A stretch of DNA of 64,000 nucleotides from Microlunatus endophyticus. GTDB taxonomy: Bacteria; Actinomycetota; Actinomycetes; Propionibacteriales; Propionibacteriaceae. Location of the stretch: assembly GCF_014646195.1 (NCBI RefSeq), contig NZ_BMMZ01000002.1:620001-684000 (forward strand). The letters run 5' to 3'. The notes under the pieces were generated by a model, which saw nothing but the letters and a program-made list of their open reading frames with translations, was not told the DNA's origin and did no database searches. The translations under genes were made by a program, and so were the position numbers. This document shows positions 1-64,000 of the stretch, piece by piece; the stretch's first letter is position 1; the number at the start of each line of letters is the position of its first letter.

Positions 1-137
1 GCATGCTCACGGTCGATGTCGTCGACCGCGCCGCCCGAACCGGCCGCAGTCCGCGAACCGGCAAGCCGTTGGAGATCCCGGCCAGCAGGACCGTACGGGT
101 CCGGCCGGGATCGCGGCTGAAGTCAGCGGCCCGCTGA
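1..137 (+). CDS. HU-family DNA-binding protein, C-terminal fragment
   Basis: Only the 3' end is present; the frame is open from the window edge to a TGA at 135-137. The visible residues include RAARTGRSPRTGKPLEIPAS followed by RTVRVRPGSRLK. This is the arm and last strand of HU proteins, whose usual form is GRNPxTGExxxIPAS followed by VxFKPGxxLK. HU is a dimeric nucleoid protein that bends DNA through this beta arm. The N-terminal dimerisation part lies outside the window. The gene ends 51 bp upstream of the first Zur-like gene, and a palindromic operator lies between them, so the two are probably transcribed separately. Confidence 0.8.
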   Translation, partial: MLTVDVVDRAARTGRSPRTGKPLEIPASRTVRVRPGSRLKSAAR

Positions 138-156
138 CCACAGACCTGGACCCATC

Positions 157-179
157 GTAGCGATAATGATTCCCGCTAC
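157..179. promoter_or_regulatory. Zur-type operator upstream of zur1
   Basis: A 23-bp imperfect palindrome begins GTAGCGATAA, has TGA at its centre and ends TTCCCGCTAC. The outer GTAGCG/CGCTAC arms are perfect and the core AATGATT resembles known Fur/Zur boxes. It ends 9 bp before the ATG of the Fur-family gene at 189, which suggests autoregulation. Its half-sites (TAGCGATAA and TAGCGGGAA) resemble those at the other zinc-locus operators. Confidence 0.6.
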
Positions 180-188
180 AATGGGGCA

Positions 189-632
189 ATGCCCATCGAC
201 GACGGTACAGGACTTCCTGGCCGAGCGAGAAAGCACAGAGCCACCACCCAGGGCCGGACCATCCGCTCCATCCTCGAGCGCCAGGACCGTTTCCTCAGCG
301 CCCAGGACCTCTACGCCCGCTTGCGCACCGAAGGCCACCGGATCGGACTGTCGACCGTGTACCGACATCTGCAGTCCTGGGCCGAGGACGGCACCCTGGA
401 CACGATCCATCGATCCGACGGTGAAGCGACCTACCGGTTCTGCGGCGATCCCGGCACCCGCGGCCACCATCATCATCTCGTGTGCCGCCGTTGCGGCCAG
501 GCAGCAGAGGTCGAGGGCCGCGCAGTGGAGCGATGGGCGGACCAGACCGCACAGCAACTGGGCTACACCGATGTCGACCACACCGTGGAGATCTTCGGCA
601 TCTGTGCCACCTGCACCGCCGAGACGGCCTGA
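189..632 (+). CDS. zur: Fur-family regulator, Zur-like (paralogue 1)
   Basis: A 147-aa Fur-family repressor. The N-terminal winged helix (about 22-85) contains LSTVYRHLQ, the recognition helix of the family. The C-terminal dimerisation part has a His cluster at 93-96 (HHHH) and two CxxC pairs (C99/C102 and C139/C142) that form the structural zinc site. Zur proteins bind Zn(II) and repress zinc-uptake genes. The neighbours (ZnuABC-type importer, COG0523 GTPase, zinc-free ribosomal protein) favour Zur over Fur or PerR. The start is placed 9 bp after a palindromic operator; the region is short of a good Shine-Dalgarno, so the message may be nearly leaderless. A second Zur-like paralogue lies at 5471-5890, and which one is the dominant sensor cannot be read from sequence. 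Confidence 0.85.
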   Translation: MPIDDGTGLPGRARKHRATTQGRTIRSILERQDRFLSAQDLYARLRTEGHRIGLSTVYRHLQSWAEDGTLDTIHRSDGEATYRFCGDPGTRGHHHHLVCRRCGQAAEVEGRAVERWADQTAQQLGYTDVDHTVEIFGICATCTAETA

Positions 633-651
633 CCGATCTTTGCACGAGGCC

Positions 652-1515
652 TCAGTCCCGGAGACCGTCGGTGAGACGGAGCCGTCCGGATTCCGCTGGG
701 GCCGGTCCAGAGCTCGTGGTCGGCCGTGACCGTCGCCTTGCCCAGGTCCAGCCACGACCCACGCCATAGGCAACGCCCGACAACGTGCCGACCAGGAAAC
801 CGACCGGCAGGTTCCAGTGGTATGCGGCCGCGATCGAGATCCACAACGTGAGCAGCGAGATGCCCACGGACAACCCGATGCCTGCGAGCGGCCGGGCGAC
901 GATCGACCGCGCCGCGGCCGGCGGCCCGATCATCAGGCTGAAGATCAACAACGCACCGACAACCGGCAGGGTCATCGTCGTCGCGAGTGCGACAACGACC
1001 AGGAAGGCCAGATCGACCCGTCCGACCGAGAGACCACGGGCGGCGGCTACATCCGGCACCGTGGAGGCAAGCAGCAGCGGTCGGAACAGTACGCCGATCG
1101 CGATCAGGCTGACCGCGGCCAGGATCATGGTCGGCGGCAGCTGGCTGTTGTTGACCCCGAGAACCTCGCCGAACAGCAGCGCGAAGAGCTCCGATCCGTA
1201 TTCGGTGTTCCAGCTGACGAACAAGGATCCGAGCCCCAGCAACAGAACCAGGACCAGCGCGGCGACCACGTCGTGGCGACCTCGGCGGCTGAGCGAGCCG
1301 ATCCCCAGCGCCGACGCGACGGCGAACACCCCCAGGCCGAGCAGCGGGTTGACGCCGATCAGGTCGGCGCCGGCGGCGCCGGCGAAGGCGCCCTGGGGGA
1401 TTGCGTGGGCGGCGAATGCGCTGCCGCGCAGGACGACGAAGAAGCCCACCACCCCGGCAACGATCGCAACCATGCTGGCTGCCAGCCAGGTGTCGATCAT
1501 GAACCCGCTGAACAT
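652..1515 (-). CDS. znuB: Zinc/manganese ABC transporter permease (ZnuB-like 2)
   Basis: A 287-aa polytopic membrane protein of the ABC-3 (ZnuB/TroC) permease family. Many hydrophobic helices are visible, with the family pattern GSAFAAHAIPQGAFAGAAGA near residues 31-50 and a central TVPDVAAARGLSVGRVD loop that contacts the ATPase. The start codon overlaps the stop of the preceding permease gene by one base (TGATG), so the two are translationally coupled. Having two non-identical permease genes suggests a heterodimeric channel, as in TroCD-type systems, rather than a ZnuB homodimer. It is the last gene of the znuA-znuC-znuB-znuB operon and converges on zur1 with 19 bp between the stops. The substrate is inferred as Zn(II) from context; Mn(II) is possible. 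Confidence 0.85.
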   Translation of the reverse strand: MFSGFMIDTWLAASMVAIVAGVVGFFVVLRGSAFAAHAIPQGAFAGAAGADLIGVNPLLGLGVFAVASALGIGSLSRRGRHDVVAALVLVLLLGLGSLFVSWNTEYGSELFALLFGEVLGVNNSQLPPTMILAAVSLIAIGVLFRPLLLASTVPDVAAARGLSVGRVDLAFLVVVALATTMTLPVVGALLIFSLMIGPPAAARSIVARPLAGIGLSVGISLLTLWISIAAAYHWNLPVGFLVGTLSGVAYGVGRGWTWARRRSRPTTSSGPAPAESGRLRLTDGLRD

Positions 1516-2435
1516 CAGCTCCTCACCGCCTCGGGAAGATCACTGCCGACACTGGCGCTCGTCCGGTTCCGCTCGCGCATCCCGCGGCGGATTCCCGATC
1601 CGACCTCCGTCGCGAGGAACGCGACGAACACCAGCGCGACCACAAGGAAGCTGACCGGCCAGCCGTGGTGTGCCGGCGGCCAGTCGTAACTGTCGTAGGA
1701 CAGCAGCACCCCGAGCCATACGGCGGCCAGGCCGAGACCGCTGGCCAGCAGCATCGCGACGCCCGGTCGCCGGGTCAGCCGGACGGCGGTCGCGGCCGGA
1801 CCGATCAGCAGCGCGGTGGACAGGATCGAACCGATGGCAATCGCTGACAGCCCGACCGCGATCGCCAGAGCCGCCAGGAAGCCCAATCCGACCAGGCGGA
1901 CGGGTACTCCCCGGGCTGCTGCGATATCGGGGTCCAGCCCGGTCAACAACAGCGGCCGGTAGAGCAGCGCCATCAGGATCAGACTGATCACCGCGAAGAT
2001 CACCACCGGTCGCAGCGTCGACGGACTGATCGTGAAGATCGACCCGAACAGCACGGTCATCACCGCCCCGCTGGTGTTGTCGATCGTCGTGTCCAGATAC
2101 AGGAACAGCGCCGAGATCCCCAGGCTGACGCCCAGCACGATCCCGGTCGCCAGGTCACGTCCGCGAGCTCGCCGAATCCCGATCAACTCCATCGCACCGG
2201 CACCGGTCAGGGTGAAGAGCAGGAAGCCGAACAGCGGTGACACGTTCACCAGGAAGGCACCCGATCCGCCCGTTGTACCGATATCGGCCAGGGAGTGCCC
2301 GGCGAACGACTGGCCGCGCAGGACGGTGAATACCCCGACGATCGCGGAGACCACGGCGACCACGCCGCCCACCATCAGTGCGGTCTGGACCTCGTCACTG
2401 GCGAAGAAGCCGGGTTGGAAGATGTGCTCCAGCAT
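1515..2435 (-). CDS. znuB: Zinc/manganese ABC transporter permease (ZnuB-like 1)
   Basis: A 306-aa ABC-3 family permease with about eight hydrophobic segments. Family motifs include GQSFAGHSLADIG near residues 41-53 and LDPDIAAARGVPVRLVG, the cytoplasmic loop equivalent to that in the sister permease. It starts 10 bp after the stop of the ATPase gene and overlaps the next permease by one base, so it is part of one operon. The C-terminus is basic and charged (RRGMRERNRTS), beyond the last membrane segment. Sequence differs clearly from the second permease, so this is an old paralogous pair and not a recent duplication. Confidence 0.87.
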   Translation of the reverse strand: MLEHIFQPGFFASDEVQTALMVGGVVAVVSAIVGVFTVLRGQSFAGHSLADIGTTGGSGAFLVNVSPLFGFLLFTLTGAGAMELIGIRRARGRDLATGIVLGVSLGISALFLYLDTTIDNTSGAVMTVLFGSIFTISPSTLRPVVIFAVISLILMALLYRPLLLTGLDPDIAAARGVPVRLVGLGFLAALAIAVGLSAIAIGSILSTALLIGPAATAVRLTRRPGVAMLLASGLGLAAVWLGVLLSYDSYDWPPAHHGWPVSFLVVALVFVAFLATEVGSGIRRGMRERNRTSASVGSDLPEAVRS

Positions 2436-2445
2436 CGAGGCTCCG

Positions 2446-3315
2446 TCATCCCACCACGTCGACGTCGCTGTTGATTTCGCGACCGATGTCGCCGACGGAA
2501 TCGCCGGCGGTCTCGCTGTCGCCGACGACCACCAGCACCCGGCCGTGGACGTGGATCACATCCACCCGGTGTCCGTAGAGGCGGCTCAGCACCGGGGTGG
2601 TGATCACTTCCTCGGTCGTGCCGGATGCTGCGCGCCCTCCGGCGAGATAGACGATCCGATCCATCACCGGTAGCAGCGGATTCATCTCGTGCGCCGAGAG
2701 CAGGATCGCAATCTGCTGTTCGCGGGCGATCCGGGCCAGCAGTCCGACGACCTCGTGGGCACTGCCCAGGTCGAGGTTGGCCAGCGGTTCGTCCAGCAGC
2801 AGCAGATCCGGCCTGCTGACCAGCGCATGAGCGATCAGGATCCGTTGCTGTTCGCCACCGGAGAGCTCACCCACCCGGGCATTGGCGAAGCGCGATGCAT
2901 CGACCGCAGCCAACATCTCGTCGACGAGCAGCCGCCGCCGCCGTGACGGCAGCCCGATCCCGAAGCGATGTCCGTCCATTCCCAGACCCACGACATCGCG
3001 AGCACGCAGCGGGACATCGGGCTCGAGGAGCACCTTCTGGGGGACGTAACCGATTCCGCTGCGACCGCGACCGGTGCGCGTCAGCCGTACGCTTCCCCTC
3101 GTCGGACGTTGCAGGCCGAGGATGACGCGCAACAGCGTGGTCTTGCCGGCGCCGTTGGATCCGATCAGGCCGGTGAACTCACCCGGCCTGACCTCGAATC
3201 CCACCTGATCGAGGATCGTCCGTCCGCCGAGTCGTACGTCGACGCCGCTGACACTCAGGAGAGCCTCCGACCCGCAGGCTCTCCTCGCGACGTCGTCGAC
3301 CACGCTCTGCGTCAC
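2446..3315 (-). CDS. znuC: Zinc ABC transporter ATP-binding protein (ZnuC-like)
   Basis: A 289-aa ATPase that powers the two permeases. It has Walker A GSNGAGKTT, a Q-loop in GYVPQK, the ABC signature LSGGEQQR, Walker B LLLLDEP and the H-loop LLSAHEM. The start is set at a GTG whose bases overlap the TGA stop of the substrate-binding gene (GTGA overlap); the frame stays open upstream, but that part lies inside the previous gene. The domain begins around residue 19 with LLSVSGVDVRLGG. The C-terminal tail (about residues 225-289) carries HRVDVIHVHG and acidic stretches, as in many zinc and manganese ABC ATPases. Expression should follow znuA and its upstream Zur-like operator. Confidence 0.9.
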   Translation of the reverse strand: MTQSVVDDVARRACGSEALLSVSGVDVRLGGRTILDQVGFEVRPGEFTGLIGSNGAGKTTLLRVILGLQRPTRGSVRLTRTGRGRSGIGYVPQKVLLEPDVPLRARDVVGLGMDGHRFGIGLPSRRRRLLVDEMLAAVDASRFANARVGELSGGEQQRILIAHALVSRPDLLLLDEPLANLDLGSAHEVVGLLARIAREQQIAILLSAHEMNPLLPVMDRIVYLAGGRAASGTTEEVITTPVLSRLYGHRVDVIHVHGRVLVVVGDSETAGDSVGDIGREINSDVDVVG

Positions 3316-4355
3316 AGCTTCTCGGTCGAAGTGCCGTTGGCGATCGCCTTCTTGATCGCTGTCAACTCGGCCAGCATCCACGACTGGTAGGTGTAGCCGT
3401 CCGTGGGCATCGTCTCGTACACCCCGACCACCGGAACGCCGGCCGAATGCGCTTGACCGAGGAACTTCGTGGTGATGTCGTCGGTCACCTGCTGGTTGTA
3501 CAGGAACACCTTGACCGACTTGTTCTTGAAGAGCGAGTCCTGGGTGGCGATGTCCTGGGGTGCAGGATCGGTGTCGTTCATGATCGCCGCCTGCATGCTC
3601 CACGGTGTCTTGTTGTCCAGGCCGGACGCATCGATCAAATAGTCCGCAACCGGCTCTGTGACCGCAACCCCGGTCCCGCCGTACTGTTTCTTGAATGTCT
3701 CCATGGCATCAGTCCAGGTCTTCATCGAAGCCAGGAACTTCGTCTGCTGGTCGTGGAAGTACGACGCATGGGCCGGCTGCAGTGCCGACAGGTCACCCAC
3801 CAGCTCCTTCGCGACGGCGGGCATCGTCTTCGGGTCGTACCACAGGTGCGGGTTCGGGGTGTTGTCCGGCAGACCACGCAACTTCTGCACGTCGATCACC
3901 TTCCGGTCCGCGTTCGGCGAGGCCTTCTCGATCTTGTTCATGAAGTCGTCGTAGCCGATTCCGTTCTGCACGACCAACGAGGCGGCCTGCACGGTCTTGG
4001 CGACATTCGCCGAGGCTTCGAAGGTGTGCGGATCGGTGTTCGGATTGCTCATGATCGACGTCACTTCGACATACTGGCCGCCGATCTGGCTGATCACATT
4101 TGCATACTCGTTCTCAGCACCGACGGCGATGATCTTGTCAGCCGTGCCGGTCGGCGTGCTGGACACGGGTGCATTGGGAGCAGCGGCGCTGCTTGCCGGA
4201 GCGGAGGGCGGATCCGACGACGGTGCGGAGGAGGCCCCCGAAGTCGTCGTGGTGTTCGAGTTGCTACAGGCAGCCAATAGGGCAGCCCCGGCGATCAGCG
4301 CCACGATCCCGGCGCCGCGCGTCCGCCCGTTGTGTGCAGTCATCAATGCATCCAT
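3312..4355 (-). CDS. znuA: Zinc ABC transporter substrate-binding lipoprotein (ZnuA-like)
   Basis: A 347-aa cluster A-1 solute-binding protein anchored as a lipoprotein. The signal peptide ends in the lipobox LLAAC, followed by a Ser/Thr/Pro/Ala linker. Metal-site elements are visible: NTDPHTFE (first His), NPHLWYDPK (second His) and acidic residues near the C-terminus. The long His-rich loop of some ZnuA proteins is absent. The chosen ATG has a weak GGA 5 nt upstream; other in-frame ATGs lie at 4343 and 4388. It is the first gene of the importer operon. A palindrome at 4399-4416, about 45 bp upstream, is the likely Zur operator. Mn(II) rather than Zn(II) cannot be excluded from sequence alone. 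Confidence 0.87.
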   Translation of the reverse strand: MDALMTAHNGRTRGAGIVALIAGAALLAACSNSNTTTTSGASSAPSSDPPSAPASSAAAPNAPVSSTPTGTADKIIAVGAENEYANVISQIGGQYVEVTSIMSNPNTDPHTFEASANVAKTVQAASLVVQNGIGYDDFMNKIEKASPNADRKVIDVQKLRGLPDNTPNPHLWYDPKTMPAVAKELVGDLSALQPAHASYFHDQQTKFLASMKTWTDAMETFKKQYGGTGVAVTEPVADYLIDASGLDNKTPWSMQAAIMNDTDPAPQDIATQDSLFKNKSVKVFLYNQQVTDDITTKFLGQAHSAGVPVVGVYETMPTDGYTYQSWMLAELTAIKKAIANGTSTEKL

Positions 4356-4398
4356 TCCACGTTCGTGTTGACACTGTCTTGTTGACACTGACTTTCAC

Positions 4399-4416
4399 TA
4401 TCGAGAAGTAACGATA
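4399..4416. promoter_or_regulatory. Zur-type operator upstream of znuA
   Basis: The 18-bp element TATCGAGAAGTAACGATA has perfect outer arms TATCG/CGATA. Read on the minus strand, CTTCTCGATAGT is close to TTTCTCATTAGT at the bL36 promoter and CTTCTCATTAGT after the permease gene. It sits between the stop of the COG0523 GTPase gene and the znuA start, in the expected promoter position. Confidence 0.55.
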
Positions 4417-4446
4417 TCAGGAATCGCTCCCATTAAGACACCGGTC

Positions 4447-5457
4447 TCAGCTGCAGTAACGCTGCAAGCGCTCGACGCCTTTCGGCGCTGCCGGACCTCC
4501 GCCAAGCAGCGCCTGGTCGAGTCGCCGACGGACCTCTGGTTCGTCCCAACCGAAACCGATAGCCACGATCTGGCTGAGCGACTGCCGGCTGACGGCCCGC
4601 CGCCCGGGTGCCGGTGCGACATGGATCGCCCGTCCGACACGATTGATCACGTAGCGCCGCCGGCTCAGCGACCCGTCGCCTGCGACGGTCACGACACCCT
4701 TGATCCGGTACGCACCGTCAGGAGGATTCTCGAGCAGGTCGACCAGCGCCGACGGATCGACGACACCGGCCGACTCGACTGCGACGGACCTCGCCGGCGG
4801 ATGACGGTGGACGACGCTTTCGCTGCGCGGGAGTTCATCCTGGCGGGTGACCACATCCCGTATCCGTGGTTCGAAGAGAACCAGAGGATCCAACGCCCCC
4901 TGTGTAGTTTCGATGATCGGGACGGAAGCGTTGACCGCCCGGACCGCCGAAGTGACCCGCTCGATCGCCGCGCGACGCTCTGCGGGGGCCAGCAGATCGA
5001 TCTTGTTCAGCACCACCAGCGAGTCGGCTGCGAATCGGTGCGGGCCGGTGCTGCCGAGCGTGCGCTCACAGGCGGTCAAGTCGACGACCTCGACGATCCC
5101 CGCCGGCCGGACGGCACCGACGGCCGTACTGCGCACCAACCGGGCCAGTGCCGTCGGCTCGGCGATTCCGCTGGCCTCGATGACGATGACATCCAACGCG
5201 AGCCGCGGCACGGACAGCCGCGACAGTGCCGCGTCGAGGTCGCCGCTGTCGGGCAGGCAGCACAGGCAACCTCCGGCGATCGAGGCCGGATCGTCGATCT
5301 GTCCACGGACCAGCCCGGCATCGACGTTCAGCGCTCCGAAGTCGTTGACGACGACGCCGATCCGGGCGTCGGAGTGCCGAAGCAGGTGATTGAGCAGTGT
5401 CGTCTTGCCGGCACCGAGACAGCCGGCCAAGGTGACGACCGGGACGGGAGGTCTCAC
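4447..5457 (-). CDS. COG0523 (CobW/ZNG1-like) metallochaperone GTPase
   Basis: A 336-aa G3E GTPase. Walker A is GCLGAGKTT at 12-20, the metal-binding CxCC motif is GGCLCC at 62-67, and the base-specificity motif is NKID in LVVLNKIDLL. The C-terminal CobW_C domain follows (about 240-336), with FGWDEPEVRRRLDQALL near the end. Members of this family hand metal, often zinc, to client enzymes when it is scarce, and are frequent Zur targets. It begins 13 bp after the stop of the second Zur-like gene and runs in the same direction, so both are probably transcribed from the promoter near 7140. Unlike its neighbour at 5966-7117 it keeps every nucleotide-binding motif. Confidence 0.87.
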   Translation of the reverse strand: MRPPVPVVTLAGCLGAGKTTLLNHLLRHSDARIGVVVNDFGALNVDAGLVRGQIDDPASIAGGCLCCLPDSGDLDAALSRLSVPRLALDVIVIEASGIAEPTALARLVRSTAVGAVRPAGIVEVVDLTACERTLGSTGPHRFAADSLVVLNKIDLLAPAERRAAIERVTSAVRAVNASVPIIETTQGALDPLVLFEPRIRDVVTRQDELPRSESVVHRHPPARSVAVESAGVVDPSALVDLLENPPDGAYRIKGVVTVAGDGSLSRRRYVINRVGRAIHVAPAPGRRAVSRQSLSQIVAIGFGWDEPEVRRRLDQALLGGGPAAPKGVERLQRYCS

Positions 5458-5470
5458 CGGCCGGCCGGCT

Positions 5471-5890
5471 TCAGTTGGCGGCAGCCAACTCCTGCTCCCG
5501 CAGCTTGCGCCGGCAATCCGGGCAGCGACCGAAGATCTCGATCGTGTGGCTGATCAGGGTGAAGCGCTTGCGGCGGGCGATGGACTCCACCCACTCCTCG
5601 TGTTCGGGACCGATCTCGATCGTCGTCCCGCAGTCCACGCAGACCAGGTGATGGTGGTGTTCGTCGCTGCATGAGCGGTACAGCTGCTCTGCCCCGCTCA
5701 TCTGGATCGTGTCGGCGGCACCGGATTCCGCGAGGTCGTTGAGATTGCGGTAGACCGTCGCGAGACCGACCGGATTGCCGCCCTGACGGAGCCGGGCGTG
5801 CAACTCCTGGGCGCTGACGAAGCCCCTGCAGTCGGCCAGTTCGGCCTCGATCAGGGCTCGTTGCTGTGTGTTCCTGCGGCGCGGCGCCAT
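5471..5890 (-). CDS. Fur-family regulator, Zur-like (paralogue 2)
   Basis: A 139-aa Fur-family protein. The winged helix is at about 10-72 with LATVYRNLND as recognition helix. A His cluster HHHH (78-81) and CxxC pairs C84/C87 and C123/C126 provide the regulatory and structural metal sites. The start is fixed by a strong GGAGG 7 nt upstream of the ATG. The protein resembles paralogue 1 in layout but differs at most surface positions. It lies between the two COG0523-type genes in one direction, 75 bp after the P-loop-less one, and probably belongs to their operon, which would make it zinc-regulated itself. A second sensor with a different threshold or operator preference is one reading; a different metal (Fur-like) is another. 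Confidence 0.83.
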   Translation of the reverse strand: MAPRRRNTQQRALIEAELADCRGFVSAQELHARLRQGGNPVGLATVYRNLNDLAESGAADTIQMSGAEQLYRSCSDEHHHHLVCVDCGTTIEIGPEHEEWVESIARRKRFTLISHTIEIFGRCPDCRRKLREQELAAAN

Positions 5891-5965
5891 CCTTCCACCT
5901 CCAGCAGCAGAGCCTACCCGCCGATCGTGCCGCACCGGGTCGCGTCGCAAGATCGCTGGGGACGC

Positions 5966-7117
5966 TCACCACAGCCGCGCCCGCTCCCCCAGCCATGGGT
6001 CGAGGCCGTCGTCGCCGAGCTGCCAGGCCGTCTCCCCCAGCATCAGCTCCTCATCGGTCAGCAATGCTCGCTCGAACGCGTTCCGTACCTCGCGCGGGTC
6101 ACCGTCGATGCCGGTGATCACCAGATAGGTCTCGGGTGGTCCGGTCCATCGTCCCGCCGGCCCAATGCTCAACTGGCCACCGGCACCGTCCCACGCGCAG
6201 CGCAGCCCGGGCCGGGTCGGCAGCCAGAACCGTCCTCGGCCGCGCAGTCTGCCGGCACCGAGCCGTCCGAGTTCGACCTGCAGCCGGTACGGGGAGAACG
6301 GCCGGTCCGACTGCAACTCGACCGACCAGATCCCCAGCCGATCGGGAGCACCGGTTGCCATCGCGAACGACGGATTGCCGCGCCAGAAGCCTTCCAGGTC
6401 GCCGCAACCACCGGCGATCCTGAGATCGTCGTCGATCGCTCGCGGCTCCAGCAGCTTGGTGCCGTCGGTCCGGTGCAACTCGGTCCAGCTGGCCCGGCCG
6501 CCGACCAGGTGGTCGAGGGCAGTCGCGACGCGTGGTGGCGCCGCGGTCTCGAAGACGATCCGGTCGGCGAACTCGATCTGGTGCACCAGGCACTCACCAA
6601 CAGCGCGCCGATCCAGCTCGCCATGGCTGAGCCCCCGTTCCACCAGGAGGTCATCGCCGAACAGATCGTCCTCCAGCGACTGGCTGTCGATCGCGACCAC
6701 GACCTGGGCGATCCGGAGCAGCTCCGGCTCAGCCGACGCCGCGTCAACGAGAGCCTTCACGATCTCGGCAGGTTCGACGGCCGGCGGGAGCGACAGCAGG
6801 ATCGGACGGCCGCGTTCGCCCCAGTGTCTCAACGTCGGGACGATCTCATCGGCCAGACTGCAGCAGACACAGTCGTGCCGCATCGGCACCAGCACGTCGT
6901 CGACGACTCCGGTGATGTCCGAGACGGTCCGCCGCAACAAGGCCTGCTCGATCAGTACCTGATAGCTGAGCTGGACGCCTGTCGGCAGATCGATCAGCAG
7001 GCTGCCCGTGGCTGCGACCCGGAGGGCATCGGTCAGCGCACAGATCGTGATCACCGGCGACGGGCCGTCGCGCTGTCCGGTGGCCGCGAAATCTGGCCGC
7101 AGGTCATCTGGCGACAT
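5966..7117 (-). CDS. COG0523-like protein without a P-loop
   Basis: A 383-aa relative of CobW/YciC proteins. The CxCC metal motif is intact (RHDCVCCS, C83/C85/C86), and a CobW_C-like C-terminal domain ends with VITGIDGDPREVRNAFERAL. The place where the Walker A loop should be (about residues 26-36) reads ALTDALRVAAT, with no GxxxxGK[ST], so GTP hydrolysis is unlikely. ATG 7117 is chosen over 7138 because CAGGAG sits 5 nt upstream. It is divergent from a zinc-independent bL36 gene and shares a Zur-like palindrome with it. Mycobacterial Mrf, which recruits a hibernation factor to zinc-free ribosomes, is also a COG0523-related protein beside alternative ribosomal protein genes. A similar role here is inference. 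Confidence 0.75.
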   Translation of the reverse strand: MSPDDLRPDFAATGQRDGPSPVITICALTDALRVAATGSLLIDLPTGVQLSYQVLIEQALLRRTVSDITGVVDDVLVPMRHDCVCCSLADEIVPTLRHWGERGRPILLSLPPAVEPAEIVKALVDAASAEPELLRIAQVVVAIDSQSLEDDLFGDDLLVERGLSHGELDRRAVGECLVHQIEFADRIVFETAAPPRVATALDHLVGGRASWTELHRTDGTKLLEPRAIDDDLRIAGGCGDLEGFWRGNPSFAMATGAPDRLGIWSVELQSDRPFSPYRLQVELGRLGAGRLRGRGRFWLPTRPGLRCAWDGAGGQLSIGPAGRWTGPPETYLVITGIDGDPREVRNAFERALLTDEELMLGETAWQLGDDGLDPWLGERARLW

Positions 7118-7157
7118 GAGCACTCCTGTCCCTGGCATTCGGGAATGATTATGCTAT

Positions 7158-7172
7158 TGAGAATATTTCTCA
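7158..7172. promoter_or_regulatory. Zur-type operator between divergent operons
   Basis: TGAGAATATTTCTCA is a perfect 6+3+6 inverted repeat and close to described actinobacterial Zur boxes. It lies between the COG0523-like gene (minus strand) and rpmJ (plus strand), in an unusually A/T-rich 60-bp gap, so it could control both operons. The extended right half TTTCTCATTAGTA recurs at 9521-9533. Confidence 0.7.
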
Positions 7173-7200
7173 TTAGTATCACAACTACAGGAGGTGCTCC

Positions 7201-7323
7201 ATGAAGGTCCGCAACTCACTCAGGACGCTCAAGAACAGGCCGGGCGCGCAAGTCGTCAGGCGTCGCGGTCGGATGTTCGTGATCAACAAGCGCGATCCCC
7301 GCTTGAAGGCGCGCCAGGGATGA
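7201..7323 (+). CDS. rpmJ: Ribosomal protein bL36, zinc-independent (C-) form
   Basis: A 40-aa protein beginning [20 protein letters not shown] and ending [12 protein letters not shown]. This is the alternative bL36: the zinc-ribbon Cys and His residues of the housekeeping form are absent. Such paralogues replace the zinc-containing protein in ribosomes when zinc is short, releasing or saving zinc, and are classic Zur targets. A near-perfect AGGAGG lies 6 nt before the ATG, and a Zur-like palindrome lies 29 bp upstream. The stop overlaps the next ATG (ATGA), so the flavoprotein gene downstream is translationally coupled. No other alternative ribosomal protein genes (bL28, bL33, bS14, bS18) are visible beside it. 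Confidence 0.9.
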
Positions 7324-8506
7324 GGGCAGCCGCGCCCAGCAGATCATCGGTGCGACGGCCTCGACCACGGGCCCGTCGGCTGCCGCGAAGTCTCGACTGT
7401 CTGGTGGTCGGAGCTGGCCCAGCAGGTATCGGAACTGCGCTGGCTCTGGCATCGATACCCAACTTGACGACCGGAATCGTCGAGCGCGGTGAGATCGGCC
7501 AGACATTCATCGACTGGCCACATGATCAACGGTTTCTCACACCATCCTTCACCGGCAACGGATTCGGGGCCACGGACCTGAATGCGGTCCACCCTGACAC
7601 GTCGCCGGCGTTCTCTCTCGGTGTCGACTATCCGGACGGGCTCGCATACGCCCGGTATCTGAGCGCGGTGACCGAACACTTCGGGATCCAGGTGTCGTCG
7701 GGAACCGAGGTCCTTACGGTGCGACCTGACGATCATGCATTCCGAGTCGACACCGACCGGGCCCGATCCGCGCCCGGTGCCTGGTCTGGGCAGGTGGCGA
7801 ATTCGCCGATCCCGCAGCCACGCGCATCGCCGGAGCCGAGTTCGCCATCCACAACAAGTATCCCGACGCCTGGAGGCCACCGGACCAACCAGGCCGGCTG
7901 GTGGTCATCGGCGGCTACGAGTCCGGTATGGACATCGCCTGCCACCACGTGGCATTGGGCAACCGAGTGACCGTGATCGATCCCGGCCACCCGTGGAAGG
8001 CAGAAGCAGGCCGAGGCGCAGGTTCGGATCCGTCCTATCTACTTTCCCCGCGCACCAGAAGCCGACTGGCAACGGCTCTGGGGACGGGCCGGCTGAAGCT
8101 GAGTACCGGTCGGGTGGCGGTGGTGGCTCCCGACGGCGATGGGCACGTCGTCAGCACGACCTCGGGGACGCGTTACCGATCCGATCTGCGGCCGGTGCTC
8201 GCGACCGGATTCGGTCCCGGACTCGGCCCGGTAGCCCCGTACTTCGCCAAGCGTCCTGACGGTTGGCCGGTGCTGACCGATGACGACGAGTCCACCAGCA
8301 CACCGGGGCTCTTCCTCAGCGGGCCGAGCGTGCGGCACGTCGATCTCCGGTTCTGCTTTGTCTACAAGTTCCGTCAGCGCTATGCACAGATCGCCAAGAC
8401 GGTCGGGGAACGCTTCGGTCGGGACATCAGCGGGTTGGACTTCTGGCGGGCGGCGGGGATGTGGACCGAGGATCTCGGCTGCTGCGGCGTCAGTTGTGCA
8501 TGCTGA
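7320..8506 (+). pseudogene. YpdA-like FAD/NAD(P) oxidoreductase, frameshifted
   Basis: A two-dinucleotide-fold flavoprotein split over two frames. The first part starts at ATG 7320 (overlapping the rpmJ stop) and has the FAD motif GAGPAGIG (31-38), then GQTFIDWPHDQRFLTPSF, reminiscent of the bacillithiol-disulfide reductase YpdA and flavin monooxygenases. At about 7756-7766 the coding potential moves to another frame: VDTDR continues as GPIRARCLVWAGGEFADP, then the second nucleotide motif VVIGGYESGMD. One missing G in the run CCGGGCCC explains the break. The C-terminus is Cys-rich (DLGCCGVSCAC), suggesting metal or thiol chemistry. The following permease gene starts before its stop, so the two products probably work together. 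Whether the break is real or an assembly error is open. Confidence 0.75.
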
Positions 8507-9510
8507 GTACAGGACCAACTGATCGCGATCCGGCCCGGGAGGAGTTGCTGCCGGGCCGGATCGCCCCGCTGCTCGCGGCGGCGGTCGTGGTCGGGAGTGG
8601 CATCGGCATTCTGCTGCCTGGGCTCGGCCAGCAGGCCGGCAGGCTGCTGCCCCCGACCGTGCTCCTATTGGTGACCGCACTTTTCTTCGAGGCCCGGCTG
8701 GATCTGCGTGGAGCGCTGCGCGCCTGGCGGGTCGTCGGCCCCGCATGGTCAGTCAACTTCGGGCTGGTGCCGGTCCTGGCGTACGTGATCTCAAGCACCT
8801 TCGTCGGACGTGAGCTTGCTGCCATGCTCGGGCTCTTCATCTATTTCGCGGCGCCGTGCACGGACTGGTTCCTCGGCTTCACACGGATCGCCGGCGGCAA
8901 CATCGTCGCCGGATCGGTATTGCTGCCGATCAACATGGTCACCCAACTGGCCGCCTATCCGCTGATGTTGTCGATCTTCTTCGGACATCGCTCCGGCAGA
9001 GTCCCGGATGTCGGATTCACGGTGCTGATCTGGTTCGCTCTGCCGTTCGTCGCCGCCCGACTGGGCCGCATGGTCGCGGCTTCCACCTCGGCTTCCCTGC
9101 AGGCGCGACTGACGCGTCGCGCGGGGAGGCTGGTGCCCTGGGTGATCACGGCGCTGATCATCGAGATCTTCGGGGCCAACGCCCAGACGATCCTGGCTCA
9201 TTTTCGGATCTTCATCTGGTGCCTGGTGGCGGTCTTCAGCTTCTTCGTGATCATCTTCTTCATCGGGGAACTCGTCGGTCGGGCTTGCCGGCTCGACCGC
9301 GGCGACCAGGTTCTGCTGACGATGACGACGTCTGCCCGCAACGCCCCACTGATGCTTGCAATCACCACAGTGGCCATCCCGGGCGAGCCGCTGACCTACG
9401 CGGCGATCGTGATCGGCATGCTCATCGAGTTTCCCCATCTGGTGGCCGTCAGCACACTGCTCCGCCGGCGCGGGTCTGTACATCGCGTAGTGGTTCGCCG
9501 TATGATTTGA
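8500..9510 (+). CDS. SBF/ACR3-like permease
   Basis: A 336-aa membrane protein with about ten hydrophobic segments. It belongs to the bile acid:Na+ symporter (SBF) superfamily, near the arsenite-efflux-like branch; the segment FAAPCTDWFLGFTRIAGGN in the middle of the protein is typical of that branch. The start is the ATG at 8500, which overlaps the 3' end of the flavoprotein gene. Gene order and probable Zur control with zinc-free bL36 suggest a role in the zinc-starvation response. The substrate (oxyanion, organic acid or a metallophore product) cannot be told from sequence. A second Zur-like palindrome follows directly after its stop. Confidence 0.72.
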   Translation: MLSTGPTDRDPAREELLPGRIAPLLAAAVVVGSGIGILLPGLGQQAGRLLPPTVLLLVTALFFEARLDLRGALRAWRVVGPAWSVNFGLVPVLAYVISSTFVGRELAAMLGLFIYFAAPCTDWFLGFTRIAGGNIVAGSVLLPINMVTQLAAYPLMLSIFFGHRSGRVPDVGFTVLIWFALPFVAARLGRMVAASTSASLQARLTRRAGRLVPWVITALIIEIFGANAQTILAHFRIFIWCLVAVFSFFVIIFFIGELVGRACRLDRGDQVLLTMTTSARNAPLMLAITTVAIPGEPLTYAAIVIGMLIEFPHLVAVSTLLRRRGSVHRVVVRRMI

Positions 9511-9533
9511 TAATAAGAATTCTTCTCATTAGT
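9511..9533. promoter_or_regulatory. Orphan Zur-like operator
   Basis: The sequence holds the perfect core AAGAATTCTT (9515-9524) and the half-site TTCTTCTCATTAGTA. Its last 13 bp match the right half of the 7158-7172 operator (TTCTCATTAGTA shared exactly). It starts at the stop codon of the permease gene and precedes a 180-bp stretch without a convincing gene, then an aldo/keto reductase. Either the reductase is controlled by it or the original target gene has been lost. Confidence 0.5.
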
Positions 9534-9714
9534 AGATTTACGACGTTCGGGCCAATATGTGGGGGATGCGCAGCAGGCTCGACCCAGCCGGATTGACAAG
9601 CATCGCTGTCGGAAGCATCCGCAGAGGGATCGTCCCATCACCGGGCAGTTCCCGACGATCAATCATCGGCCACCCGCGCGCTGTCAGCCAGACGTCACTG
9701 TTTACGCTACGAGA

Positions 9715-10665
9715 ATGCTGACCCGCCCGTTCGGCCGAAGCGGCCTCGTCGTTGGACGACTCGCACTAGGTACCTGGACCTTCGGCGAACAGACCCCCGC
9801 AGAAGATGCTGCCCAACAGATCCGCACGTTCTTCGACGCCGGCGGCACATTAATCGACACTGCCGACGTGTACGCCGCAACCCGGAGCGAGTCGATCCTC
9901 GGGGAGATACTGAGCTCATACGACCGGGATAGTTTCGTCCTGGCGACCAAGGCATTCGGCCGGACCAAGCCCGGTCCGATGGGCGAGGGCCGATCACGAG
10001 GCCACCTCCTATCGGCCCTGGACGCGTCACTGCGACGGTTACGTGTCGACTACCTGGACCTTTGGCAAATACATGCCTACGGAGGGACCGCTGTCCCGGC
10101 CGAGGAGACCTTGGCAGCACTCGACACAGCCGTCGCCTCCGGCAAGGTCCGCTACGTCGGCGTCTCGAACTACCGAGCCTGGCAACTCACCTTCGCCGCG
10201 ACCCGGCAATCACTGACCCGACAGCCCCCAATCATCTCCAACCAAGTCGAATACTCACTGCTCAAACGAGAACCGGAAAACGAACTCGTCGACGCAGCCG
10301 ACTTCCTCGGCGTTGGGATCCTCGCCTGGTCCCCGCTCGGACGAGGCGTACTCACCGGCAAATACCGCTCCGGAACCCCCGAAGGATCCCGCGCCGACAC
10401 CCCGCAGTGGAAAGACTTCGTGAACCCGCTGATCGGCGGCCCATCCGATCAGATCGTTGACGCCGTCACTGACGCCGCCAACGAACTCGGGACCAGCCCA
10501 GCAAACGTCGCTCTCTCCTGGGTCCGTGACCGGCCAGGCGTGACAGCGCCCATCATCGGAGCACGCACCAACGAACAACTGGTAGCCAACCTCGAAAGCG
10601 AGAGCCTCACCCTCCCGACCGAGATCGCCACAAAGCTGACGGCCCTATCATCGAGCGCGGCCTAA
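9715..10665 (+). CDS. Aldo/keto reductase
   Basis: A 316-aa TIM-barrel NADPH oxidoreductase of the AKR family. The catalytic tetrad is in place: D48 and Y53 (LIDTADVY), K79 (ATKAF) and H120 (LWQIHAYG). The cofactor end reads GVTAPIIGARTNEQL. The frame is open about 150 bp upstream, but that part has no family similarity; ATG 9715 begins directly at the first conserved strand. It follows the orphan Zur-like palindrome by about 180 bp, and it is uncertain whether they are connected. The physiological carbonyl substrate is unknown. A second, unrelated AKR lies at 25949-26866. Confidence 0.87.
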   Translation: MLTRPFGRSGLVVGRLALGTWTFGEQTPAEDAAQQIRTFFDAGGTLIDTADVYAATRSESILGEILSSYDRDSFVLATKAFGRTKPGPMGEGRSRGHLLSALDASLRRLRVDYLDLWQIHAYGGTAVPAEETLAALDTAVASGKVRYVGVSNYRAWQLTFAATRQSLTRQPPIISNQVEYSLLKREPENELVDAADFLGVGILAWSPLGRGVLTGKYRSGTPEGSRADTPQWKDFVNPLIGGPSDQIVDAVTDAANELGTSPANVALSWVRDRPGVTAPIIGARTNEQLVANLESESLTLPTEIATKLTALSSSAA

Positions 10666-10711
10666 CCATCCTCATCCTCCGGTGATCGCAGCCGCCGAGA
10701 TCGCCGCAAAA

Positions 10712-10780
10712 GGTTCCCTGGCGAGCATCAAGATCGCGATCAAGCATCGTCACCGCCAGCGGAATCCGCTACGGGCAGTA
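10712..10780. repeat. Dispersed repeat, copy 1
   Basis: About 65-70 bp, including CAAGATCGCGATCAAGCATC and GTCACCGCCAGCGGAATCC, repeated in the same orientation at 11551-11621 with roughly three quarters of the bases identical. The copies sit 840 bp apart and bracket the gene at 10804-11445. Both are intergenic. Confidence 0.55.
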
Positions 10781-10803
10781 GCGTCAACCAGAACCATGCC
10801 CTT

Positions 10804-11445
10804 CTAGTACGTCGGCCATCCACCAAGTTCGGGGCCAACCACAGGTGACTCGCGACCGAGCAACCAGGCAGCAAGATCACGCCCACCACCAGCGGCGACC
10901 ACCGTCCCAGTGCCCCATCGACGGCTCAGGTCGCCGGCCAGGATCGCGGAACCGTCCGGCAGCCGCCGGCTGAACAGATCGCGCACGTGGATCACGAACG
11001 AGTCCTCCCACTCCGTGCGCTCCACACCGACATCAAGATCGACAAGATGGACCAGGAGTTCACGCCACCGGGTGAACACCGTCGTCTCGTAAGCGTCCCA
11101 GTCCTGAACGGTTGACCACACCCGCTCCAGGTTCATCGCCGATTCCGCGAACGCCTGCTCGTGCTGGCTGGCAGTCCGGCCAGCGGTCTCCTCGATGATC
11201 CGATTACGTTCACCCGGGGCCCACATCTCCACGTGCTCACCCCGCAGCTCATGCTCGATCAGCCGCGCTCGAGCACGGGCTGCATCAGTCAGATGCGCCA
11301 GCACATGACCACGAGTCCACCCTGGCAGCCGCGACGCGGCGGCAATCTCGGAGTCGGACAGGCTAGGAATGAGGCGCAGGAACCGCTGATGCGTCGCCGC
11401 GACCTCAGCAAACGGAGGAGCCACGGCATCACCGTAACGGCCCAC
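10804..11445 (-). CDS. Maleylpyruvate isomerase-like (MDMPI/DinB) protein
   Basis: A 213-aa protein of the mycothiol-dependent maleylpyruvate isomerase/DinB-like four-helix superfamily. The hallmark LPGWTRGHVLAHLTD (about 40-54) contains the first His ligand, and RWRELLVHLVDLDVG (about 126-140) provides the second His and acidic ligand of a divalent metal site. Family members use mycothiol, the main low-molecular-weight thiol of Actinobacteria, as cofactor. The full-length C-terminal domain is present. It stands alone between two copies of a short repeat, so its pathway cannot be inferred from neighbours. Specificity for maleylpyruvate is not implied; most members are uncharacterised. Confidence 0.75.
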   Translation of the reverse strand: MGRYGDAVAPPFAEVAATHQRFLRLIPSLSDSEIAAASRLPGWTRGHVLAHLTDAARARARLIEHELRGEHVEMWAPGERNRIIEETAGRTASQHEQAFAESAMNLERVWSTVQDWDAYETTVFTRWRELLVHLVDLDVGVERTEWEDSFVIHVRDLFSRRLPDGSAILAGDLSRRWGTGTVVAAGGGRDLAAWLLGRESPVVGPELGGWPTY

Positions 11446-11550
11446 CGGTCACGCCGGAGCAGGCCTCCGGCCAAAGAACCGCTGCCATCCGACCAATCTC
11501 GGGGCGCCGAGCCGAAGTTCCCTGCCCGATAGCCGTTCCCTGCCCGGTGA

Positions 11551-11621
11551 TCGTTCCCCAGCAGACACCAAGATCACGATCACGCATCGTCACCGCGAGC
11601 GGATCCTGCACCGGGCACAGC
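11551..11621. repeat. Dispersed repeat, copy 2
   Basis: Second copy of the element at 10712-10780, including CCAAGATCACGATCACGCATC split around the shared CATCGTCACCG core and GAGCGGATCCTG. It lies 12 bp beyond the stop of the nucleotidyltransferase gene on the opposite strand. Its GATC-rich start gives several short inverted repeats. Confidence 0.55.
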
Positions 11622-11632
11622 AGTGGCTGCGA

Positions 11633-12115
11633 TCAATCCGTTAGTGACCGCAATAGGAGCAGATCGGCGAGGTCCTTCTCAGTGGGTGTGTATCCCTGGT
11701 GAGCCAGGACCTGGGTGGTCGCGTCAACGCAATCCACTACGACCCCATCAATCTCCCCGACCACGGGCCGAGGATAGTAGAAGCGGCCACCGTCGGGGAG
11801 TTCCTGATGGCCGCCACCTATGCCGTCCGGGCTTATCGGGTGCAGATCAACCTCGTTGCTTGCCTGGTCAGCCACAGCTAATGCTGCTGGCAGCCAGTCC
11901 CGCAAGACAATTCCGAACCCGATATCGGACAAGGTGGCTCGCACCGAGCTCAGTTCCGGCATCAGCACAACCAGATCAAGGTCGGAGTGTTCCCGGGTCG
12001 TTGTGCCGAGCAGCGCATCAATACCCCAACCGCCGTCGCCCCATGCAGTCACACCCGCGGCACGCAGCGCCGACAACACAGCAAGCACACCGGAGGCAGC
12101 CATCACGGCTGCCAT
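11633..12115 (-). CDS. ANT(2'')/LinB-type nucleotidyltransferase domain protein
   Basis: A 160-aa protein with the nucleotidyltransferase core WGDGGWGIDALLG followed by TREHSDLDLVV (about 25-50), which supplies the GG and DxD-like catalytic residues. This arrangement is found in aminoglycoside 2''- and lincosamide adenylyltransferases (PF10706-like). The length suits a single catalytic domain. A drug-modifying function is possible, but many chromosomal relatives have no resistance activity, so no phenotype is claimed. It is monocistronic, flanked by a repeat on one side and an unassigned 190-bp gap (12116-12307) on the other. Confidence 0.7.
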   Translation of the reverse strand: MAAVMAASGVLAVLSALRAAGVTAWGDGGWGIDALLGTTTREHSDLDLVVLMPELSSVRATLSDIGFGIVLRDWLPAALAVADQASNEVDLHPISPDGIGGGHQELPDGGRFYYPRPVVGEIDGVVVDCVDATTQVLAHQGYTPTEKDLADLLLLRSLTD

Positions 12116-12307
12116 TGTCCGCCTGTGCCCAGTAGACCGGCAGACACCCCGACACGCAACCGCCGGCAGGCCGTGCCGACAGCCGTTCCACCGCGGACAC
12201 GGCCGTACGCCGCCCGTGCGTATCCGGCACGTTGACGGCCGACGTGTGTCACAGGGGATCGGTGACCGGGCACATGATCTGGCCTTGGCCGTCAGTTGTT
12301 GCTGTGG

Positions 12308-12742
12308 TCATTCCTCGCGGGAGAATGCCAATGGCAGCAGGTCCTCCACGACCACACTGATCAGCTGATCCTTGGCGGGCACAACCACTCGGATGCCCGG
12401 GTGATAGTCGGCCAGAACCTGACGGCACCGACCGCAAGGACCAATCACTCCACGACCGAACCTGCGCACAGCGACGATTCGTGCCAGCGAGCGGATACCT
12501 TCGGCGCGGGCGCTGGCCAGAGCAACGATCTCAGCACACGGCCCGCCGGTGAAGTGATAGAGATTCACAGCCGTCTGGATGCTGCCATCTGAACTGCGGA
12601 TCGCGCACCCGACGGTATGCACGCCCGGCTCTCCCGGTCCGGAGTCGGTGGCGCCGTCGATCACCTGCTCAGCGGCTCGAATCAGATCAAAGTCCTCGGC
12701 GTCCAGCACCCGCGCCGACGGCAAGACCTCGGTAGAACTCAT
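12308..12742 (-). CDS. Cytidine deaminase-family protein
   Basis: A 144-aa zinc-dependent deaminase. The catalytic motif PCAEIVAL (C69-A-E71) and the second zinc motif GPCGRC (C103, C106) form the three-Cys site of tetrameric cytidine deaminases, with E71 as the proton shuttle. Length is typical. Relatives include nucleoside scavenging cytidine deaminases and the blasticidin-S deaminase group; the acidic N-terminus (LDAEDFDLIRAAEQVID) does not decide between them. No nucleoside-salvage genes are adjacent, so it looks like an accessory singleton. Confidence 0.78.
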   Translation of the reverse strand: MSSTEVLPSARVLDAEDFDLIRAAEQVIDGATDSGPGEPGVHTVGCAIRSSDGSIQTAVNLYHFTGGPCAEIVALASARAEGIRSLARIVAVRRFGRGVIGPCGRCRQVLADYHPGIRVVVPAKDQLISVVVEDLLPLAFSREE

Positions 12743-12855
12743 TCCGCCATCTTCGCGCCAGGCGTCTGCCGTAACGGGTTCATTTGGACGGCCAGTTGCA
12801 CGCGAATCGGCCGCTCACAGCGGCGAATCATCACCGGGCGGATGGATGGTAAGCC

Positions 12856-13860
12856 TCAGGACAATTGGAGCAGGCTTCGACCCGTCTCGATGATCGTCTC
12901 CTGGACTGAGCGTGGCGTCCAGCCCAGCACGGCCCGAGCTTTGGCGTTACTGATCTGCTTCCGTTTCCCGAGTTCAGGGACCATCGGCCGCAGCTGCGGC
13001 CGAAATCGTGCCAACCCGCGGACCAGCCAGGACGGCAGCTGCCGGGTCGGAACCTTGCGGGCTTCCGGTCCTAGGCCCGACCGGAGCATCATGGCGATCT
13101 CGTGCATCGTGACCGGTGAACCGCCGACCACGATGAACCGCTCACCGGCCGCCCGCGGATTGGTCATGGCCCGTAGGTGAGCATCGACGACGTCGCGGAC
13201 ATCGACTACTCCAAACGCAAGGTTGGGCGTGCCGGGCAGAGCGCCGTCCAAGAGCTGTTTGATCAGGCCGAGCGATCCCGAGTAGTCCGGGCCCAGTGCC
13301 GGGCCGAAGATCCCGGTCGGGTTGATCACCGCCAGGTCCGGGCCTCCGTTGGCGGCGACGAAGTCCCATGCCGCTCGCTCGGCGATCGCTTTCGACGCAA
13401 TATAGGCAGGCTGGCCCTTCGGGTCGGTCCAGTCTTGCTCGGTATAGATCCCCCCGTTGGTCGTCGGGCTGTAGCCGACCGCGGCGAACGATGACGTGAG
13501 AACGACCCGATCCACGCCGGCATCCCGGGCAGCGGCCAGCACGCGGATCGCTCCGTCCCGCGCCGGCCGGACGAGTTGTTCGGGATCGTCCGGCGCGACT
13601 GACGGGAACGGCGATGCGACATGGAGGACTGCTTGGCAGCCAGCTGCCGCTGCCGGCCAGCCGTCGTCCTTGGTCAGATCTGCTGACACGATTTCCAGCC
13701 GGCCAATCGCTGCACCATGCCCGGCAAGAAGGTGGCGCAGCTCGTCGGCACGACTCAAGTTGCGCACGGTCGTTCGCACCTCATAGCCGTCGTCGAGCAG
13801 TCGGAGCACCGCATACCCGCCCACGAACCCTGTCCCACCGGTAACCAAGATTCGGTGCAT
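12856..13860 (-). CDS. NAD(P)-dependent epimerase/reductase (extended SDR)
   Basis: A 334-aa extended short-chain dehydrogenase. The Rossmann motif is GGTGFVGG (8-15). The catalytic region has LTSSFAAVGYSP and YIASKAIAE (YxxxK, here Y-I-A-S-K). Overall it resembles dihydroflavonol-4-reductase-like aldehyde/ketone reductases of Actinobacteria. Its ATG overlaps the stop of the MerR gene by one base (TGATG), so the regulator and reductase form a two-gene operon. The MerR protein probably senses a small molecule that the reductase handles; which one is unknown. Confidence 0.83.
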   Translation of the reverse strand: MHRILVTGGTGFVGGYAVLRLLDDGYEVRTTVRNLSRADELRHLLAGHGAAIGRLEIVSADLTKDDGWPAAAAGCQAVLHVASPFPSVAPDDPEQLVRPARDGAIRVLAAARDAGVDRVVLTSSFAAVGYSPTTNGGIYTEQDWTDPKGQPAYIASKAIAERAAWDFVAANGGPDLAVINPTGIFGPALGPDYSGSLGLIKQLLDGALPGTPNLAFGVVDVRDVVDAHLRAMTNPRAAGERFIVVGGSPVTMHEIAMMLRSGLGPEARKVPTRQLPSWLVRGLARFRPQLRPMVPELGKRKQISNAKARAVLGWTPRSVQETIIETGRSLLQLS

Positions 13861-14306
13861 CAGAACTCACCCCACAATTCCTCAGCAGCCTGGACTGTCT
13901 CCCGGGTGGCGGCCGCCTCCGCGGCAGGGTCGTCACTGACCCGCGCCTGCCACAGACCGACCTTCGACAGCACGTACCGCCGCCGTCTTTGGAGCGCGGC
14001 CATCTCCTGATCCAAGCGCACCACCTGCTCGCCGAAGAGCGCGACGAGCCGCTCCGCGTCCCCGTGCTCAACCCCCAGGAGATAGGCCCTCATGTCGTCG
14101 ATGCCCAGACCGCTGGCACGCAAGCATGCCAACGCCTCAAGACGCTCCACCAACTCCATCGGATACCGGCGGTGACGGCTCGATGGATCCCGCGGCACTC
14201 GAGGAATCAGACCGACCCGCTCGTAGTAGCGCAGCGTCGGCTCGCTGAATCCAGTGCGCCGCGCAACCTCCTGAATACTCACTGAAGCCCTACCTGTATC
14301 GGTCAC
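13860..14306 (-). CDS. MerR-family transcriptional regulator
   Basis: A 148-aa MerR protein. The N-terminal HTH reads SIQEVARRTGFSEPTLRYYERVGLIP (about residues 10-35; shortened motif FSEPTLRYYE), the family hallmark, followed by the wing and a dimerisation coiled coil. No conserved Cys cluster is visible in the C-terminal part, which argues against a mercury-, copper- or SoxR-type metal sensor and for a small-molecule or redox-unrelated effector. It precedes and overlaps the SDR gene and probably controls its own operon. Confidence 0.85.
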   Translation of the reverse strand: MTDTGRASVSIQEVARRTGFSEPTLRYYERVGLIPRVPRDPSSRHRRYPMELVERLEALACLRASGLGIDDMRAYLLGVEHGDAERLVALFGEQVVRLDQEMAALQRRRRYVLSKVGLWQARVSDDPAAEAAATRETVQAAEELWGEF

Positions 14307-14522
14307 CCCGCCATCATGAAAAACCTCAAGCGCTTCAAGTCAACTCGCGAACGTCCCCGAGATACGCAGCACGGAGCGAGCCATCCACCCGCAACCGAAC
14401 ACGACGAGTCAGATACCCCGCCGATAACCTCGCCCGGAGCGACTGCGGCTGCGAATGCCGATTGATAACAGACCGCAGGTGTAGGAACGCAGGCCCTCTG
14501 CAGCTCTAGCCCGACACATTGG

Positions 14523-14541
14523 TTAGGCTTGCCTAACTTAA
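14523..14541. promoter_or_regulatory. IdeR/DtxR iron box
   Basis: TTAGGCTTGCCTAACTTAA matches the IdeR/DtxR consensus TTAGGTTAGGCTAACCTAA at most positions and has the expected 19-bp length. It ends 28 bp before the start of a ferric-siderophore-binding lipoprotein gene, the right place for iron-dependent repression. Confidence 0.8.
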
Positions 14542-14569
14542 TGTTGGCCAACTCGTACGGAGGCGCTCT

Positions 14570-15598
14570 ATGACATCGCTCGTCAACCCAACGATTCTCG
14601 AGGTGGACACCGAGTTCGCCGGCATCGCGGATGAGTTAACGAGGCGAGGGTTCCTTGCGGGCGGTCTCGGTTCGGCCGCCCTACTCGGGCTGGCGGCCTG
14701 CGGCTCATCCGACAGCGAGTCCAGCACTGCCCCCAGCGGCGCAGGCACCCGTCAGGTGAACACCATCCACGGGAAGGTAGACGTCCCGTCCGATCCCAAA
14801 CGAGTCGTCGCAGTCAGTTTCATCGGAACGGCTAACCTGCTCGACCTCGGAGTGACGCCGGTCGGCGGCACCACGGGAGGCGTGGAGTTCCTGCCCGACT
14901 ACAAGGCCAGGCTCGCCGCGATGCCGCTGGTTGCCGACTCCTCCGGCAAGGTCGATCTCGAGGCGATCGCCGCGCTGCACCCCGACCTGATCGTCGGCTC
15001 GGATTGGGCGAGTGGCTCACCGGCTCTGCTCCCCTACACCAAGCTGCGCGAGATTGCCCCGACCGCCGTCTTCGAGCAGGCACCATCGGTCGGCAATTGG
15101 ACTGACCAGGCGCACGGCTATGCCGATGCCGTCAACAAGATCGAGGCACTCGAGCCGCTGCGTCAGAAGTTCCTCGCCGTGCAAGAGCGGATCCGCACCA
15201 CCTACGCCGACCTGCTCCAAACCCTGCGCTGGGAGATCATCAACGCCGGAGACGATGGCTGGTACCGCTACTCGACCAGCGCCTCGCACTGCAAGGTCCT
15301 CGCGGGCGCAGGATTCCGCTTCACCGACGCCGCCGCGGCACAAGAAACCGCCTTCGCCCAGCTATCCAACGAGCAACTCGGACAGCTGCGGCCAGCCTCT
15401 GCCATCGGCCTGGGCCGGTCGGTCAACACGAGCTGGGACAAGTCCCTGACCGGACAGAAACTGTTCCAGCGCCTCCCCGCTGTCAAGAACGACCACCTCA
15501 CCCGGCTCAAGTGGTTCTTCCCCAGCAGCTACGGAACCGCGAGGGCCCTTCTCACCCAGATTGAGCCGATCCTGACCACATGGAACAACGCCCGCTGA
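14570..15598 (+). CDS. Ferric-siderophore ABC transporter substrate-binding lipoprotein
   Basis: A 342-aa FecB/FhuD-type (PF01497) binding protein. The N-terminus carries a twin-arginine motif TRRGFLAGG (about 24-32) and then the lipobox GLAAC, so it is a Tat-exported lipoprotein. The mature part has DPKRVVAVSF and HPDLIVGSDW, typical of the two lobes. GGAGG lies 6 nt before the ATG, and an IdeR box lies just upstream, so it should be induced by iron starvation. No permease or ATPase gene follows; the gene is an orphan and must share a transporter encoded elsewhere. The folded export implied by Tat is unusual but known for some actinobacterial siderophore-binding proteins. Confidence 0.88.
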   Translation: MTSLVNPTILEVDTEFAGIADELTRRGFLAGGLGSAALLGLAACGSSDSESSTAPSGAGTRQVNTIHGKVDVPSDPKRVVAVSFIGTANLLDLGVTPVGGTTGGVEFLPDYKARLAAMPLVADSSGKVDLEAIAALHPDLIVGSDWASGSPALLPYTKLREIAPTAVFEQAPSVGNWTDQAHGYADAVNKIEALEPLRQKFLAVQERIRTTYADLLQTLRWEIINAGDDGWYRYSTSASHCKVLAGAGFRFTDAAAAQETAFAQLSNEQLGQLRPASAIGLGRSVNTSWDKSLTGQKLFQRLPAVKNDHLTRLKWFFPSSYGTARALLTQIEPILTTWNNAR

Positions 15599-15615
15599 AC
15601 TGAACTCCGTCTCGC

Positions 15616-15774
15616 TCACGGCGCCTCTCTGATCAGCGGGACCGTCGCACCCACAACGATCGAGTCGAGCACGCGTGGTCCGGACCACCGGTAGATAGGG
15701 AAGGTCACAACCGCGATCGCCGGCAAAGCAGCCAGGACCCGAGGTCCCCGACGCCCGATCACGGGCGACGGCAT
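15616..15774 (-). CDS. Small hypothetical membrane protein
   Basis: A possible 52-aa protein. It starts at an ATG inside the end of the preceding small ORF and has one hydrophobic stretch (VLAALPAIAVVTFPIYRW). It faintly resembles the start of DUF3311 proteins but lacks the rest of that domain. No RBS is obvious. Position and overlap with the neighbour at 15759-15932 are the main support. Confidence 0.35.
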   Translation of the reverse strand: MPSPVIGRRGPRVLAALPAIAVVTFPIYRWSGPRVLDSIVVGATVPLIREAP

Positions 15775-15932
15775 CGTCTCATCGGGGTGCTCTGTCGAGC
15801 ACGTCGGCCAGCTCTGGTGAGCACAAGGACGAGGACAGCGCCGGGCACCACAACGACCAGGGCGACAGCCGCAACAACGATCAACTCGGCCAGTCCCAGC
15901 CCAACCGCCTCTGGTGGCAGCGCGACTGCCAT
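15759..15932 (-). CDS. Small single-span membrane protein
   Basis: A possible 57-aa protein with one clear membrane helix (LIVVAAVALVVVVPGAVLVL) followed by a basic tail (RAGRRAR). GGAG lies 5 nt before the ATG. The family is not recognised. Together with the small ORF it overlaps, it is the only plausible content of the 15599-16102 stretch; the remaining bases there show no other gene. Confidence 0.4.
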   Translation of the reverse strand: MAVALPPEAVGLGLAELIVVAAVALVVVVPGAVLVLVLTRAGRRARQSTPMRRCRRP

Positions 15933-16102
15933 CGGAACTCCGTTCGATCGGCAACATCGGATCCGACAATCGGATCCGACGATGATGCCGCCGCCACGGG
16001 TCATGGTGGTGATCTCGACGGCCGGGATCCAAGCGGTCCGCCCATTCAGGGGCTCGATAGCATCCAGAATTGATCAATGTGACGGCTGCGCCTGAGGACA
16101 AG

Positions 16103-16918
16103 ATGACCAAGACTGAATCCGGACCGGTAGTGCCGCTCGGCCAGCTTTCGCATCCGCAGGCACCACCGACTGGCGGCACGTTCACCGCAGCCGACACTTG
16201 GCCGCGGATTCTTCCGCGCCGCCTCAGCCGTCTCGCCGCGATCTACTGCGTCGACACCGCTGACCCGGTGATCGGCCTCAGCTACGACGACGGCCCACAT
16301 CCGGAACACACGCCGCGGATCCTCGATCTGCTGGCCGAACGCGGACTTCATGCGTCGTTCTACGTGCTGTCCCGCCATGTCAGACAGTTCCCCGACGTCG
16401 CCCGGCGCATCGTGGCCGACGGTCACGAGATCCAGCTGCACGGAGACACCCACGACTCGCTCCTGACCATGAGTGTGCCGGAGGCCGTACGACGGATGCG
16501 GCGTGCCCGCACCGAGGTCGAGGACGTCATCGGACGGGAGATCACCTGGTTCCGGCCGCCGTACGGCGCCCACACCGCGCCCCAGGTTGCCGCCATCCGA
16601 GCGGTCCTCGGTCTCCCGACGGTCGTCTGGTCGTCCGACGCCAAGGACTGGATCGACGATGAGATCGGCGCGATCGTGGACCGTGCCCTGGCCGGGGTGT
16701 TCAGCGGCGGCGTCCTGCTCCTGCACGACAACCGCGGCGATCCACACACGCTGCGTGCCGGTGAACGTCTGCCGAATTTCGACAAGGCGGCAGTGCTGGC
16801 CGGCGTACTCGATCGGTTCGCCGCGCAGGGCCTTGCCGTGCGTACGGTCGGCGAGCTCATCAGCAGCTATCCACCAGTCCGCCGGGTCGCACCGATACGA
16901 GCGCCGCGGAGGCTGTGA
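16103..16918 (+). CDS. Polysaccharide deacetylase (NodB domain)
   Basis: A 271-aa carbohydrate esterase 4 protein. All NodB motifs are present: LSYDDGPHPEHT (catalytic Asp and metal Asp), HGDTH (metal His pair), RPPYGAH, a Trp/Asp motif in SSDAKDWIDD and LLLHDN near the end. Such enzymes remove N-acetyl groups from peptidoglycan, chitooligosaccharides or exopolysaccharide using Zn(II) or another divalent metal. No signal peptide or membrane helix is visible, which is unusual for a wall-acting enzyme. ATG 16103 is preferred because GAGG lies 5 nt upstream; an in-frame TTG at 16070 would add 11 residues. Confidence 0.87.
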   Translation: MTKTESGPVVPLGQLSHPQAPPTGGTFTAADTWPRILPRRLSRLAAIYCVDTADPVIGLSYDDGPHPEHTPRILDLLAERGLHASFYVLSRHVRQFPDVARRIVADGHEIQLHGDTHDSLLTMSVPEAVRRMRRARTEVEDVIGREITWFRPPYGAHTAPQVAAIRAVLGLPTVVWSSDAKDWIDDEIGAIVDRALAGVFSGGVLLLHDNRGDPHTLRAGERLPNFDKAAVLAGVLDRFAAQGLAVRTVGELISSYPPVRRVAPIRAPRRL

Positions 16919-16940
16919 CTTCCCGATCGCTCGGTGCCGA

Positions 16941-17921
16941 TCATTCCAGACCAGGAAGGTCCCGCTGCACGACCATGGTGAAGATCATGGAGGCGTTGCC
17001 CGGCGTGTCCGCCTGCCAGCGAACGACGTTCTGTCGGCCGCCGACCGAGGTCACGCCGGAATTCTTCAGGAGGCTGGAGTACGGCCTGTTCGAGGCGTCC
17101 GACGTCCCGCTCTTCAGGTCGGTACGTGCCGCGGCCGCATACCTGCTCGCGGTCCCCGGGGATGACCAGGCCGTGCACACGACAGCTCTCGGCGTCGCAC
17201 TCGCGCTGGCAGGCCGGGCGATTCCGGCCGCAAGCTCGGTCATCCCGGACGACGTCACCGTGGAGCCGGAGACGAAGTAGGCGGTCACCACGTCGCCGAG
17301 ACATCCGGCCAACGCGCTGGTGAGAGCATCGTCGGCCAGCGTCGCCCCGTCCGGATCACCGGCCCGATCCAGGTCGGCGCCGGTGCCACCGATGATCACG
17401 TCGGAACCGTCGGGGCGGACCTTGGCGAGTTGGATTCCGTAGGTTGCCGTCACCGACGGCGCAGTCAGCGCACCGGCAGCAGATTTCCAACCCAGCTTGG
17501 TCAACCGGCTGGTCACCTGCCTACCGTCCTGACCGCCGGCAACGACGGTGAGAGCCCTCGGCGGCTGGCCGGCCGAGATCGCGTACGACTCCCCCGCCAC
17601 ATCGATGCCGGTGTCATCGCGGAGCGGCTTTCCCATCGAACTGAGCGAGGAAGCGCCGAATCCCAGGAGCGGTCCGAATCCCTCGGCGGGGCTGTCTCCG
17701 GTGAGTTTGGTCAGCCCGGCAGTGTCGTCGTAGTAGACGCCGTTCCGGTTCGCGGCAGTGTCGGAGATCCGGGCCAATGCGGATTTGAGTCCGGTATCCG
17801 ACCCCGGCGCCGGCTTGTGATCACCTGTCGGGCTGGCGTGCGAACACGCACCCAGGACCAAGATCAACACGGTCGCGAGCGCAGTAACCCCCAAGCGCGA
17901 CCTGCTCTCCGAACTCGGCAT
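16941..17921 (-). CDS. Putative lipoprotein of unknown function
   Basis: A 326-aa protein with a lipoprotein signal peptide (VTALATVLILVLGAC, Cys about 26), then a flexible linker and a mature domain rich in Ala, Gly, Ser and Thr. No catalytic motif is recognised. The body has periodic short motifs (YDDTAGLTKLTGDSP, YGIQLAKVRPDGSDVIIGG, ending SMIFTMVVQRDLPGLE) suggesting a beta-rich extracytoplasmic fold. It converges with the deacetylase (22 bp apart) and diverges from the ABC exporter, so it is probably monocistronic. Confidence 0.7.
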   Translation of the reverse strand: MPSSESRSRLGVTALATVLILVLGACSHASPTGDHKPAPGSDTGLKSALARISDTAANRNGVYYDDTAGLTKLTGDSPAEGFGPLLGFGASSLSSMGKPLRDDTGIDVAGESYAISAGQPPRALTVVAGGQDGRQVTSRLTKLGWKSAAGALTAPSVTATYGIQLAKVRPDGSDVIIGGTGADLDRAGDPDGATLADDALTSALAGCLGDVVTAYFVSGSTVTSSGMTELAAGIARPASASATPRAVVCTAWSSPGTASRYAAAARTDLKSGTSDASNRPYSSLLKNSGVTSVGGRQNVVRWQADTPGNASMIFTMVVQRDLPGLE

Positions 17922-18151
17922 CGCCCGATGCTAGCGATCTGGCGGTTCATGCCCCCGACCATGACGGCACCGAATTTCGTTCTGGTCACCGAACCCGGAT
18001 GCTGATGTGGTGCCGGCTTCTGTGACGACGCTGAGTGAGGTCGGGGCCTGCTGGGGGTCAATACCGATGGTCGAGCACCTGACATCTGTCACACGATTTG
18101 GATGACCCGGGTGACTGGCGGTCAGCCGCCCGCAACGGAAAGGTTTCGGGC

Positions 18152-19132
18152 ATGTCATTTGTGCAGCCGGTCGGTGCGGATGCGCACCGGGCCCAGGCCG
18201 GGATCCCGCCGGCAGTGCGGCTCGACGCCGTACACAAGTCGTTCGGTTCGGTCCATGCCGTACAGGGAATCGACCTGACCGTCCGCTCCGGCGAGGTGCT
18301 CGCTTTCCTGGGGCCCAACGGCGCGGGCAAAACGACCACGATCGACATGATTCTCGGGCTGAGCCAACCGGACCAGGGTGAGGTCCAGGTGTACGGGATG
18401 AATCCGCACCAGGCGATCTCCCGCGGGTTGGTATCGGCCGTGATGCAGACCGGTGGCCTGCTGAAAGACTTCACCGTCGCCGAGATCCTGCGTTACACCG
18501 CCAGCGTCTTCGCCGTCTCCGAGTCGATCGACTCGGTCATGCAGCGCGCCGGCATCACCGGCATCGCCAACAATCTGGTCGGCAAGTGCTCCGGCGGTGA
18601 GCAGCAGCGGGTGCGTTTCGCCATGGCGCTGCTCTCCGATCCTGAACTGCTGCTGCTCGACGAGCCGACCGCCGGGATGGACGTCGAAGGGCGCCGGGCG
18701 TTCTGGCAGGCGATCCGCGACGATGTCGGCAAGGGCCGCACGGTGATCTTCGCGACCCACTACCTCGAGGAGGCCGAGCGATATGCCGACCGGGTCGTGC
18801 TGGTCAGCAGGGGCCGGATCGTTGCGGACGGTACGTCCGCCCAGATCAAGGCGATGGCGTCAGGTCGTACGGTCTCGGCCACGGTCCCCGACCTGACGGA
18901 CGAGCTGCTCCGCAGCATTCCGGCCGCCGACAGCGTGGAGGTGCAGGGTGAACGGCTGATCGTCACCTCCTCCGACACCGACAAGGTCGCACGCCATCTG
19001 CTCACCCAGACGGGTGCCCATGATCTTGAAATCGCTGCCCGCGGGCTGGAGGACGCGTTCATCGCACTGACCTCCGACGACGCCGTACCGACCGGTCAGC
19101 ACAACGACCACCAGCAAGGAGAAGCACGATGA
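18152..19132 (+). CDS. ABC-2 type exporter, ATP-binding protein
   Basis: A 326-aa DrrA/CcmA-type ATPase. It has Walker A GPNGAGKTT, Q-loop SAVMQTGG, signature CSGGEQQR (Ser kept, the usual leading L replaced by C), Walker B LLLLDEPTAGMD and the H-loop ATHYLEEAE. A C-terminal extension of about 90 residues, typical of DrrA-type proteins, follows. GGAAAGG upstream supports ATG 18152. The gene overlaps the permease gene by ATGA, making a two-component efflux transporter. DrrAB-type systems export hydrophobic drugs or lipids; the substrate here is unknown. Confidence 0.87.
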   Translation: MSFVQPVGADAHRAQAGIPPAVRLDAVHKSFGSVHAVQGIDLTVRSGEVLAFLGPNGAGKTTTIDMILGLSQPDQGEVQVYGMNPHQAISRGLVSAVMQTGGLLKDFTVAEILRYTASVFAVSESIDSVMQRAGITGIANNLVGKCSGGEQQRVRFAMALLSDPELLLLDEPTAGMDVEGRRAFWQAIRDDVGKGRTVIFATHYLEEAERYADRVVLVSRGRIVADGTSAQIKAMASGRTVSATVPDLTDELLRSIPAADSVEVQGERLIVTSSDTDKVARHLLTQTGAHDLEIAARGLEDAFIALTSDDAVPTGQHNDHQQGEAR

Positions 19133-19917
19133 GCGCACCGGCCGTACCGAACCTTGATCGTCGCGGACCGGCCGCCGGAGGATTCAACCCAACGCTGCTC
19201 AAGCTCGAGGTCCGCCGGCTGCTGCGCAACAAGCGCACCGCGCTGTTCTCGATCTTGCTCCCGGTCGCGTTCTACATCATCTTCGGGCTGCTGCAGAACT
19301 ACGGTGACGAGCGGTACGGCACCGGCAATGTCTCTGCCTACATAGCGATCAGCATGGCCCTGTACGGCTCCGCTCTGGCCACCACTGCCGGCGGCGGGAT
19401 GGTCTCGATCGAGCGCGCCCAGGGCTGGTCGCGGCAACTGCGGCTCACTCCGCTCTCCCCTGTCGCCTACGTGCTGCTCAAGGCGATCACTGCGATGACG
19501 CTCGGCCTCGCCTCAGTGCTTGCCGTCTACATCGTCGCGCTGGTCACCGGCAAAGCCAGCATGCCGGTCTCGGCCTGGATCATCTCCGGGCTGACGGTCT
19601 GGATCGGCTCGCTGATCTTCGCCGCGTTCGGCCTGTTCATGGGCTACCTGCTGCCGACCGAGAACGTCATGCAGCTGCTCTCCTTCGTGCTGGTGATGTT
19701 CGCCTTCGCCGGCGGCCTGTTCATCCCGATCACCCGTGGCAGCGGCTTTGATCACTTCGCCCAGTTCACCCCGATGTACGGGATCAACTATCTCGGCCGG
19801 GCCGCCCTGCAGGGCACGCCGTTCAGCTGGGTCTGGATCGTCAACGCCGTCGTCTGGCTGGCGATCTTCGTTGCCGGCGCGGTCTGGAGATTCCGCAAGG
19901 ACACCGCCCGCGTCTGA
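19129..19917 (+). CDS. ABC-2 type exporter, permease
   Basis: A 262-aa permease with six hydrophobic segments. After a short cytoplasmic N-terminus (LKLEVRRLLRNKRTALFSIL, the coupling region), the helices follow; GGLFIPI and FTPMYGINYLGRAAL are typical of ABC-2 membrane proteins. Its ATG overlaps the ATPase stop. The RCC1-like gene begins 15 bp after its stop in the same direction, suggesting a three-gene transcription unit. Confidence 0.85.
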   Translation: MSAPAVPNLDRRGPAAGGFNPTLLKLEVRRLLRNKRTALFSILLPVAFYIIFGLLQNYGDERYGTGNVSAYIAISMALYGSALATTAGGGMVSIERAQGWSRQLRLTPLSPVAYVLLKAITAMTLGLASVLAVYIVALVTGKASMPVSAWIISGLTVWIGSLIFAAFGLFMGYLLPTENVMQLLSFVLVMFAFAGGLFIPITRGSGFDHFAQFTPMYGINYLGRAALQGTPFSWVWIVNAVVWLAIFVAGAVWRFRKDTARV

Positions 19918-19932
19918 TCGGGAGGATCTCCA

Positions 19933-20763
19933 TTGTTGGCAGCCGGCAGGCGACACTCGGTCGGGTGTCGGACGGACGGCACCGTGGTCGCCGTCGGCAA
20001 CGGTGCCGCCGGCGAATGCCGTGTCGAGGAATGGGAAGGCGTCGTCGCCGTTGCGGCAGGCAACGTCCACACCGCCTCCAACACCGGACGATCACATACG
20101 GTGGGACTCCGGGCCGACGGCACCGTCCTGGCGGCAGGCTGGAACGGCGACGGGCAGTGCGACATCGGCGCCTGGCAGGACATCGCCGCCATCGCCGCCG
20201 GGTGGCGGCGCACCCTCGGGTTGCGCACCGATGGCACGGTCCTCGCCGCCGGCCGCGGCTCGGAAGGACAGTGCGCCGTTCAGCCCTGGCGCGAGATCGT
20301 TGCAATCGCCTGCGGCGACTGGCATTCCGTCGGTGTCCGGGCCGACGGCTCGGCCGTCGCGGTCGGCAACAACCTGCGCCGACAGTGCGCCGTCGAGGAG
20401 TGGCGCAACATCAGCGCGGTGGCAGCCGGATATCTGCACACCCTCGGGCTCGGCGTCGATGGTCGCGTATGCAGCGCAGGTGATCATCGAATCGGTGCTT
20501 GCGATGTCGAGGACTGGACAAGGGTGGTGGCAGTGACCGCTGGGAGCTATCACAGCGTCGCCGTCACGGCATCCGGGCACGTTCTCGCCGCCGGCGACAA
20601 CAATTACGGACAGTGCGACGTCGCGGGGTGGCGCAACATCGTTGCGGTGGCGGCCGGCTCCACACACACCCTCGGTCTGCGTGCCGACGGCACTGTGGTC
20701 GCTGCCGGAAACAACAGCGATTCGCAGTGCGCAGTCGATTCCTGGTCAGGGATCCGGACCTGA
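19933..20763 (+). CDS. RCC1-like beta-propeller protein
   Basis: A 276-aa protein made almost entirely of about seven copies of a ~38-residue repeat. The pattern is W-x-x-I-V-A-V-A-A-G-x-x-H-T-x-G-L-R-x-D-G-T-V-x-A-A-G-x-N-x-x-G-Q-C, as in RCC1/BLIP-II-type propellers. The Cys in GQC is kept in nearly every blade, which is odd for a cytoplasmic propeller. The TTG start is supported by GGAGG 7 nt upstream; an ATG is absent there. No signal peptide is seen. It follows the ABC-2 permease by 15 bp. Bacterial RCC1-like proteins include the beta-lactamase inhibitor BLIP-II, but no function can be assigned here. Confidence 0.75.
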   Translation: MLAAGRRHSVGCRTDGTVVAVGNGAAGECRVEEWEGVVAVAAGNVHTASNTGRSHTVGLRADGTVLAAGWNGDGQCDIGAWQDIAAIAAGWRRTLGLRTDGTVLAAGRGSEGQCAVQPWREIVAIACGDWHSVGVRADGSAVAVGNNLRRQCAVEEWRNISAVAAGYLHTLGLGVDGRVCSAGDHRIGACDVEDWTRVVAVTAGSYHSVAVTASGHVLAAGDNNYGQCDVAGWRNIVAVAAGSTHTLGLRADGTVVAAGNNSDSQCAVDSWSGIRT

Positions 20764-20794
20764 CGGTCTCACCTGGGCTACCTGCTCACCTCGA

Positions 20795-22833
20795 CTACCT
20801 GGCGGTCAGGAACTCCCGCGCCGACAGCGGCCGGTTGACGATCCGGGTGTCGCCGACGCTGCCGAGGAAGACGATGTCGATGGAACCGGCGTACTCGTGG
20901 CCGCCCAGCAGCCACGGTAGTCCGAGTGTTGTCAGGCCGACCGACAGTCGACTGGGGTTGTCGACGACCGGAGCCCCGTCGACGTACAGCCGGGTGTGCC
21001 GTCCGTCGTTGACCACCGCCAGATGCCACCACCTGATCTCCACCAGGCCGTGGCCCCAGTTGGTCGTCGGATAGGTGTTGTTGAGCGAATAGTGGTTCCA
21101 CTGCGGTTCGCGGCCGTTGTTGGAGATCGCGAACTGGACCACCGGCTCGTCCGGATCGGTGTTCTCGCCGTGCTTACCGGCGGCCGACGCAGAACCCCGC
21201 CGGGTGAGGATCGACGCCCAGCCGTTATTGCCGGCGTCCCAGCCAACGGGATCATCACGAAGGTCTCGAACGTGTACCCGGCCTTGAAGGTCGCTGCGTT
21301 GAGCGGGGCCTTGTCGGCGGTCGTCAGATAGCTGCCGTGCACCGGGTTCCTGCCCCCGACGAATTTCAGGCTGGCATGTCCGGGCTGGTCCGGGTGATGG
21401 TCGTCGGACCAGGTCAACGCATCGCTCGCGGTGCCCGGAACGGTCACCACCGTCAGGTCGTTGCGCTTGCCCGACAGGTCCTTGATCGTCTGTCCTGCCG
21501 AGAGTGACGTACCGGATGCCCCCTGCCCGTCGAAGCGCCAGTACGCCAGCGTGCCCGGCACCAGCTCCTTGCCGGCCGGCCGTGCAGGCCGAGCCGGCAC
21601 GGGGATGAAGCTGGAGAAGCGCTGCTCGAAGTCGATCGCGACCGAGAAGTCGTCCACCGGCCCGGTGACCCGGGACAGCTCCCCGGCCAGCTCGTTGCGC
21701 GATCCCGGTTCCTGGGCGAGGATCCACGGGTTGATGGTCTCGACGTCGATCATGGTGCGATCAAGATCGAAGTGGTAGAGCCTCAGCATCGCACCGCCAC
21801 CGAAGTAGCGGTTCTGGTAGTTCGTGATGTGCAGGTGCACGTCGTTGCCGGCGGCGTTCTTCTTCGTCGTCCGGCCCGGCGGCCAGTAGTGGCCGCTGAG
21901 AGTCAGGAACACCTGATCATTGTCGTTGATCAACTTGTCCCACATCGCCTGGCCGTTGTCCTGGAAGATCGCGTTGTCCTCCGGATCGCCGGACTCGTAC
22001 GGGTAGACGTTGTCGTCGTACGGCGATGCGACGATGTCGTGGGAGGTGACGATCACCGGCAGCTTCGGGTAGGACTTGATGATCTTGTTCGCCCAGGCGT
22101 AACCGGCATCAGTGGTCCGCCAGTCCAGCGCCAGCAGCAGCCATGAGCGGCCGGCCGCCTGGAAGACGTGCGCGGTGTTGTAACCGCTGGAGTCGGCGCC
22201 GACGAATGTCCTGCTGTGCTGGAAACGCTGCGGGCCCATGGTCTGCAAATAGGGGGTGTCGCCGCGGGTGTCGTCACCGGTCACGTCGTGGTTGCCGGCG
22301 AGCACGCTGTACGCGACCCCGTGCGAGTCCAGGATCGCGAACGCCTTGTCGATCTCGGCGAACGACGACGCATCGGCGTCCTCGGTCAGGTCGCCCAGGT
22401 GTGCCATGAAGACGATGTTGTTGTCGGGGTCTCCGCTGTTGTCGATGATGTAGCGGAAGGACTCCTCCTGCGGCTGCCGATTGACACTGTCCTGGCTGCC
22501 CCAGTACAGGAACTGGGTGTCCGGCATCACCGCCAGGGTGAACTGCTGAGCGACCGGGTCCGGCGTCCACTTTCCGATCTTGCCGCCACCGGCGGACGAG
22601 GCGCTCCTGCCGGACACGTCGGCGAACGCGGGCACTCCGCCGACCGCCGTCTCACCGACGACCGCAGCCGTCCCGGCGGCGGCCAAGGCCGCGCCGCGCA
22701 GGAATCCGCGGCGATCATGACCCTTCCCGCGATCGTGTCCCTTCCGGAGATCGTGGCCCTTCCGGAGATCGTGGCCGGTCGGTGCTGCCGACGTCTCGTT
22801 GGCGCTCGTGTCGGCGTCGTCGTACGTGCTCAT
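20795..22833 (-). pseudogene. Tat-exported metallophosphoesterase with LamG domain, frameshifted
   Basis: About 680 aa encoded in two frames. The N-terminus has a GHDLRK-type repeat, then a Tat signal (HDRRGFLRG and a hydrophobic Ala/Val run). The calcineurin-like domain shows VMPDTQ, HLGDLTED, AGNHD, VTSHD and SGHYW, the last being a variant of the usual GHxH. A C-terminal LamG/concanavalin-like domain starts near LVPGTLAYWRFDG. At about 21233-21240 the frame moves from FVMIPL to WDAGNNGWASILTRRG; one missing G in TTGGCTGGG restores it, after which the LamG domain runs to its end (SAREFLTAR). Extracellular phosphoesterases of this layout bind carbohydrate or cell-surface polymers. The break may be an assembly error. 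Confidence 0.78.
22711..22776. repeat. 18-bp tandem repeat in the phosphoesterase gene
   Basis: About 3.5 copies of an 18-bp unit close to GAGATCGTGGCCCTTCCG. On the minus strand they encode the GHDLRK/GHDRGK repeats just before the Tat motif. Unit length is a multiple of three, so copy-number change would keep the frame. Confidence 0.75.
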
Positions 22834-22939
22834 GGTGCCTCTCGGGTCGACGGATTGACGCGGCACTGACGCTAGCCACCGGTTGTGTACAGCTCGGCGG
22901 ACTTCGGATGACAATCGAAGATCGATAGCCTGACCCGAT

Positions 22940-23521
22940 GTGAACACCAGTTTGTGGTCGACCCACCTCGACGACCTGTTGCGCCGGACGGCTTCCTCGG
23001 ATCCGACGCCCGGAGGCGGATCCGTCGCCGCGATTGCCGGGGCGCTCGGGGTCGGACTGATCCAGATGGCGATCAACGTCACGGCAGACCCGTCCCTTGA
23101 TGACTTCGGCAGCAGACTCCAAGCTCTTCGGGAGCGGATCGTTCCGGCCGCCGACGGCGATGTCGAGGATTTCTCGGCGCTGATGGCCGCCTATCGCCTG
23201 CCCCGGACCGACGACGTCCAGCGCGCCGAACGAAAGCGAACGATCGAGGAGGCGACCGTTGCGGCGACCAGACGTCCGCTGGAGTTGGTGGAGACCTTCG
23301 CCGAGGCCGTGGGACTGTCCCACGAGGTGGAACCACTGGTGAAGAAGACGGTCGTCAGCGACGTCCAGGCGGGACGCGACCTCGTCCTGGGCTCGGCCCG
23401 GGCCGCTCTGCGGACCGCGGACATCAACATCGCCGGCCTGCTGCGCCTCGACTCCGACTCGGCCGCCGGGTTGCAGGACCGCCGGACCTCGGTGACCTCG
23501 CGATTGGAGATTCCGGCGTGA
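22940..23521 (+). CDS. Cyclodeaminase/cyclohydrolase family protein (FchA-like)
   Basis: A 193-aa all-helical protein of the formiminotransferase-cyclodeaminase C-terminal family (PF04961). The hallmark DPTPGGGSVAAIAGALGVGL (about 21-40) forms the folate-binding loop. FchA-type members are methenyltetrahydrofolate cyclohydrolases. The start is a GTG; no strong RBS is seen. Its stop overlaps the start of the next gene (GTGA), an MTD1-like dehydrogenase that lacks the catalytic Lys for cyclohydrolase activity, so this protein probably supplies that missing step. Formiminoglutamate-linked cyclodeamination is the alternative role, but no histidine-degradation genes are near. Confidence 0.8.
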   Translation: MNTSLWSTHLDDLLRRTASSDPTPGGGSVAAIAGALGVGLIQMAINVTADPSLDDFGSRLQALRERIVPAADGDVEDFSALMAAYRLPRTDDVQRAERKRTIEEATVAATRRPLELVETFAEAVGLSHEVEPLVKKTVVSDVQAGRDLVLGSARAALRTADINIAGLLRLDSDSAAGLQDRRTSVTSRLEIPA

Positions 23522-24459
23522 CCGCCCGAGTGCTCGACCCGTCCCCGATCGCGGCCGAATACCGCAGAGCGACACGCGACACTGTCGCCCGGCTGACGAC
23601 CCCGGAGCGCAGACTGCGGATCGTCGGGCTGCTCGGACAGCGCAAGGGGCCGGCGGCGACCTACGCCCGCTACGCCCGGCGGGGCTGCGAGGAGGTCGGC
23701 ATCGAACTCGATGTCCGGCACGTCAAGCCGCACGAGGTCGAGGCCACGATCGCCGGCGCCAACATCGACCCGACAGTGGACGGCATCTTCCTCTATTACC
23801 CGCTCACCGATCCGGGTGGCGACCGGTGGCTGCGGGAACTCGTCGATCCGCGCAAGGACGTCGAAGGGCTGCACTCCTTCTGGAGCCGGTTGTTGTACGA
23901 GAACCAGCGGTTCCTGGACCCGGAGGGCACCGTCCGCGCGATCCTGCCGTGCACTCCGCTGGCGATCCTGAAGTTGCTGCAGCACGCAGGAATGCGAGGC
24001 CGCCGCGGCGACGCACCGCTGGAGGGTGTGACCGCCTGCGTGATCAACCGCAGCGAGCTCGTCGGCCGCCCGCTGGCCGCGATGCTCGCCAACGACGGTG
24101 CACGAGTGCATTCGCTGGACATCACCGGTGCGGTCACCTTCGAGCCGGCGATCGGCCGGCACAAGCATGACGTCCGCGATTCTGGCATCAACCGGGCGAC
24201 GGCGCTCGCCGCCGCCGACGTGGTGATCTCGGCAGTCCCGACCCCCACCTTCGAGCGGATCCGCGGCGACGAGATCCGCGCGGGCGCCATCTGCGTCGAC
24301 GTTGCCGAATACAGCAACTACGAGGAGTCCGTACTGGACCGGGCCAGCGTCTTCGTACCGCGCGTCGGCCCGCTCACGATCGCGATGGCGGCCCGCAACC
24401 TGACCCGCCTGGTGGCGGCGCGTACGGCCGCCGCTCCCGGCGAACGCGTCGACCGCTGA
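23518..24459 (+). CDS. MTD1-like methylenetetrahydrofolate dehydrogenase
   Basis: A 313-aa FolD-superfamily protein that resembles yeast Mtd1 more than E. coli FolD. Shared features are VDPRKDVEGLHSFW, ILPCTPLAILKLL and CVINRSELVGRPLAAMLAND, followed by a long insertion and VPRVGPLTIAMAARNLTRLV. The substrate-site motif that is normally YxxxK reads TYARYARRG, so the Lys needed for cyclohydrolase activity is missing; yeast Mtd1 is likewise a mono-functional NAD+-dependent dehydrogenase. It overlaps the upstream FchA-like gene, and the two together could interconvert methylene-, methenyl- and formyl-THF. Its stop codon abuts that of the convergent MTHFR-like gene. Confidence 0.82.
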   Translation: MTARVLDPSPIAAEYRRATRDTVARLTTPERRLRIVGLLGQRKGPAATYARYARRGCEEVGIELDVRHVKPHEVEATIAGANIDPTVDGIFLYYPLTDPGGDRWLRELVDPRKDVEGLHSFWSRLLYENQRFLDPEGTVRAILPCTPLAILKLLQHAGMRGRRGDAPLEGVTACVINRSELVGRPLAAMLANDGARVHSLDITGAVTFEPAIGRHKHDVRDSGINRATALAAADVVISAVPTPTFERIRGDEIRAGAICVDVAEYSNYEESVLDRASVFVPRVGPLTIAMAARNLTRLVAARTAAAPGERVDR

Positions 24460-25392
24460 TCAGCGGCGCAGCGAAGCCCGGACCTCTCCGGCCAGCCGTA
24501 CCGCGGCCTCGATCTCGACCTTCCGGGTCGAGACGCTCTCGACGTTGAAGCCGACCGGGACGTCGAGCCGCCGACAATAGGCCAGCATGTCGAGCGCCAT
24601 CGCGCGCACCTGGTCGTACGACGCCGCCAACGTGTCGTCGCTCCGAGTGAGATCGCGCTGGATCCAGCGCGGCACCTGAACTCCCAACCAGGTCAGGAAT
24701 TCCAACGTCTTGACCGAGCCGCAGACCGACAGGGTGAACGCGATCGGCCGTGGGCTGATGCCTCGAGCGTCGCACTCGTCGCGGTAGTCACAGACGAGAT
24801 TCTTGGCCGCGTTCACGTCGTACAGGACCTGACTGACGAAGAACGAGCAACCGGCCGCCTGCTTGTCGAGCATCCGCAGATGCTCGTCGCCCCGGGCAGC
24901 GTGTCGCTCCGGAATCACGACGGCCCCGATCGTCAGGTCCGGTTGTACGGCCTCGCGCAGGGCGTAGGCGCGTTTCAGTGAGGTCAGCCCCGGATTGACG
25001 CTCGAGGAGGAGCCGACGAGCACCGACAGCACCCGGTCGGTCGGCTGCTCGGCGAGCCAGGCTTCGAAACTCGGCTCCGGGTACTTCCCGACGGACCGGT
25101 AGACGATCGTCGGCTTCTGCCAGCCGCCCAGCGGGCCGGACAGGTAGTCGGCCAGGTAGTGGGCCGGATCGACCGTCGGCAGGAATGGGAACGGCCGCGC
25201 ATCCGGGTTGCGGTCGTTCTCCTCGGCGATGTCGTACAAGATCACGCCGTCGGGATCGAGGGACTCCAACCGGCGCAGCGTCGATTCGGCGATCGTCTCC
25301 AGGCGCTCGGGTTTCGTCGAAGCCCGCGGTGGAGTGATCGCGAACAGGAGGAATTCGCCCCGTCCGTCACGAAGGTGCTGTCGCAGATCCAC
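24460..25392 (-). CDS. Methylenetetrahydrofolate reductase-like protein
   Basis: A 310-aa (beta/alpha)8-barrel protein of the MetF superfamily. SFFVSQVLYDV and PIAFTLSVCGSVKTLEFLTWLGV fit the folate-binding face. In E. coli MetF the first strand reads SFEFFPP with a catalytic Glu; here it reads LFAITPPR, so that Glu is replaced. Flavin-free, non-canonical MTHFRs have been described in mycobacteria, and this may be of that kind. It converges exactly with the MTD1-like gene, the two stops lying side by side inside the palindrome CCGCTGATCAGCGG. The likely reaction is methylene-THF to methyl-THF for methionine synthesis, but with unusual chemistry. Confidence 0.75.
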   Translation of the reverse strand: MDLRQHLRDGRGEFLLFAITPPRASTKPERLETIAESTLRRLESLDPDGVILYDIAEENDRNPDARPFPFLPTVDPAHYLADYLSGPLGGWQKPTIVYRSVGKYPEPSFEAWLAEQPTDRVLSVLVGSSSSVNPGLTSLKRAYALREAVQPDLTIGAVVIPERHAARGDEHLRMLDKQAAGCSFFVSQVLYDVNAAKNLVCDYRDECDARGISPRPIAFTLSVCGSVKTLEFLTWLGVQVPRWIQRDLTRSDDTLAASYDQVRAMALDMLAYCRRLDVPVGFNVESVSTRKVEIEAAVRLAGEVRASLRR

Positions 25393-25492
25393 GAGGCGAC
25401 GCTACCGTCTGGCGGGCCTGGGGCGGTCGAACCGGGTGACGAGTGTTCCGCGGAACGGGAATTCGCGATCGCGATGCCCTGTTGCGACCCTC

Positions 25493-25873
25493 ATGAGCCA
25501 GAAGCCGATCAAAGTCCCCGGTCCGGATCACCCGATCACTGTCACGCCGTCCCCGGATCATGTCACGGCAATCGTCGCCGGCCGGACCATCGCGGAGTCG
25601 ACGTCGACGCTGGCGTTGGCGGAGGCGAGCTATCCGGTCGTCCATTACTTCCCTCGGGCCGATGTGGACATGACCGCTCTGGAGCGGACCGACCACAAGA
25701 CCTACTGCCCGTACAAGGGTGACGCCTCCTACTTCAGCATCCGTACGGCCGACGGCCTGCTGGAGAACGCGGTCTGGACCTACGAGCAACCGCATGACGC
25801 GCTCGCGGAGATCGACGAGTACGTGGCCTTCTATACCGACCGGGTGGACGTGGTCTCCACGCCGGTGGACTGA
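25493..25873 (+). CDS. DUF427 domain protein
   Basis: A 126-aa protein of the DUF427 (PF04248) family. Characteristic stretches are VRVEVAGRTIAES-like VTAIVAGRTIAES, ASYPVVHYFPRADVDM, HKTYCPYKGDASYF and the closing VAFYTDRVDV. The fold is a small beta-barrel and the function is unknown. The start MSQKPIKVPGP is chosen because the upstream open frame runs antisense to the MTHFR-like gene and lacks similarity. Encoded alone. Confidence 0.85.
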   Translation: MSQKPIKVPGPDHPITVTPSPDHVTAIVAGRTIAESTSTLALAEASYPVVHYFPRADVDMTALERTDHKTYCPYKGDASYFSIRTADGLLENAVWTYEQPHDALAEIDEYVAFYTDRVDVVSTPVD

Positions 25874-25948
25874 TCCGCCAGCGGCTTCAGTCAGCCCCAA
25901 CCGGATCGGCAGCGCCGCGGACGCAATGGCCGTCGAGGCGGACAGCTT

Positions 25949-26866
25949 TCAGGCAGGTTGCGGGGTGAAGCCGGCACCGGCTAACCGACTCTTCGCCTCG
26001 AGATACAACGCCGGGTCGAGGGGCCCCTTCAGCAGGGCATTGATGTTGTCCCGCAGGTGATCCGGATCGGCTGTGCCGACGATCGTGGTGTCAAGATCGG
26101 CATGGGAGAAGGTGAAGCGCAGAATGAACTCCTGGCGGGATTCGCCATCGAGCAGATCGTCGATCCCCGCGCTCAGCCAGCGGTCCCAGTACACGCCCTC
26201 TCCCTTGCCCGGATCGCCCTTGGCAGCCCCTCCGCGGATCACGGTGCCGGCGCCGGCCTCGGACGCCTCGGTGATCACATCCTCGTGGTCGCGCTCCAGC
26301 GCCGAATAGGGAATCTGGAAGACGTCGAACACGCCGAGCTCGATCTGTTCGGGAAGGTTGGGCAGGGTGCCCGACACGCCGAGGAAGCGCACCTTGCCCT
26401 CGTCCTTGAGCTTCTGCAGTTCCTCGAGCGCGCCGTGCTCCTCCAGCTGTTGCCGGGACGGGCTGGCGTGGAACTGGACGACGTCGAGGTAGTCCGTTCT
26501 GATCCGGCGCAGGCTCTGCTCGACTCCGGCCCGGACGTTCTCTGCGGTGAAGACATGCGGATTGCGCCCGTTCGGTGCCGGCGGAGGTTCGCCCGGCAAC
26601 GCCCAGCACGCGCACTTGGAGGCGAGGTAGTACTCAGAGCGCCGGCCGGCGATGGAGCGACCGATCCGCTCCTCGCTCAGCCCGTAGTCGACCGACGTAT
26701 CGATGTAGTTGATGCCGGAGTCCAGGACGGCGTTCAGGATGCGCTCGGACTGGTCCTCGGAGATGTCGCGTCCGCGCGGCATACCGCGCAACTCCATCGC
26801 GCCGTAGCCGAGGGTCGTCACCTGGAGACCGGTACGGCCGAGTTCTCGCTTCGGTAGGTCAGGCAC
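25949..26866 (-). CDS. Aldo/keto reductase
   Basis: A 305-aa AKR. The tetrad is D56/Y61 (YIDTSVDYG), K84 (LASKCACW) and H133 (VQFHASPS). The N-terminus KRELGRTGLQVTTLGYGAM is standard. The GTG start at 26866 has GAGG 5 nt upstream; the open frame continues through the divergent reductase gene but without coding similarity. The insert WALPGEPPPAPNGRNPHVF after the catalytic Lys contains two Cys (CAC) and is unusual. It is divergent from the FMN reductase gene at 27020, so the two redox genes may share control. Confidence 0.85.
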   Translation of the reverse strand: MPDLPKRELGRTGLQVTTLGYGAMELRGMPRGRDISEDQSERILNAVLDSGINYIDTSVDYGLSEERIGRSIAGRRSEYYLASKCACWALPGEPPPAPNGRNPHVFTAENVRAGVEQSLRRIRTDYLDVVQFHASPSRQQLEEHGALEELQKLKDEGKVRFLGVSGTLPNLPEQIELGVFDVFQIPYSALERDHEDVITEASEAGAGTVIRGGAAKGDPGKGEGVYWDRWLSAGIDDLLDGESRQEFILRFTFSHADLDTTIVGTADPDHLRDNINALLKGPLDPALYLEAKSRLAGAGFTPQPA

Positions 26867-27019
26867 TGATACCTCACAGAGTCGAAGGGTGGAGAGGTGC
26901 TCATCATGATCATCTTCGCGTTGCTTGCCGGAAGACAAGTACCTGCTGCCTGCGGCCTCTGCCGGCACTGTTACGCTCCCCCACCACATGTGAGAATTTC
27001 TGCTCGTGAAGGCGGTACG

Positions 27020-27580
27020 GTGCCCAAACTTCTGATCATCAACGGCAGCGTCCGAGAGGGGCGCGTCGGCCTGCCCATCGGCGAGTGGGTCCGGACGGCG
27101 GCTGAGGCCGACGGCCGCTTCACCGTCGACTATGCCGATCTCGCCGAAGTGCGATTGCCGCTGATGGACGAACCCAATCATCCCCGGATGAAGAAGTACA
27201 CACGCGCCCACACGATCGCCTGGAGCGAGCGGGTCGAGGCCGCCGACGCCTTCCTGCTGATCTTCCCGGAGTACAACTACAGCTACTCGGCGCCGATCAA
27301 GAACGCCTTGGACTACCTGCACACCGAGTGGGATCGCAAGCCGGTCGGCTTGGTCAACTGGGGCGGCAATTCTGGCGGCACCCGCGCCCAGGTCGCGCTG
27401 CGGCCGGTGGTGACCGCACTCGGCATGGTGCTCACCAAGGGCAACATCGAGATCAACTTCCCCCAGAAGCAGGTCAACGACGATGGCGAATTCGAGCCGA
27501 ACGAGCAGCAGGCCACCGTGCTGTCGCTGCAACTGGATGAGTTCGTCAAGCTCGATGCCGCACTGAAGCCATTGCGGTGA
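27020..27580 (+). CDS. NADPH-dependent FMN reductase family protein
   Basis: A 186-aa flavodoxin-fold reductase. The phosphate-binding loop is INGSVREGRVG (about 7-17), and PEYNYSYSAPIKNALDYL (about 82-99) is the classic FMN-dependent NADPH:quinone/azo reductase motif. The start is a GTG with AAGG upstream. It would reduce FMN, quinones or nitro/azo compounds in the cytoplasm. The stop is shared closely with the convergent MarR gene (adjacent bases). Confidence 0.87.
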   Translation: MPKLLIINGSVREGRVGLPIGEWVRTAAEADGRFTVDYADLAEVRLPLMDEPNHPRMKKYTRAHTIAWSERVEAADAFLLIFPEYNYSYSAPIKNALDYLHTEWDRKPVGLVNWGGNSGGTRAQVALRPVVTALGMVLTKGNIEINFPQKQVNDDGEFEPNEQQATVLSLQLDEFVKLDAALKPLR

Positions 27581-27994
27581 TCATCGGTCGTCGACCAGCC
27601 GCTGGAGCAGATTGTCGAAGCGGGCCAGGTCGGCGGGCGACAGCCGGCCCAGCGAGTCCGCAAGCACCTCGTCGACCACTACCTGCGCCCGCTGACGGAG
27701 TTCGCCGCCCTTCGCCGTGATCTTCGGCCGGATCGCCCGGCCCGGACCCGGTACGCGTTCCAGCAGCCCGCGGTCGATCATCCGGCGCGCCAGGGTCCCG
27801 AAGGCCTGATCCGACTGGAATGTGAGGACGGCCAGATCATGCAGGGATGCACCGGGATTCTCAGACAGGTGACGGAGGGCATCCCATTGCACCAGAGAGA
27901 TCCCCAGCGGCGCGAGCGCGCTGTCGATCGCCCGGTGATGCTGGGACTGCAGTCGCTTGATGTCGAGACCGATGCGGGATGGTGAACGCGTCAT
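27581..27994 (-). CDS. MarR-family transcriptional regulator
   Basis: A 137-aa winged-helix repressor. After a dimerisation helix (IGLDIKRLQSQHHRAIDSAL), the HTH reads ASLHDLAVLTFQSDQAFGTLARR (about 49-71; the recognition helix is SDQAFGTLARRM), with the wing LERVPGPGRAIRPKITAKG. It is divergent from an alpha/beta hydrolase, and a near-perfect 20-bp palindrome lies between them. The typical arrangement is repression of both genes until a phenolic or similar ligand binds. Confidence 0.87.
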   Translation of the reverse strand: MTRSPSRIGLDIKRLQSQHHRAIDSALAPLGISLVQWDALRHLSENPGASLHDLAVLTFQSDQAFGTLARRMIDRGLLERVPGPGRAIRPKITAKGGELRQRAQVVVDEVLADSLGRLSPADLARFDNLLQRLVDDR

Positions 27995-28025
27995 GGCAAT
28001 GATTCTAGGTCTGAATCAGCTTGCT

Positions 28026-28045
28026 TATATCAACATGTTTATATA
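28026..28045. promoter_or_regulatory. MarR operator candidate
   Basis: TATATCAACATGTTTATATA is a 20-bp palindrome with one mismatched pair, centred on AACATGTT. It lies in the 62-bp gap between the divergent MarR and hydrolase genes and is markedly A/T-rich against the surrounding sequence. Confidence 0.7.
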
Positions 28046-28056
28046 GAGTCCTCGGT

Positions 28057-28863
28057 ATGACCGCACGCACCGCAACGATTCCCCTCGACCAGACCACCGT
28101 TCCCGTCACGATCACCGAGTACGGCCCTGCCGACGCGAGCCCTCCCGTGCTGTTCCTGCACGGCGGAGCCGGCCCGCAATCCTTCGACGCTTTCGCCCGC
28201 AGCTTCGCCGAGACCCACAACGCGCGGGTGATCATTCCCACCCATCCCGGTTTCGCCGGCACCGAAAGACACCCGGCTCTGAACACGATCACTGATCTCG
28301 CCCGGCTCTACGTCGCACTGCTCGAGCACGAGCGGCTCGACAACCCGGTCGTGGTCGGCAACTCGGTAGGCGGCTGGATCGCAGCAGAGATCGCGGCCCT
28401 CACCTCTGCCACCCTGTCCCGATTGGTCGTCGTCGATGCCGCCGGTCTGGCCGTTGCCGACCATCCGGTGCCCGACGTGTTCGCTCTCGACTTCGGTCAG
28501 ATCGCCGAGCTCAGCTATGCCGACCCGGACCGCTTCCGGGTCGATCCGACGACTCTGCCGCCGGCCGTTCGCGCTGCGATGGCGGCCGGGATGCAGGCGC
28601 TCCACGACTACGCCGGTGCCGAGATGGCCGACCCGACGCTGACTGATCGGCTTGCGAAGATCACCGTCCCGACCCTCGTGGTCTGGGGAGATCATGATCG
28701 GATGATCGACCCGGAGATCGGAAAGGCCTATGCCGCGTCGATTCCCGGTGCCAGGTTCGAATTGATCAGCGACACCGGGCACCTGCCGCAACTGGAGGCG
28801 CCGCGAACCTTCGCGGCCCTCCTCGGCGACTTCATCGCTGCACCGGAAGGCTCCCGCCGCTAG
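28057..28863 (+). CDS. Alpha/beta hydrolase
   Basis: A 268-aa alpha/beta-hydrolase fold protein. The oxyanion region is FLHGGAGP, the nucleophile elbow is GNSVGGW (Ser), and the catalytic Asp and His are in VVWGDHDRMID and ISDTGHLPQLEAP. ATG 28057 is used; the open frame extends 36 bp upstream across the MarR operator, which makes a longer start unlikely. The substrate (ester, lactone or ring-cleavage product) is unknown. Divergent MarR suggests induction by its own substrate or a related aromatic. Confidence 0.85.
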   Translation: MTARTATIPLDQTTVPVTITEYGPADASPPVLFLHGGAGPQSFDAFARSFAETHNARVIIPTHPGFAGTERHPALNTITDLARLYVALLEHERLDNPVVVGNSVGGWIAAEIAALTSATLSRLVVVDAAGLAVADHPVPDVFALDFGQIAELSYADPDRFRVDPTTLPPAVRAAMAAGMQALHDYAGAEMADPTLTDRLAKITVPTLVVWGDHDRMIDPEIGKAYAASIPGARFELISDTGHLPQLEAPRTFAALLGDFIAAPEGSRR

Positions 28864-28889
28864 CTAGTCGACGGCTATCCTCGCCGTCT

Positions 28890-29453
28890 GTGGGATTCAC
28901 CCGAGCCGAGTTGGAGAGCCATCGCGACGAGTCGATCCCCGATCTTGTCGGGCCGGGTCTGAAGCTGCTGTTCGTCGGCATCAACCCCGGTCTGTGGACG
29001 GCGGCGGTCCAGACCCCGTTCGCCCATCCGGGAAACCGGTTCTACCCCGCCCTCCGCCGGGCCGGGATCATCGATCGCGGGATCGATCCGGCAGCCGGCT
29101 TCACCGATTCCGATCGAACGTATCTGATCGAGCGTGGGATCGGTAACACCAATCTGGTCAACCGGGCCACCGCCCGTGCCGATGAGCTGACCAGGGAGGA
29201 GTTGCGGGCCGGCGCCGTACGGCTGCGGACATTCGTCGCGACGCACCGCCCGAGGGTCGTGGCCATGGCCGGAATCACTGCCTACCGGACCGCCTTCGGC
29301 GCGCGGTCGGCCAAACTGGGCCGGCAGCCCGAGCCGCTGGAGGGGGCCGAGCTGTGGATCGTACCGAACCCGTCTGGACTCAATGCGCACGAGACCATCG
29401 ATTCGCTGGCCGCCAAGTACGCCGAAGCCGCGCGTGCGGCCGGACTGCTGTGA
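28890..29453 (+). CDS. mug: G/U mismatch-specific DNA glycosylase (Mug-like)
   Basis: A 187-aa member of the uracil-DNA glycosylase superfamily, family 2. Motif A is FVGINPGL (about 28-35; Asn is the catalytic residue) and motif B is VPNPSGLNAHE (about 157-167). Mug/TDG enzymes excise uracil or ethenocytosine opposite G. Start GTG. It is 26 bp after the hydrolase stop in the same direction and 25 bp before the M16 peptidase gene, so it may be co-transcribed with either. Confidence 0.88.
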   Translation: MGFTRAELESHRDESIPDLVGPGLKLLFVGINPGLWTAAVQTPFAHPGNRFYPALRRAGIIDRGIDPAAGFTDSDRTYLIERGIGNTNLVNRATARADELTREELRAGAVRLRTFVATHRPRVVAMAGITAYRTAFGARSAKLGRQPEPLEGAELWIVPNPSGLNAHETIDSLAAKYAEAARAAGLL

Positions 29454-29487
29454 GCTGCCGTTTCGGCAGTGTGCTGTGATGGGGCCC

Positions 29488-30768
29488 ATGACCTCTGCCA
29501 GCCTCGACTATCCGGTCGCCGAGCACGTCCTGGACAACGGGCTCCGGGTGATCGCCAGTCCTGATCACGCGACCGGCTCGGTCGCGGTCAATCTCTGGTA
29601 CGACGTCGGCTCCCGGCACGAGGAGGAAGGCCGGACGGGTTTCGCCCACCTTTTCGAGCACCTGATGTTCCAGGGCTCGGCCAACGTCAAGAGCTCGGAG
29701 CATTTCGCGCTGTTGCAGCCTGCCGGCGCCACCGTGAACGCGACCACCTGGTTCGACCGGACCAACTATTTCGAGGCGTTGCCGGCCGGCGGCCTGGATC
29801 TGGCGCTCTGGCTCGAGGCGGACCGGATGGGCAGCCTGCTGGCGGCGCTGACGGCTGAGAATTTCGAGAATCAGCGCGAGGTCGTCAAGGAAGAGAAGCG
29901 GCAGCGCTACGACAACGTCCCGTACGGCGATGTGATGGAGCGGATCCTGGACCAGGTCTTCCCCACAGGCCATCCCTACCGGCACACCGTGATCGGCTCG
30001 ATGGACGACCTCAACGCGGCCGGTGTCGAAGACGCCCGGGAGTTCTTCCGTCGCTTCTACATGCCCAACAACGCTGTGCTGTCGATCGTCGGTGACGTCG
30101 ATCCCGAGACCGCTTTCGCCAAGGCGGCACAGTATTTCGACATCGTCCCGGCCGCCGACCGGCCGGAGAAGTTGATCACCGACCCGCTGCCACCGCTGAC
30201 CGGCCTGCCGCGGATCGAGACCACCCAGGACGTGCCCAGCGAGGCCGTCTACCTGACCTGGCGGCTGCCGGCTGACCGCGCGCCGGGCTTCGACGCTCTT
30301 GATCTCGGCTTCGGAGTGCTGGGACAGGGCCAGAGCTCCCGGCTGATCAAGAGCCTGGTCCGCGGCCGGGAGATCGCCGAATCAGCGTACGCGAGTGCGA
30401 TGGGACTGGTCGGCGGGAATTCGCTCGGCATGGTCGGTGCGCGGGCCCGAGCCGGTACGACCCCGGAGGAGCTGGAGGACGCGCTGCTGTCCGAGATCGA
30501 CCGGCTGGCCGACGAGCCGCCCACCAGCGCCGAGGTGGAACGGGCCAAGGCCCAGACCGAGCGGCACTGGATGCAGGAACTGGCCCGGATCGACTCCCGT
30601 GCCGATCAGCTGAGCGGTTTCGCCACCCTCTACGACGACCCGCAGCTGATCAACACCCGGTTCGCCGAGGTCGAGGCGATCACGCCCGAAGAGGTGTCCG
30701 CGGCGGTCGCCGAGTGGTTCACACCCGAGCGGCGCGCGTCGCTGATCTACCGGAAGGAAGGCCGATGA
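29488..30768 (+). CDS. M16 zinc peptidase, catalytic subunit
   Basis: A 426-aa inverted-zincin peptidase. The motif HLFEH (54-58) gives two His ligands and the catalytic Glu; the third ligand is the Glu about 77 residues on (VVKEEK, near 135). An ATG at 29479 is an alternative start. The C-terminal domain is complete. The next gene is a second M16-fold protein without the motif and overlaps by ATGA, so the pair should form a clam-shell heterodimer like processing peptidases. No signal peptide is seen, which suggests cytoplasmic peptide turnover. Confidence 0.9.
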   Translation: MTSASLDYPVAEHVLDNGLRVIASPDHATGSVAVNLWYDVGSRHEEEGRTGFAHLFEHLMFQGSANVKSSEHFALLQPAGATVNATTWFDRTNYFEALPAGGLDLALWLEADRMGSLLAALTAENFENQREVVKEEKRQRYDNVPYGDVMERILDQVFPTGHPYRHTVIGSMDDLNAAGVEDAREFFRRFYMPNNAVLSIVGDVDPETAFAKAAQYFDIVPAADRPEKLITDPLPPLTGLPRIETTQDVPSEAVYLTWRLPADRAPGFDALDLGFGVLGQGQSSRLIKSLVRGREIAESAYASAMGLVGGNSLGMVGARARAGTTPEELEDALLSEIDRLADEPPTSAEVERAKAQTERHWMQELARIDSRADQLSGFATLYDDPQLINTRFAEVEAITPEEVSAAVAEWFTPERRASLIYRKEGR

Positions 30769-32129
30769 GCCAGCCCAACGCCTTCGCGCCCGGCCCGCGA
30801 CCGCACATCGCCGAGCCCGGGCCCTGGAGCTTCCCGACACCCCGTCGGGCCACTCTCGACAACGGTCTGGAGGTGGTCAGCTACGACCTGCCAGGCCAGC
30901 ACGTGATCTCGGCCAGTCTGGTGCTCGATGTGCCGTTGGCCGCCGAGCCGCGTGAACTGGAAGGGGTCGCCACGATCACCTGCCGGACCCTGGACGAGGG
31001 CACCGCCAAGCACAGCACCGACGAATTCGCCGAGCTGCTCGAGACGGCCGGCGCCGGATTCGGCCTCGATGTGAGCTCGGCCGGGCTACAGCTGATCCTC
31101 GACGTGCCCTCGCGGCGGCTGGACGCAGCACTCGACCTCTTCGCCGAGGCGGTCACCATCCCCGCACTGGCCGGACCGGACATCGATCGGCAGGTGCAGC
31201 TGCGGCTGGCCGAGATCGGCCAGGCCCGTGCCAATCCCAGCCAGGCCGCCGCGATCGCCTTCCGCCGTACGGTCTTCGCAGCCGGCACCCGTTACGCCCG
31301 GATGAACGACGGCGAGCCGGACACCGTCGCAGCGGTCGACGCCGAAGCCGCACAGAGCTTCCACCATGATCATTTCGGCCCGCGTGGCAGCAAGCTGATC
31401 CTGGCAGGTGAACTCCCCGACACGGTGCAATCCCTGGTGGAGCAGCATTTCGGAGTCTGGAGCGGTGATCATCAGCGGGCAGTTGATCATCGCCCGCCGG
31501 AGCCGGGCGCCCGCCGATCGGTGATCGTGCACCGGCCGGGCGCAGTCCAGGCCGACCTGCAGTTCGGCGGTTTCGGCATCGATCGTACGGATCCTCGCTG
31601 GGCCGACATCAGCGTCGCCTCCTACATCATGGGCGGTGCCTTCCTGTCCCGGCTCAACGGCGTGCTGCGCGAGGAGCTCGGCTACACCTACGGTGTCCGG
31701 ATGGGCTTCAACCCGCTGCGCTCCGGCGGCACCTTCTCGGTCTCGGGATCCTTCCGGACCGAGGTCATCGGTGACGCCTTGACCCGGGCGCGCGACCTGC
31801 TGTCGATCAAGGACCAGCCCTTCACCCCGGCCGAGGTCAAGGACGCCGTGACCTACTTCGCCGGAGTCTCCCCGCTGCGGTACGCCACCGCCGACGGAGT
31901 CGCCGATCAGGCAGCGATCCAGGCGCTGGCCGTACTGCCCGACGACTACCTGGACCAGCGGCTGGCCAGGCTTCGCGACGTCACCCCGGAATCGGCGGCT
32001 GCCGCGTACGAATCCTTGGTCGACCCCGACCAGCTGACGCTGGCCGTCGCCGGCGACGCCGACAAGATCGCCGAGCCGTTGCGACAGGCGCGCTTCGCCG
32101 ACATCGAGATCATCGACCTGGAAGGCTGA
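30765..32129 (+). CDS. M16 family peptidase, non-catalytic subunit
   Basis: A 454-aa M16-fold partner. The region corresponding to HxxEH reads EGVATITCRTLDEGT, so zinc cannot be bound. Glycine-rich and substrate-cleft elements remain (MGGAFLSRLNGVLREELGYTYGV), as in non-catalytic subunits such as bacterial PqqG-type or mitochondrial core proteins. It overlaps the catalytic-subunit gene and is followed 3 bp later by a MurA-like gene. Confidence 0.88.
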   Translation: MSQPNAFAPGPRPHIAEPGPWSFPTPRRATLDNGLEVVSYDLPGQHVISASLVLDVPLAAEPRELEGVATITCRTLDEGTAKHSTDEFAELLETAGAGFGLDVSSAGLQLILDVPSRRLDAALDLFAEAVTIPALAGPDIDRQVQLRLAEIGQARANPSQAAAIAFRRTVFAAGTRYARMNDGEPDTVAAVDAEAAQSFHHDHFGPRGSKLILAGELPDTVQSLVEQHFGVWSGDHQRAVDHRPPEPGARRSVIVHRPGAVQADLQFGGFGIDRTDPRWADISVASYIMGGAFLSRLNGVLREELGYTYGVRMGFNPLRSGGTFSVSGSFRTEVIGDALTRARDLLSIKDQPFTPAEVKDAVTYFAGVSPLRYATADGVADQAAIQALAVLPDDYLDQRLARLRDVTPESAAAAYESLVDPDQLTLAVAGDADKIAEPLRQARFADIEIIDLEG

Positions 32130-32132
32130 GGC

Positions 32133-33431
32133 ATGGACGCGACCTGGGAGATCGAGCCGTCGGGGCCGCTGCGCGGGGACGTCACGGTCCGCGGCGCCAA
32201 GAACGCGGTCAGCAAGCACATGGTGGCGGCGATGCTGGCCGACGGCCCGAGCACGATCAGCAACACGCCGGACGTCGGCGAGGTCGGTCTGACCGCCGGC
32301 ATGCTCGAGCACATCGGCATGACCGTCGAGCGCACCGACGACTCGATCACGATCGTCCCAGGCCCGGTCGCCGAGCCGAGTGTCCCGAAGGCGTTCAGCG
32401 GGGTCAACCGGATCCCGATCCTGCTGCTCGGTCCGCTGCTGCACCTGGCCGGCGAGGCGTTCATACCGCAAGTCGGAGGCGATCCGATCGGTCGCCGCCC
32501 AGTGGACTTCCACGTCGAGGCGTTGCGCCGCTTCGGAGCCGAGGTGAGCATCGAGTCCGACGGCATCAGGGCCCGGGCGACGTGGCTGGTCGGAACTCGT
32601 ATCGACCTCCCGTATCCGAGCGTCATGACCACCGAGACCGCACTGCTGGCCGCCGTGCTCGCCAAGGGCCGTACGGTGATCTCCAATGCTGCGACGGAGC
32701 CGGAGATCACCGAGCTGGCGCTCTTCCTGCAGCGGATGGGCGCCGGGATCGCCTTCAGCCCGGACCGGCGGATCGTCGTCGACGGAGTCGACAAGCTGCG
32801 CGGCGCCCGCACCCGGCTCGGCGGTGACAGGATCGAGGCCTTCTCCTACCTGGTCGCCGGCCTGGTCAGCGGTGGCGAGGTCCGGGTGCACGGATGTCCG
32901 CAGGACCGGCTGGTCACCCCGATCACGACGTTGGCCCGGATGGGCGCCAAATTCGACATCACCGACGACTGGATCATGGCCTCGGCACCGGGCGGCCTGC
33001 GGCCGGCTGCCGTCCAGACCGACACCCACCCGGGCTTCGCGACCGACTGGCAGACGCCGCTGATGGTGCTCTTCACCCAGGCCGACGGAATGTCGGTCCT
33101 GCACGAGACGGTGTACGAGAACCGGCTGGCCTATGTGCCGGCACTGCAGAGCATGGGCGCCGAGATCGAGACCTATGACACCTGTCTCGGCGGACCGGCG
33201 TGCCGCTATCACGACACCGGCGCCGTGCATTCGGCGGTGGTCCGCGGTGTCAGCAAGCTGCACGGTGGCGACGTCACCATGCCCGATATCCGGGCCGGAT
33301 TCTCGGCGGTGCTGGCCGCGGCGGTCGCCGAAGGACCGTCGACGCTGCGCGGCGTCCATCACATCGAACGCGGCTACCACCGGCCGGTCGAGCAGTTCCG
33401 GGCACTCGGCCTGACTGTCAACACCCGCTGA
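32133..33431 (+). CDS. murA: MurA-like UDP-GlcNAc 1-carboxyvinyltransferase
   Basis: A 432-aa EPSP-synthase-fold enzyme. Substrate residues K23-N24 (RGAKN), the TD in HPGFATDWQ and the Arg in DIRAG are present. The loop that carries the PEP-binding Cys in E. coli MurA (GGCAIG) reads GGDPIG with Asp at 117, as in mycobacterial MurA. This substitution gives intrinsic fosfomycin insensitivity in those enzymes. Several other motifs diverge (PYPSVMTTET instead of the usual PSVGATEN), so it could be a second, specialised paralogue and not the housekeeping MurA. It begins 3 bp after the M16 gene, which suggests co-transcription. Confidence 0.83.
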   Translation: MDATWEIEPSGPLRGDVTVRGAKNAVSKHMVAAMLADGPSTISNTPDVGEVGLTAGMLEHIGMTVERTDDSITIVPGPVAEPSVPKAFSGVNRIPILLLGPLLHLAGEAFIPQVGGDPIGRRPVDFHVEALRRFGAEVSIESDGIRARATWLVGTRIDLPYPSVMTTETALLAAVLAKGRTVISNAATEPEITELALFLQRMGAGIAFSPDRRIVVDGVDKLRGARTRLGGDRIEAFSYLVAGLVSGGEVRVHGCPQDRLVTPITTLARMGAKFDITDDWIMASAPGGLRPAAVQTDTHPGFATDWQTPLMVLFTQADGMSVLHETVYENRLAYVPALQSMGAEIETYDTCLGGPACRYHDTGAVHSAVVRGVSKLHGGDVTMPDIRAGFSAVLAAAVAEGPSTLRGVHHIERGYHRPVEQFRALGLTVNTR

Positions 33432-33453
33432 GTCCCTGAACCCGATAGGGGCC

Positions 33454-34008
33454 CTAGACGACCAGGTCTTCCCAGACGAAGGTCGTCGTCGTCCCGGTCC
33501 TCCAGTCCCGGCGCAGGATCGCGTACGCCACCGATGCCTTCGGCTCGCCGCCCTCCACCGGCCAGCCCTCCCGGTAGTGGGCCTCCTTGATGAATCCGGC
33601 GCGCAACATCACCGTGCGCATCGCGATGTTGTCCTCGCGGGTCTGTCCTTCGAAGCGGGCGACCCCGGGAAACCGGTTGAACACCAGTGCGGTGAGTTCC
33701 TTCAGGATCGGCACGCCGAGCCCCTGTCCCCTGAAGCGCTCGTCCAGCCGCAGATCGAAGACCGGATTGCCGCCGCCGGCGAGATCCTCCAGATCGTCCA
33801 GGACGGCCAGGCCGACCCGCTGGCCGTCGGCGTCGATCCAGAAGCCGAGATGATCATCGGAGCGGAACCGGCCGCCGGCGACCGATTCCCGCGCCTGGGC
33901 GGGCGTGTAGGAGGTCCGGCCGTGGAAGGGAAAGCTGTTCCCGGTCAGGAACGCGACGATCTCGTCGGCGTCGGTACGGGGATCGATCTCGGTGTAGGCG
34001 ACGTGCAC
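33454..34008 (-). CDS. GNAT-family N-acetyltransferase
   Basis: A 184-aa acetyltransferase. The acetyl-CoA loop is RFRGQGLGVPILKEL (Q/RxxGxG/A), preceded by the strand FDLRLDE; the end reads IAMRTVMLRAGF, the usual last helix. The GTG at 34008 is chosen since the frame upstream is antisense to another gene. The N-terminal part SFPFHGRTSYTPAQARES is shared with actinobacterial RimJ/GNAT relatives of unknown substrate. It converges with the MurA-like gene. Confidence 0.8.
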   Translation of the reverse strand: MHVAYTEIDPRTDADEIVAFLTGNSFPFHGRTSYTPAQARESVAGGRFRSDDHLGFWIDADGQRVGLAVLDDLEDLAGGGNPVFDLRLDERFRGQGLGVPILKELTALVFNRFPGVARFEGQTREDNIAMRTVMLRAGFIKEAHYREGWPVEGGEPKASVAYAILRRDWRTGTTTTFVWEDLVV

Positions 34009-34102
34009 CCGGACAAGGTAGCGCGCGTCTCTCGTTTGGGACGCGTGTAGCGGTCCCGACGTTGTATGACAGGCGCTACAGTGATTCCAGGAGATGCCGG
34101 GG

Positions 34103-34759
34103 ATGACTGTCCACGATCGCAAGGGACCCGACCAGATCTCGCCCGAGGACCGGATGGAGGCCGCGGGATACACCATCCTGCCCACGCGATGGGGTGTTGA
34201 GATCGAGGGTCTCGAACCATCGGATGCCACGGAGGCTCTGCGACTTCTCCGGGCAGCTCGTCGACTGCAGTCCGAGCGCGGCTCGACAACGGCAGCGAAC
34301 CTCATCGAGGTGATGGCGGAGGCGGATCTTGATCTCACCCCTCCGGCGGCCATCGAACAGGCAAGAAAGCAGGCCGATCGCCGACGCCGGCTCCTGGCGT
34401 CCCCGGTGTACACGAATGAGACGCTCGGCGAGCTGCTTGGTCATTCCCAACCGTCGACGACCCGGACTTGGGTATCCAGGAAGAAGGCCGAAAGGCGACT
34501 GTTCACCGTCAAGATCGGCAACCAGGTCATCATCCCGGCGTTTCAGTTGAACGCAGAAGGCAAGCCCCGCGCAGAGCTTGCACCGATCCTCGACGCGCTG
34601 CTGGGTGCTGGAGTGGACGGATGGACACTGTGGACGTGGCTCGTCGTCGGAACACCTCTCTTGTCCGGTGGGGTCCCGGTGGACTTGATGTCGACGGAAC
34701 CGACACGTGTCCGGCGTGCGGCGCAACGGTTCGCGAGCCGGCACAGGCCGGCTGCCTAG
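34103..34759 (+). CDS. Xre/MbcA-type antitoxin (DUF2384-like)
   Basis: A 218-aa protein. The C-terminal part, WTLWTWLVVGTPLLSGGVPV followed by DLMSTEPTRVRRAAQRFA, resembles the MbcA/ParS/Xre antitoxin toxin-binding region. The middle holds a MerR-like HTH (TNETLGELLGHSQPSTTRTW) and VKIGNQVIIPAFQ, which is longer than in compact Xre antitoxins. AGGAG about 10 nt upstream supports ATG 34103; ATG 34094 is in frame. A RES-domain gene begins 13 bp downstream, the standard RES-Xre order. Antitoxins of this type neutralise the toxin and repress their own promoter. Confidence 0.78.
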   Translation: MTVHDRKGPDQISPEDRMEAAGYTILPTRWGVEIEGLEPSDATEALRLLRAARRLQSERGSTTAANLIEVMAEADLDLTPPAAIEQARKQADRRRRLLASPVYTNETLGELLGHSQPSTTRTWVSRKKAERRLFTVKIGNQVIIPAFQLNAEGKPRAELAPILDALLGAGVDGWTLWTWLVVGTPLLSGGVPVDLMSTEPTRVRRAAQRFASRHRPAA

Positions 34760-34772
34760 GCGGACCCGCCAG

Positions 34773-35486
34773 ATGGACTATCCGTCGCAGGATCTGGTCT
34801 GCCCTGATCCGACTCGGTGTCCCGTCATCAAGCCGGCCGAACTCGGTTCTGTGCTGCACGTCGAGCAGATCGCCGAACAGACAGTTCTCTACCGTGTCTA
34901 CGACGGTGCCTGGGGTTATGACGAGCCGAACCCCGGCTTCGGCGACGCTAGGTTCTCGCCGTTCGACGCCCTGTCGGACGGACGTCGCGTACCCGTGCGG
35001 TATGTCGCCCAGACCCCCGCCGGAGCACTCCTCGAGACGATCTTTCATGACGTCCATCAATCGGCTGCCCGGATCATCTACGAGGGCGATCTTCGTCGGC
35101 AGTTGCTTGCCCATCTGGCGACACCGGCAAGGCTGAATCTAGTTGATTTGCGCGATGAGGCTCTCGGGGACCTGGGCATCCGACGCGACCAGCTTGTTTC
35201 AACGTCTGCCGAGCACTATCCGTGCACCCGCATGATCGCGCAACAGCTTCATGATGCCTATGTCGATCGGGGCGCTGCGCAGGGCTTCGTCTGGGACTCG
35301 CGGCAAGCGGAACTCCACGACTCAGAGCCTGCCCTGGCCATGGTGATCTACACCGACAGCTACAACGTCGGTCGCGGCGGGTGGAAGCGGCTCGGACCAG
35401 GCAGTCAGGACTTGTTCCAGGGGCCGGGGCGACTACTGGTCGACACAATCGCGAACGCGCTGAAGGCGACCATCGTCTCGCAGTAG
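34773..35486 (+). CDS. RES-domain toxin (MbcT-like)
   Basis: A 237-aa protein with a RES domain. Key positions are the Arg in LYRVYDG, the segment ARFSPF, the Tyr and Glu of VRYVAQTPAGALLETIF, and a Ser-containing C-terminal strand. RES toxins such as M. tuberculosis MbcT degrade NAD+. The ATG is 13 bp after the antitoxin stop. A longer frame starts upstream inside the antitoxin gene but lacks similarity. The N-terminal CPDPTRCPVI is a small Cys pair not typical of the family. All recognisable active-site elements are intact, so the pair is probably functional. Confidence 0.82.
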   Translation: MDYPSQDLVCPDPTRCPVIKPAELGSVLHVEQIAEQTVLYRVYDGAWGYDEPNPGFGDARFSPFDALSDGRRVPVRYVAQTPAGALLETIFHDVHQSAARIIYEGDLRRQLLAHLATPARLNLVDLRDEALGDLGIRRDQLVSTSAEHYPCTRMIAQQLHDAYVDRGAAQGFVWDSRQAELHDSEPALAMVIYTDSYNVGRGGWKRLGPGSQDLFQGPGRLLVDTIANALKATIVSQ

Positions 35487-35613
35487 TTGGTGGACCGGCC
35501 TGCAACGATGCCCACCATTCAGATCCGCACCCGCTGCCGCGATCCGCACCTGGTGCAGCTGGTGCGAGTCGCAGTAGTCGGTGCGGCTGTGGCGCGAGCG
35601 CCGGAACTCGTCT

Positions 35614-36426
35614 TCAGGGCCGGCCGATGATCTTCGGGGTACCGGTTCGGTTGTCCACCGTGATGCAGTGGCCGTCGGGCTCAACCACCAGTGCCAGCAG
35701 ACCGCTCTGACGGGCCAGCCAGTCGACGGCATCGCAACCGAGGGCGTACGCGGCGGTGGCATCGACATCGGCGCGGGTCAGCGAGTCGGCGATCACCGTC
35801 ACCGAGGCGATCCCGGTCGGCGGTCTGCCGGTCCGGGCATCGACGATGTGTTCACCGCGGCGACTCGCGCCCGACGTCGCCACTGCCCCGCATGACACCG
35901 GGACGACCGCGATGATCTTGGTCGGGTCCCGCGGATCCTCGATCCCGATCCGCCAGGGCGGCGATTGCTCCGTCGCCGTATGGCAGACCATGTCGCCGCC
36001 CGCCGACAGGCAGAAGTCGACGTCGTCAAGCTCTGTCAGGAGCTGTGAGACGCGCTCCACCGCCCAGCCCTTGACCACGCCGGTGGGATCCAGCCGCGGA
36101 CCGTCGTCGGTCGGCAGCATGATCGAGAACGAGCCGCCGCTGCGACGATTCGCCTCCGCGCCGATGCCGAACACCTCGCCGACCTCGGGCGGGCACTGAT
36201 CGAGGACGATCTCGCCGCGACCCAGCCGGCTGATGATCGAGTCATTCCGGTAGGTGCTGAAGATCCGGTCGATCTCGCGCAGGTCGGCCACTACCTCGGC
36301 CCACGCAGCGTCCAGTCCCGCTCGTACACCATCGGTCCTGCGGACGGCGAGGCTGATCGGCATCCCCATGATCATCTCGACCCGTCGGTGCACCGCGACG
36401 GTCCCCGGATCGGCCGCTGCCGTCAT
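35614..36426 (-). CDS. apbE: FAD:protein FMN transferase (ApbE-like)
   Basis: A 270-aa ApbE protein. Conserved blocks are MIMGMPISL, FSTYRNDSIISRL, LDPTGVVKGWAVERV, the FAD-binding CLSAGGDMVCH and the metal-site Asp/Thr in DSLTRADVDATAAYALG. ApbE attaches FMN covalently to a Thr or Ser in S/TGAT motifs. The gene overlaps the FMN-binding-domain gene by ATGA, and that protein carries such a motif (SGATVT), so it is the evident substrate. No lipobox or signal peptide is visible, so it may act before or during export. Confidence 0.9.
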   Translation of the reverse strand: MTAAADPGTVAVHRRVEMIMGMPISLAVRRTDGVRAGLDAAWAEVVADLREIDRIFSTYRNDSIISRLGRGEIVLDQCPPEVGEVFGIGAEANRRSGGSFSIMLPTDDGPRLDPTGVVKGWAVERVSQLLTELDDVDFCLSAGGDMVCHTATEQSPPWRIGIEDPRDPTKIIAVVPVSCGAVATSGASRRGEHIVDARTGRPPTGIASVTVIADSLTRADVDATAAYALGCDAVDWLARQSGLLALVVEPDGHCITVDNRTGTPKIIGRP

Positions 36427-36902
36427 ATCCCCGCCCGGTCCAGGGCCGACTGCAGCGACTCGAGGTAGCCACCGCCGGTGACCGTCGCACCACTGACCAT
36501 GTCGATCTGGGCGCTCTGGGCGCTGATCGTCTCCTTGATCAGGATCGGCACCGCATAGTCGTTGATCCGGACGTCCATCGGATCCTCCGACGGCACCTGC
36601 AGGATCGAGACGCCGGTGATCTTCTTGTGCTTCACGGTGATCTTCACCTGGACCGGTCCGCGTTCGGTCTGCGCGACGTCACCGGTGTAGCTCTTGCTGC
36701 CGCCGGTCCCAGTCTTCGGTGGCGACGTGCTCGGGGCGCTGCTCGGCGTCGAAGACGACTGCCCGGACTGGCCGACGGTCGTGCCCGGCGACTGGTCGGT
36801 CGTGCTGCCGAGCGCCGACGTCTTGTTGGTCGAGGTGTGATACCCGAACAGCAGCACCACGACGGTCACGGTCGAGGCGATCCAGATCGCGATCTTCTTC
36901 AT
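36423..36902 (-). CDS. FMN-binding domain protein
   Basis: A 159-aa protein with one N-terminal membrane anchor (IAIWIASTVTVVVLLFGY), a Ser/Thr/Pro/Gly linker and a C-terminal FMN-binding domain (PF04205). The flavinylation motif is VSGATVTGGGY (Thr after GA). The domain faces the outside of the membrane. The upstream gene is a ferric-reductase-like transmembrane oxidoreductase and the downstream gene is ApbE, so it probably accepts electrons across the membrane. Confidence 0.9.
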   Translation of the reverse strand: MKKIAIWIASTVTVVVLLFGYHTSTNKTSALGSTTDQSPGTTVGQSGQSSSTPSSAPSTSPPKTGTGGSKSYTGDVAQTERGPVQVKITVKHKKITGVSILQVPSEDPMDVRINDYAVPILIKETISAQSAQIDMVSGATVTGGGYLESLQSALDRAGI

Positions 36903-36906
36903 CCGG

Positions 36907-38316
36907 TCACCACCCGAATGCCTCGGTGTGAATGCGATCGGCGGGTACGCCGGCGGCCGCGACCAGACGCTCGAGACCGGAGGCCCACGGCTGCGGGCCG
37001 CAGATGTAGACGTCGCTCTCGACAAGCTCGGGCAACCAATGCCGGAGCACCTGCAGCTCGTCGTGCCCGGCGGCGACCGGACCGAGCACACCGCCCGACC
37101 CGCTCCGGGCACCGGGCAGAGCGAGGATCTTCAGGCCGCGCGCGCCGGCCAGGCGGTCGAATTCGGCGGCGAACAACGGTTCGCCGGTGTAGCGGTAGAG
37201 CAATGTCGCCTCCCCGGCTGCATACTCCAGGCCCTCGGCCAGGGCACGTAGTGGGGTCACGCCGATGCCGGCTCCCGCCAGCAGGACGGGCCGGACGGTG
37301 CGGGCGCGCGGACTGAGCCGGCCGTACGGCCCTTCGAACGCCACCCGGACACCCGGCCGCAGTCCGGCCAGCCGGGCACTGCCGTCGCCGACCGCCCTGG
37401 CGGTGATCCGCAGCGATTGTCCGTCCGCAGCGGCCGAGATGGAGAACGGGTTCGCCCTGGTCCAGCCCGCCCCGGAAAGGAACCGGACGATCAGGAACTG
37501 CCCGGGCTGCACCGGTAGCCGGTCCAGACGGCGGCCGGACAGGAGCACTGATACGGTGTCCGCGGACTCGGTGATCACGGCTGCCACCCGCAGGTCGAAG
37601 CGAACCGACCGCCAGATCGGCAGGATCAAACGCCAGATGATCACCGCCAGTCCGGCCGCGCCCCACAGCGACCACCAGTACAGGGTCGCGCCACGGGATC
37701 GCAGGAATTCCTGCCCGGTCCACAGCTGGTGTGGCAGTGCCAGGCCGGCTCCGAGGTAGCCGTACAGATGGATCAGGTGCCAGGACTCGTACCGCAGCCG
37801 CCTGCGGGCAGCCTTGATGCTGGTGACCACGACCATGATCAACGCGACCGTTCCGGCCGTGGCCAGCAGCATGCCGCCGTATTCGGTGACCAACTGCCAG
37901 GTCGTCGGCAGCACCAGTGACCAGCGGGCCGAGGCATAGCCGCCGACGATGGTCACGATGTGGGCGACCATCAGATAGAACGAGGTGAGGCCGACGATCC
38001 GGTGGATCGCGACCAGGCGGTTCCGGCCGAACGCATTCTCCAGCGCCGGCAGCCGGGACATCAGCAGCACCTGGACGAGCAGCAGGTGCGCCGACCACAG
38101 TCCGGTCAGCCGACCGATCGACAGCAGACCCGTCGCGGGCCGAGCAAGATCATTGATGCCGCCATCGGCGTCCCACCAGTACGTGATCAGCAACAGCCCG
38201 GCCCAGAGCAGCAACCCGGTACCGAGGCGTACGACGGCGTCCGTCCGCGCATGGCGACCGAGTCCACGAGCGTCGCCGACGACCACCAGCGGTGGCTCCG
38301 CAGTCGCTGTCGCCAT
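36907..38316 (-). CDS. Ferric reductase-like transmembrane flavoprotein
   Basis: A 469-aa protein. The N-terminal half has six membrane segments of the ferric-reductase-like domain with His residues suited for haem (ATQxHR-type VAIHRIVGLTSFYLMVAHIV; ESWHLIHLYGYLGAGLALPHQ). The C-terminal half is an FAD/NAD(P) module: RANPFSISA (FAD), LLAGAGIGVTPLRAL (NAD(P)) and the end DVYICGPQPW. It moves electrons from cytoplasmic NAD(P)H through FAD and haem to the outer face. It starts the operon with the FMN-binding protein and ApbE. ATG 38316 is used; ATGs at 38325 and 38334 are alternatives. Confidence 0.87.
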   Translation of the reverse strand: MATATAEPPLVVVGDARGLGRHARTDAVVRLGTGLLLWAGLLLITYWWDADGGINDLARPATGLLSIGRLTGLWSAHLLLVQVLLMSRLPALENAFGRNRLVAIHRIVGLTSFYLMVAHIVTIVGGYASARWSLVLPTTWQLVTEYGGMLLATAGTVALIMVVVTSIKAARRRLRYESWHLIHLYGYLGAGLALPHQLWTGQEFLRSRGATLYWWSLWGAAGLAVIIWRLILPIWRSVRFDLRVAAVITESADTVSVLLSGRRLDRLPVQPGQFLIVRFLSGAGWTRANPFSISAAADGQSLRITARAVGDGSARLAGLRPGVRVAFEGPYGRLSPRARTVRPVLLAGAGIGVTPLRALAEGLEYAAGEATLLYRYTGEPLFAAEFDRLAGARGLKILALPGARSGSGGVLGPVAAGHDELQVLRHWLPELVESDVYICGPQPWASGLERLVAAAGVPADRIHTEAFGW

Positions 38317-38459
38317 GATCATCATCCAACCCACGCCGGCCGGGTCCGCGACCCGGCGATTCCCCCGACAGATTCATTATCGCCGTGCCCGAAGTCTGAC
38401 TCCGCCTGCTGGACGTCCGCCGAGCGCAGCTTGTGAGCCTCCTGTGGGAATCCGCGCCG

Positions 38460-38939
38460 CTATCCGCCGACGCCGTGCCAGGCGGCGGCCGCGCCCGCGT
38501 GGCCCACCAGGGTGACCCAGACCAAGCTGCCGATCGCCGAAACGACCGCCAGCACTGTCGCGATCGCAACCAGCACCGGCGGCAGGGTCCATCGACGCCG
38601 CACCCACGGCAGGCGCGCGGTGAAGACGGCCAGTGCGCCGACCGCCAACGCGATCAGCCACGGCAGCAGGCCGTCGGCCAGTTCCGCGTGTCGCGCGATC
38701 AGCGGCGACGGCGGCAGCTGATGCCGCAACGCGTCGCCGGACGCGGTGGTCAGCGGGTCCAACACGACGGCCAGCAGCGCCAGCGCCGGAGCTCCCCAGT
38801 TGATCCACCGCCGGAACTGCGGCCACACGGCGGCGAACAGGACCACGACCGCGGCAACGGGGACAACGACCACCGTCGCATGGACGACCAAGGGGTGGAA
38901 GGGCAATCCGAATACAGTGATGAACAGCGGCGCCGGCAT
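38460..38939 (-). CDS. DUF2231 membrane protein
   Basis: A 159-aa protein with four membrane segments. The N-terminus FGLPFHPLVVHATVVVVPVA is the DUF2231 signature; the His residues (HPLVVH) may bind haem or metal. Function unknown; relatives are often near redox or copper genes. It is divergent from a BlaI-type regulator, and the BlaI operator lies between them, so it may be part of that regulon. Confidence 0.83.
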   Translation of the reverse strand: MPAPLFITVFGLPFHPLVVHATVVVVPVAAVVVLFAAVWPQFRRWINWGAPALALLAVVLDPLTTASGDALRHQLPPSPLIARHAELADGLLPWLIALAVGALAVFTARLPWVRRRWTLPPVLVAIATVLAVVSAIGSLVWVTLVGHAGAAAAWHGVGG

Positions 38940-38984
38940 GACTGGTCTCCTTCGGGCTGTGTCACGATGGTGCGAAGAAGCGTA

Positions 38985-39005
38985 CTACTACAGAATGTGT
39001 AGTAG
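38985..39005. promoter_or_regulatory. BlaI/CopY-type operator
   Basis: CTACTACA-gaatg-TGTAGTAG is a perfect 8-bp inverted repeat with a 5-bp spacer and matches the TACTACA/TGTAGTA core recognised by BlaI/MecI repressors. It lies in the gap between the divergent DUF2231 and BlaI-family genes, 33 bp before the GTG of the latter. Confidence 0.8.
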
Positions 39006-39038
39006 CTGAGCTCGTCGGTTGGTCGACGGGAGGGTGCA

Positions 39039-39425
39039 GTGGTTTCAGCACGACGTTCGCCCGGCCGGTTGGAACAGGACGTCCTGGATTGCCTGGCCTC
39101 GTCGGAGACCGCGCTGTCCCCTCGCGAGGTCCAGGACCGGCTCGCCGGCGAGTACGCCTATACGACCGTGATGACGGTGCTCTCCCGGCTGCTCGCCAAG
39201 GGGATCGTCGTCCGGCATCGGACCGGTAGGGGCTTCAGCTACGAGCTGCCGATCCCGCTCGAGCAGGTGCAGGCATCGGTCCAGGCGCGCCGGATGCGCC
39301 AGATCCTCGACAGTGGCGGCGATCGCTCAGGTGTCCTCGCGCGATTCGTGACCGACCTGACGCCGGAGGATGAGCAGGTCCTGCTCCGGTTACTGTCGGA
39401 TGCCGACCGCGACGACGAGGCGTGA
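39039..39425 (+). CDS. BlaI/MecI/CopY-family repressor
   Basis: A 128-aa penicillinase-repressor family protein. The winged helix at about 5-75 includes TALSPREVQDRLAGEYAYTTV (recognition part YAYTTVMTVLSRL), then the wing VVRHRTGRGFSYEL. The C-terminal half dimerises and holds the usual protease-sensitive region. The start is a GTG. It is followed 3 bp later by an M56-like membrane peptidase gene, the classical repressor-sensor pair. In mycobacterial BlaI systems the targets include beta-lactamase and respiratory genes. Confidence 0.9.
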   Translation: MVSARRSPGRLEQDVLDCLASSETALSPREVQDRLAGEYAYTTVMTVLSRLLAKGIVVRHRTGRGFSYELPIPLEQVQASVQARRMRQILDSGGDRSGVLARFVTDLTPEDEQVLLRLLSDADRDDEA

Positions 39426-39428
39426 TCG

Positions 39429-40453
39429 GTGCTGCTCGCCCTGGCTGCGATCCCGGTGGTCGCCAGCGTTGTGCTCGGCCTCCTGGCCGATCCCGCAAGC
39501 CGACGACTGGCGCCGGCAACTGCGGTACGGCTCCTGGTCGCTGCGGCCGGGACGACCGCACTGGCGACCGTCTTCTGCCTTGCGGTCCTGGCCTTCAACG
39601 CGCTGACCGAGAATTTTGCGATCGCCCGGATCGGGCATTGGATCCCCACGGTCGACCCGGATGACGGCACACCGCCGCCGATCGGCGGTGCCGTCCTGTT
39701 GCTCTTGATCATCGGCATGCTGGTCGCCGGGATCGTCGGATCCGTCCGGGTGCTGGTGGCCGCGGCACGCGCCCGGCTGGCCTTTCGTGACCTCGCACCG
39801 GCCGACGACGGGGTCGCCATCGCCGAAAGCCCGATCGCCGACGCCTTCGCGGTGCCGGCTCTGCTCGGCGCTTCCGGCCGGATCGTGATCACGCGCGGCA
39901 TGCTGCAGACACTGGATCCGGAGGAGATCCGGTTCCTGGTCGCCCACGAACGCTCCCACCTGGCCAACCATCACCAGTTGCTGGTGCAAGCGGCCCGGCT
40001 GGCTGCCGCCACGAACCCGTTGCTGATCCCGGTTGCCCGGCGCGCCCGGATGCTCACCGAGCGTTGGGCCGACGAGGACGCCGCTGCCCGGATCGGGAGT
40101 CGCCGGTTCGCCGCCCGCACGGTGGCCAGGCCGCACTGGCGCGGACATCCAGCCTGCGCACGGCGTCCGGATCGTCGGCCACAGTGACCGCAGGCTCCCC
40201 CGGTCTGAGCGCCACCACGACCGGCGTGCCGGACCGGGTCCATGCCCTCTCGCGGGCGTATCAGCCTCCGCAGCCTCGCCATGCGTGGCCGTTGGTCACC
40301 CTCGGACTGGCCGTCGTCGTCGCGTCGGCATCGATCGCGACGCTCACCCAGGCCAAATTCGAGCGCGCAGCGTCAGACACCGTCACCGTGCACGGCAGGG
40401 TGTATTGGGCCGCCGAGCTGGGTGATCATGACGGAGATGATCGCCACCGCTGA
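39429..40453 (+). pseudogene. M56-type membrane metallopeptidase, frameshifted
   Basis: About 340 aa in two frames. The N-terminus has membrane segments, then the HExxH-type motif VAHERSHLANHHQLLVQ (H-E-R-S-H), the zinc site of BlaR/MecR-like M56 peptidases, and ERWADEDAAARIGSRRFAA. At about 40130 the frame moves: RTVA continues as QAALARTSSLRTASGS in another frame, to a last helix WPLVTLGLAVVVASAS. One missing G in GGTGGCC repairs it. It lacks a penicillin-binding sensor domain, as in actinobacterial BlaR-like short forms. It probably controls the upstream BlaI protein. Real loss or assembly error is undecided. Confidence 0.75.
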
Positions 40454-40458
40454 ACCGG

Positions 40459-41073
40459 TCAGCCGGCGAGGTTGACGATGTAGAGGATCGCGCTGATGCC
40501 GCCGAGCACGATGCCCGCGATCGCGAACACCTTGCCCTTCTTGTTGTTCCGCTTGATGTCGGGCAGTGCACGGACGCTGAGGATGATCGGCAGGGCGGCG
40601 ATCACGACGATGCCGGAGAACAGGCTGATGCCGAGCACGATCAACGAGGCGACGAAACCGGCGATCGCCAGCCCGGACCACTTGCGCTCGCCGTTGGCGG
40701 GCAGACCGTAGGGCGCCACGCCGGGCTGGACGTACGGCACACCCGGCTGTCCGTATGCGGGCGGCTGTCCGTACGCCTGTTGCCCGTCGGGCTGCTGGGC
40801 GTAGGACTGTGGGGCGTAGGACTCTTGGGCATACGGCTGCTGCCCGTTCTGCTGGGGTTGGCCATACTGCTGCGGCTGCCCATACTGCTGCGGCTGCCCA
40901 TACTGCTGCGGCTGCTCGGGCTGGCCGTACTGCGGCGGCTGCCCGTACTGCTCGGGCTGGCCGTACTGCGGCGCCTGCTGCGGATCAGAACCAACTGGCG
41001 GTTGGGCCCACGGGCTGGCGCCTTCCGGCTGCGACGCCGGGCTACCGGTCCCGTACGCGTTCGATTCGCTCAT
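40459..41073 (-). CDS. DUF4190-like membrane protein with Gln/Tyr/Gly-rich N-terminus
   Basis: A 204-aa protein. Residues 1-125 are low-complexity and contain many QYGQP-type repeats; they are likely disordered and cytoplasmic. The C-terminal 75 residues hold two membrane helices (LAIAGFVASLIVLGISLFSG and VFAIAGIVLGGISAILYIV) separated by a basic loop DIKRNNKKGK, the DUF4190 layout. The repeat-rich tail could mediate weak multivalent binding. Function unknown. Confidence 0.78.
   Translation of the reverse strand: MSESNAYGTGSPASQPEGASPWAQPPVGSDPQQAPQYGQPEQYGQPPQYGQPEQPQQYGQPQQYGQPQQYGQPQQNGQQPYAQESYAPQSYAQQPDGQQAYGQPPAYGQPGVPYVQPGVAPYGLPANGERKWSGLAIAGFVASLIVLGISLFSGIVVIAALPIILSVRALPDIKRNNKKGKVFAIAGIVLGGISAILYIVNLAG
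40862..40925. repeat. 18-bp tandem repeat (QYGQPQ codons)
   Basis: Three near-identical copies of CATACTGCTGCGGCTGCC with degenerate flanking copies. They encode QYGQPQ on the minus strand. Confidence 0.75.
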
Positions 41074-41165
41074 TGCTCCCCTATAGGAATGACGTCGGAA
41101 AACCCCGACGGTTGAGGGTAGCGGAGAAACGGACCAGAAACGCGTCCGGGTGATCAGGTCCTGGG

Positions 41166-44054
41166 TCAGGAGCCCCCGAGCGCCTTGATCGCGGCATCGA
41201 CCGCAGCCTGGGCCTTCTTGTTCTCGGCCTGGTATTCGGCCAGATTCCCGGCCTTCAGCGCATCCTCGGCCGCCTGGAACGCTTTGTCCGCCGCTTCCAA
41301 CTGGCTGCGGGCTGCCTGCTCGTCCGCCGTCCCGGTCTGGGTGCCCTTGCCGCTGTCGCCCGAGTCACCGGTGCTGGTCGTCGGCGGCGACTCCTCCCCG
41401 GTACTGGCTCCGGCATTGCCCTTGAAGACCTGGTCGAGTGCCTCCTGCAAGGTCGTACCGATTCCAACCTCGGCACCGAACTTCACCACCACCGCACGCA
41501 GGATCGGGTATTGCCCGCCGCCGCTTCCCTGTTGCTGGGTGTAGATCGGCTGCACATAGATCAACCCGCCACCCAAAGGTAATGTCAACAGGTTGCCATA
41601 GGTGACCTTGATCGACGCCTGGGTGAAACTTCGCAGCAGGGTCGCGACATCCTCATTGGTGCGCATCGCGTTCGATGCCTGACCCGGCCCGTCGATCTGG
41701 CTCTGGGCAGGAACTCTCAAGATCGTGAACTGCCCGTAGTCCGGACTGGTCGGATCGGAGTTGACCGCCGCATAGGCGGCGATGTTCTGCCGGCCGTTGG
41801 GGACGTACACACTGGTCAGACTGAACGACCCGGTGCTCTGACCCGGCATCCGGACCGTCAGGTAATAGGGCGGTTCCTTGGTGTTGTCGTTGGAATCCAC
41901 CGTCGGGTCATTCGGAATCGCCCACTGATCATTTCCGGCGAACCAGTCACTGGCATTGGTGACGTGATAGGTGGTGAGGATCTGCCGTTGCACCTTGTAC
42001 AGGTCCTGCGGGTACCGGAAGTGCTTCATCAGGTCGGCGCTGATGTCGGACTTCGGCAGAACCGTGCCGGGGAAGGCCTTCTCCCAGGTCTTCAGCACCG
42101 GATCGTTCTCGTCCCAGGCGTACAGCTTGACGCTGCCGTCATAGGCGTCGACGACGGCCTTCACCGAATTGCGCATGTAGTTGATCATGGTGTCCGGCTG
42201 GGCACCGATGGTGTTGATCCGGGTCCGGGTGTCGCTGGTCGCGTCCTGCAAGGAGACCCGCTGGCTGTTGGGATAGCTGTCCGACGTCGTGTAACCGTCG
42301 ACGATCCAGACCACCCGGCCGTCGACGACCGCCGGATAGGCGTCGCGGTCGACGGTCAGCCACGGAGCCACCTTCTCGACCATCTCCTTGGGGTCACGGT
42401 CGTAGAGGATCTTCACGTTGTCACCGCGGGTGCGGTTGGAGAGCAGGATGTTGGCGTCGAAGTACTTCAGCGCATAGAGGATCCGGCGCCAGCCGTTGAG
42501 CTTGACGCCACCGCTGCCGTTGTAGGTGTTGTACTTCGGCCCGTTCCCGACGCCACCGGTCGGCGTGTCCAACTCCAGCGAGTTGCCGCTGGGCTTGGCC
42601 CCGACGATCGAGTAGTCGTTGCCGGAGTCGAACATCTCGCCGTAATAGATCCGCGACTGCTTCTCGTCCAGCGCACCGGTGGGAGGAAGATCGCTTTCGA
42701 TCCAGTCCGGCTCGCCCTGATCTCCGGCCTTGCTGCCGTACGCCGCCACCAGACCGTAGCCATGGGTGTAGACGGTGTGCAGCAGATTCCAGTTCGGATT
42801 CTGGATCCCGCTCATGTTGAGCTCGCGCGCCGCTACCACGGTGTCGGTGTCGGTCGAGCTCCCGTTGAGCTGGTAGCGGTCCACGTCCAGTTCACTCGGG
42901 AACTGGTAGTAGCCCTTGACCTGTTGCAACTGCTCGAAGGACTGCACGACCTTGGCCGGGTCCATCAAGCGGATGCTCGGCAGCACCGACGCGTCCTGTT
43001 TCAACTGCCCCGCCGTGGCCGTGGTCTTGGCGTTGTAGTTGATCTCCTTGGTGTCGGTCAGGCCGTACGCCGCCCGGGTCGCGTTGATGTTCTGCTGGAT
43101 GTAGGTGCGTTCCTTGTCCGGCTCGTTCGGGCCTGCGGTGAAGCCCTGGACGATCGCCGGATACACCATGCCGAGGATGATCGCCGACATGATCATCAGC
43201 ACCAGACCGATGGTCGGCACCACCCAGCGGCGCAGCACGCCGTTGGCGAAGAACAGCACCGCACAGATCACAGCGATCACGGCCAGGATGGTCTGGGCAT
43301 TCACCGTCGCGTGATCAGTGGTGTAGCGCAGACCGGTGAAGCGCGGCCCATCGTTGATCTCCAGCCCGTAGCGGTCGAACCAGTACTGCACGCCGCGGAC
43401 CAGCACGGCCAGGCCGACCAGGATCGACAGGTGCGCCTGCGCAGCGGAGGTGCCGCCACGGCGCGGCGCGTTCAGCCGGATCGCGCCCAGCACGTAATGC
43501 ACGATCGCGGCGGCGATCGCACTCAGGATCAACGTGGTGAAGACGAAGGAGAGGATGTAGCGCAGCCAGGGATAGCCGAACACGAAGAACGAGACGTCGA
43601 TCCCGAATTTGGGATCCGTGGTACCGAACGGTGTCCGGTTGACCCAGGCGAGATAGGTCTGCGCCTGTCCGGTCGAGATGCCGCCGGCGAACAGGCCGGC
43701 GATCACGGCCAGCACCACCATCACGATGGTGAACCGCGATTCCAGCATCATCCGATAGCGCTCGAGCATCGGACTGGTGGCTGCCCCGCCTCGACTGCGC
43801 GGCCGCACCCGGTGGGCGATCGCCACGTTGGCCGCGACCACGGCCGCCATGATCAGCCCGAAGGAGACGAACAGGCCGATCCTCACCAGCAGCAGATGGG
43901 TGTAGACCGAGGAGTAACCGAGCGAGGCGAACCACAACCGATTCGTCCAGATGGTGGTGTAGATCGCCAGCACGACGATCAGTGCGGCGACGATGATCAG
44001 GAACGGCAGGACCGCGCTGCGCCGCCTGCCCAGGCGCAAGGTCGGGGTGCTCAC
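41166..44054 (-). CDS. UPF0182 family membrane protein
   Basis: A 962-aa protein. Seven hydrophobic segments are seen in the first 340 residues, then a large extracytoplasmic region with family blocks (NINATRAAYGL, RYGQFTILRVP-like SPDYGQFTILRVPAQSQIDG, TYGNLLTLPLGGGLIYVQPIY). The C-terminal tail (about 890-962) is a Ser/Thr/Gly linker and an Ala/Glu/Lys coiled coil ending IKALGGS. The family is conserved in Actinobacteria; function unknown. The GTG start overlaps the stop of the PPA1309-family gene by GTGA. A long antisense open frame here is an effect of GC bias. Confidence 0.92.
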   Translation of the reverse strand: MSTPTLRLGRRRSAVLPFLIIVAALIVVLAIYTTIWTNRLWFASLGYSSVYTHLLLVRIGLFVSFGLIMAAVVAANVAIAHRVRPRSRGGAATSPMLERYRMMLESRFTIVMVVLAVIAGLFAGGISTGQAQTYLAWVNRTPFGTTDPKFGIDVSFFVFGYPWLRYILSFVFTTLILSAIAAAIVHYVLGAIRLNAPRRGGTSAAQAHLSILVGLAVLVRGVQYWFDRYGLEINDGPRFTGLRYTTDHATVNAQTILAVIAVICAVLFFANGVLRRWVVPTIGLVLMIMSAIILGMVYPAIVQGFTAGPNEPDKERTYIQQNINATRAAYGLTDTKEINYNAKTTATAGQLKQDASVLPSIRLMDPAKVVQSFEQLQQVKGYYQFPSELDVDRYQLNGSSTDTDTVVAARELNMSGIQNPNWNLLHTVYTHGYGLVAAYGSKAGDQGEPDWIESDLPPTGALDEKQSRIYYGEMFDSGNDYSIVGAKPSGNSLELDTPTGGVGNGPKYNTYNGSGGVKLNGWRRILYALKYFDANILLSNRTRGDNVKILYDRDPKEMVEKVAPWLTVDRDAYPAVVDGRVVWIVDGYTTSDSYPNSQRVSLQDATSDTRTRINTIGAQPDTMINYMRNSVKAVVDAYDGSVKLYAWDENDPVLKTWEKAFPGTVLPKSDISADLMKHFRYPQDLYKVQRQILTTYHVTNASDWFAGNDQWAIPNDPTVDSNDNTKEPPYYLTVRMPGQSTGSFSLTSVYVPNGRQNIAAYAAVNSDPTSPDYGQFTILRVPAQSQIDGPGQASNAMRTNEDVATLLRSFTQASIKVTYGNLLTLPLGGGLIYVQPIYTQQQGSGGGQYPILRAVVVKFGAEVGIGTTLQEALDQVFKGNAGASTGEESPPTTSTGDSGDSGKGTQTGTADEQAARSQLEAADKAFQAAEDALKAGNLAEYQAENKKAQAAVDAAIKALGGS

Positions 44055-44680
44055 TGCTGCCCCTCCTGGTCGGACGCCGAATCCTCGGGATCGGTCAGCG
44101 TCTGGGCCAGCGCCTCGGTCAGCCCGGGCACGAGGTCCGGCGAGCCGAGCAGCTCATCGGGGTCATTGCGCAACCGAGCCACCCCGTGGGTGTTGCCGGC
44201 CCGGTCGACTCCCATCACCACCCGCAGCTCGAGGCGTTGCTCGTGCTGGGCGACGTACGCCGCGGCGAGCGCGGGATCATCCGGGATGTCGGCGTCGGCC
44301 CCGGACGGCAGGAAGGTGCTCTCCAGGCTCAGCGCGCAGCCGAAGACCGTCTCGGGCCAGAAGATCGTCGAGAGATCGGCCAGCAGGTCCTCACCGGGCC
44401 GGAACTGATCTTGCTCGACCGCGGTCAGCGCATCCGGATGCCCGCCCTCGGCACTGCCCCGCAGCCCGAGCTGGGTGGCCAGCTGCGGCTCGGCGGCGAG
44501 CATCGAGTCGGTGTTGACCAGCGCGAAGAGCCGCGGCGCTTGGTCCCAGCCGGCCTGACCGATGTGGCGCTCCAGTTCGATCAGTGCGGCGGCCAGGGCG
44601 TCGGAGCCGTCCAGGATCTCCTCGCCGCCCTCACTGAGGGCCCGCGGCTGCTGGTCGGATGGTGTCTGATTCTCGCTCAT
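44051..44680 (-). CDS. PPA1309 family protein
   Basis: A 209-aa soluble protein. The block GWDQAPRLFALVNTDSMLA, the segment LSTIFWPETVFGCALSLEST and HEQRLELRVVMGVDRAG identify the actinobacterial PPA1309 family, normally found next to UPF0182 genes, as here. The upstream frame extends further but contains a repeat and no similarity, so the ATG at 44680 is used. Function unknown; the close coupling suggests a common process with the UPF0182 protein. Confidence 0.85.
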   Translation of the reverse strand: MSENQTPSDQQPRALSEGGEEILDGSDALAAALIELERHIGQAGWDQAPRLFALVNTDSMLAAEPQLATQLGLRGSAEGGHPDALTAVEQDQFRPGEDLLADLSTIFWPETVFGCALSLESTFLPSGADADIPDDPALAAAYVAQHEQRLELRVVMGVDRAGNTHGVARLRNDPDELLGSPDLVPGLTEALAQTLTDPEDSASDQEGQQ

Positions 44681-44709
44681 CGTCCTGTTCCGGTGATCCT
44701 GCTGCTTCG

Positions 44710-44754
44710 TTCTGGCTGTCGACGTTCGGGCTGTCGACGTTCTGCCTGTCGGGC
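44710..44754. repeat. 15-bp tandem repeat upstream of PPA1309 gene
   Basis: About three copies of TTCTGGCTGTCGACG with small changes lie in the 164-bp gap between the PPA1309-family gene and the protease gene. No other signal is seen in that gap. Confidence 0.65.
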
Positions 44755-44844
44755 AGAGGCTACCCGTGGGAACGAACGAGCCGTCGGATCCGTTACCGGT
44801 TGGCGCTGTCCAACCGTCGTTCGACGTCGTGGATCGGGCGGTCG

Positions 44845-45879
44845 TCAGCAGTGCGGCAGCGAGTGCGATCCCTTGTCCACGGCGTTGATGGCATCGATCG
44901 CGCTCTGCAGGCTGGTGACCTTGACCAGGGTCAGGTGGGTTCGTACGCCCGCAAGGTCGCCGCAATTGGGGGCGGGCACCAGGAAGACCGAGGCGCCGGC
45001 GTTCGACGCACCGGCGATCTTCTGTTGGATGCCGCCGATCGCGCCGACGTTTCCGGACGCGTCGATGGTGCCGGTGCCCGCGATCCGCCGGTCACCGGTC
45101 AGCGAGCCGGGGGTGATCTTGTCGTAGATCGCCAGGGAGAAGATCAGGCCCGCGCTCGGACCGCCGATCTGTTCGCCCAGGTCGAAGGAGATCCGGGGCG
45201 CGTACTCGAAGCCGTCGCCGATCGTGATGCCGGACAGGTCCGAACCGCCGGTGGAGGCGGAACTGTTGAAGCGCACCACTTTCGCCGTCCGGTCCCGGAT
45301 CACGTCGAAGATCAGTGTGCTGCCGGCGGTCCGGCCGCGGATAATATCGGTGGCCTGCTGGTTGCTGGTCACCTTGGTGCCGTTGATCGCGGTGATCAGG
45401 TCGCCGGGCTGCAGCTTGTTGTACGCCGCGCTTCCGACCGTCACCGACGCCACCGCGGGACGCTGGGTGACCGGTTGCCCTGCCGCCCGGAGAGCGGCCA
45501 CCACCGCGTTGCTCTGGGACGTCTCCATCATCACCCGGCTCTCGCTGTTGACCTGGTCGGCGGTCTTTCCCGACGGGTAGATCGCCTCCCGTGGCAACGT
45601 GTCACGGTGCGGCAGCCAATAGGACAGCAACGCCTCCGGCAACGAGAGCCGCGCATCGGCGCGGGTCTCGGAGACGGTCGTCAGGTCAAGCTGTCCCCGG
45701 CTGGGATAGGTGGTGATTCCGCTGATGCTGATCACCGGGGTGTTGTTGACCTTGCCGAGGGTGTCGGTGACCGATCCCGGCGTCCAGCTGACGTACGGGA
45801 CCGGCAGCACGACCAGGCCGACCGCGGTGAGTACGAAGGCGACGGCTGCGACGAATGCGGTCCAGGTCTGCCGGGTCAT
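44845..45879 (-). CDS. PDZ-containing Lon-like (S16) membrane protease
   Basis: A 344-aa protein. One N-terminal membrane helix (FVAAVAFVLTAVGLVVLPV) anchors it outside. A PDZ domain follows (VGSAAYNKLQPGDLITAING, about 145-165), then a Lon-type proteolytic domain with the Ser-Lys dyad: Ser in GGPSAGL and Lys in AIGGIQQKI. Actinobacterial members lie next to UPF0182 genes (as Rv3194c in M. tuberculosis). It overlaps the MoaE gene by ATGA. It likely cleaves or surveys exported proteins; substrates unknown. Confidence 0.9.
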   Translation of the reverse strand: MTRQTWTAFVAAVAFVLTAVGLVVLPVPYVSWTPGSVTDTLGKVNNTPVISISGITTYPSRGQLDLTTVSETRADARLSLPEALLSYWLPHRDTLPREAIYPSGKTADQVNSESRVMMETSQSNAVVAALRAAGQPVTQRPAVASVTVGSAAYNKLQPGDLITAINGTKVTSNQQATDIIRGRTAGSTLIFDVIRDRTAKVVRFNSSASTGGSDLSGITIGDGFEYAPRISFDLGEQIGGPSAGLIFSLAIYDKITPGSLTGDRRIAGTGTIDASGNVGAIGGIQQKIAGASNAGASVFLVPAPNCGDLAGVRTHLTLVKVTSLQSAIDAINAVDKGSHSLPHC

Positions 45880-46346
45880 GGCAGGCCGACCCACTCCGAG
45901 ACGCCGTCGAGGAAGGTCTGTTCCTTCCAGATCGGTACGCCACTCTTGAGCTCGTCGATCAACTGCCGGCAACTGGCGAACGCCTCGGCACGGTGCGCGG
46001 CGCCGACGGCGATCACCACGGCCAGGTCGCCGACCTCGAGGTGGCCGATCCGGTGTTCGACCGCGACGGCATGGACGCCCTCGACCGCGGCAGCGCGCTC
46101 CGCCACCTCGACCAGCCGGTCGGCAGCCGACGGGTGCGCGGTGTAGTCGAGCGCAACCACGCCGCGTTCGCCCGGGTCGGGATCCTGGAGCGTGCCGGAA
46201 TCCTGGAGCGTGGGGCGGTCGTGGTCGCGGACGGCGCCGATGAAGGTCACGATGCCGCCGACGGCCGGATCCGTGACCGCGGCGACCACCCGGTCCACGC
46301 TGAGCGGCTCGTCCAGCAGCCGGGCGGCACGCACCTTCTGTTGCAT
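45876..46346 (-). CDS. moaE: Molybdopterin synthase catalytic subunit
   Basis: A 156-aa MoaE. Conserved parts are GGIVTFIGAVRDHD (about 30-43), the substrate-binding HRIGHLEVGD, and SGVPIWKEQTF, containing the conserved Lys that bonds to precursor Z intermediates. MoaE with thiocarboxylated MoaD converts cPMP to molybdopterin. No other moa gene is near. A short insert with LQDSG/LQDPDPG lies between the first strand and LDYTAHPSAA. Overlap with the protease gene suggests co-transcription rather than functional linkage. Confidence 0.9.
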   Translation of the reverse strand: MQQKVRAARLLDEPLSVDRVVAAVTDPAVGGIVTFIGAVRDHDRPTLQDSGTLQDPDPGERGVVALDYTAHPSAADRLVEVAERAAAVEGVHAVAVEHRIGHLEVGDLAVVIAVGAAHRAEAFASCRQLIDELKSGVPIWKEQTFLDGVSEWVGLP

Positions 46347-46536
46347 GACTCGACCTTAATCGGTCGGCCGACTCCGCTGGGAGCGAACACGGCCGGGACC
46401 GCTTCGATCGAGTTGGGCAGGTGCGCTTCAATGGATCCTCAGGACTTGAGTCTGGTGGACTCAGGGCGCCTGGCAGGCGGGTGCGCAGAGTTCTGTGCAC
46501 CCGGAGATGACGAGCTATGCAACAGGAGCAGTGATC

Positions 46537-48162
46537 ATGGCTGACGATCCGCGACCCGACGACGAGGATCTGCCCGAGGACCCCCTGCCCGACACCGGCT
46601 CGTCCGACAGCGACCGCGATGCGCAGGGCAACGGTGGCCAGCAGGGCGACGGTGGCCAGCGTCCGCTCGGCCCGACCCCGGGCGAGCATTCCCCCGCCGC
46701 TCCCGGCAACGGGCCGATCGGGTTCGGGGGTGCGGGATTTGGCACGCCCGGCAATCAGAATCCCGGCCAGAATCCGTTCGAGGCGCTGTTCGGCGCCCTC
46801 GGCCAACCGGGTCAGCCCGGCGCCCAGGGCCAGGACATGAACGCGTTCTTCCAGCAGTTGCAGAACGCCTTCGCGATGTTCAGCGGCTCCGCCGGCATGT
46901 TCGGCGGCGCCGCGCCGGACGGCGGTGTCAACTGGGACCTCAGCAAGGACACCGCCCGCAAGACAGTTGCCGGCCTCGGACCGGATCCCACCCCGCACGA
47001 CGGTCAGCAGCGCGAGGTGCGTGAGGCGCTGTCGCTGGCCGAGACCTGGCTGGACGATGCCACCGGATTCCCACGTGCCGCCCGTACGGTGGCGGCCTGG
47101 AGCCGAGCCGACTGGGTCGAACGGACGATGCCGGTCTGGCAGCGGCTGATCGAACCGGTCGCCACCCACATCGCCGACGCGATGGAGGGCGCGATGTCAC
47201 TGGGCGGTGAGGACCACCCGGGACTGCCGCCGCAGATGCAGGGACTGGAGCAGATGCTGCGGCCGATGCTGCGCAACTCCGGGGCCAGCATGTTCGGCCT
47301 GCAGGTCGGACAAGCGCTCGGGCAGCTGGCGAGCGAGGTGGTCGGCAGCACCGACATCGGGCTGCCGCTCGCACCGGGCGGGCAACTGGCCATGCTGCCG
47401 ACCAATGTGGCGAAATTCGCCGAGGGCTTGGAGCAGTCCGGCTCCGACGTCCAGATCTACCTCGCCCTGCGTGAGGCCGCCCGGCTGCGACTGTACGGCT
47501 CTGCCCCGTGGCTGCAAGAGCAGATGTACGCGCTGATCGCCGAATACGCCCGCGGCATCACGATCGACACCTCGGCCCTCGAACAGGCCGTCGGCGAGAT
47601 CGACTCCGGCAACCTGGAGGACCTGTCCTCGGTGCTTGAGGGCGGCTTGTTCGAGCCGCAGAAGACTCCGGCACAGCAGGCGACGCTGGAACGGCTGGAG
47701 ACGATGCTGGCCCTGGTCGAGGGCTGGGTGGACGATGTCGTCGGACAGGCCACCGCCCGTTGGATGCCCGCAGCCGAAGCGATCGCGGAGATGGTGCGCC
47801 GTCAGCGTGCGACCGGCGGCCCGGCCGAGGCGACCTTCGCCACCCTGGTCGGACTGGAGTTGCGACCGCGTCGGCTGCGCGATGCGGCAAACCTTTGGGC
47901 CGCCGTACGGGCCGAACGCGGCGCCGATGGCCGGGACGCGATCTGGGCCCACCCGGACCTGTTGCCGGGTTCTGCCGATCTCGACGACCCGATCGGCTAT
48001 GCCAGGGGTGCGACCAAGTCCGATGCGGACGACGCCTTCGACGCGGCGCTGGCCGAGTTGCTCAAGGACAGCGACACGAAGGACAGCGACACGAAGCCGG
48101 GCGAGCAGGAGCCGGGCGAGCAGGAGCCGGGCGACGACGCACCGGGCGATCCCCGGGAGTGA
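46537..48162 (+). CDS. DUF2342 (F420-associated zincin-like) protein
   Basis: A 541-aa protein. An N-terminal acidic and then Gly/Gln/Asn/Pro-rich disordered part covers about 1-110. The DUF2342 domain (about 130-470) has WSRADWVERTMPVWQRLIEP, IGLPLAPGGQLAMLPTNV and the helix YLALREAARLRLYGSAPWLQ, followed by ALVEGWVDDVVGQA. Many members carry a His at the site reading REAAR here, and no HExxH is present, so metal binding is doubtful. AGGAG 9 nt upstream supports ATG 46537. The C-terminus ends in KDSDTK and GEQEP repeats. Corresponds by position to Rv3195 of M. tuberculosis. Confidence 0.83.
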   Translation: MADDPRPDDEDLPEDPLPDTGSSDSDRDAQGNGGQQGDGGQRPLGPTPGEHSPAAPGNGPIGFGGAGFGTPGNQNPGQNPFEALFGALGQPGQPGAQGQDMNAFFQQLQNAFAMFSGSAGMFGGAAPDGGVNWDLSKDTARKTVAGLGPDPTPHDGQQREVREALSLAETWLDDATGFPRAARTVAAWSRADWVERTMPVWQRLIEPVATHIADAMEGAMSLGGEDHPGLPPQMQGLEQMLRPMLRNSGASMFGLQVGQALGQLASEVVGSTDIGLPLAPGGQLAMLPTNVAKFAEGLEQSGSDVQIYLALREAARLRLYGSAPWLQEQMYALIAEYARGITIDTSALEQAVGEIDSGNLEDLSSVLEGGLFEPQKTPAQQATLERLETMLALVEGWVDDVVGQATARWMPAAEAIAEMVRRQRATGGPAEATFATLVGLELRPRRLRDAANLWAAVRAERGADGRDAIWAHPDLLPGSADLDDPIGYARGATKSDADDAFDAALAELLKDSDTKDSDTKPGEQEPGEQEPGDDAPGDPRE

Positions 48163-48713
48163 GTCGGCACCGCCTCACCGAATCGGCACGCGAAGTCCTG
48201 ACCACCTGGGATCCCCCGGATCGCGGACAGGCAGCGCTGCGGCGGCTCTACCGTGATCATCTCGACGACCGACCGGACGACGGCTGGGCCAGATCCAGCC
48301 CCGGCCGGCACCTGACCGCCAGCGCCATGATCATCTCGGCCGCCGGCGACCAGGTCCTGCTCACCCTGCATCGCAAGATCGGCCGCTGGCTGCAGACCGG
48401 CGGACATCTGGAGCCCGGTGATCGAGATCTGCCGTCCGCCGCACTCCGGGAAGCGACCGAGGAGTCCGGGCTGGCCGATCTCCGACTCGGACCGCTGCTG
48501 CTGTTGTCCCGGCATCAGGTGGTCTGTGGCCCGGCCACGCCGACGTTCCACCTGGACCTGCAGTTCCTGGCGGTCGCCGACGAGGTCACTCCGGCTGTCG
48601 TCTCCGACGAGTCCGACGACGTGCGCTGGTTCGCCTGCGATCAATTGCCCGAGGTCGACGACTCCGTACGGCAGCTGGTCGCAGCTGCCAGGGTGGCGGT
48701 CGCCGACCGGTAG
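48159..48713 (+). CDS. NUDIX hydrolase
   Basis: A 184-aa NUDIX protein. The Nudix box is GHLEPGDRDLPSAALREATE followed by ESG (about 90-113), with Asp instead of Glu at the first acidic position, as is common in actinobacterial members. It would hydrolyse a nucleoside diphosphate linked to another group; the substrate is unknown. The GTG start overlaps the stop of the DUF2342 gene (GTGA). Two preceding helices (TESAREVLTTWDPPD, QAALRRLYRDHL) form an N-terminal extension found in relatives. Confidence 0.87.
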   Translation: MSRHRLTESAREVLTTWDPPDRGQAALRRLYRDHLDDRPDDGWARSSPGRHLTASAMIISAAGDQVLLTLHRKIGRWLQTGGHLEPGDRDLPSAALREATEESGLADLRLGPLLLLSRHQVVCGPATPTFHLDLQFLAVADEVTPAVVSDESDDVRWFACDQLPEVDDSVRQLVAAARVAVADR

Positions 48714-48728
48714 TCGCCGTGCGCACAG

Positions 48729-49466
48729 TCAATGCCCGGTCCGCTCCTGCTCCACCCCGGTACTCCGGCTCCCCTCCGAAGCGAGGCCGGAGTACGGAGT
48801 TGAGGCATCCCGCCGCGTGCCACCGGCAAACGCGCCGGTGCCGGCACCCGGCCCGGACAGCAACAACCGGACGTTGTCCCAGCCCTCGAGCCCCGGGTCC
48901 AGCCGGTGTACCGATTCGGGCGTACGCATCCGGTGCCAGCCCGGTGTGTGCACGACGAGATTGCGACGCGGTGCCAACTCCTGCAGCCGGTCGTACGGAT
49001 CGGTGTCCAGGTCGAGGTCGCCGACGCGATCCCCGTCGAGCCAGGCCGGCCACGGCAGCCGTACGCCCAGGCCGGCCAGACCATCGCCTCCGCGCTCCGG
49101 TGACAGGGCGATATCCGCCCGCGACAAGGCCTTGGCGATCTTGGCGATGATCAGCTCGGGAAGATCGGGAACGTCGCCGGGCAGCATGATCAACTCCGCG
49201 AACCCTTGATCGACCATCCGCGCGGCCACCGCTCGGATCGACGCGACGTCGTCGGTGATCAGCAGATCCTGCGGCCAACGGATCTCTTCCAGACAAGGCG
49301 AATCCCCGACCAGACCGGCAGTGATCCCGGTCATGGTCGCCACCACCTCGTAGCTGTCTGCCAGGCAGGCATCGGCGTAGGCCACCGCTGCGATCCCGGG
49401 CGGCGGCACGGCCCGGCACGTCGACAACACCAGGGCGCAGCGGCCGCCGGACTCAGTGTTGACCAT
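48729..49466 (-). CDS. CofC/DUF2064-like nucleotidyltransferase-fold protein
   Basis: A 245-aa protein with a GT-A-like nucleotide-binding fold. ALVLSTCRAVPPPGIAAVAYADA stands in place of the usual first loop, LIMLPGDVPDLPELI is the typical DxD-like strand (PGDVP), and DLDLDTDPYDRLQEL resembles CofC/FbiD or DUF2064 proteins. The N-terminal Lys/Arg-rich activation loop of true nucleotidyltransferases is weak, so catalytic activity is uncertain. Possible links are to F420 (guanylyl/PEP transfer) or to a glycosyltransferase-like role. It converges with the NUDIX gene. Confidence 0.6.
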   Translation of the reverse strand: MVNTESGGRCALVLSTCRAVPPPGIAAVAYADACLADSYEVVATMTGITAGLVGDSPCLEEIRWPQDLLITDDVASIRAVAARMVDQGFAELIMLPGDVPDLPELIIAKIAKALSRADIALSPERGGDGLAGLGVRLPWPAWLDGDRVGDLDLDTDPYDRLQELAPRRNLVVHTPGWHRMRTPESVHRLDPGLEGWDNVRLLLSGPGAGTGAFAGGTRRDASTPYSGLASEGSRSTGVEQERTGH

Positions 49467-49475
49467 CGGCCACCA

Positions 49476-50123
49476 TCATGGGTGTTGCGAGCGGCCGGCC
49501 TGGAAGCCCTCGAGGTAGCCCTGGGCCTTGTCCGAGTCCGGATAGACGTTGACCAGCTGCCAGAACCTGGCCGAGTGCGCCGCCTCGACCAGATGCGCCA
49601 ATTCGTGCAGCAGGACGTAGTCGACCACCCAGGCCGGCATCGGCTGCATCCGGTCGGACAGCCGGATCGTCGCCGAGCTCGGCGTGCACGAACCCCATCG
49701 GTGGTTCTGGTTGCGGACCCACGACACCGAAGCCGGCTTCGGCGCCTGTCCCAGTTGCGGCGCGAGGTAGCGCTCGGACAAGTCCTGCGCACGCCGGAAC
49801 AACGCCTGGTCGCCGCGCGGTGCGCCGGTCCGGGACTCCCGGGCCAGCACCTTGGCGACCATGTCCTCGACGTAGACCTGCTCGTCGGTCTTGGTCATCC
49901 GCTGCGGGATCAGCACCACGATCGTGTCGGCGTCCCGGTAGGCGGTGACCGTGCGCTTCCGGCGGGCACTGCGCCGCACGACGATCTTGGGGGTTGCCGA
50001 CGGATCGAGCAGCTCGGGTCTGCTGTCCGGTTCGGGCCTGGTCGGCTGTACCAGCGGCGAAGGGCCGCCGACCTCGAGAAGGGATGGCTGATCGACGGAC
50101 GGTTGTCGCTGACGTCCTGCCAT
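49476..50123 (-). CDS. YgjP/WLM-type zinc metallopeptidase (DUF45)
   Basis: A 215-aa protein. A Pro-rich disordered N-terminus is followed by the DUF45 core: VRRSARRKRTVTAYRDADTI, SWVRNQNHRWGSCTPSSATI and the zinc motif LLHELAHLVEAAHS (HELAH, third ligand in HSARFW). ATG 50123 is chosen; one codon upstream is another ATG. Relatives are thought to be single-domain proteases linked to DNA-protein or other repair, but the function is not established. It ends 10 bp after the start of the neighbouring CofC-like gene, pointing to a two-gene operon. Confidence 0.85.
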   Translation of the reverse strand: MAGRQRQPSVDQPSLLEVGGPSPLVQPTRPEPDSRPELLDPSATPKIVVRRSARRKRTVTAYRDADTIVVLIPQRMTKTDEQVYVEDMVAKVLARESRTGAPRGDQALFRRAQDLSERYLAPQLGQAPKPASVSWVRNQNHRWGSCTPSSATIRLSDRMQPMPAWVVDYVLLHELAHLVEAAHSARFWQLVNVYPDSDKAQGYLEGFQAGRSQHP

Positions 50124-50779
50124 CAAACCTCCTCCAATTCGGGTCGCTCCGGCATCAATTGTCGCGCGTCATCAAGTTTCGCCCGTCATCAAGTGTCGCC
50201 CGTCGGGGCCGCAGTGGGTGCTCAGCGACACTAGTCGTCGGGTCCGATGTCTCAGAGTGTGACCGCACAGCATCAGGATCCGACATTTGATGAACGGGGT
50301 GTGTCCACAAGCCGACACGCGTCCGACCTGAGGTTGTCCGACACACTTCCACATTTCGGCCCACCCGGTGCACACGTCATCCACAGGGTTATCCACCACA
50401 GTGGGAACGCCAGGGGTTTGACGGCCGGACCGAGTTGGCCATAGCGTTCGGTTCACGAAACCTCCGGATGGTCGGCGCGCTCGCAGGGGAAGGCAAGCGA
50501 TCCGATGTTCCTGGAGGTTTCGTCTTTTCTGCCCCGGGGTACCGTGGCCGCGGAACAGAGAGACAAGTGGTCACTGATGCGCAGGTGACTGGAGCGCTTG
50601 AATCGGTACCGACACACCGTCGTGAGGCGGAGCCCATGCGGCTGACGTGCGGCATACTCACAAGAGTTACCGGCGAATGAGCGCCCGGAGACACGGCGGA
50701 TCAGCCGAGAATCTGACCGCGTCGTGCCACTCGGCCGGACCCGGCCGAGTCAGGCGCACGCACGAGCGAGGAGAGAACG
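50124..50779. other. Long intergenic stretch with DnaA-box-like sites and a direct repeat
   Basis: No convincing gene is seen. A 17-bp direct repeat near TCGCCCGTCATCAAGTG occurs 2.5 times at 50162-50204. Three DnaA-box-like 9-mers follow: GTGTCCACA (50301), TCATCCACA (50377) and TTATCCACC (50389). The 3' part should contain the promoter of the zinc-ribbon gene at 50780, but no clear -35/-10 pair stands out. Confidence 0.5.
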
Positions 50780-50938
50780 TTGGCAGAGACCTACAGTGGC
50801 GAGTTTTACTGTGTGAAGTGCAAGGCGAAGCGTGAGGCCACCGGCGAGGTCCAGGTGAACGACAAGGGCACCCGGATGGCCAAGGCCAAGTGCCCGGTAT
50901 GCGGCACCAACCTGAACCGCATCCTCGGCAAGGCCTGA
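50780..50938 (+). CDS. DUF5679-like zinc-ribbon protein
   Basis: A 52-aa protein with two CxxC pairs, YCVKCKAKR and KCPVCGTNLNR, forming a rubredoxin-like zinc ribbon, separated by a basic loop NDKGTRMAKAK. It matches the DUF5679 family of small actinobacterial proteins. The start is a TTG with GGAG about 7 nt upstream. A strong hairpin terminator follows 18 bp after the stop. Likely a nucleic-acid or protein-binding module; function unknown. Confidence 0.85.
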   Translation: MAETYSGEFYCVKCKAKREATGEVQVNDKGTRMAKAKCPVCGTNLNRILGKA

Positions 50939-50956
50939 CCAGCCCAAGAGCCTGAC

Positions 50957-50988
50957 ACGGGACGGTGCCCTGACGGGTGCCGTCCCGT
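50957..50988 (+). terminator. Hairpin terminator after zinc-ribbon gene
   Basis: Arms ACGGGACGG and CCGTCCCGT are perfect over 9 bp, and CCC/GGG inside the loop can extend the stem. There is no T-run, as is usual in high-GC Actinobacteria. Confidence 0.65.
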
Positions 50989-51088
50989 CGGCATGTCCGG
51001 GTCGCGATTCCGCAGGCCGTACGTCCGGCCCCGTCGTTGACGACGCGTCGTGCACGCATGCGACTCATCGCCGGCCCGTGCACGTCCC

Positions 51089-51097
51089 TGTGGACAA
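51089..51097 (-). other. Perfect DnaA-box sequence
   Basis: TGTGGACAA is the exact reverse complement of TTGTCCACA, the actinobacterial DnaA-box consensus. It lies between the zinc-ribbon gene and the ThiF-like gene, about 700 bp from the three weaker boxes at 50301-50397. Confidence 0.4.
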
Positions 51098-51137
51098 CGG
51101 GAACCACGGATGTCGGGGACGCCGCACAATCGCTGCT

Positions 51138-52130
51138 GTGCCCGATCAGAGTGCAGGAGACACAGCCGAGCGACCGCGACTTGCTCCGTGGATCCCTGTT
51201 CTCCGGCGTGGCCCGGATGAGTTGCAGCTGGGCACCGATGCTGGCACCGGACTGGTTCTGTCCGGAGTACCCGACCACTTCGAGGATCTGCTGGCGTTGT
51301 TGGACGGCAGCATCTCCCTCCCCGACCTGGCGATGATCGCCAGGTCGTACGGGATCGAGCCGGAGACGGCGCTGCAGCTCGTCCGCGGGATTGACGCCGC
51401 TGGACTGCTCACCCGCCCCGGGACGCCCACCGCCACGCCGACCCAACGGTTGCGAATCCGGCTGATCGGAGCGGGTGTGCTCGGCCTGGCGGTGGCGACC
51501 GCACTGCTGCGAGCAGGCATCTCCCGGCTGGACATCGTCGACCCCGATCCGGTCGACCCAGGCATCCATCCGCGCCCCGGATTGGCGACGACCCAGGCCG
51601 AGGCACTGCGGCTCCGGGCCCGATCACGGTCCCGGTCCGAACCGAACCGCGATGCCGGCCCGCCGCCTGCCATCCAGGTCGCCCGGCACTGGAACAAGCC
51701 CGACCACCCGCCGCCGGACCTGACGGTGATCGCCGTCGACCGCGCCGAGCCGGACCGGGCGATCGGGGACGATTACGTCCGCTCCGACCATCCGCACCTG
51801 TACGTCCGCCCGATGCAGGCAGGCGCGGTGATCGGCCCGTTCGTGCTCCCCGGCCGTACGCCCTGTCTCGGCTGTCTGGACCGGGTCCGACGGGACGCCG
51901 ATCCGGCCTGGCCCGGGTTGCTGACCCAGCTCTGCCGGATCCGGCTGCCGGTGCTGCCGATGCTGGCCGCGTGGGCGGCCAGCACCGCCGCTGTCCAGAT
52001 CGCCTGCTGGGCCGGCGGCGGAAACCCCGGCAGCGGTGGCGGCACCTTCGAACTGACCGCCGACGACTTCGAACTGCGCGTCCGACCATGGCCGATGCAT
52101 CCCGCGTGCGGGTGCTCATGGATCAGCTGA
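51138..52130 (+). CDS. ThiF/E1-like (TOMM leader-binding-like) protein
   Basis: A 330-aa protein. An N-terminal winged-helix-like part (LPDLAMIARSYGIEPETALQL, about 60-80) resembles the peptide-clamp of cyclodehydratases. It is followed by a Rossmann ThiF core with LIGAGVLGLAVATALLRAGI and DIVDPDPVDP. Four Cys, CLGC and near the end CGC plus a neighbouring residue, form the structural zinc site. No YcaO or precursor peptide gene is adjacent. The GTG at 51138 is chosen; the frame opens upstream without similarity. The syntenic mycobacterial gene (Rv3196 position) is likewise uncharacterised. Confidence 0.72.
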   Translation: MPDQSAGDTAERPRLAPWIPVLRRGPDELQLGTDAGTGLVLSGVPDHFEDLLALLDGSISLPDLAMIARSYGIEPETALQLVRGIDAAGLLTRPGTPTATPTQRLRIRLIGAGVLGLAVATALLRAGISRLDIVDPDPVDPGIHPRPGLATTQAEALRLRARSRSRSEPNRDAGPPPAIQVARHWNKPDHPPPDLTVIAVDRAEPDRAIGDDYVRSDHPHLYVRPMQAGAVIGPFVLPGRTPCLGCLDRVRRDADPAWPGLLTQLCRIRLPVLPMLAAWAASTAAVQIACWAGGGNPGSGGGTFELTADDFELRVRPWPMHPACGCSWIS

Positions 52131-52180
52131 CCCGCGGCGCCGTTGGTGAAGCGCCCGAACGGCTGAGCCACAATGGGGGT

Positions 52181-53542
52181 ATGGGTTCGGACACGCCGCG
52201 GGACACGCCACGAGACAACCCGAGACGCGAGCGCGATTCACTGGCGCGTTCAGCCTTCCGTCGCAGTGCCCGGCTAGCGAGCCTGCCCTTGGGCTACGCC
52301 GGCCGCAGGACACTCGGTCTCGGCCGACGGATCGGCGGTGCGACCGCCGACTCGGTCAACGAGGAGTTACGGGCTCGGACGGCTGACCAGCTGTTCCGGG
52401 TGCTGGGCGAGCTCAAAGGCGGCGCGATGAAGGTCGGCCAGATGATGAGCATGATGGAGTCGTACCTGCCGGACGAGGTCGCTGCGCCGTACCGCGAAAA
52501 GTTGTCGATGCTGCGGGATTCGGCTCCCCCGATGCCGACCTCGCGGGTGCATGCCGTCCTGGCGCGGGAACTCGGCCCGGACTGGCGATCCAATTTCGAG
52601 CGCTTCGATCCACGGCCGGCGGCGGCCGCCTCGATCGGGCAGGTGCATCGGGCCGCCTGGGCCGACGGCCGCGAGGTTGCGGTCAAAGTCCAATACCCCG
52701 GAGCGGACGAGGCGTTGCGCGCCGACTTGAGACAACTCGGACGGATGGCGGCTATCGCCGGGCCACTGGCCGGCGGGATGAATGTTCGCGAGATCGCCGA
52801 GGAGTTCGCCGCCCGGATCGACGAGGAGTTGGACTACCGGCTGGAGGCCGAATCCCAGCAGGCATTCGCCGACGGCCTGGACGGCGACCCGGAGTTCTTC
52901 GTCCCGAACGTGGTCGCGCACACTCCGAGGGTGCTGATCAGCGAGTGGGTCGAGGGCGTACCGCTGACCACGATCGCCGACTGGGAGACCGAGCCTCGCA
53001 ACGAAGCCGGACTGAAATACGTGCGCTTCCTGTTCGCCGGGCCGAGCCGGGTCGGGCTGCTGCACGCCGACCCGCATCCCGGCAACTTCAAGGTGCTCCC
53101 CGACGGCCGCCTGGGCGCGGTCGACTTCGGCCTGATCGCCCGGCTGCCCGACGGCCTGCCGTCCGAGATCGGACGGATCCTGCGGATCGCGATGAGCGGC
53201 GACGACGAGGCGGCCGTTGCCGGGCTGCGGCGGGAGGGATTCCTGACCCAAGACGTGGACGCGGAGATGGTGATGGACTACCTGCGGCCATTCGTCGAGC
53301 CGGCCCAGGCCGACCGGTTCTCCTTCACCCGGGCCTGGACCCAGCAGATCTACCGCGACGCCAATGAGGACTCGGTGGCGGCCCGGGAATTCGGCCGGGC
53401 GTTCAACCTGCCGACCGACTATCTGCTGATCCACCGCGTCTGGATGGGCGGCATCGCAGTGCTCTCCCAGCTCGGCATCACCGCAGACTTCCATTCCGTC
53501 CTGGACGAGTTCCTTCCCGGATTCGCCCCCGAACCGGCCTGA
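52181..53542 (+). CDS. ABC1/AarF-family atypical kinase
   Basis: A 453-aa UbiB/ADCK-type protein. It has the family-specific KxGQ motif (MKVGQMMSMM, about 87-96), the Ala-rich nucleotide loop AAAASIGQVHRA, VAIKV-type Lys in VAVKVQYPG, the catalytic HADPHPGNF and metal-binding VDFGLIARL. ABC1 proteins are ATPases tied to isoprenoid lipid or quinone metabolism. In mycobacteria the orthologue (Rv3197) lies next to whiB7 and has been linked to macrolide export. Here the whiB7-like gene is 2 kb away, with VOC and WYL genes between. GGGGT upstream gives a weak RBS. Confidence 0.9.
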   Translation: MGSDTPRDTPRDNPRRERDSLARSAFRRSARLASLPLGYAGRRTLGLGRRIGGATADSVNEELRARTADQLFRVLGELKGGAMKVGQMMSMMESYLPDEVAAPYREKLSMLRDSAPPMPTSRVHAVLARELGPDWRSNFERFDPRPAAAASIGQVHRAAWADGREVAVKVQYPGADEALRADLRQLGRMAAIAGPLAGGMNVREIAEEFAARIDEELDYRLEAESQQAFADGLDGDPEFFVPNVVAHTPRVLISEWVEGVPLTTIADWETEPRNEAGLKYVRFLFAGPSRVGLLHADPHPGNFKVLPDGRLGAVDFGLIARLPDGLPSEIGRILRIAMSGDDEAAVAGLRREGFLTQDVDAEMVMDYLRPFVEPAQADRFSFTRAWTQQIYRDANEDSVAAREFGRAFNLPTDYLLIHRVWMGGIAVLSQLGITADFHSVLDEFLPGFAPEPA

Positions 53543-53561
53543 ATTGGGGCACGATCGATCT

Positions 53562-53939
53562 GTGATCGATCATTTCGGCATCAACGTAGAGGACATGGCC
53601 GCCGCGTCGAGGTTCTACGACGCCGTGCTCGGCACCCTCGGCCACCGCCGGCTGATGGACTTCGGACAAGCCGTCGGGTACGGCACCCAGCAGCCACAGT
53701 TCTGGATCTCGACCTTCGACGGCGTCGGCGCCAACCGCGAGAACCACATCGCCTTCACGGCTCCCGACGCCGACCACGTCCGCGCCTTCGGCGAAGCCGC
53801 CCGGACCTTCGGTGTCGAGATCCTGCACGAGCCTCGGATGTGGCCCGAATACCACGAGCACTACTACGCGGTCTTCGTACGGGACCTGGAAGGCAACAAC
53901 GTCGAGGCTGTCTGCCACACGGCCAACGAGGGCGACTGA
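53562..53939 (+). CDS. VOC-family (glyoxalase-like) protein
   Basis: A 125-aa vicinal-oxygen-chelate fold protein. IDHFGINVEDMAAASRFYDAV and the paired HIAFTAPDADHVRAFGEAA give the first His and beta-alpha-beta units; YAVFVRDLEGNNVEAV ends with the usual Glu ligand. Start GTG at 53562; a TTG at 53544 is in frame. Typical of small enzymes or binding proteins for lactoylglutathione-like, catechol or drug molecules; substrate unknown. Converges with another VOC gene. Confidence 0.82.
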   Translation: MIDHFGINVEDMAAASRFYDAVLGTLGHRRLMDFGQAVGYGTQQPQFWISTFDGVGANRENHIAFTAPDADHVRAFGEAARTFGVEILHEPRMWPEYHEHYYAVFVRDLEGNNVEAVCHTANEGD

Positions 53940-53957
53940 ACCGGCATCCGGACCGGG

Positions 53958-53979
53958 CCCGCTGACCCCGGTCAGCGGG
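53958..53979. terminator. Bidirectional hairpin between convergent VOC genes
   Basis: CCCGCTGACC and GGTCAGCGGG are perfect 10-bp arms with two central bases. It overlaps the 3' end of the minus-strand VOC gene and lies 19 bp after the plus-strand one, so it could stop transcription from both sides. Confidence 0.6.
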
Positions 53980-54379
53980 TGAAACGAGCCGCTGCCTCGG
54001 CGGTCTGGGGCGTGAACAGGTTGACGAGGTTGCCGTCCGGGTCCCGCAGCAGCAGCGACCGGTTGCCCCACGGCATCGTCGTCGGCTGCTGCACGACCTC
54101 GCCTAGGTTGCCGACCCGCTCGAATTCCCGGTCCACGTCCTCGACGATGAATTCCAGGATGGCCGTGCGATTGGCGGCCGCCCTGGCGATGTCCGGGCCG
54201 AAGAGCTGCATGGTGCGGGTGCTGCCGATCGCCAACGTGCAGCCGTCGGTCACGATCTCGGCGAATTCAGGAGCGGCCCAGCGGGCGTCGAGCCCGGTGA
54301 GCTCTTCGTAGAACCGGACCAGAGCCGGGACGTCGTCGGTGATGATGCGGACGGAGATGAAGTTCATGGATCGAGTCAT
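53972..54379 (-). CDS. VOC-family protein
   Basis: A 135-aa VOC protein. MNFISVRIITDDVPALVRFYEELTG and ILEFIVEDVDREFER are the two strand-helix units; RSLLLRDPDGNLVNLFTP is the standard ending with a conserved metal-site region. It is divergent from a WYL regulator at 54441, which probably controls it. Substrate unknown. Confidence 0.82.
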   Translation of the reverse strand: MTRSMNFISVRIITDDVPALVRFYEELTGLDARWAAPEFAEIVTDGCTLAIGSTRTMQLFGPDIARAAANRTAILEFIVEDVDREFERVGNLGEVVQQPTTMPWGNRSLLLRDPDGNLVNLFTPQTAEAAARFTR

Positions 54380-54440
54380 GGCGCAACCGTAGAGCCGATA
54401 CCGGGCAGAATCCGCCCGGTAATGCGAGAGACTGTCCTTC

Positions 54441-55508
54441 ATGAGCCGACCGACCGGACGCGTACTCGCCCTGCTGGAGATCCTGCAGGCCGGCGGGACC
54501 CGTACGGTCGCCGACCTCGCCGACCGGCTCGGGGTCGACGAACGGACCGTACGCCGGTATGTCGACCATCTCGACGAGCTCGGGATCCCGGTCACCTCAG
54601 TGCGTGGTCGATACGGCGGCTACCGGCTGGCCCGCGGGTATCGGATGCCGCCGCTGATGCTCAGTGACGACGAGTCGCTCGCGGTTGTCCTCGGACTGCT
54701 CGCCGGCCGGCACGCGGGTCTGCTGACGACACCGCCCGCGGCGACCGAGTCGGCGATCGCCAAGATCCGCCGGGTGCTGCCGGACACAGTCCGGCAGCGG
54801 TTGGATGCGCTCATCGAAACAGTGGGATTCACGGTCGACGAGCGTCCCGGTGTATCGACCGGGACCGGCGTCCTACTCACGCTCGCCGGTGCCGTACGCG
54901 ACCGGGTGCCGGTCCGGATCGGCTACAGGGACCGTTCGGGCACCGGCAGCGAACGCACCCTCTCTCCGTACGGCGTGGTGTCGCATGCAGGCCGGTGGTA
55001 CGTCACCGGCCAGGACTCAGCCTCCGGAGAACTGCGCAGCTTCCGGGTTGATCGGATCATCCGAGCCGATCTGCTACCCGGCAGTTTTCGGCCGGCGCCG
55101 GCCGGGTTCGATCCGACCGCCGCTGTGCTGTCCGCCCTGGCCCGGACGCCGTGGACCCACCAGGTCCGGATCCGGATCCGGGCGACGACAACTGAGGCCC
55201 GGCGGGTGTTTCCTGCAAGCGTCGCCTCCATTGAGGACGTCACCGACCAGAACAGCCCAGACCAGAACAGCCCAGACCAGAACAGCCCAGACCAGGACAG
55301 CCCCGAAGATCACGATGCCACGGCCGGCTGGCTGCTGCTGCGGTTGCAGGTGGAGGATCTCGGCTGGATCCCCGGGCTGCTGGCCGTTCTGGACCGGCCC
55401 TTCGTCATCGAGGAACCGGACGACCTCCGTGAGGGCGTACGGCGACTGGCCGATCGACTCGTCCACTCCGCCGACAAGACAGGCCGAAGGCCCGGCGGAA
55501 CGGGTTGA
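54441..55508 (+). CDS. WYL-domain transcriptional regulator
   Basis: A 355-aa DeoR-like regulator. The HTH is GTRTVADLADRLGVDERTVRRY (about 19-40; recognition helix DERTVRRYVDHL), followed by GIPVTSVRGRYGGYRL. The WYL-like domain (about 140-230) has GRWYVTGQDSASGELRSFRVDRI. A WCX part ends the protein, interrupted by four 5-residue repeats DQNSP/DQDSP. It is divergent from the VOC gene by 61 bp. Its stop lies in the loop of a strong hairpin terminator. Confidence 0.88.
   Translation: MSRPTGRVLALLEILQAGGTRTVADLADRLGVDERTVRRYVDHLDELGIPVTSVRGRYGGYRLARGYRMPPLMLSDDESLAVVLGLLAGRHAGLLTTPPAATESAIAKIRRVLPDTVRQRLDALIETVGFTVDERPGVSTGTGVLLTLAGAVRDRVPVRIGYRDRSGTGSERTLSPYGVVSHAGRWYVTGQDSASGELRSFRVDRIIRADLLPGSFRPAPAGFDPTAAVLSALARTPWTHQVRIRIRATTTEARRVFPASVASIEDVTDQNSPDQNSPDQNSPDQDSPEDHDATAGWLLLRLQVEDLGWIPGLLAVLDRPFVIEEPDDLREGVRRLADRLVHSADKTGRRPGGTG
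55245..55304. repeat. 15-bp tandem repeat in WYL gene
   Basis: Four copies of GACCAGAACAGCCCA encode DQNSP and lengthen a loop in the C-terminal domain. The unit length keeps the frame. Confidence 0.8.
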
Positions 55509-55524
55509 GCCGTTCCGCCGGGCC
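55489..55524 (+). terminator. Strong hairpin terminator overlapping WYL stop
   Basis: GGCCCGGCGGAACGG and CCGTTCCGCCGGGCC are perfect 15-bp arms with a 6-base loop that contains the TGA stop. No T-run follows, as is common in high-GC genomes. Confidence 0.8.
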
Positions 55525-55669
55525 TCGGCGATGGTGGTTATCTTGTGGGCGATCCGTGCTCAGGCGAGCGCCCGGCCGAGCCAAAGCCGGATGGTGTGGA
55601 ACATCCGTCCGAGGTGACCGACCGAGACCACGGGTCGTTTCCAAACGGGCGAACCATCCGACTCATCGA

Positions 55670-56107
55670 TCATGCCGCTCGTTCACTCCCGCTCTTGGAC
55701 AGCGTCCGCTGCGCCTGCAACTCCGCCAGGTGCTTCGCGGCCAGGAGCTGCGCCGCGGGCGCTTCCTGCTCCGGAAGCGGGTGCTTCCGGGGCCGGCCCC
55801 GCGGCCGCTTGCGGGCCACAACCTCGCCTTGGACCAGCAGCTGTCCACCCCAGACACCCCAGGGCTCATGCCGCTCGAGGGCCTCCGCGAGGCAGCTGTC
55901 CTGAACCGGGCACTCCCGGCACAGGGCCTTGGCGTACTCGACATCGGCGGGCTGCTCGGCGAAGAACACCTCCGGATCGTCGACGAGCCGGCACGGCAGC
56001 TCATCGAGGTTGACGGCACCCACGCGCCCACTGGCGACAGGGGCTCCCCCAACGACAGGTGCGAGCAGTTGGGTTGCCAGGGACTGGTTACTTCCTGCGT
56101 CAAACAT
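55670..56107 (-). CDS. whiB7: WhiB7-like iron-sulfur regulator
   Basis: A 145-aa WhiB protein. Cluster ligands are C39, C63, C66 and C72 (LPCRLV; CRECPVQDSC), then the sigma-binding turn GVWGG (84-88) and an AT-hook RPRGRPRKHP (101-110). The AT-hook after GVWGG is diagnostic of WhiB7, the activator of intrinsic drug-resistance genes. A 38-residue N-terminal extension and a coiled C-terminus (AAKHLAELQAQ) make it longer than mycobacterial WhiB7. Upstream lie uvrD2, as in mycobacteria, and a long leader with an ORF and hairpin. ATG 56107 starts the protein; an upstream TTG is an alternative. Confidence 0.9.
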   Translation of the reverse strand: MFDAGSNQSLATQLLAPVVGGAPVASGRVGAVNLDELPCRLVDDPEVFFAEQPADVEYAKALCRECPVQDSCLAEALERHEPWGVWGGQLLVQGEVVARKRPRGRPRKHPLPEQEAPAAQLLAAKHLAELQAQRTLSKSGSERAA

Positions 56108-56191
56108 GTCGGCCAACTTCTTGTTCTCGAGTGGTCTGCTGGGGCGCTGGGTCGCGCCGAGCGGATCCACTCTCGGTGGCCGGGAAACACG

Positions 56192-56230
56192 AAGGCCGTG
56201 AATCCCGGAATGTCTGGGGTTCACGGCCTT
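56192..56230 (-). terminator. Attenuator-like hairpin in whiB7 leader
   Basis: AAGGCCGTGAA and TTCACGGCCTT are perfect 11-bp arms around a 17-base loop. It sits 85 bp upstream of the whiB7 start and 17 bp after the stop of an upstream ORF on the same strand. On the plus strand it is followed by TTTT, so it could also stop antisense transcription. Confidence 0.6.
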
Positions 56231-56247
56231 TTGAGCTGCCTCGGTTT

Positions 56248-56619
56248 TTACGCCGGTGGACTCGGAGGTCTGGAACCCAGACTGGTGACAAAGGCACCCA
56301 TGCCGTCGTGCTTGGCGGCCGAGAGACCCTCGTCGATGGACTTGATGGACTTGGACTGGTTGATCACTGCATCCAGACGGACCTCTGGCTGCGAATGACC
56401 GTTGGACGGGCCACACAGATCGGCCAGGGCATAGTTCTCCCCTGGAATCCGGTCGAAGATCTGGCCGCGCCCGAGGACGGTGTCCTGAGCCTGTCGAAGG
56501 ACGATCACCGAACCACGAGCATCCGACAGCGCCACGGCCGGTCGCGGTCGCGATACGAGATCGGCCCGGGTGGACCGCGTGCAATCGACTCTCGTCTCGT
56601 CGAGCATCAACGTCGCCAT
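56248..56619 (-). CDS. Possible leader ORF upstream of whiB7
   Basis: A 123-aa open frame beginning MATLMLDETRVD with an exact AGGAGG 7 nt before its ATG. No family is recognised. The frame ends just before the attenuator-like hairpin. WhiB7 leaders in other Actinobacteria contain translated upstream ORFs whose ribosome stalling prevents termination, and this ORF lies in that place. Against a conserved protein: the frame includes a REP-like CCTGAGCCTGTCGAAGG (56484-56500), and codon bias is weaker than in its neighbours. A shorter uORF inside the region is possible. Confidence 0.45.
   Translation of the reverse strand: MATLMLDETRVDCTRSTRADLVSRPRPAVALSDARGSVIVLRQAQDTVLGRGQIFDRIPGENYALADLCGPSNGHSQPEVRLDAVINQSKSIKSIDEGLSAAKHDGMGAFVTSLGSRPPSPPA
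56484..56500. repeat. REP-like short repeat unit
   Basis: CCTGAGCCTGTCGAAGG matches a short semi-palindromic sequence that is widespread in actinobacterial intergenic regions (CCTGAGCxTGTCGAAGG form). Only one copy is seen in the window. Confidence 0.4.
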
Positions 56620-56705
56620 GTCACTGCCTCCTCTCGTGCGCTCAGCATCATCCGTTGCTCCTGCGTTGGGTTTGGTTGGCGGCCCCGAAAGAGCCGCATG
56701 GAAAC

Positions 56706-56745
56706 ACTATGGTGCGACCGGTCTTCAGATCAACCGATTTATCCG
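56706..56745 (-). promoter_or_regulatory. WhiB7-type promoter candidate
   Basis: On the minus strand ATAAATC precedes GGTTGA, and CATAGT follows after 18 bp. An A/T-rich block just upstream of a GGTTG-like -35 is the described feature of WhiB7-activated promoters, including its own. The predicted leader from here to the whiB7 ATG is about 590 nt. Confidence 0.5.
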
Positions 56746-56832
56746 GATTTCATCGGCAAGTTTGTCGGTTCGTTACCGGCAGCCCGGATCGGCACAGATT
56801 TTGTCGTCATCCGGCCGGTCCTCAACCAGGTC

Positions 56833-58932
56833 TCACGCACTGTCGTTGATGACCTCGAGCAGGTCGGCGCCGTACTTGCTGATCTTGGTCTTGCCGACAC
56901 CGGGCACCTTGATCAATTCCCGCGCACTGCGGGGTCTGGCCTCGGCGATCGCGACCAGGGTTGCGTCGGTGAAGATGACGTAGGCCGGCATCCGTTCCTG
57001 GCTCGCCTGGAGCTTGCGCCAGTCCCGCAGCCGCTCCAGGGTCGGCTCGTCGTAGCTGGCGGGGCAGTCCTCGTGGCGGCCGAGCTTGCGTTCGGCGGCG
57101 TCTGTCAGGTGCCTGCCACAGGACCGGCAGGTCGCCGCGAGCGCGGTCGGCCGATTGCGCCGTACAACTGACCTCGACTGTGCCGGACCGCTGTCTCCAC
57201 CCGGTCGCAGCCCATCCAGGAATCGCGACGGCGACCGTTGGGTCGACCCGTTGCGACTGCGCGACCAGGAGATCCGCAGATGCACCCGCGCCCGGGTGAT
57301 GCCGACGTAGAACAGCCGCCGCTCCTCCTCGATCTGGTCCGGCGTCGTGGCCAGCACGAACGGCAGCGAGCCCTCACTGAGGCCGACGAGCGCCACGGCG
57401 TCCCACTCCAGTCCCTTGGCCGAGTGCAGGGTCGAGATCGTCACGCCGTTGGCCACCGGCACGTGCTGGGCATCGGCACGGCGCTGCAGTTCGACGACGA
57501 CATCGGTCAGGGTGCAGCCCGGCCGGGTCGTCGCCAGGTCCTCCGCCGCGGCTACCAGTGCTGCCAGCGATTCCCAGCGCTCCCGGACCGTACCGGTACC
57601 GTTCGGCGGCTGTTCGGTCCAGCCCAGGCCGGCCAACAGCGCCTTGACCTCGGCGACAGCCGGCTGTGCTTCGCCGGCGCCGCCCGCGTCCTGGTTGGTT
57701 TCAGCGGTACGCGCCTGGGTGCGCAGCGCCAGCAGCGCCTGCCGTACCTCCGGCCGCTCGTAGAACCGCTCGCCGCCGCGGACCAGATACGGGATGTCCC
57801 GGTCGGCCAGCGCCTGCTCCAGGATCGGCGATTGGGCGTTGACCCGGAACAGCACCGCCATCTCGCGATAGGCCACCCCGGAGGCGTGCAGCCCGGCCAG
57901 CCAGTCCGCGACCGCACTCGCCTCGGACAACTCGTCGGCCGCATCCCGGACGACCGGCTCCGGTCCGTGATCGCGTTGGGCCTCCAACAGGACCGGGTTG
58001 AGACCCGTGCGCTGTGCCGGCCGCGCGCCCTGCAGGACGCGGTTGGCAGCCCGCACGACCTGGGGAGTGGATCGATAGTCCCGGACCAGCCGGACCACGG
58101 TCGTCTGCGGGTGCCGGCGTGCGAAACCCGTGAGGAAGGATGCCTGGGCGCCGGCGAAGGAATGGATCGTCTGGGCCGGATCGCCGACCACGCACAGGTC
58201 CTGGGAGTCGCCGCGCCACAGGTCGAGCACCGCCTGTTGCAGCGGGCTGACGTCCTGGTACTCGTCGACGACGAGATGCCGGTAGGTGCGACGGATCTCG
58301 GCGGCCACCTGGGGGTGCTCGGAGATCATCGCCGCGGTGCAGAGCAGGATGTCGTCGAAGTCGATCCGCACCCGGTCCCGTTTGACCTGTTCGTACGCCC
58401 CGAACACCCGGGCGACGGTCTCCGGATCGCACGACGCCAGCATGCGGTTCCCGGCGGACGCGATGCGCGGGTACTCCTCCGGGGTCACGTTGCTCACCTT
58501 GGCCCAGCTGATCTCGGTGATCAGGTCCCGCAGGCCGCCCGACTCGGCCGGGACCCGCAACCGCGACGCGGCTTCGGCGACCAGCCCGTAGCGGTTGTCG
58601 ACGATCGGCGGCAGGTCGGAGCCGTACGCCCGCGGCCAGAAATACTGTGCCTGCCGCAGCGCCGCCGAGTGGAAGGTCCTGGCCTGGACCCCGTGCACGC
58701 TCAATTGCTGCAGCCGACCGCGCATCTCCCCCGCCGCGCGGGTCGTGAAGGTGACCGCCAGCACATTGGTCGGCGCGTAGACCCCCGTCGTGACCGCGTA
58801 TGCGATCCGGTGCGTGATCGCCCGGGTCTTGCCGGTGCCCGCGCCGGCGATCACCGCGACCGGGCCGCCGAGGCTGGTGGCGACCTCACGCTGCTCCGGA
58901 TCCAACCGGTCCAGCAGTTCATCAGGCCCCAT
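56833..58932 (-). CDS. uvrD2: UvrD2-like DNA helicase
   Basis: A 699-aa superfamily 1 helicase. Walker A is AGAGTGKTRA (about 29-38), Walker B is VVDEYQDVS, motif III GDPAQTIHSF, motif IV VRLVRDYRST, motif V TLHSAKGLEWDAV and motif VI YVGITRARV. A Cys pair CRSCGRHL with a second Cys follows (tetra-Cys region of UvrD2), and the protein ends in an HRDC domain (PRSARELIKVPGVGKTKISKYG). UvrD2 is essential in mycobacteria. ATG 58932 starts directly before the conserved LLDRLDPEQREVA. Its position next to whiB7 is conserved. Confidence 0.92.
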   Translation of the reverse strand: MGPDELLDRLDPEQREVATSLGGPVAVIAGAGTGKTRAITHRIAYAVTTGVYAPTNVLAVTFTTRAAGEMRGRLQQLSVHGVQARTFHSAALRQAQYFWPRAYGSDLPPIVDNRYGLVAEAASRLRVPAESGGLRDLITEISWAKVSNVTPEEYPRIASAGNRMLASCDPETVARVFGAYEQVKRDRVRIDFDDILLCTAAMISEHPQVAAEIRRTYRHLVVDEYQDVSPLQQAVLDLWRGDSQDLCVVGDPAQTIHSFAGAQASFLTGFARRHPQTTVVRLVRDYRSTPQVVRAANRVLQGARPAQRTGLNPVLLEAQRDHGPEPVVRDAADELSEASAVADWLAGLHASGVAYREMAVLFRVNAQSPILEQALADRDIPYLVRGGERFYERPEVRQALLALRTQARTAETNQDAGGAGEAQPAVAEVKALLAGLGWTEQPPNGTGTVRERWESLAALVAAAEDLATTRPGCTLTDVVVELQRRADAQHVPVANGVTISTLHSAKGLEWDAVALVGLSEGSLPFVLATTPDQIEEERRLFYVGITRARVHLRISWSRSRNGSTQRSPSRFLDGLRPGGDSGPAQSRSVVRRNRPTALAATCRSCGRHLTDAAERKLGRHEDCPASYDEPTLERLRDWRKLQASQERMPAYVIFTDATLVAIAEARPRSARELIKVPGVGKTKISKYGADLLEVINDSA

Positions 58933-59006
58933 CACGATCCGAACCCTAATCCGCGCCGGTGACATCCGCCGTCGCCGGTCCACAGGGCCGCGAGGAAGAT
59001 GATTGC

Positions 59007-60068
59007 GTGACGTCACCAACTCCTCCAGGGCGCGCCCGGGCCCGCGACCTCGGGATCCAGCCCGGGCGACTGCCGACCGGGCGACTGAACGCGATCACCG
59101 ACATACCGGGCGTCCTGGTCGGCCAGCGCACCCTGATCGAGGGCGACGACGTACGCACCGGAGTGACGGCCGTACTCCCGCATGGCGGCAACCTGTATCA
59201 GCACAAGGTCGCCGGCGCGGTCCACGTCGGCAACGGATTCGGCAAGACCGCCGGCTCGATCCAGGTCGGCGAACTCGGCACCATCGAGACACCGATCGTG
59301 CTGACCAACACCCTCAGCGTCGCAGCGGGCATCGGCGGCGTCATCACCTGGACCCTGGCACAGCCGGGCAACGAGCAGGTCTCCTCGATCAACGCGCTGG
59401 TCGGCGAGACCAACGACAGCGGTCTGAACGACATCCGCGGCCGGCACGTGACCGAGGCCGACGTCGTCGCTGCCATCGAGGCGGCCATCTCCGGACCGGT
59501 CGAGGAAGGTGCGGTCGGCGCCGGGACCGGGACCTCCGCCTTCGGCTGGAAAGGCGGAATCGGAACCTCATCGCGGCTCGTCGGCGATCGGGTCGTCGGC
59601 GTCCTGGTGCAGACCAACTACGGCGGCGTGCTCCGGATCGACGGTGTCCCGATCGCTCCCGAACTGACTCCCGACACCCCGGGCGCCGATTCGGCCGACG
59701 GCTCCTGCATGATCATCATCGGCACCGACGCATCGATCGCGGCCCGTTCCCTGGAACGGATCGCCGCCCGTGCGGTCTTCGCGCTCGCGCGGACCGGATC
59801 CAGCTACAGCCACGGCAGCGGAGATATCGCGGTCGCCTTCAGCACGGCGGACACGGCCGCGCCGGCCGAGGTCGCGGTCGGAGGATCAGCTTTGTCACCG
59901 TTGTTCGAAGCCACGTTGGATGCAACCGAAGAGGCGGTCTACAACTCGCTGTTCGCGGCGACCACCGTCACCGGCTTCCAGGCCACCCGCCGCCCGGCGA
60001 TCCCGCTCGACGCCGTGCGGAAGATCCTCGCCCGCCGTTCCGGCCCGGGAATGCACCGCGCCCCGTAG
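59007..60068 (+). CDS. P1-family (DmpA-like) aminopeptidase
   Basis: A 353-aa Ntn-hydrolase of the S58 family. GRLNAITDIPGVLVGQ is the standard beginning. NEVNGNGEx-like motifs appear as ISALV-type SINALVGETNDSGLND. The autocleavage site is the Gly-Ser in ADGSCMIIIGTDA, with Ser becoming the N-terminal nucleophile of the small subunit. The GTG at 59007 has GAGGAAG upstream. DmpA-type enzymes release N-terminal D- or L-residues or beta-peptides. It is divergent from uvrD2 and upstream of the mycoredoxin gene. Confidence 0.88.
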   Translation: MTSPTPPGRARARDLGIQPGRLPTGRLNAITDIPGVLVGQRTLIEGDDVRTGVTAVLPHGGNLYQHKVAGAVHVGNGFGKTAGSIQVGELGTIETPIVLTNTLSVAAGIGGVITWTLAQPGNEQVSSINALVGETNDSGLNDIRGRHVTEADVVAAIEAAISGPVEEGAVGAGTGTSAFGWKGGIGTSSRLVGDRVVGVLVQTNYGGVLRIDGVPIAPELTPDTPGADSADGSCMIIIGTDASIAARSLERIAARAVFALARTGSSYSHGSGDIAVAFSTADTAAPAEVAVGGSALSPLFEATLDATEEAVYNSLFAATTVTGFQATRRPAIPLDAVRKILARRSGPGMHRAP

Positions 60069-60123
60069 CGTTGTCACCAGCAGCTGCCACCGAAAGCACC
60101 TTGCAGCACCACGAAGGGATCCC

Positions 60124-60384
60124 ATGTCCAGTCCGACATCCAGCGCACAGTTCACTCTCTACTCGACCACCTGGTGCGGCTACTGCTTCCGGCTCAAGTC
60201 GCAGCTGAAGCGCGAGCAGATCGCCTTCGACGAGGTCGACATCGAGAAGCAGCCCGACGCCGCCGACCTGGTCGCGAGCCTCAACGGCGGCAACCAGACC
60301 GTACCCACTCTGATCTTCTCCGACGGCTCGTCGCTGACGAACCCGTCGGTGCGCGAGGTCACCGCCAAGCTCGCCAGCCTGTGA
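60124..60384 (+). CDS. mrx1: Mycoredoxin (glutaredoxin-like)
   Basis: An 86-aa glutaredoxin-fold protein. The redox motif is WCGYC (C18, C21), with VPTL (cis-Pro) and DGSSLTNPSV. Mycoredoxin-1 reduces mycothiol-mixed disulfides. Its place near uvrD2 and whiB7 agrees with mycobacterial gene order. The HAD-family gene overlaps its stop by GTGA. Confidence 0.92.
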   Translation: MSSPTSSAQFTLYSTTWCGYCFRLKSQLKREQIAFDEVDIEKQPDAADLVASLNGGNQTVPTLIFSDGSSLTNPSVREVTAKLASL

Positions 60385-61058
60385 GCGCCGGTCCGGTCGA
60401 TGCACGGCCGGTACTGCTCTTCGACGTCGACGGTACGGTCGTCGATTCGGCGCCCGGGATGGTACGCAGCCTGCAGGCCGCCATGGCCGCGGTGGGACTG
60501 GAGCCCGCTGCCGAGGGTCAGTTGCGCGCCGATCTCGGCCCACCGCCGGCTGTGATGCTGGCCGGGGTCGGCGTACCGGAGTCGTTGATCAACGATGCGG
60601 TGATCGCCTACCGCGCCCACTACCGGCAGGTCGGGATGGACCGCGCCGAGGCATTCGCCGGAGTCCCCGAGGCGCTGGGTGGTCTGTGCGCCGGCTACCG
60701 GCTGGCGACCGCCACCATGAAACTGATCGACACCGCGACCGAATTCCTGGCCCGGCACGGACTTCGTGATCATTTCGAAGTAGTCGGTGGCGCCCGCAAC
60801 GGGGTCTTCGACAAGGCCGCGATCATCGCCGAGACCCGGGTCGCCCTGGGCAGCCCGGCAGCGGAGAACATGATCATGATCGGCGACCGGCACTCCGACA
60901 TCTCGGGCGGCCACAGCAACGGGCTGCGGACCATTGCGGTGAGCTGGGGCTACGGAAGCCGGGCCGAGCTGGAGGCCTCGGAGCCGGATGTGATCATCGA
61001 CCGTCCCGACCAACTCGCCGAAGCGGCGACCCGGCTCCTGCAGTCGGCCACGGCCTGA
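60381..61058 (+). CDS. HAD-family hydrolase (Gph-like phosphatase)
   Basis: A 225-aa haloacid dehalogenase-like phosphatase. Motif I is LLFDVDGTVVDS (nucleophile Asp), motif II is in RLATATMKLID (Thr/Ser replaced by T), motif III has FDKAAIIAE (Lys) and motif IV is MIGDRHSDISGG (two Asp). The cap lies between about 20 and 85. Resembles phosphoglycolate phosphatases, but substrate choice cannot be inferred. The GTG start overlaps the mycoredoxin stop. Confidence 0.86.
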   Translation: MSAGPVDARPVLLFDVDGTVVDSAPGMVRSLQAAMAAVGLEPAAEGQLRADLGPPPAVMLAGVGVPESLINDAVIAYRAHYRQVGMDRAEAFAGVPEALGGLCAGYRLATATMKLIDTATEFLARHGLRDHFEVVGGARNGVFDKAAIIAETRVALGSPAAENMIMIGDRHSDISGGHSNGLRTIAVSWGYGSRAELEASEPDVIIDRPDQLAEAATRLLQSATA

Positions 61059-61059
61059 A

Positions 61060-61077
61060 CTCCCGCGGCGACGGGAG
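61060..61077 (+). terminator. Small hairpin after HAD gene
   Basis: CTCCCG and CGGGAG arms with a 6-base loop, directly after the HAD stop and 42 bp before the recC start. Weak; could equally be chance in high-GC sequence. Confidence 0.35.
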
Positions 61078-61119
61078 CGCGCCGAGCACTGTCGGACCGG
61101 CCCCCTAGAGTGGCGGCAA

Positions 61120-64000
61120 ATGGGTTTGTGGGTGCATCGGGCCGAACGGGCCGACCGGCTGGCCACCGGTCTGGGATCGCTGCTGCGCGAGGGCCTTGGG
61201 GACCCGTTCGCGACCGAGATCGTGGCGGTGCCCACCCGTGGTGTCGAGCGCTGGCTGGCCCAGACGCTCTCCCATCAACTCGGCGCCGACCCCGGCGAGC
61301 CCGACTCCGGCGACGGCGTCTGCGCCGGAATCGACTTTCCGTCTCCGGACCGGCTCGTCGGCACAGCTTTGGCCGGCGTCACCGGTATCGACCCGCGCTC
61401 CGATCCCTGGCATCCCCGGCAGGCGGTCTGGCCGCTGCTCACGGTGGTTGACGGCGCCCGGGACGAGGGCTGGGCCGGACCGCTCTGGCGCTATCTGGAG
61501 CGGTCCGACGACCAGCAGGCCGCCGGGCGCCGGTTCGGAACCGCGAGCCACCTGGCCGGCCTGTTCGACAGCTACGCCGCCAACCGGCCGCAGATGCTGC
61601 AGCACTGGCTCGCCGGCCGGGATCTGGACGGCGCCGGCGGGCCGCTGCCGGACGATGTCGCGTGGCAGGCCGAGCTGTGGCGCCGGCTGCGCGCCGAGAT
61701 CGACGTACCGGGGCCTGCCGAGCGGTTGCGTACGGCCTGTCAGGAGCTGATCGACCGACCGGACCGCGCCGGACTGCCCGACCGGTTGTCGATCTTCGGA
61801 CCGACCCGGCTCCCGTACGCGACCCTGGCCGTGCTCTCGGCGCTTGCCCGGCATCGCGACGTGCACCTGTGGCTGCCACACGCCTCCCCCGCGTTGTGGT
61901 CCTCGGTCAGCCGGTCACTCACCGGGTCCGGGGTGATCGACAGGTCGTTGCCTGCCGGGGAACTGCTGCCGGCGCCGACCGGCAGCCGCAGCGCCGACGA
62001 CAGCGCCGGTCTCGTACGCCATCGGCTGCTGGCCTATCTCGGCCGGGACAGTCGTGAGCTGCAGCTCGCGCTGGCCGGCCTGCCCGCCGAGATCCATGAT
62101 CAACTCCTGGATCCCGGCCATGATCATCCGCGCGATCCCGGTCGTGATCACCTCCTGTCCCGGCTGCAACGTGATCTTGCTGCCGACCGGTCACTCGAGC
62201 AGCTCGATCCCATGCCGATCGAGCCCGGGGACGACAGCATCGCCGTCCACGCGGCACACGGCCCGGACCGTCAGGTCGAGGTGCTGCGCGAGGTCCTGCT
62301 CGGACTGCTGGAAAGCGACCCGACACTCGAGCCCCGCGACATCGTCGTGATGTGCCCGGACATCGAGACCTTCGCGCCACTCATCTCGGCAGCCTTCGGT
62401 GCGCAGGTCGACGAGGAGGATCCGGGCGCCGGGCACCCGGGACACCGCCTGCGGGTCCGGCTCGCCGACCGATCACTGCGACAGTTGAATCCGCTGCTGC
62501 AGGTGCTCGGCCGGTTGTTCGACCTCGCGGAGTCCCGGATGGAGGCGTCCGCGGTCGTCGACCTGTGCGCCGGCGAGCCGGTCGCCCGTCGCTTCGGCTT
62601 CAACGACGACGACATCCTCCGGCTGCGCGAGCTCGTCAAGGGCTCCGGAATCCGCTGGGGCCTGGACGCCCGGCACCGACAGCAGTTCACGATGGGCGAC
62701 TTCGGTCAGAACACCTGGGCCTCCGGCCTGGACCGGATGCTGCTCGGCATCGCCATGGACGAGGACGGTCAGCATTTCGTCGGCACCACGCTGCCGATGG
62801 ACGACATCGACGCCCAGGATGCCGACCTGGTCGGGCGGCTCAGCGAGCTGATCCAGCGGCTGACGACGGTCATCGGTGCACTCGATCGACGGCAGCCGCT
62901 GCGGACCTGGATCGCTGTCTGCCGCCAGGCGCTGGAGCTGCTGACCGATGTCCGGCCGACGGACAACTGGCAGCTCGGACAGGCCTACGGCGAACTCGCC
63001 CGGATCGCCGAGTCGGCCGGCGACCGCGCCGACATGCACCTCACCCGCAGGGAGGTCCGCGCGCTGCTCGGCGGGCTCTTCACGGGACGGCCGAGCCGCG
63101 CCAACTTCAGAACCGGAACGCTGACCGTTGCCACCTTGATGCCGATGCGCTCGGTGCCCCATCGGGTGATCTGCCTGCTCGGGCTGGACGACGGAGTGTT
63201 CCCCCGATCCGGCCGACTGGACGGAGACGACCTGCTGTCGGCAGATCCGTGGATCGGCGACCGGGACCGGCGGAGCGAGGACCGGCAACTGCTGCTGGAT
63301 GCGATCATGTCGGCAACCGAACGGCTGGTGATCATCTACTCCGGCGCCGATCCGCGCACGAATGCGATCAAGCCGCCCGCGGTTCCGCTCGGTGAACTTC
63401 TGGACGTCCTTGATCTGACGGCACAGGGCGCCGAGGGTGGCCGGGTCCGAGATCAGATCCTGCAACGGCATCCGCTGCAGCCGTTCGACACGATCAACTT
63501 CGACGGCGGCCTGCGGGCACCGGCCGCGACCGACCAGCCCTTCAGCTTCGATCCCGACGGCCTGGCCGGCGCTCGGGCGATGCTCGGTGTGCGGGCCGAT
63601 CCGAAGCCGGTCTTCTCCGCCGAGCCGCTGCCGCCGTACGAGCTCGATCCGGTGATCCAGTTGTCGGACCTGATCAACTTCTTCAAACATCCGGTCCGCG
63701 CCTATCTGCGGACCAGGATCGGATTCTCACCTTTCTGGACACCTGATGTCGACGAGGAGGACATCCCGATCATCGTGGACGGGCTGGCCGCCTGGAAGAT
63801 CGGCGAACGGATGCTTCGCCGCCGGCTGGCCGGGATCGCACGTGGCCGGCTCGTCGACGCCGAATGGCGCCGTGGAGACGTACCGCCGCGCCAGTTGGGC
63901 AGCCGGGTCCTCGACCCGATCGCGCGCACGGTCGAGGAGATCGCCGAGCGCGCGGCGCCGCTGATCGACGGCGGGCCGACCAACGTCGACGTCCTCGCCG
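61120..64000 (+). CDS. recC: Exodeoxyribonuclease V subunit gamma (RecC), 5' part
   Basis: Open to the window edge: 960 complete codons of an expected ~1100. The N-terminus LWVHRAERADRLATGLGSLL and VAVPTRGVERWLAQTLS is typical of RecC. Further blocks are DDSIAVHAAHGPDRQVEVLR, LRELVKGSGIRWGLDARHRQ, GTLTVATLMPMRSVPHRVIC followed by LLGLDDGVFPR, and ISDLINFF-type LSDLINFFKHPVRAYLRTR. RecC holds the other subunits together and scans for Chi in RecBCD repair. It has a degenerate helicase fold without Walker motifs, as expected. A His/Asp/Arg repeat (DPGHDHPRDPGRDH) near 330 is a local oddity. recB and recD would follow downstream. Confidence 0.92.
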   Translation, partial: MGLWVHRAERADRLATGLGSLLREGLGDPFATEIVAVPTRGVERWLAQTLSHQLGADPGEPDSGDGVCAGIDFPSPDRLVGTALAGVTGIDPRSDPWHPRQAVWPLLTVVDGARDEGWAGPLWRYLERSDDQQAAGRRFGTASHLAGLFDSYAANRPQMLQHWLAGRDLDGAGGPLPDDVAWQAELWRRLRAEIDVPGPAERLRTACQELIDRPDRAGLPDRLSIFGPTRLPYATLAVLSALARHRDVHLWLPHASPALWSSVSRSLTGSGVIDRSLPAGELLPAPTGSRSADDSAGLVRHRLLAYLGRDSRELQLALAGLPAEIHDQLLDPGHDHPRDPGRDHLLSRLQRDLAADRSLEQLDPMPIEPGDDSIAVHAAHGPDRQVEVLREVLLGLLESDPTLEPRDIVVMCPDIETFAPLISAAFGAQVDEEDPGAGHPGHRLRVRLADRSLRQLNPLLQVLGRLFDLAESRMEASAVVDLCAGEPVARRFGFNDDDILRLRELVKGSGIRWGLDARHRQQFTMGDFGQNTWASGLDRMLLGIAMDEDGQHFVGTTLPMDDIDAQDADLVGRLSELIQRLTTVIGALDRRQPLRTWIAVCRQALELLTDVRPTDNWQLGQAYGELARIAESAGDRADMHLTRREVRALLGGLFTGRPSRANFRTGTLTVATLMPMRSVPHRVICLLGLDDGVFPRSGRLDGDDLLSADPWIGDRDRRSEDRQLLLDAIMSATERLVIIYSGADPRTNAIKPPAVPLGELLDVLDLTAQGAEGGRVRDQILQRHPLQPFDTINFDGGLRAPAATDQPFSFDPDGLAGARAMLGVRADPKPVFSAEPLPPYELDPVIQLSDLINFFKHPVRAYLRTRIGFSPFWTPDVDEEDIPIIVDGLAAWKIGERMLRRRLAGIARGRLVDAEWRRGDVPPRQLGSRVLDPIARTVEEIAERAAPLIDGGPTNVDVLA

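Follow-up and report, generated by a model that had tools for sequence, protein, structure and literature searches.

A conserved, predicted Zur-regulated module of a Cys-tail flavoprotein and a membrane transporter, with hints of a redox step in zinc supply

A 64,000-nucleotide stretch of the Microlunatus endophyticus genome (contig NZ_BMMZ01000002.1, positions 620,001 to 684,000; hereafter the window) contains two gene series that diverge across a 62-bp gap. On one side lies a plus-strand triad of bL36, a flavoprotein and a permease, and on the other a cobW/Mrf-zur-cobW-znu series. The three triad genes are genuine and overlap in the window, and one predicted Zur box is common to all of them. 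The coordinates bear out the close packing noted in a preliminary description of this DNA: the ATG of the flavoprotein gene (7320) is overlapped by the bL36 stop, and the flavoprotein and permease genes overlap because the flavoprotein stop (8504–8506) sits just behind the permease ATG at 8500. The opposing minus-strand series begins with a CobW_C protein related to MRF/ZigA (5966–7138), which falls under both equivalog cut-offs and points away from the triad on the other side of the box. It continues with a Fur-family regulator that is presumed to be Zur (5471–5950; PF01475, with the NCBIfam Zur model giving only 32 bits, under its cut-off), a COG0523-type G3E GTPase (4447–5457; PF02492 and PF07683), a ZnuA-type binding protein (3312–4388; PF01297), a ZnuC-type ATPase open reading frame (2446–3603; PF00005 at residues 131–275) whose true start is probably further in, near 3255, and two ABC-3 metal permease genes (652–1515 and 1515–2435; PF00950).

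The first triad gene (7201–7323, plus strand) had been called bL36(C−), and this identity holds: it passes the NCBIfam cut-off for type-B L36 (NF002021, 75.4 bits against 70) and is the zinc-free C− paralogue (rpmJ2), with no Cys and the zinc ligands lost, while a second, Cys-bearing bL36 (the C+ paralogue) is encoded elsewhere in the genome. In most related loci, a bL36 gene directly before the flavoprotein-permease pair is missing. The predicted Zur box, TGAGAATATTTCTCA (7158–7172, no strand assigned), has perfect 6-bp inverted arms around a 3-nt core and one mismatch to the consensus; it had been described as a perfect palindrome, which it is not, as 3 of its 15 positions read differently on the minus strand. 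Judged by position, it also serves the divergent gene that starts at 7138. When up to three mismatches were allowed, the window contained four matches to TGAGAATATTTCTCA, from two sites each matched on both strands, versus 0.17 expected from shuffles. A second Zur-like box (9514–9528, no strand assigned; two mismatches to the consensus) lies just 3' of the permease gene, ahead of a gene for an aldo/keto reductase.

The flavoprotein gene is not a single open frame in the window. Residues up to about 148 are read in the frame of 7320 and the remainder in another, owing to a net one-base loss near GGGCCC at 7759–7764. The 5' part (7320–7764, plus strand), the FAD-binding half, matches positions 1–121 of 305 of Pyr_redox_3 until the frame is lost near 7759–7764, and the 3' part (7765–8506, plus strand), in the shifted frame, matches positions 121–305 and ends in the Cys tail. 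The tail reported earlier, CCGVSCAC (codons 8480–8503, plus strand, C-terminal), is thus correct as a sequence, but in the window it is reached only across the frameshift. The gene is open throughout in two relatives, G125 (locus L005) and G041 (locus L006), and an intact triad is present in a same-genus relative. A mutation and a sequencing or assembly error fit the letters equally well. Programmed −1 frameshifting was considered and rejected, as no slippery heptamer was seen by eye and the frame continues unbroken past this site in four relatives (L005, L006, L018 and L027). The intact enzyme may not be made in the window genome, and because the frame is broken the module may be non-functional there, unless the frameshift is a sequence error. 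That the window triad is a decaying relic, in which just bL36(C−) and possibly the permease keep a role, strikes us as improbable: the one-base frameshift set against the intact copy in G125 speaks for it, but apart from that lesion each half reads open and the permease is undamaged, which would make any decay recent, and a G/C run is a usual site of sequencing error.

Full-length similarity and a C-terminal CCx3-4CxC place the protein in a family of Cys-tail flavoproteins typified by the solved structure 3D1C. All four tail Cys are present in 81 of 88 homologues, including archaeal ones; six more are without the first Cys and one is without any. In an alignment of 64 of 80 loci (A2, leaving out 12 near-duplicate or broken sequences and 4 without the script's motif), the Cys of an FCFxYK motif and three tail Cys are invariant, and CxxC is absent among the invariant residues. 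The tail is also kept at loci where no SBF or FeoB-like gene follows (L048, L049, L055, L057, L061, L062 and L067), and we accordingly rejected, as far as SBF and FeoB-like genes go, the idea that it is kept merely by overlap with the start of the next gene. In a structure model of the L027 protein the tail has a pLDDT of 57 and is therefore perhaps mobile, though so low a value may mean no more than a floppy end.

We scored members of the family against curated protein models. Five intact relatives scored 59–112 bits against the YpdA/Bdr model TIGR04018 (cut-off 339.9), with 59 for L005, and of the window protein the 5' half scored 34 bits and the 3' half gave no hit. The residue after GxGP is Ala in all 64 rows of A2 and Ser in L052, L074 and L089, which lie outside A2; it is Cys in Bacillus cereus Bdr (GGGP), presumably the catalytic one. 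The earlier label of a YpdA-like enzyme therefore stands for the fold and fails for the family itself, with the cut-off missed and Ala in place of the Bdr Cys. Because the modelled fold is YpdA/Bdr-like, a thiol-redox step by the flavoprotein is plausible. Scores were likewise under cut-off for the ArsO monooxygenase (NF040505, 25–58 bits in five relatives against 425) and mercuric reductase (TIGR02053, 26 and 33 bits against 454.45). Among Pfam models, L005 matched Pyr_redox_3 at 293.8 bits and Lys_Orn_oxgnase at 29.5, above the cut-off of 21.3. A role in defence was also considered and dropped: PADLOC returned no hit for the L005 flavoprotein or for the permease, and a single weak LeoA hit of 27.7 bits for one FeoB-like protein.

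In most loci the gene next to the flavoprotein encodes one of two kinds of membrane protein. Across 87 neighbourhoods, an SBF permease of the ACR3/BASS fold was found next door in 37 and a FeoB-like protein in 35 (33 by rule and 2 by eye), never both, and in 15 loci a labelled partner was absent. The pairing with an SBF permease is conserved in actinomycetes (37 of 38 loci). On the flavoprotein tree, built leaving out the broken window protein, two sequences with a stop or split frame (L063 and L066) and the loci L113 and L116, whose contigs equal those of L076 and L069 in length, the partner label needs two changes. The SBF subfamily and the flavoprotein occur in the same 4 of 20 genomes of the window's own genus, and strong full-length matches to the subfamily coincide with the flavoprotein in the same 3 of 201 Corynebacterium genomes.

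The window permease (8500–9510, plus strand) carries a PCTDW motif whose Cys133 (codon 8896–8898), which we take to be the conserved Cys of the ACR3 PC motif, is conserved in 38 of 38 sequences; the permease alignment itself (A3) holds 27 of 35 prepared ranges. Its fold is of the ASBT type (TMq 0.63–0.77 to bacterial ASBT homologues), and its nearest NCBIfam model is TIGR00832 acr3, at 46.6–49.3 bits against a cut-off of 282.8; the bass model gave 40.8 bits against 326.3. The previous assignment to SBF permeases for anions or arsenite is consequently right at the level of the broad Pfam family, and no curated NCBIfam anion or arsenite family was passed. ACR3 carriers are classically exporters. 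Of four FeoB-like partners, three combine a FeoB_N with a Gate domain and L101 has Gate alone; the four reach 66–122 bits against the FeoB model TIGR00437 (cut-off 315.65). Three Cys are present in 33 of 33 FeoB-like sequences, with CxxC at 27 and 29 of the 33, a count that excludes four fragmentary or distant rows.

The module is rare, occurring in 12 of 396 Actinomycetota genomes and, in the phylum of the Bacillus genome G609 that carries L066, in 1 of 398, which is G609 itself (E up to 1e-40). Predicted Zur control extends beyond the window genome. Of 38 actinomycete loci, 28 have a Zur-box match ahead of the flavoprotein, meaning a sequence match with at most two mismatches within 400 nt upstream of the FAD motif, compared with 69 of 5,762 random stretches of those loci and 1 of 1,900 shuffles; 10 of the 38 have no box at this cut-off, and among 11 loci drawn evenly from the phylum 4 carry a box right upstream. 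Bacillota operon starts have a match in 11 of 14 cases versus 123 of 3,947 controls. Zinc genes are found near relatives of the flavoprotein as well: 55 of 87 stretches carry a zinc-gene label, or 50 of 82 once the five loci that supplied references are removed (raw counts, uncorrected for background), and 32 of 87 carry none. ZnuC and AztA labels were excluded from these counts because both match ABC ATPases in general. Zinc ABC genes, COG0523 genes or both line up with the flavoprotein gene in a single series at L057, L061 and L068.

Together these data give good support to a conserved flavoprotein-transporter module that, judging from the boxes, is probably regulated by Zur. Known members of Zur regulons are zinc importers, COG0523 chaperones and zinc-free ribosomal proteins. 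Some bacteria probably respond to zinc shortage by expressing a Cys-tail flavin enzyme along with a membrane transporter drawn from several unrelated kinds, a pairing that hints at a redox step in zinc supply not described so far. We tentatively favour a reading in which Zur, bound to the predicted boxes, represses the triad as one transcription unit that serves in zinc starvation, with bL36(C−) replacing the zinc-binding ribosomal protein, and the flavoprotein and permease forming a separate two-part module. The transporter would move a thiophilic divalent metal inward, most likely Zn2+, and the flexible CCx3-4CxC tail, kept reduced by NADPH through FAD, would take up the metal at the cytoplasmic face and pass it to COG0523 GTPases or apo-proteins. 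Counting against this reading are the rarity of the module, the loci short of a Zur box, of a zinc label or of a labelled partner, the exporter role usual for ACR3 carriers and the frameshift in the window copy. A bolder version, which we regard as rather doubtful, makes this an NADPH-driven step of zinc acquisition, in which an FAD-recharged tetra-Cys arm takes Zn2+ from plug-in importers for delivery to COG0523 chaperones and the PCTDW ACR3/BASS-fold and Cys-rich FeoB-like carriers are new families of zinc importers.

The same features can be read as thiol repair, the alternative closest to the idea in the preliminary description. Here an NADPH disulfide reductase would use its Cys tail to shuttle electrons, as high-Mr thioredoxin reductase does, to the zinc-ligand Cys of apo-proteins or to a low-molecular-weight disulfide, with the transporter as a zinc importer or thiol carrier. 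Bdr/YpdA as second-best relative in fold and sequence and the invariant FCFxYK and tail Cys of the 64 aligned rows agree with this, yet all five members scored under the YpdA cut-off, a general thiol reductase would be paired with a transporter for no clear reason, and the family spans Archaea, Bacillota and Actinomycetota, which use different thiols; we consider it possible, with more doubt than belief. Protection seems unlikely, a reading in which de-repressed zinc importers let in soft metals and metalloids (Cd, As, Hg, Cu) and the module removes or expels them by a MerA-like tail and an ACR3-like permease. The permease is nearest to acr3 among NCBIfam models and keeps the ACR3 Cys, the flavoprotein has weak ArsO similarity, and its tail resembles the CC end of MerA, but the ArsO, acr3 and MerA models are all far under cut-off, the other partner type is FeoB-like, a family of importers in the known cases, and the predicted control is by Zur; no neighbour was labelled as an ars or mer gene, the labels being those of zinc references. 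A further proposal is small-molecule tailoring, with the flavoprotein acting as an N- or S-monooxygenase in the synthesis or recycling of a zinc chelator that the permease moves. 3D1C is named a putative flavin-containing monooxygenase, L005 passes Lys_Orn_oxgnase (though far below its Pyr_redox_3 score), and SBF-fold carriers often move organic anions; against this, an incidental look recognised no biosynthetic genes nearby and no metallophore genes among those labelled, a FeoB-like partner is ill-suited to an organic substrate, and a Cys tail is not known from monooxygenases, leaving this proposal with little probability.

If the favoured zinc-supply reading is true, zinc entry or hand-over costs NADPH, through a redox enzyme kept with Zur-regulon genes from haloarchaea to Actinobacteria, and zinc may be a substrate of some carriers in the ACR3/BASS and FeoB superfamilies. 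The orphan solved structure 3D1C would gain a role as well, as probably would genes of unknown function that show strong zinc induction.

Our searches of an open-access library turned up no description of the flavoprotein-transporter module. The earlier statement that the triad is undescribed thus holds within those searches, while the flavoprotein itself has a solved homologue in 3D1C and a probable precedent in Staphylococcus aureus. Bdr/YpdA resembles the flavoprotein in fold and domain order (second-best relative, TMq 0.74, E 1.7e-29), in contrast to which the flavoprotein misses the curated cut-off, has no Cys after GxGP and bears an extra Cys tail. ACR3/BASS carriers have the ASBT-type fold, Pfam SBF and the ACR3 Cys in common with the permease, which differs in scoring far under their cut-offs and in its PCTDW motif. 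MerA, likewise a flavin enzyme, ends in a Cys pair, and its likeness to the flavoprotein is in manner of working only: the score is 26 bits versus 454.45, and the invariant residues of the family include no CxxC.

An arrangement like that of the window, with an oxidoreductase gene divergent from a COG0523 gene, is reported in PMC2823685 for Corynebacterium glutamicum cg0794/cg0795, where yciC and the oxidoreductase are under Zur control, with Zur operators and binding of Zur. As few Corynebacterium genomes carry the flavoprotein family (3 of 201), cg0795 may be another enzyme, and we did not accept it as proof of membership; the exact operator occurs in 0 of the 201 genomes, so the C. glutamicum strain probably lies outside that set. 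The nearest solved relative of the flavoprotein is S. aureus 3D1C (NP_373108.1), which matches by profile over its full length through the CCx3CxC tail (E 8.2e-116); in fold, too, the L027 model matches it best (TM 0.89/0.91). We found no function for this solved structure. Going by locus numbering, its gene is presumably NWMN_2483. Table 1 of PMC5480029 lists NWMN_2481–2483, a COG0523 GTPase, a hypothetical protein and an FAD disulfide oxidoreductase, as up 43-, 83- and 152-fold with calprotectin. Going by that table, gene kinds like those of the window stand side by side there, and the calprotectin-induced S. aureus operon probably encodes a member of this flavoprotein family.

The three genes of the triad are tightly packed on the plus strand of the window. 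A Cys-free bL36 gene (7201-7323), whose product scores above the cut-off of the type-B L36 model, is followed by the flavoprotein gene, which begins within the bL36 stop (7320) and has its own stop at 8504-8506, and by the SBF permease gene, whose ATG at 8500 lies ahead of the flavoprotein stop; the overlaps given in the preliminary description are thus confirmed. Besides this copy, the genome encodes a Cys-bearing bL36 elsewhere. A third L36-like match (46.3 bits) is located at G000:C9:177117-177230 in the same genome.

A predicted Zur box (7158-7172) occupies the 62-bp gap between the triad and a divergent gene starting at 7138. Described at first as a perfect palindrome, it instead consists of perfect 6-bp arms around a 3-nt core. 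Allowing up to two mismatches to TGAGAATNATTCTCA, we found three sites in the whole 5.09-Mb genome, two of them in the window, and none for the reversed pattern. On the minus strand, facing the triad across the box, are genes for a CobW_C protein related to MRF/ZigA (5966-7138), a Fur-family regulator presumed to be Zur, a COG0523 GTPase, ZnuA, a ZnuC-type ATPase and two ABC-3 permeases, in that order. Placed between the two gene series, the predicted box can serve both the zinc-acquisition genes and the triad. The CobW_C protein may have a role in handling ribosomes with the Cys-free bL36; its counterparts lie at L021:7568-8617 and L019:8643-9704 in the comparison set. A second Zur-like box (9514-9528, two mismatches) just 3' of the permease gene lies upstream of an aldo/keto reductase gene (9718-10662), which from this position may also be zinc-controlled.

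The flavoprotein gene changes reading frame at about residue 148, with a net one-base loss near 7759-7764 that the preliminary description had overlooked. Neither half has any other break, and each matches the part of Pyr_redox_3 that the other lacks. The protein is intact in own-genus relatives, of which G125 shares the whole triad, including the bL36/flavoprotein overlap; the window's copy reads as broken. A second broken flavoprotein, in a Bacillus sp. (L066:9998-11053), contains an internal TAA that removes its Cys tail. Near that module, a protein encoded at L066:13549-14442 appears by eye to be FolE2-like; FolE2 is another zinc-sparing enzyme.

A profile scan returned 551 stretches, 478 of which encode a relative, and we compared 87 neighbourhoods: the best 80 of these 478, five plasmid loci (L011-L015) and two genus relatives (L016, L017). 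Of 20 own-genus genomes, 4 encode the family, and strong matches occur in 3 of 147 genomes of the GTDB family sample, with weak partial ones in 4 more. About 500 Klebsiella plasmids (499 of 538 matching records) carry it, and one listed record (H91) has a nucleoside-recognition (FeoB-like) gene at the match. Haloarchaeal plasmids (L011:6257-10652, L015:6272-10637) bring together a COG0523 GTPase, the flavoprotein, a short S14 protein and a FeoB-like gene, so the module crosses domains.

Counting the window's own protein, 81 of 88 carry the whole C-terminal CCx3-4CxC tail, six have it without the first Cys, and one, whose frame contains a stop, has none; the tail was not part of the search patterns, although the ranking favours full-length matches. 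Four Cys never vary across a 64-row alignment, the one in FCF and three of the tail, and the other tail Cys is nearly invariant. The nearest solved structure is S. aureus 3D1C (E 8.2e-116, aligned through the tail), followed by Bdr/YpdA (E 1.7e-29), and Foldseek with a model of the L027 relative (mean pLDDT 92.1; 57 for the last ten residues) gave the same order. Five intact relatives scored against NCBIfam reached no cut-off. That the tail acts as a zinc acceptor is conceivable but somewhat doubtful.

Partner transporters were labelled by rule from references (SBF from the window and L006/L017, FeoB-like from L011 and L013). An SBF permease gene lies directly downstream of the flavoprotein in 35 of 87 loci and directly upstream in two (L048, L049), a FeoB-like gene lies downstream in 33, and 17 have neither; in none of the 87 do both types adjoin one flavoprotein. 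By eye, two of the 17 do have a FeoB-like gene (L011, behind the S14 gene; L078, at 159 nt), and among the remaining 15, L091 has an inverted one 2 kb off. Within the 87 loci the SBF type is confined to actinomycetes (37 of 38), bearing out the expected co-occurrence of flavoprotein and permease there, with FeoB-like genes instead in the actinomycete L047 and in L069 and L076, from the same phylum outside actinomycetes. On a 95-row tree built by a quick method, the partner label needs two changes. Among 396 evenly drawn Actinomycetota genomes, 11 others encode the family (two look already in the set): a FeoB-like gene lies no more than 0.4 kb away in 10 (convergent in one), Azt-type ABC genes are nearby in six, and a Zur-type box is immediately upstream in four.

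Permeases of this SBF subfamily appear to go only with the flavoprotein: in the genus they are encoded by the 4 genomes of 20 that have the flavoprotein and by no others, and in Corynebacterium strong full-length matches fall in precisely the 3 of 201 genomes with strong flavoprotein matches. One Corynebacterium genome (G785) has a 105-aa SBF fragment (55% identity) and no flavoprotein match, and 14 others have SBF matches of at most 34% identity, presumably true ACR3. A structure model of the window's SBF protein (pLDDT 90.5) has an ASBT-like fold, matching bacterial ASBT homologues at TMq 0.63-0.77, and the protein's nearest NCBIfam model, acr3, scores far under cut-off. The PCTDW Cys is kept in 38 of 38 SBF proteins; all 33 FeoB-like proteins share three Cys, and the two Cys of a CxxC are present in 27 and 29 of the 33. 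That two unrelated Cys-conserving folds swap beside one Cys-tailed enzyme suggests that they share one thiophilic substrate, most simply Zn2+.

Zinc labels (COG0523 GTPases, ZigA/MRF-like, Zur/Fur, bL36, S14, bL33, AztB/C/D and CysS references, up to 10 kb each side) are present in 55 of 87 stretches and absent from 32, as uncontrolled raw counts, and in 50 of 82 once L011-L015, the source of references, are removed. They occur in 12 of the 15 partnerless loci (e.g. L012, L057, L061, L062, L068, L084) and are absent from the stretches of L055, L070 and L095. The proposed tie to alternative bL36 held in part: Cys-free bL36 is found in 19 loci (window excluded), 18 with a divergent ZigA/MRF-like gene within 250 nt, but directly precedes the flavoprotein in only 7. 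The proposed association with Zur boxes and zinc genes extends to relatives. A box with up to two mismatches to TGANAATNATTNTCA occurs in the 400 nt ahead of the FAD motif in 28 of 38 actinomycete loci, compared with 69 of 5,762 stretches taken at random from these loci and 1 of 1,900 shuffles; the 38 whole loci hold 56 matches against 0 for the reversed pattern. In Bacillota, a Bacillus-type box stands at 11 of 14 operon starts against 123 of 3,947 random stretches, and whole loci, with one extra mismatch allowed, gave 56 matches against 13 for the reversed control. Box-bearing loci are often close kin, and these counts are not independent events. From these genomic comparisons, we consider it very likely that the flavoprotein-transporter module is real, conserved and probably Zur-regulated.

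3D1C comes from S. aureus Mu50 and is therefore probably, as we presume from locus numbering, the product of the calprotectin-induced FAD disulfide oxidoreductase gene in NWMN_2481-2483. Calprotectin raises these three genes (COG0523, hypothetical and FAD disulfide oxidoreductase) 43-, 83- and 152-fold, according to PMC5480029. Term look-ups in PMC2770081, PMC5387054, PMC11340326, PMC13339975 and PMC7174638 found no description of the module. A possible further parallel to its flavoprotein is C. glutamicum cg0795, a Zur-repressed oxidoreductase (PMC2823685; also listed in PMC6103462).
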